Part shown: piece by piece, positions 1-6,442 of the stretch
How positions within the stretch are numbered: position 1 is the first letter of the stretch
How the letters are laid out: the number at the start of each line of letters is the position of its first letter
Program-made: the position numbers and the translations under genes
Origin: Candidatus Pacearchaeota archaeon
Lineage (GTDB): Archaea; Nanoarchaeota; Nanoarchaeia; Pacearchaeales; GW2011-AR1
Assembly: GCA_002686195.1 (NCBI GenBank)
Contig: NZAS01000188.1
Location: 1-6,442, forward strand
Direction of reading: 5' to 3'
DNA length: 6,442 nt
The notes under the pieces: generated by a model
What the model was told of the DNA's origin: nothing
The model's database searches: none
Seen by the model: only the letters and a program-made list of their open reading frames with translations

Positions 1-3000
1 AACTAAAGAAAGCCAAAGCAGGCGACATTACTTTAATCCAAGGAACAGTTTCCTCTCAGCACTTTCGAGAACAGTGTTTTCTTTTGGCAAATATTCTAGA
101 TTTTGCAGTTTATAAAAAGTTTAAACTAGAATCAGGGGGGCTTGTTACAAAGAGGCTTCCTTATGTAGACAAAGGAAGCAATGCGTGCTTGATGATTGAT
201 GGCGAGTCATATGGTTTTATTAATCAGCTTACTCAAAGTCCCACTCAAAATGTATTTTTTGATATGGAACCTAAAGACATTGCCACCTTACAGCCCATGA
301 TTCGTCTTTACAAAGTTAATACTGATAAAGAGACAGGCGACGAAACTGAAATAGAAATGAATTTCTCTTCAAACGCCACTTATCAGGAAATAAAAAGTGC
401 TTTTGATGATTCGGGCAGAAGAGGGGTAGGCGTTGGTATAAAAGAGTTTAATTTTACATATGATGGCTCGACGCCTTTTGCCGCTAAGAAAAGCATTAAA
501 GCCAAATTAACGTTGGTGGCGAATAATTTTGACGAACTGTTAAAGCCACGCGGACGCTCCTCTAAAAAGTATAGATATATTGATTTAGCATTAAAAACAG
601 GAACAAAGACTGGCGCCCAGACAGAACTTCAAGAGGCTAATTTATCTAAATTAAACTTCCGCCTAAAAGCGTTGGTGGGATGGGCACTTCCCCCTGGCGA
701 ATTGGAACATTTTGGAGGCTGGAGAAAAAAGAATGGCGAGGTTATAAAAAAGAGAGAGCTTATTAGAGCTATTTATGATTCCTTTGTGACGCTTAATTTG
801 ACACCGACCATTCATGAATTTGGTATTGATGAAACTGGGCGCACTACATTAACAATTAATTATTTGGCATATGTAGATGATTTTTATGATCAACCGACTT
901 TCAATATTTTTTCTGATCAGAATGCTGCCCTTACATTGCTTACCCGAGATCTGAGATATAAAAAAGTAATGCAATCGCCTAACTGTAATGCTGCAGATAT
1001 TGCGGAAATGAAGAAGGAAGACGGATATGCGGATGTTGTAAAAGAAGCTCGCCAAATTAACATGCGCTCATTAGCTCGCCAACTGATGAAGAAGAACTTA
1101 ATACGTTATATGTCTGTACCCTTTGAGGAGCAGTTATCCTTTTTAGAAAAGGGCCCCTTTTATAATCGTGCAACTGGACTGTATGAACAAATCGCTTTAA
1201 ACGTGCCGGAAACTGCCACCAAAGACATGCTGGATGATCTGGGGATGGCCACCGGTCCTGATGAAGTAGAACTAGCCGAAAAAGAATTAGAGGAGGCTAA
1301 GGCTCTTCTGAGGCAAACAGAGGCCGCAGCGCATCGGGATATAGGCGGCAGCATGCAGGACGCCGTTTCCGACGCGCAGGCAGCTGTTAGCGAAGCTGAA
1401 GAGGCACTCGGCAAAGCCCGGTGGCAACCGACTGCTGCAGAATCAGATGCGGTAGGAGCCAGCACTGTGGCAGATTTAGTTTCGACAGAACCAGAACCCT
1501 GGACAGGAGGTGATGCCAACACTGTCGCGACAGGCGAGCAAACAGCCGCTGATATCGCCTCCGCAGCGATAGAAGCACAACTTCCAGGGTTTGTTGATGT
1601 TGATGCCACGGAGGCCGCCGAAGCATATGCCGCTGACGCATCACTCTATGGGACTTATGATGCAGGGGAAGAGCTTACTCAGAATCAGGCTGACGAGCTT
1701 GTGGCGGATGTGATGCCTGATGCGGACAAAGCCTTAGAAGAAGAAGAAAAGAGTGGCACGGGCGTGCAGGAAATGGGAGAGATACCTCGTAAAATTGTTA
1801 ACTTGAACACTTATAATATCGCCTTTTTCTTTGTTAGTGATTTAATAGATCTCATCCTGGAGGGGATAGATGACTATCTCAGAGATATGCCGTCTAAAAT
1901 TACAGGTGAAGGTTCACCAGTGATAGAACAGATAGCAAACGATAAAATAGATATGGATGATGTGGCGGCAGAAATAGCTAGGATTAATAAATTTCGTGTG
2001 CAATTTGAGAAATTTAGAGTATTGCTGGGTCCCCTTGAATTGGTGAGTCCCAAAGATGATGTAGCTAGCGTATTTGTAAACTTTGGAGACGTGCCTGTTT
2101 CATTAAAATACTTTATGGAATGGCTCACTGATAAGCTCGTCCGCAAAGAGAAGTCAATTTATACTTTAAGTAAGTTCTTAAGCGATTTCTTTAATCATTT
2201 AGTGAGCGGATTTCTTAATGATAACACATGTTTTGGCTATTCTATTAAGCAAAAAACCAGGGTGAACCAAGCAGCTATCACATCTTATAAAAGTAGTAAA
2301 AATAAAAATGATGAAGTAACTCAATGGATTGTGGACAATCGGGTCCATGCGGGGATTGCGCGTGGAATGATTAATCCCGGCGCCGGAGGAATGCCCCAGC
2401 CTATATTGAACATTTCGGGCAAAGATCGTCATCCCGAGGTAAACCCAGGGCCCTCGCAGGAAATTAATTATATGGTATTTTTTGCAGGAAGAACACAGCC
2501 TTCCGACATTATGAAAGGCTCCCGAACGGCTGATGAGTCACGTGGCATTTTTCATTATATGCTGGGGAAGGATCGCGGCATCGTTAAAAAGATTGATCTG
2601 ACGCGTACAGATGCTAAATTTTTGCGTGAAGTGCGTTTTGAACAAGAAGGCTACAATGGACTTGAACAACTAAGAGAAGTGTATGATGTAGATATCGAGA
2701 CGTATGCCAATGTAAAAACATTTCCGGGAACATACATATATGTGAACCCTAAAGGGTGGGCGCCCAACACAGATTTCGATCTTACTCGATTGGGAATAGG
2801 AGGCTATTGCATGATTATCCGTTCAGAACACTCCTTTGGTGCCGGAAAGGCAAATTCTAAGATTACGGCTAAATGGGTGGCATCTATTGGTGCTAATGAA
2901 AAATCGGAGTTTCCTGACTCAGGCCGAGGCGCCAATACCGATACTCAGAAATGCAGAGCAAATCGCAGTACGGAGGCAAAAAGAACTGATTGGTGGAGCG

Positions 3001-3104
3001 GCAAAGTGGCTGGCGTCCTAGAGGCAATGGGGCTCGGTGGTGCAAATCCCGAAGTTGCCGAAGGCGACGGCACCGATGACACCCCTCCCACGCCAACGGA
3101 CTAA
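1..3104 (+). CDS. Large virion protein, probable baseplate hub-like protein (5' end outside window)
   Basis: The reading frame is open from the first full codon (base 3) to TAA at 3102-3104, about 1,033 codons, so the gene starts upstream. The TTG at 84 has no Shine-Dalgarno sequence and is not a convincing start. Three parts are visible. An N-terminal part (to about 1205) has beta-rich segments such as GVGIKEFNFTYDGSTPF and RYIDLALKTG. An insert (about 1206-1770) is rich in Ala, Glu and Asp. A C-terminal part (about 1780-3020) has a helical stretch (VNFGDVPVSLKYF, near 2080) and then DRGIVKKID, FPGTYIYVNP and LGIGGYCMIIRSEHSFGAG. The last pattern (Gly-Tyr, beta strand, His-Ser-Phe, Gly) resembles the closing beta domain of gp27/gpD-type tail hubs, hence the call. 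The tail ends in an acidic, Pro/Thr-rich segment. No lysozyme or peptidase motif was seen. It would act in the virion, at the baseplate or tail tip. A virion role is likely; the hub assignment is inference from motif resemblance. Confidence 0.6.
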   Translation, partial: LKKAKAGDITLIQGTVSSQHFREQCFLLANILDFAVYKKFKLESGGLVTKRLPYVDKGSNACLMIDGESYGFINQLTQSPTQNVFFDMEPKDIATLQPMIRLYKVNTDKETGDETEIEMNFSSNATYQEIKSAFDDSGRRGVGVGIKEFNFTYDGSTPFAAKKSIKAKLTLVANNFDELLKPRGRSSKKYRYIDLALKTGTKTGAQTELQEANLSKLNFRLKALVGWALPPGELEHFGGWRKKNGEVIKKRELIRAIYDSFVTLNLTPTIHEFGIDETGRTTLTINYLAYVDDFYDQPTFNIFSDQNAALTLLTRDLRYKKVMQSPNCNAADIAEMKKEDGYADVVKEARQINMRSLARQLMKKNLIRYMSVPFEEQLSFLEKGPFYNRATGLYEQIALNVPETATKDMLDDLGMATGPDEVELAEKELEEAKALLRQTEAAAHRDIGGSMQDAVSDAQAAVSEAEEALGKARWQPTAAESDAVGASTVADLVSTEPEPWTGGDANTVATGEQTAADIASAAIEAQLPGFVDVDATEAAEAYAADASLYGTYDAGEELTQNQADELVADVMPDADKALEEEEKSGTGVQEMGEIPRKIVNLNTYNIAFFFVSDLIDLILEGIDDYLRDMPSKITGEGSPVIEQIANDKIDMDDVAAEIARINKFRVQFEKFRVLLGPLELVSPKDDVASVFVNFGDVPVSLKYFMEWLTDKLVRKEKSIYTLSKFLSDFFNHLVSGFLNDNTCFGYSIKQKTRVNQAAITSYKSSKNKNDEVTQWIVDNRVHAGIARGMINPGAGGMPQPILNISGKDRHPEVNPGPSQEINYMVFFAGRTQPSDIMKGSRTADESRGIFHYMLGKDRGIVKKIDLTRTDAKFLREVRFEQEGYNGLEQLREVYDVDIETYANVKTFPGTYIYVNPKGWAPNTDFDLTRLGIGGYCMIIRSEHSFGAGKANSKITAKWVASIGANEKSEFPDSGRGANTDTQKCRANRSTEAKRTDWWSGKVAGVLEAMGLGGANPEVAEGDGTDDTPPTPTD
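1263..1770 (+). other. Coiled-coil plus acidic disordered insert within the hub-like protein
   Basis: This part of the large structural protein differs sharply from its flanks. Bases 1263 to about 1420 encode two heptad-like helical segments, EVELAEKELEEAKALLRQT and MQDAVSDAQAAVSEAEEAL, separated by a Gly-containing break, which suggests a helical hairpin. Bases about 1421-1770 encode an Ala/Asp/Glu/Thr-rich stretch with few hydrophobic residues, probably flexible. By hand count bases 1321-1440 are 65% G+C (78/120), against 37% (22/60) at 1081-1140. Part of this comes from Ala and Gly codons, but third positions are also fairly GC-rich. The frame stays intact, so this is an in-frame domain and not a broken gene. 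Confidence 0.6.
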
Positions 3105-3105
3105 T

Positions 3106-3110
3106 AGGAG
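3106..3110 (+). promoter_or_regulatory. Ribosome binding site of the 404-residue protein gene
   Basis: AGGAG lies directly after the upstream TAA stop and 9 bases before the ATG at 3120. It fixes this start and shows that the gene is translated straight after the large structural gene, with no room for a terminator between them. Confidence 0.8.
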
Positions 3111-3119
3111 AAAGATTAT

Positions 3120-4334
3120 ATGTCATTATATTATGCCGAATCAAATAGCGAAACGACGCGAAAACTCTTTATTAAAAGAAACATTTATCGTAACCGGATG
3201 ATAGGAGCAGCCGCACGTTTTCCTAACATCATAGATTTTAATTTTGCAGAAAAGCAACTCTATGGCAGAGTCAATAGAGTGTTCACGCCTATCACATTTA
3301 ATAATAGCGTTCTCCAATTAAAACAGTTTGATGCGTCTGTCTCTCAGGGGGACGGCATATCTGCTATTAATTTCGTAGTGGATGCTTTTAATGGACTCAA
3401 TCAGCAATTTGCCAAATGTGCAACGCAAGGAAAAATCTCAAAAGATGATCCATATTTAAGTACTCTGCGTGTGTTTAGAGCTTATGTGCCTCCTCACCAA
3501 GCTTATAATGATCAATGGCGCGCCTATATGGCACTTGTGGACGCTGCATTTAAAGCTGCCAATGTGGAAGTCAAAGATTTCGATGAGTTTATTAAAGAAC
3601 TGATGATAGTGTTAAACAAGACAGCCGCCACCACCGCTTTTACGCAGCCTGCATTTACTAAAAGTAGAAGATGTTCTATTCAGACTTCTGGATTGGCTGT
3701 GGAAATTGCCAATCTAAATGCATCCAATGATTTTGATAAGATCGTGGCTTTTGTCCGGAGCCCTAACTGGGGCTTTTATGTTAATGCTTGTAATTCATAT
3801 GGTTTTATGGTAGATCAATGGAACCCCTGGCGCTTGGTTGCGGACATTGGCGCACCAGCTATGATTCGAGATTATGTTTCTAAGTATGGGGTGACATCCA
3901 CTCAACAGATAATAGACTTGGCATACAGTTATACTCATGGAAGATACTATCGTAACTTTAAATATTATCTCCTAAACATGTATAATCATGTGAGAAAAAA
4001 AATGGTGACAGTTGAGGAACAGTGCGGAGGTAGAACTATTCAAAAACGCATTCAGACAAAAACTTATTCCATGGAGGAACTCACGGAAAAATATTCTGAA
4101 TCTTATTTTTTGGAACTGTATTGTCGTATTCGATTTTTGGAGGAAGAGTCATCGTTTCCAGAATATAAAAAAATAAGCTTGACTAAAGATACCATAGCGT
4201 TGTATAATAGTAAGAGTCTCGGAGCAGCTTTGGAAAAATTTGAAAGAATTATTAATAAAACATTTGACTATAGTGGTTCAATGAGTTATATTATTGATCA
4301 TAGAAGAGCAGTTCGCGACTCGGAGGGACCGTGA
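3120..4334 (+). CDS. Putative phage virion protein of unknown function (404 aa)
   Basis: I do not recognise a named family. The start is an ATG with AGGAG 9 bases upstream; the stop TGA (4332-4334) overlaps the next gene's GTG. The protein is soluble-looking, with no signal peptide or membrane segment. It is rich in aromatic residues and Arg, and has several Cys. The most distinctive block is around residues 216-242, with NWGFYVNACNSYGF followed by NPWRLVADI, a Trp/Tyr/Asn-rich stretch that looks structurally constrained. A second block, HGRYYRNFKYYLLNMYNH (about residues 276-293), is strongly aromatic and basic, and the C-terminal third is mostly helical and charged. Its position 15 bases behind a probable baseplate protein suggests another tail or baseplate component. 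A role with the following polymerase cannot be excluded. No catalytic motif was seen. Confidence 0.6.
   Translation: MSLYYAESNSETTRKLFIKRNIYRNRMIGAAARFPNIIDFNFAEKQLYGRVNRVFTPITFNNSVLQLKQFDASVSQGDGISAINFVVDAFNGLNQQFAKCATQGKISKDDPYLSTLRVFRAYVPPHQAYNDQWRAYMALVDAAFKAANVEVKDFDEFIKELMIVLNKTAATTAFTQPAFTKSRRCSIQTSGLAVEIANLNASNDFDKIVAFVRSPNWGFYVNACNSYGFMVDQWNPWRLVADIGAPAMIRDYVSKYGVTSTQQIIDLAYSYTHGRYYRNFKYYLLNMYNHVRKKMVTVEEQCGGRTIQKRIQTKTYSMEELTEKYSESYFLELYCRIRFLEEESSFPEYKKISLTKDTIALYNSKSLGAALEKFERIINKTFDYSGSMSYIIDHRRAVRDSEGP
4179..4208 (+). promoter_or_regulatory. Candidate sigma70 promoter inside the 3' end of the 404-aa gene, upstream of the polymerase gene
   Basis: TTGACT (4179-4184) and TATAAT (4203-4208) are separated by 18 bases, matching the sigma70 consensus at 11 of 12 positions. 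Transcription would begin near 4215, about 115 bases before the polymerase GTG. It lies in coding sequence, so chance is possible in AT-rich DNA, but it could give the polymerase and tubulin-like genes their own timing apart from the structural genes. Confidence 0.4.
4322..4326 (+). promoter_or_regulatory. Ribosome binding site of the DNA polymerase gene
   Basis: GGAGG lies inside the last codons of the upstream gene, 4 bases before the GTG at 4331. The spacing is short, but the match is strong and supports the GTG start. No other plausible start codon follows until far into the protein. Confidence 0.65.
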
Positions 4335-5521
4335 TATTTCAGACATTGGATGATAAGTCCGAATGTGTGGGAATATATGTAGATGGTAAATTGCATTTTG
4401 ATGCATTGCCGTCCAATCTCACCAGAACATGGAAGTATACAGGATCCATTACTGATCCTAATGTGGAGTATGCATGGCTGCGCTGTGGGGGACAGTCTCT
4501 CAAACAGGCATGCCCCGAAGAGTTAATCGAGGACTGGCGCCGATTACAGCGACGTTTTGAAGCATATTTAAAATCTTTCAGAATCGGAAAGATTAGTATG
4601 CGCGAGCATTGTTTTTTTGATTTGGTGCCTAAAGATTTCTTGCATGAGTTTTGTGATGTTAAGAATAAAATCACACAAGATGTATTTGATAACTACGAGA
4701 AGCCAGCAAATTATGATCATTTAGATCGGGTTCAAAAATTATTGTATAAGATTAAGTATAGAGATCTTAATGTTAGCGGAGCCAACAGTAAAGCTTTGTT
4801 TTATCAGACACACATGAGGGATCGCGCACGCAAATTATTGAAGGGCCCATTGCATATTGATTATAATTTGTTCGGCACAGTGACAGGGAGATTGGCAACC
4901 CATTCTAATTCTTTTCCGATTCTGACAATGATGCGTGATTTGAGAAAGATAGTGAAACCTCACAATGAATGGTTTATATCGTTGGATTATAATGGTGCCG
5001 AAGTGCGCACCTTTTTGGGGCTAACAGGAAAGAGACAGCCCCAAGAAGATATTCACGAATGGAATAAAATCAATGTCATTCGGAAGAAAGACTTATCACG
5101 TGATGAAATGAAAACTATATTTTTTGCTTGGCTCTATGGCGGAACCACACAGAATGTATTAAAGGACAGCACATACAACAAACAAGAAGTACTTGATAGA
5201 TGGTATGTGGATGGAAAAGTAAAGACTCCGTTTGATCGATCTATTATCGTTGACGAAAGAAAGGCGCTCAATTATGTCGTCCAGAGCACAACTGCAGATT
5301 TAGTTTTACACAAAGCAGTCGTGATTGATGAGTTCTTGGAAGGAAAGAAATCTTTTGTATCGCATGTTGTTCATGATGAGATTGTATTGGACATGGCAGA
5401 GGATGAAAGGGAATTGATTGTAGATATTAAAAAGATATTCTCCGAGACTCGGTTCGGAGACTACATGGTGAACCTTAAGGCAGGTAAGAATTATTGTGAT
5501 CTGGAGGATTTGAATCTGTGA
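4331..5521 (+). CDS. Compact family A DNA polymerase without recognisable exonuclease domain
   Basis: Template-directed DNA synthesis, presumably phage genome replication in the host cytoplasm. The polymerase motifs occur in order: TGRLATHS (residues 185-192), motif A LDYNGAEVR with catalytic D219 and E224, motif B R257-K261-F265-Y269-G270 (RDEMKTIFFAWLYGG, close to the T7 pattern RDxxKT...LYG), R310-N314-Q318 with the E. coli Pol I spacing of R841-N845-Q849, and motif C H348-D349-E350. All key residues are present, so it should be active. F265 is at the E. coli F762 position, which in that enzyme favours rejection of dideoxynucleotides. The protein is short for the family: 42 residues from motif A D to motif B K, against 53 in E. 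coli Pol I. About 180 N-terminal residues show no clear DxE-type exonuclease motif and remain unassigned. GTG start, with a 4-base overlap with the gene before and the gene after. Proofreading, if any, must come from another protein. Confidence 0.9.
   Translation: MIFQTLDDKSECVGIYVDGKLHFDALPSNLTRTWKYTGSITDPNVEYAWLRCGGQSLKQACPEELIEDWRRLQRRFEAYLKSFRIGKISMREHCFFDLVPKDFLHEFCDVKNKITQDVFDNYEKPANYDHLDRVQKLLYKIKYRDLNVSGANSKALFYQTHMRDRARKLLKGPLHIDYNLFGTVTGRLATHSNSFPILTMMRDLRKIVKPHNEWFISLDYNGAEVRTFLGLTGKRQPQEDIHEWNKINVIRKKDLSRDEMKTIFFAWLYGGTTQNVLKDSTYNKQEVLDRWYVDGKVKTPFDRSIIVDERKALNYVVQSTTADLVLHKAVVIDEFLEGKKSFVSHVVHDEIVLDMAEDERELIVDIKKIFSETRFGDYMVNLKAGKNYCDLEDLNL
5503..5507 (+). promoter_or_regulatory. 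Ribosome binding site of the tubulin-like gene
   Basis: GGAGG, within the polymerase C-terminal codons, sits 10 bases before the GTG at 5518. It supports that start, which is needed to keep the N-terminal glycine loop (IVALGNAA). An internal ATG start at Met29 would remove it. Confidence 0.7.
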
Positions 5522-6360
5522 TTTCAATTGTCGCCCTAGGAAATGCCGCCACTGCTATTGCGGAGAAGTTTGGTGATACGCCGAATTATCACGTGTATAA
5601 AATGAACAACAAAGTGAAGCGGAATTCTAAATACCAATTTAGATTGAAAACGTATGATACACCTGAAGAATATGAACATAATATTCCGGATGTAAAAAAG
5701 TTTTTCAAAGATGTAGACGAGCATGTTCAATTTATTATCGTGGGGGCATCTTACAGTTCCAATTATGCTTTGGGAATATTAGAACAACTAAAAGATAAAA
5801 GGTTGGACATATTTTATATCAAGCCCGATACTGATTTGCTTACAGGAATCCCACGGTTATTGGAAAATACAGCGTTTGGAGTTCTTCAAGAATATGCCCG
5901 TTCGGGATTGTTTCGTTCCATGACTATTTTTTCTAATTTAAATCTAGAAAATATTCTACAACACATTCCGGTGAAAGAATATTATGAAACATTAAATACG
6001 TCAATTTTTTCAACCATACATTATTTAAATTACTTTGAACATTCAGAGCCGGAAATCGGTCAAGTTTCTAAGCCTGCTGACATTAATCGAATCAGAACAG
6101 TTGGCATGTTAGATATGAAAACTCTTGAAGAAAAGTGGATCTTTGACATTGACACCGAGAGAGAACTGTGTTATTATATGTGTATCAATGAAAAAAGATT
6201 AAAGGAAGAAGGCGGTCTTCATAGAAAGATTGTAAATATACTAAAGGAAAAACCAAGAAATGCTTTTAGAAAAATTTCATATGCAATCTATGAAACCCCT
6301 CTACCACAAGACTTTGGGTTCTGCGTTGCCCACACTAACGCAATCCAAAAAAACTCTTGA
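5518..6360 (+). CDS. Divergent tubulin/FtsZ-like protein (280 aa)
   Basis: No named family is certain, but the order of elements follows the tubulin/FtsZ fold. Residues 2-14 (ISIVALGNAATAI) match strand 1, the first nucleotide loop and helix 1. VYKMNNK (near 26-32) matches strand 2 and its NTD-type loop. FIIVGASYSSN (72-82) stands where FtsZ has the GGGTGTG loop. Then come IKPDTD (101-106), the helix ending NTAFGVLQEYA, a strand and NLNLENIL, as in FtsZ's KP...E...A...L...IPNDKLL. N160 fits the Asn before helix 7. ADINRIRTV (187-195) lines up with FtsZ VDFADVRTV: D188 would be the D209 equivalent, but the D212 equivalent is R191. The GGGTGTG signature and the GxGxNP loop are missing, so nucleotide binding or hydrolysis may be weak or lost. 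The protein is shorter than FtsZ (383 in E. coli). GTG start, translationally coupled to the polymerase. It may be a filament-forming or filament-capping protein positioning DNA or capsids. The fold is inference from hand alignment; an unrelated Rossmann-like protein is the alternative. Confidence 0.55.
   Translation: MISIVALGNAATAIAEKFGDTPNYHVYKMNNKVKRNSKYQFRLKTYDTPEEYEHNIPDVKKFFKDVDEHVQFIIVGASYSSNYALGILEQLKDKRLDIFYIKPDTDLLTGIPRLLENTAFGVLQEYARSGLFRSMTIFSNLNLENILQHIPVKEYYETLNTSIFSTIHYLNYFEHSEPEIGQVSKPADINRIRTVGMLDMKTLEEKWIFDIDTERELCYYMCINEKRLKEEGGLHRKIVNILKEKPRNAFRKISYAIYETPLPQDFGFCVAHTNAIQKNS
6149..6177 (+). promoter_or_regulatory. Candidate extended -10 sigma70 promoter inside the tubulin-like gene
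   Basis: TTGACA (6149-6154), a 17-base spacer ending in TGT, and TATTAT (6172-6177) match the consensus at 11 of 12 positions plus the TGn extension. Transcription would start near 6184, within the last 60 codons of the gene, and would read into the gene beyond the right edge. It has the same 17-base spacer and TGTTAT junction as the promoter at 6357. It lies in coding sequence, so chance is possible. Confidence 0.45.
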
Positions 6361-6385
6361 CTTGCTTAGTTGAGAGTGTTATACT
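6357..6385 (+). promoter_or_regulatory. Sigma70 promoter with extended -10, driving the downstream gene
   Basis: TTGACT (6357-6362) and TATACT (6380-6385) are separated by exactly 17 bases, with TGT just before the -10 box. The -35 box contains the tubulin-like gene's TGA stop. Transcription would begin near 6392, giving a leader of about 50 bases before the next gene. No hairpin terminator precedes it, so read-through from upstream genes is also likely. Recognition by unmodified host RNA polymerase is expected from the consensus. Confidence 0.75.
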
Positions 6386-6406
6386 AGAACAGTAAGGAAC
6401 GCTTAT

Positions 6407-6422
6407 TGTTTACTCATAAACA
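6407..6422 (+). repeat. Short perfect inverted repeat in the leader
   Basis: TGTTTA (6407-6412) and TAAACA (6417-6422) form a 6-base perfect inverted repeat around CTCA, about 15 bases after the predicted transcription start and just before the ribosome binding site. It could be an operator for a dimeric repressor or a weak leader hairpin. It is AT-rich and short, and no T-run follows, so it is not a terminator. Confidence 0.35.
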
Positions 6423-6430
6423 TCAAAAAA

Positions 6431-6435
6431 AGGAG
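6431..6435 (+). promoter_or_regulatory. Ribosome binding site of a gene starting beyond the right edge
   Basis: AGGAG after an A-run (AAAAAAAGGAGATAAATT) ends 7 bases before the window edge, so a start codon is expected at about base 6443. The strong site next to the promoter at 6357 implies a well-expressed gene. Confidence 0.7.
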
Positions 6436-6442
6436 ATAAATT

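Follow-up and report, generated by a model that had tools for sequence, protein, structure and literature searches.

A protein of 280 amino acids encoded in the window (the whole stretch of 6,442 nucleotides analysed here) is predicted to have the fold of the tubulin/FtsZ superfamily and lacks the superfamily's GTPase signature. Its gene (5518..6360, forward strand, GTG start, stop included) lies in a replication operon of uncultured phages that look T4-like, and a cytoskeletal fold is in this way linked to that operon. A further tubulin, with complete motifs, is present in some of these phages. With this protein, called the candidate below, the tubulin superfamily gains a family of very large size, one missed by the profile searches we ran.

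The gene and its family

A homology search with the window protein returned more than 1,000 relatives (1,205 proteins at E≤1e-3 among 1,784 candidates). A second search, started from a relative of about 44% identity, found 820 proteins, a set that may overlap the first. No precomputed Pfam domain or functional name is attached to the best 120 of the 1,205 matches. Some listed relatives are Tara entries, so the phages carrying the gene are apparently marine. The window protein matched none of the 50,697 phage records of INPHARED (tblastn, E limit 1), and none of the six stretches of GTDB genomes that fit a pattern encodes a relative. Among six sequences, dN/dS was 0.030-0.105 in 13 of 15 pairs, with dS saturated in two pairs and high in most. 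The gene is under strong purifying selection and is a real gene, not a decaying copy. In the open-access papers searched we recognised no account of a phage tubulin that lacks the signature and belongs to a replication operon.

Predicted fold

Searches of PHROGs and Pfam with the window protein and with the 98 members of profile A2 gave nothing significant for tubulin homology, and neither did Pfam searches with deep members of the family. The tubulin domain PF00091 was not matched by the window protein in Pfam or by any of the 98 A2 members at E≤1; it was reached by two of the 30 members of profile A6 (24 deep and six nearer), the best at E 0.022, below the curated cut-off. No tubulin was among the matches when PDB sequences were compared with profiles A2, A5 and A6 (E limit 10). 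Kinship by sequence did not show in profile-profile comparison either: hhalign runs of the candidate against the canonical tubulin of the same phages gave probabilities of 4.6, 4.8 and 2.3 (pairwise E 0.008-0.021). The tubulin claim therefore rests on fold evidence. Weak matches to GARS_N, TrkA_N, nudix and cysteine synthase (the last at E 0.13 in the PDB sequence search with profile A2) were dropped, since their scores are low and either span just part of the chain or come from few members; so was an HNH PHROG matched by one member of 98 at E 5.7e-4.

Structure prediction followed by fold comparison, which the earlier note had proposed as a check, predicts a tubulin fold for the window protein. 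The model has an N-terminal Rossmann-type domain, a long central helix H7 and a C-terminal alpha/beta domain, the arrangement of the tubulin/FtsZ superfamily. In the N-terminal half, strands are predicted at residues 2-7, 24-30, 40-42, 69-75 and 95-102, the last terminating in KPD, and helices at 9-18, 49-54, 79-89 and 110-128. The rest of the chain has predicted strands at 134-139, 180-182, 192-199, 204-207, 216-224, 252-260 and 266-273 and helices at 140-147, 152-175, 225-230 and 234-243. H7 corresponds to 5971..6042 (forward strand, residues 152-175) and contains N160, H168 and N171. Counterparts of FtsZ H2, H8 and H9 are missing from the model; these helix names follow the FtsZ nomenclature.

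The T7-equivalent loop (6043..6090, forward strand, residues 176-191) has a short bridge at 180-182 and leads into strand 192-199 with no H8. In tubulin/FtsZ GTPases the T7 loop carries two catalytic acids and H8 comes after it. Here residue 188 is Glu or Asp in 310 of 355 sequences and residue 191 is Arg or Lys in 354 of 355. The earlier note had argued from this region that D188 was kept and that R191 replaced the second Asp. The predicted structure does not back that argument: there is no helix between H7 and 192-199, so the motif it relied on, ADINRIRTV, mixes loop with strand. The T7 pair of beta-tubulin is D..K; a reading of D188 and R191 as such a pair was dropped, since 192-199 is a strand.

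Equivalents of the nucleotide-binding loops

The T4-equivalent loop (5740..5763, forward strand, residues 75-82) reads VGASYSSN where tubulins have GGGTG[ST]G. The signature is absent from the window protein (GASYSSN), as the earlier note had pointed out, and 348 of 355 relatives have Ser at residue 80. The T1-equivalent (5539..5556, forward strand, residues 8-13, GNAATA) was placed by element order and alignment. A T1 loop of the GxGGxGxN type is absent, the window having GLGNAATA and its clade typically GLGNAASA. Secondary structure alone had suggested a shortened T1 loop, which was ruled out by the deep alignment, where the loop is full length and its glycines are lost.

Profile A5 found distant relatives in two of ten records picked for a more distant phage tubulin. 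From those two records 58 deep loci were reached, with 39 distinct ORFs that are 31-40% identical to the window protein. Their T4-equivalents include GGGGRIAG, GGGGKIAG, AGGGKISG, GGSGDVSG and SCGNISG, none of them GGGTGTG, and some have the T1 loop GLGAAGCN, which is nearer to the tubulin T1. The window's clade has GSSYSSN-type T4 and GLGNAASA-type T1 loops; the T1/T4 glycine signature is lost in this clade. The loops grade from tubulin-like to signature-free; the direction of change is inferred, the family being unrooted. Along this gradient from glycine-rich loops a single lineage offers the means to trace and test how a GTPase signature is lost.

The description of the protein as tubulin/FtsZ-like with a degenerate nucleotide loop draws support from two sources, the predicted fold and the series of loops over its relatives. 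As judged from the model, the first observation is partly confirmed and its interpretation partly supported: the fold is right and T1/T4 are degenerate, and the T7 detail is unsupported. The finding is real and stands on a better footing than the first argument gave it, with genomic context added.

Conserved residues and surfaces

N140, N160, D104, H168, N171 and K153 are invariant in 355 distinct sequences. In FtsZ, the Asn after S6 and the Asn in H7 contact guanine. Across the wider family of 79 sequences from all clades, N140 is substituted or absent in five and so is N160, and the lowest mean entropy of 28 segments (0.68 bits) belongs to residues 120-130, FGVLQEYARSG, at the end of H5 and after it (5875..5907, forward strand), with Q124, R128 and S129 each present in 79 of 79. 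The end of H7 (168-175) is second at 1.21 bits (H168 in 77 of 79, N171 in 78 of 79). A basic residue stands at 191 in every one of the 79. Mean entropy is 1.79 bits for T4, 2.24 for the T7-equivalent and 1.87 for the whole chain. In the near family the pocket-side positions average 1.04 bits and the opposite-side loops 1.53 bits; compared with N-domain positions drawn at random, p is 0.03, the pocket-side positions having been chosen by hand. By topology, the model would place the ends of H5 and H7 on the face away from the nucleotide side. Each face has some claim to function, and the alignment of the wide family favours the T7-side face.

The replication operon

Upstream of the candidate gene lies a short family A DNA polymerase, PolA, of 396 aa (4331..5521, forward strand; PF00476, E 1.5e-16), whose stop overlaps the candidate start by 4 nt. 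A 404-aa protein is encoded upstream of PolA (3120..4334, forward strand), its stop overlapping the PolA start in the window; the SSB position lies beyond the window's end. This order was followed in 80 near loci (L001-L080, 80 contigs with 54 distinct candidate proteins). PolA is present in all 75 loci whose upstream sequence is long enough, and SSB in all 69 that reach far enough downstream; the 404-aa protein is present in 40 of 40 testable loci. Counted wherever they are seen in the 80 loci, PolA is upstream in 78/78, the 404-aa protein upstream in 63/63 and SSB downstream in 79/79, and gene order is the same in every near locus where both partners are visible. The 4-nt overlap between PolA stop and candidate start recurs in all 78 assessable loci of the 80 (ATGA in 70, GTGA in eight). 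The SSB was assigned to the gp32 type by phrog_1192 (E 2.7e-25) and PF08804 (gp32, E 1.9e-12). The ORF was located in 51 deep loci. Of these, 39 are testable for PolA, which lies upstream in 38 (none was found at L455), and SSB lies downstream in 41 of 41. This fixed place between PolA and SSB, kept even at 31-40% identity, points to DNA replication.

A small gene that looks MazG-like by eye lies between PolA and the tubulin-fold gene in 12 of the 51 deep loci (for example L411 2511-2816 and L412 2393-2704, minus strand); Pfam gave no significant match for the L411 copy. The model of the 404-aa protein (pLDDT 94.5) had no Foldseek PDB match at E≤0.001, and its middle part weakly resembles VanY/LdcB-type peptidases. 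The PolA, at 396 aa, is very short, and record G001 also has a 1,143-aa ORF that by eye looks like a DnaE-type polymerase with a PHP domain. A 1,033-aa ORF at 3-3104 of the window, open at its 5' end and with an Ala/Asp-rich middle, had no significant Pfam or PHROGs match; the corresponding place in G001 (g214) is near tail genes.

The phages and their canonical tubulin

Record G001 is 195,459 bp long and is probably a complete genome because its ends overlap by 127 bp. Seven other long records had no exact end overlap within 400 bases. G001 looks like a distant T4-like myovirus by its terminase (phrog_2, 3.9e-53), portal (phrog_213, 2.7e-68), head (phrog_138, 6.2e-69), sheath (phrog_23, 7.2e-61) and UvsX-like (phrog_97, 6.2e-62) families.

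PF00091 scored above its cut-off in three of six large candidate records (G001-G003). The match is a canonical phage tubulin of 380 aa (G001 9060-10202 and L275 1045-2184, minus strand) that in G001 keeps GVGGGG, GGGGGTGS and SFDSKD; its profile matched CetZ at E 1.6e-10. Among the best 80 of 174 viral-contig relatives, together with the copies first found, there are 70 distinct copies that are at least 84% identical. A protein search gave 885 matches at E≤1e-3, of which the best 120 were listed and the others may include cellular FtsZ; none of the 50,697 INPHARED phage records matched. All 11 records with an uncut copy keep GGGGGTGS and DSKD, and 10 of the 11 keep the T1 pattern GVGG[GA]G, G038 falling outside it.

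Both genes occur together in twelve records (G001-G003, G007, G015-G017, G022, G024, G029, G033 and G038). The tubulin of G024, about 43 kb 5' of the candidate, is cut by the contig end and scores 24.9 bits, below the Pfam cut-off. Of 20 canonical-tubulin records, three of them chosen for holding both genes, eight contain the candidate, about 39-41.5 kb 3' of the tubulin and on the same strand. These eight extend more than 45 kb 3' of the tubulin (G001 via circular closure), and the 12 without the candidate end within 33 kb. G029, G033 and G038 hold both genes at other spacings. No tubulin was found in G025, G026 and G027, which have less than 41 kb on the 5' side of the candidate. Seven of ten deep-candidate records had no tubulin match; of the eight not chosen for tubulin, one (G038) has it, and none was found in the 145-kb G039, which is possibly incomplete. 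Profile A6 found no candidate in ten tubulin records without an earlier match, a weak negative; three of these, G034, G036 and G037, extend more than 50 kb 3'. In the window's clade the two genes co-occur strongly; across the wider group their co-occurrence is incomplete.

Six G001 ORFs that otherwise look unrelated (g13, g15, g92, g93, g94 and g99) share by eye a similar start stretch, approximately MKxLxENWRxxLxE, and two ORFs with this stretch flank the canonical tubulin. The stretch could be a shared targeting or maturation leader.

Comparison with known systems

CetZ, TubZ, FtsZ and tubulin (PDB 3zid, 2xka, 1w5a) are 8-15% identical to the window protein among the matches listed. Unlike them, the window protein is without GGGTG[ST]G, without H8 between H7 and S7 and without H2 and H9 in the model, and has no PF00091 match above the cut-off. 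The canonical tubulin of the same phages belongs to the same superfamily and keeps GVGGGG, GGGGGTGS and DSKD, with no significant profile link to the candidate. The PhuZ and TubZ proteins of nucleus-forming jumbo phages are GTPases that retain the signature; they too are phage-encoded and have the tubulin fold, which for the candidate is predicted. No sequence similarity to PhuZ or TubZ was seen for the window protein in the 50,697 phage records or for profiles A2, A5 and A6 in PDB sequences. The setting also differs from that of these jumbo phages, G001 looking T4-like by its head, tail and terminase families, and the multi-subunit RNA polymerase domain PF00623 (RNA_pol_Rpb1_2) matching none of five large records. 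FtsZl1 and FtsZl2 are described as highly diverged superfamily members with the GTP-binding loop GGGTG(S/T)G, and FtsZl2 was discovered by searching for that loop (Makarova and Koonin 2010, PMC2875224). Divergence is common to them and the window protein; the loop is theirs and absent here.

Proposed role and alternatives

We judge the chances to be about even that the tubulin-fold protein is a replisome-linked factor, off the ordinary GTPase cycle, that serves phage DNA replication. Its translation would be coupled to that of PolA, and through binding to PolA, to SSB or to DNA it could give the replisome a scaffold or fix its position, although operon neighbours need not touch. The working surface would be the side opposite the old nucleotide pocket, where topology places a conserved polar patch of Q124, R128, S129, H168, N171 and basic 191. 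Because N140, N160 and the Ser-rich T4 loop are kept, the old pocket in the window's clade may still hold a ligand without the usual GTP hydrolysis, and contact with the phage's separate canonical tubulin is possible. This explanation and its rivals overlap in part. The strongest of the rivals, though an unlikely one, makes the protein a partner of that canonical tubulin, which it would fit on one face as cap, end factor or co-polymer subunit, regulating the tubulin's filament. The earlier note had suggested a non-GTPase partner or cap; that part of its proposal is possible and has gained weight, since a motif-complete tubulin is encoded by some of these phages. In favour of a partner are the twelve records with both genes, the presence of the candidate in exactly those eight of 20 tubulin records that reach far enough 3', the intact motifs of the tubulin and the polar patch on the T7 side. 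Against it, measured distances between the genes are 21 kb or more, and each may be no more than a core gene; the three long distant tubulin records yielded no candidate, and among the eight deep-candidate records not picked for tubulin just G038 has one. H8 is part of the T7-side contact surface of FtsZ and is missing from the candidate model. One elaboration of the replisome reading would join the two proteins in a two-tubulin phage, with the canonical tubulin as dynamic filament and the signature-free protein, made in step with PolA beside SSB, tying the replisome to it. We offer this only tentatively and think it improbable as a whole; if true, it would be a phage parallel to the division of labour between tubulin paralogs.

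Somewhat less probable again is an altered-ligand sensor or enzyme, whose rebuilt pocket would tune replication by binding a different ligand with a guanine or phosphate group, such as a dNTP or signalling nucleotide. The constancy of N140, N160 and D104 (each 355/355) and S80, and the lower entropy of the pocket side in the near family, agree with such a pocket. In the wider family, however, T4 is about average and both Asn residues are sometimes lost, and the p value is weak and comes from hand-chosen positions. An inhibitor of host FtsZ would suit the predicted tubulin fold, but the gene is fixed in the replication operon down to relatives of 31-40% identity, which points to DNA replication instead, a family so large and conserved is in our judgement unlike a host-specific inhibitor, and no link to FtsZ emerged among the results; we consider this very unlikely. 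Least credible of all is an unrelated Rossmann-type NAD(P)- or nucleotide-binding protein that merely resembles tubulin, as might be read from the weak Pfam matches to GARS_N in 30 of 98 members (best E 9e-4), to F420_oxidored in 13 of 98 (best E 0.01) and to TrkA_N in one deep member (E 0.001).

A promoter-like site ahead of SSB

A sigma-70-type promoter-like site, TTGACT-17-TATACT, with 10 of 12 consensus positions, lies at 6357..6385 on the forward strand, overlapping the end of the tubulin-fold gene and preceding the place of SSB. Between 3000 and 6442 there are six further sites with an equal or better score, and 22 promoter-like sites were found against 11.6 in shuffles. A loose promoter pattern occurs in 27 of 79 gaps between candidate and SSB and in 130 of 3,950 random stretches, the loci being related and not independent. 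A promoter-like site in this place suggests that SSB is also made separately, a point against the replisome reading.
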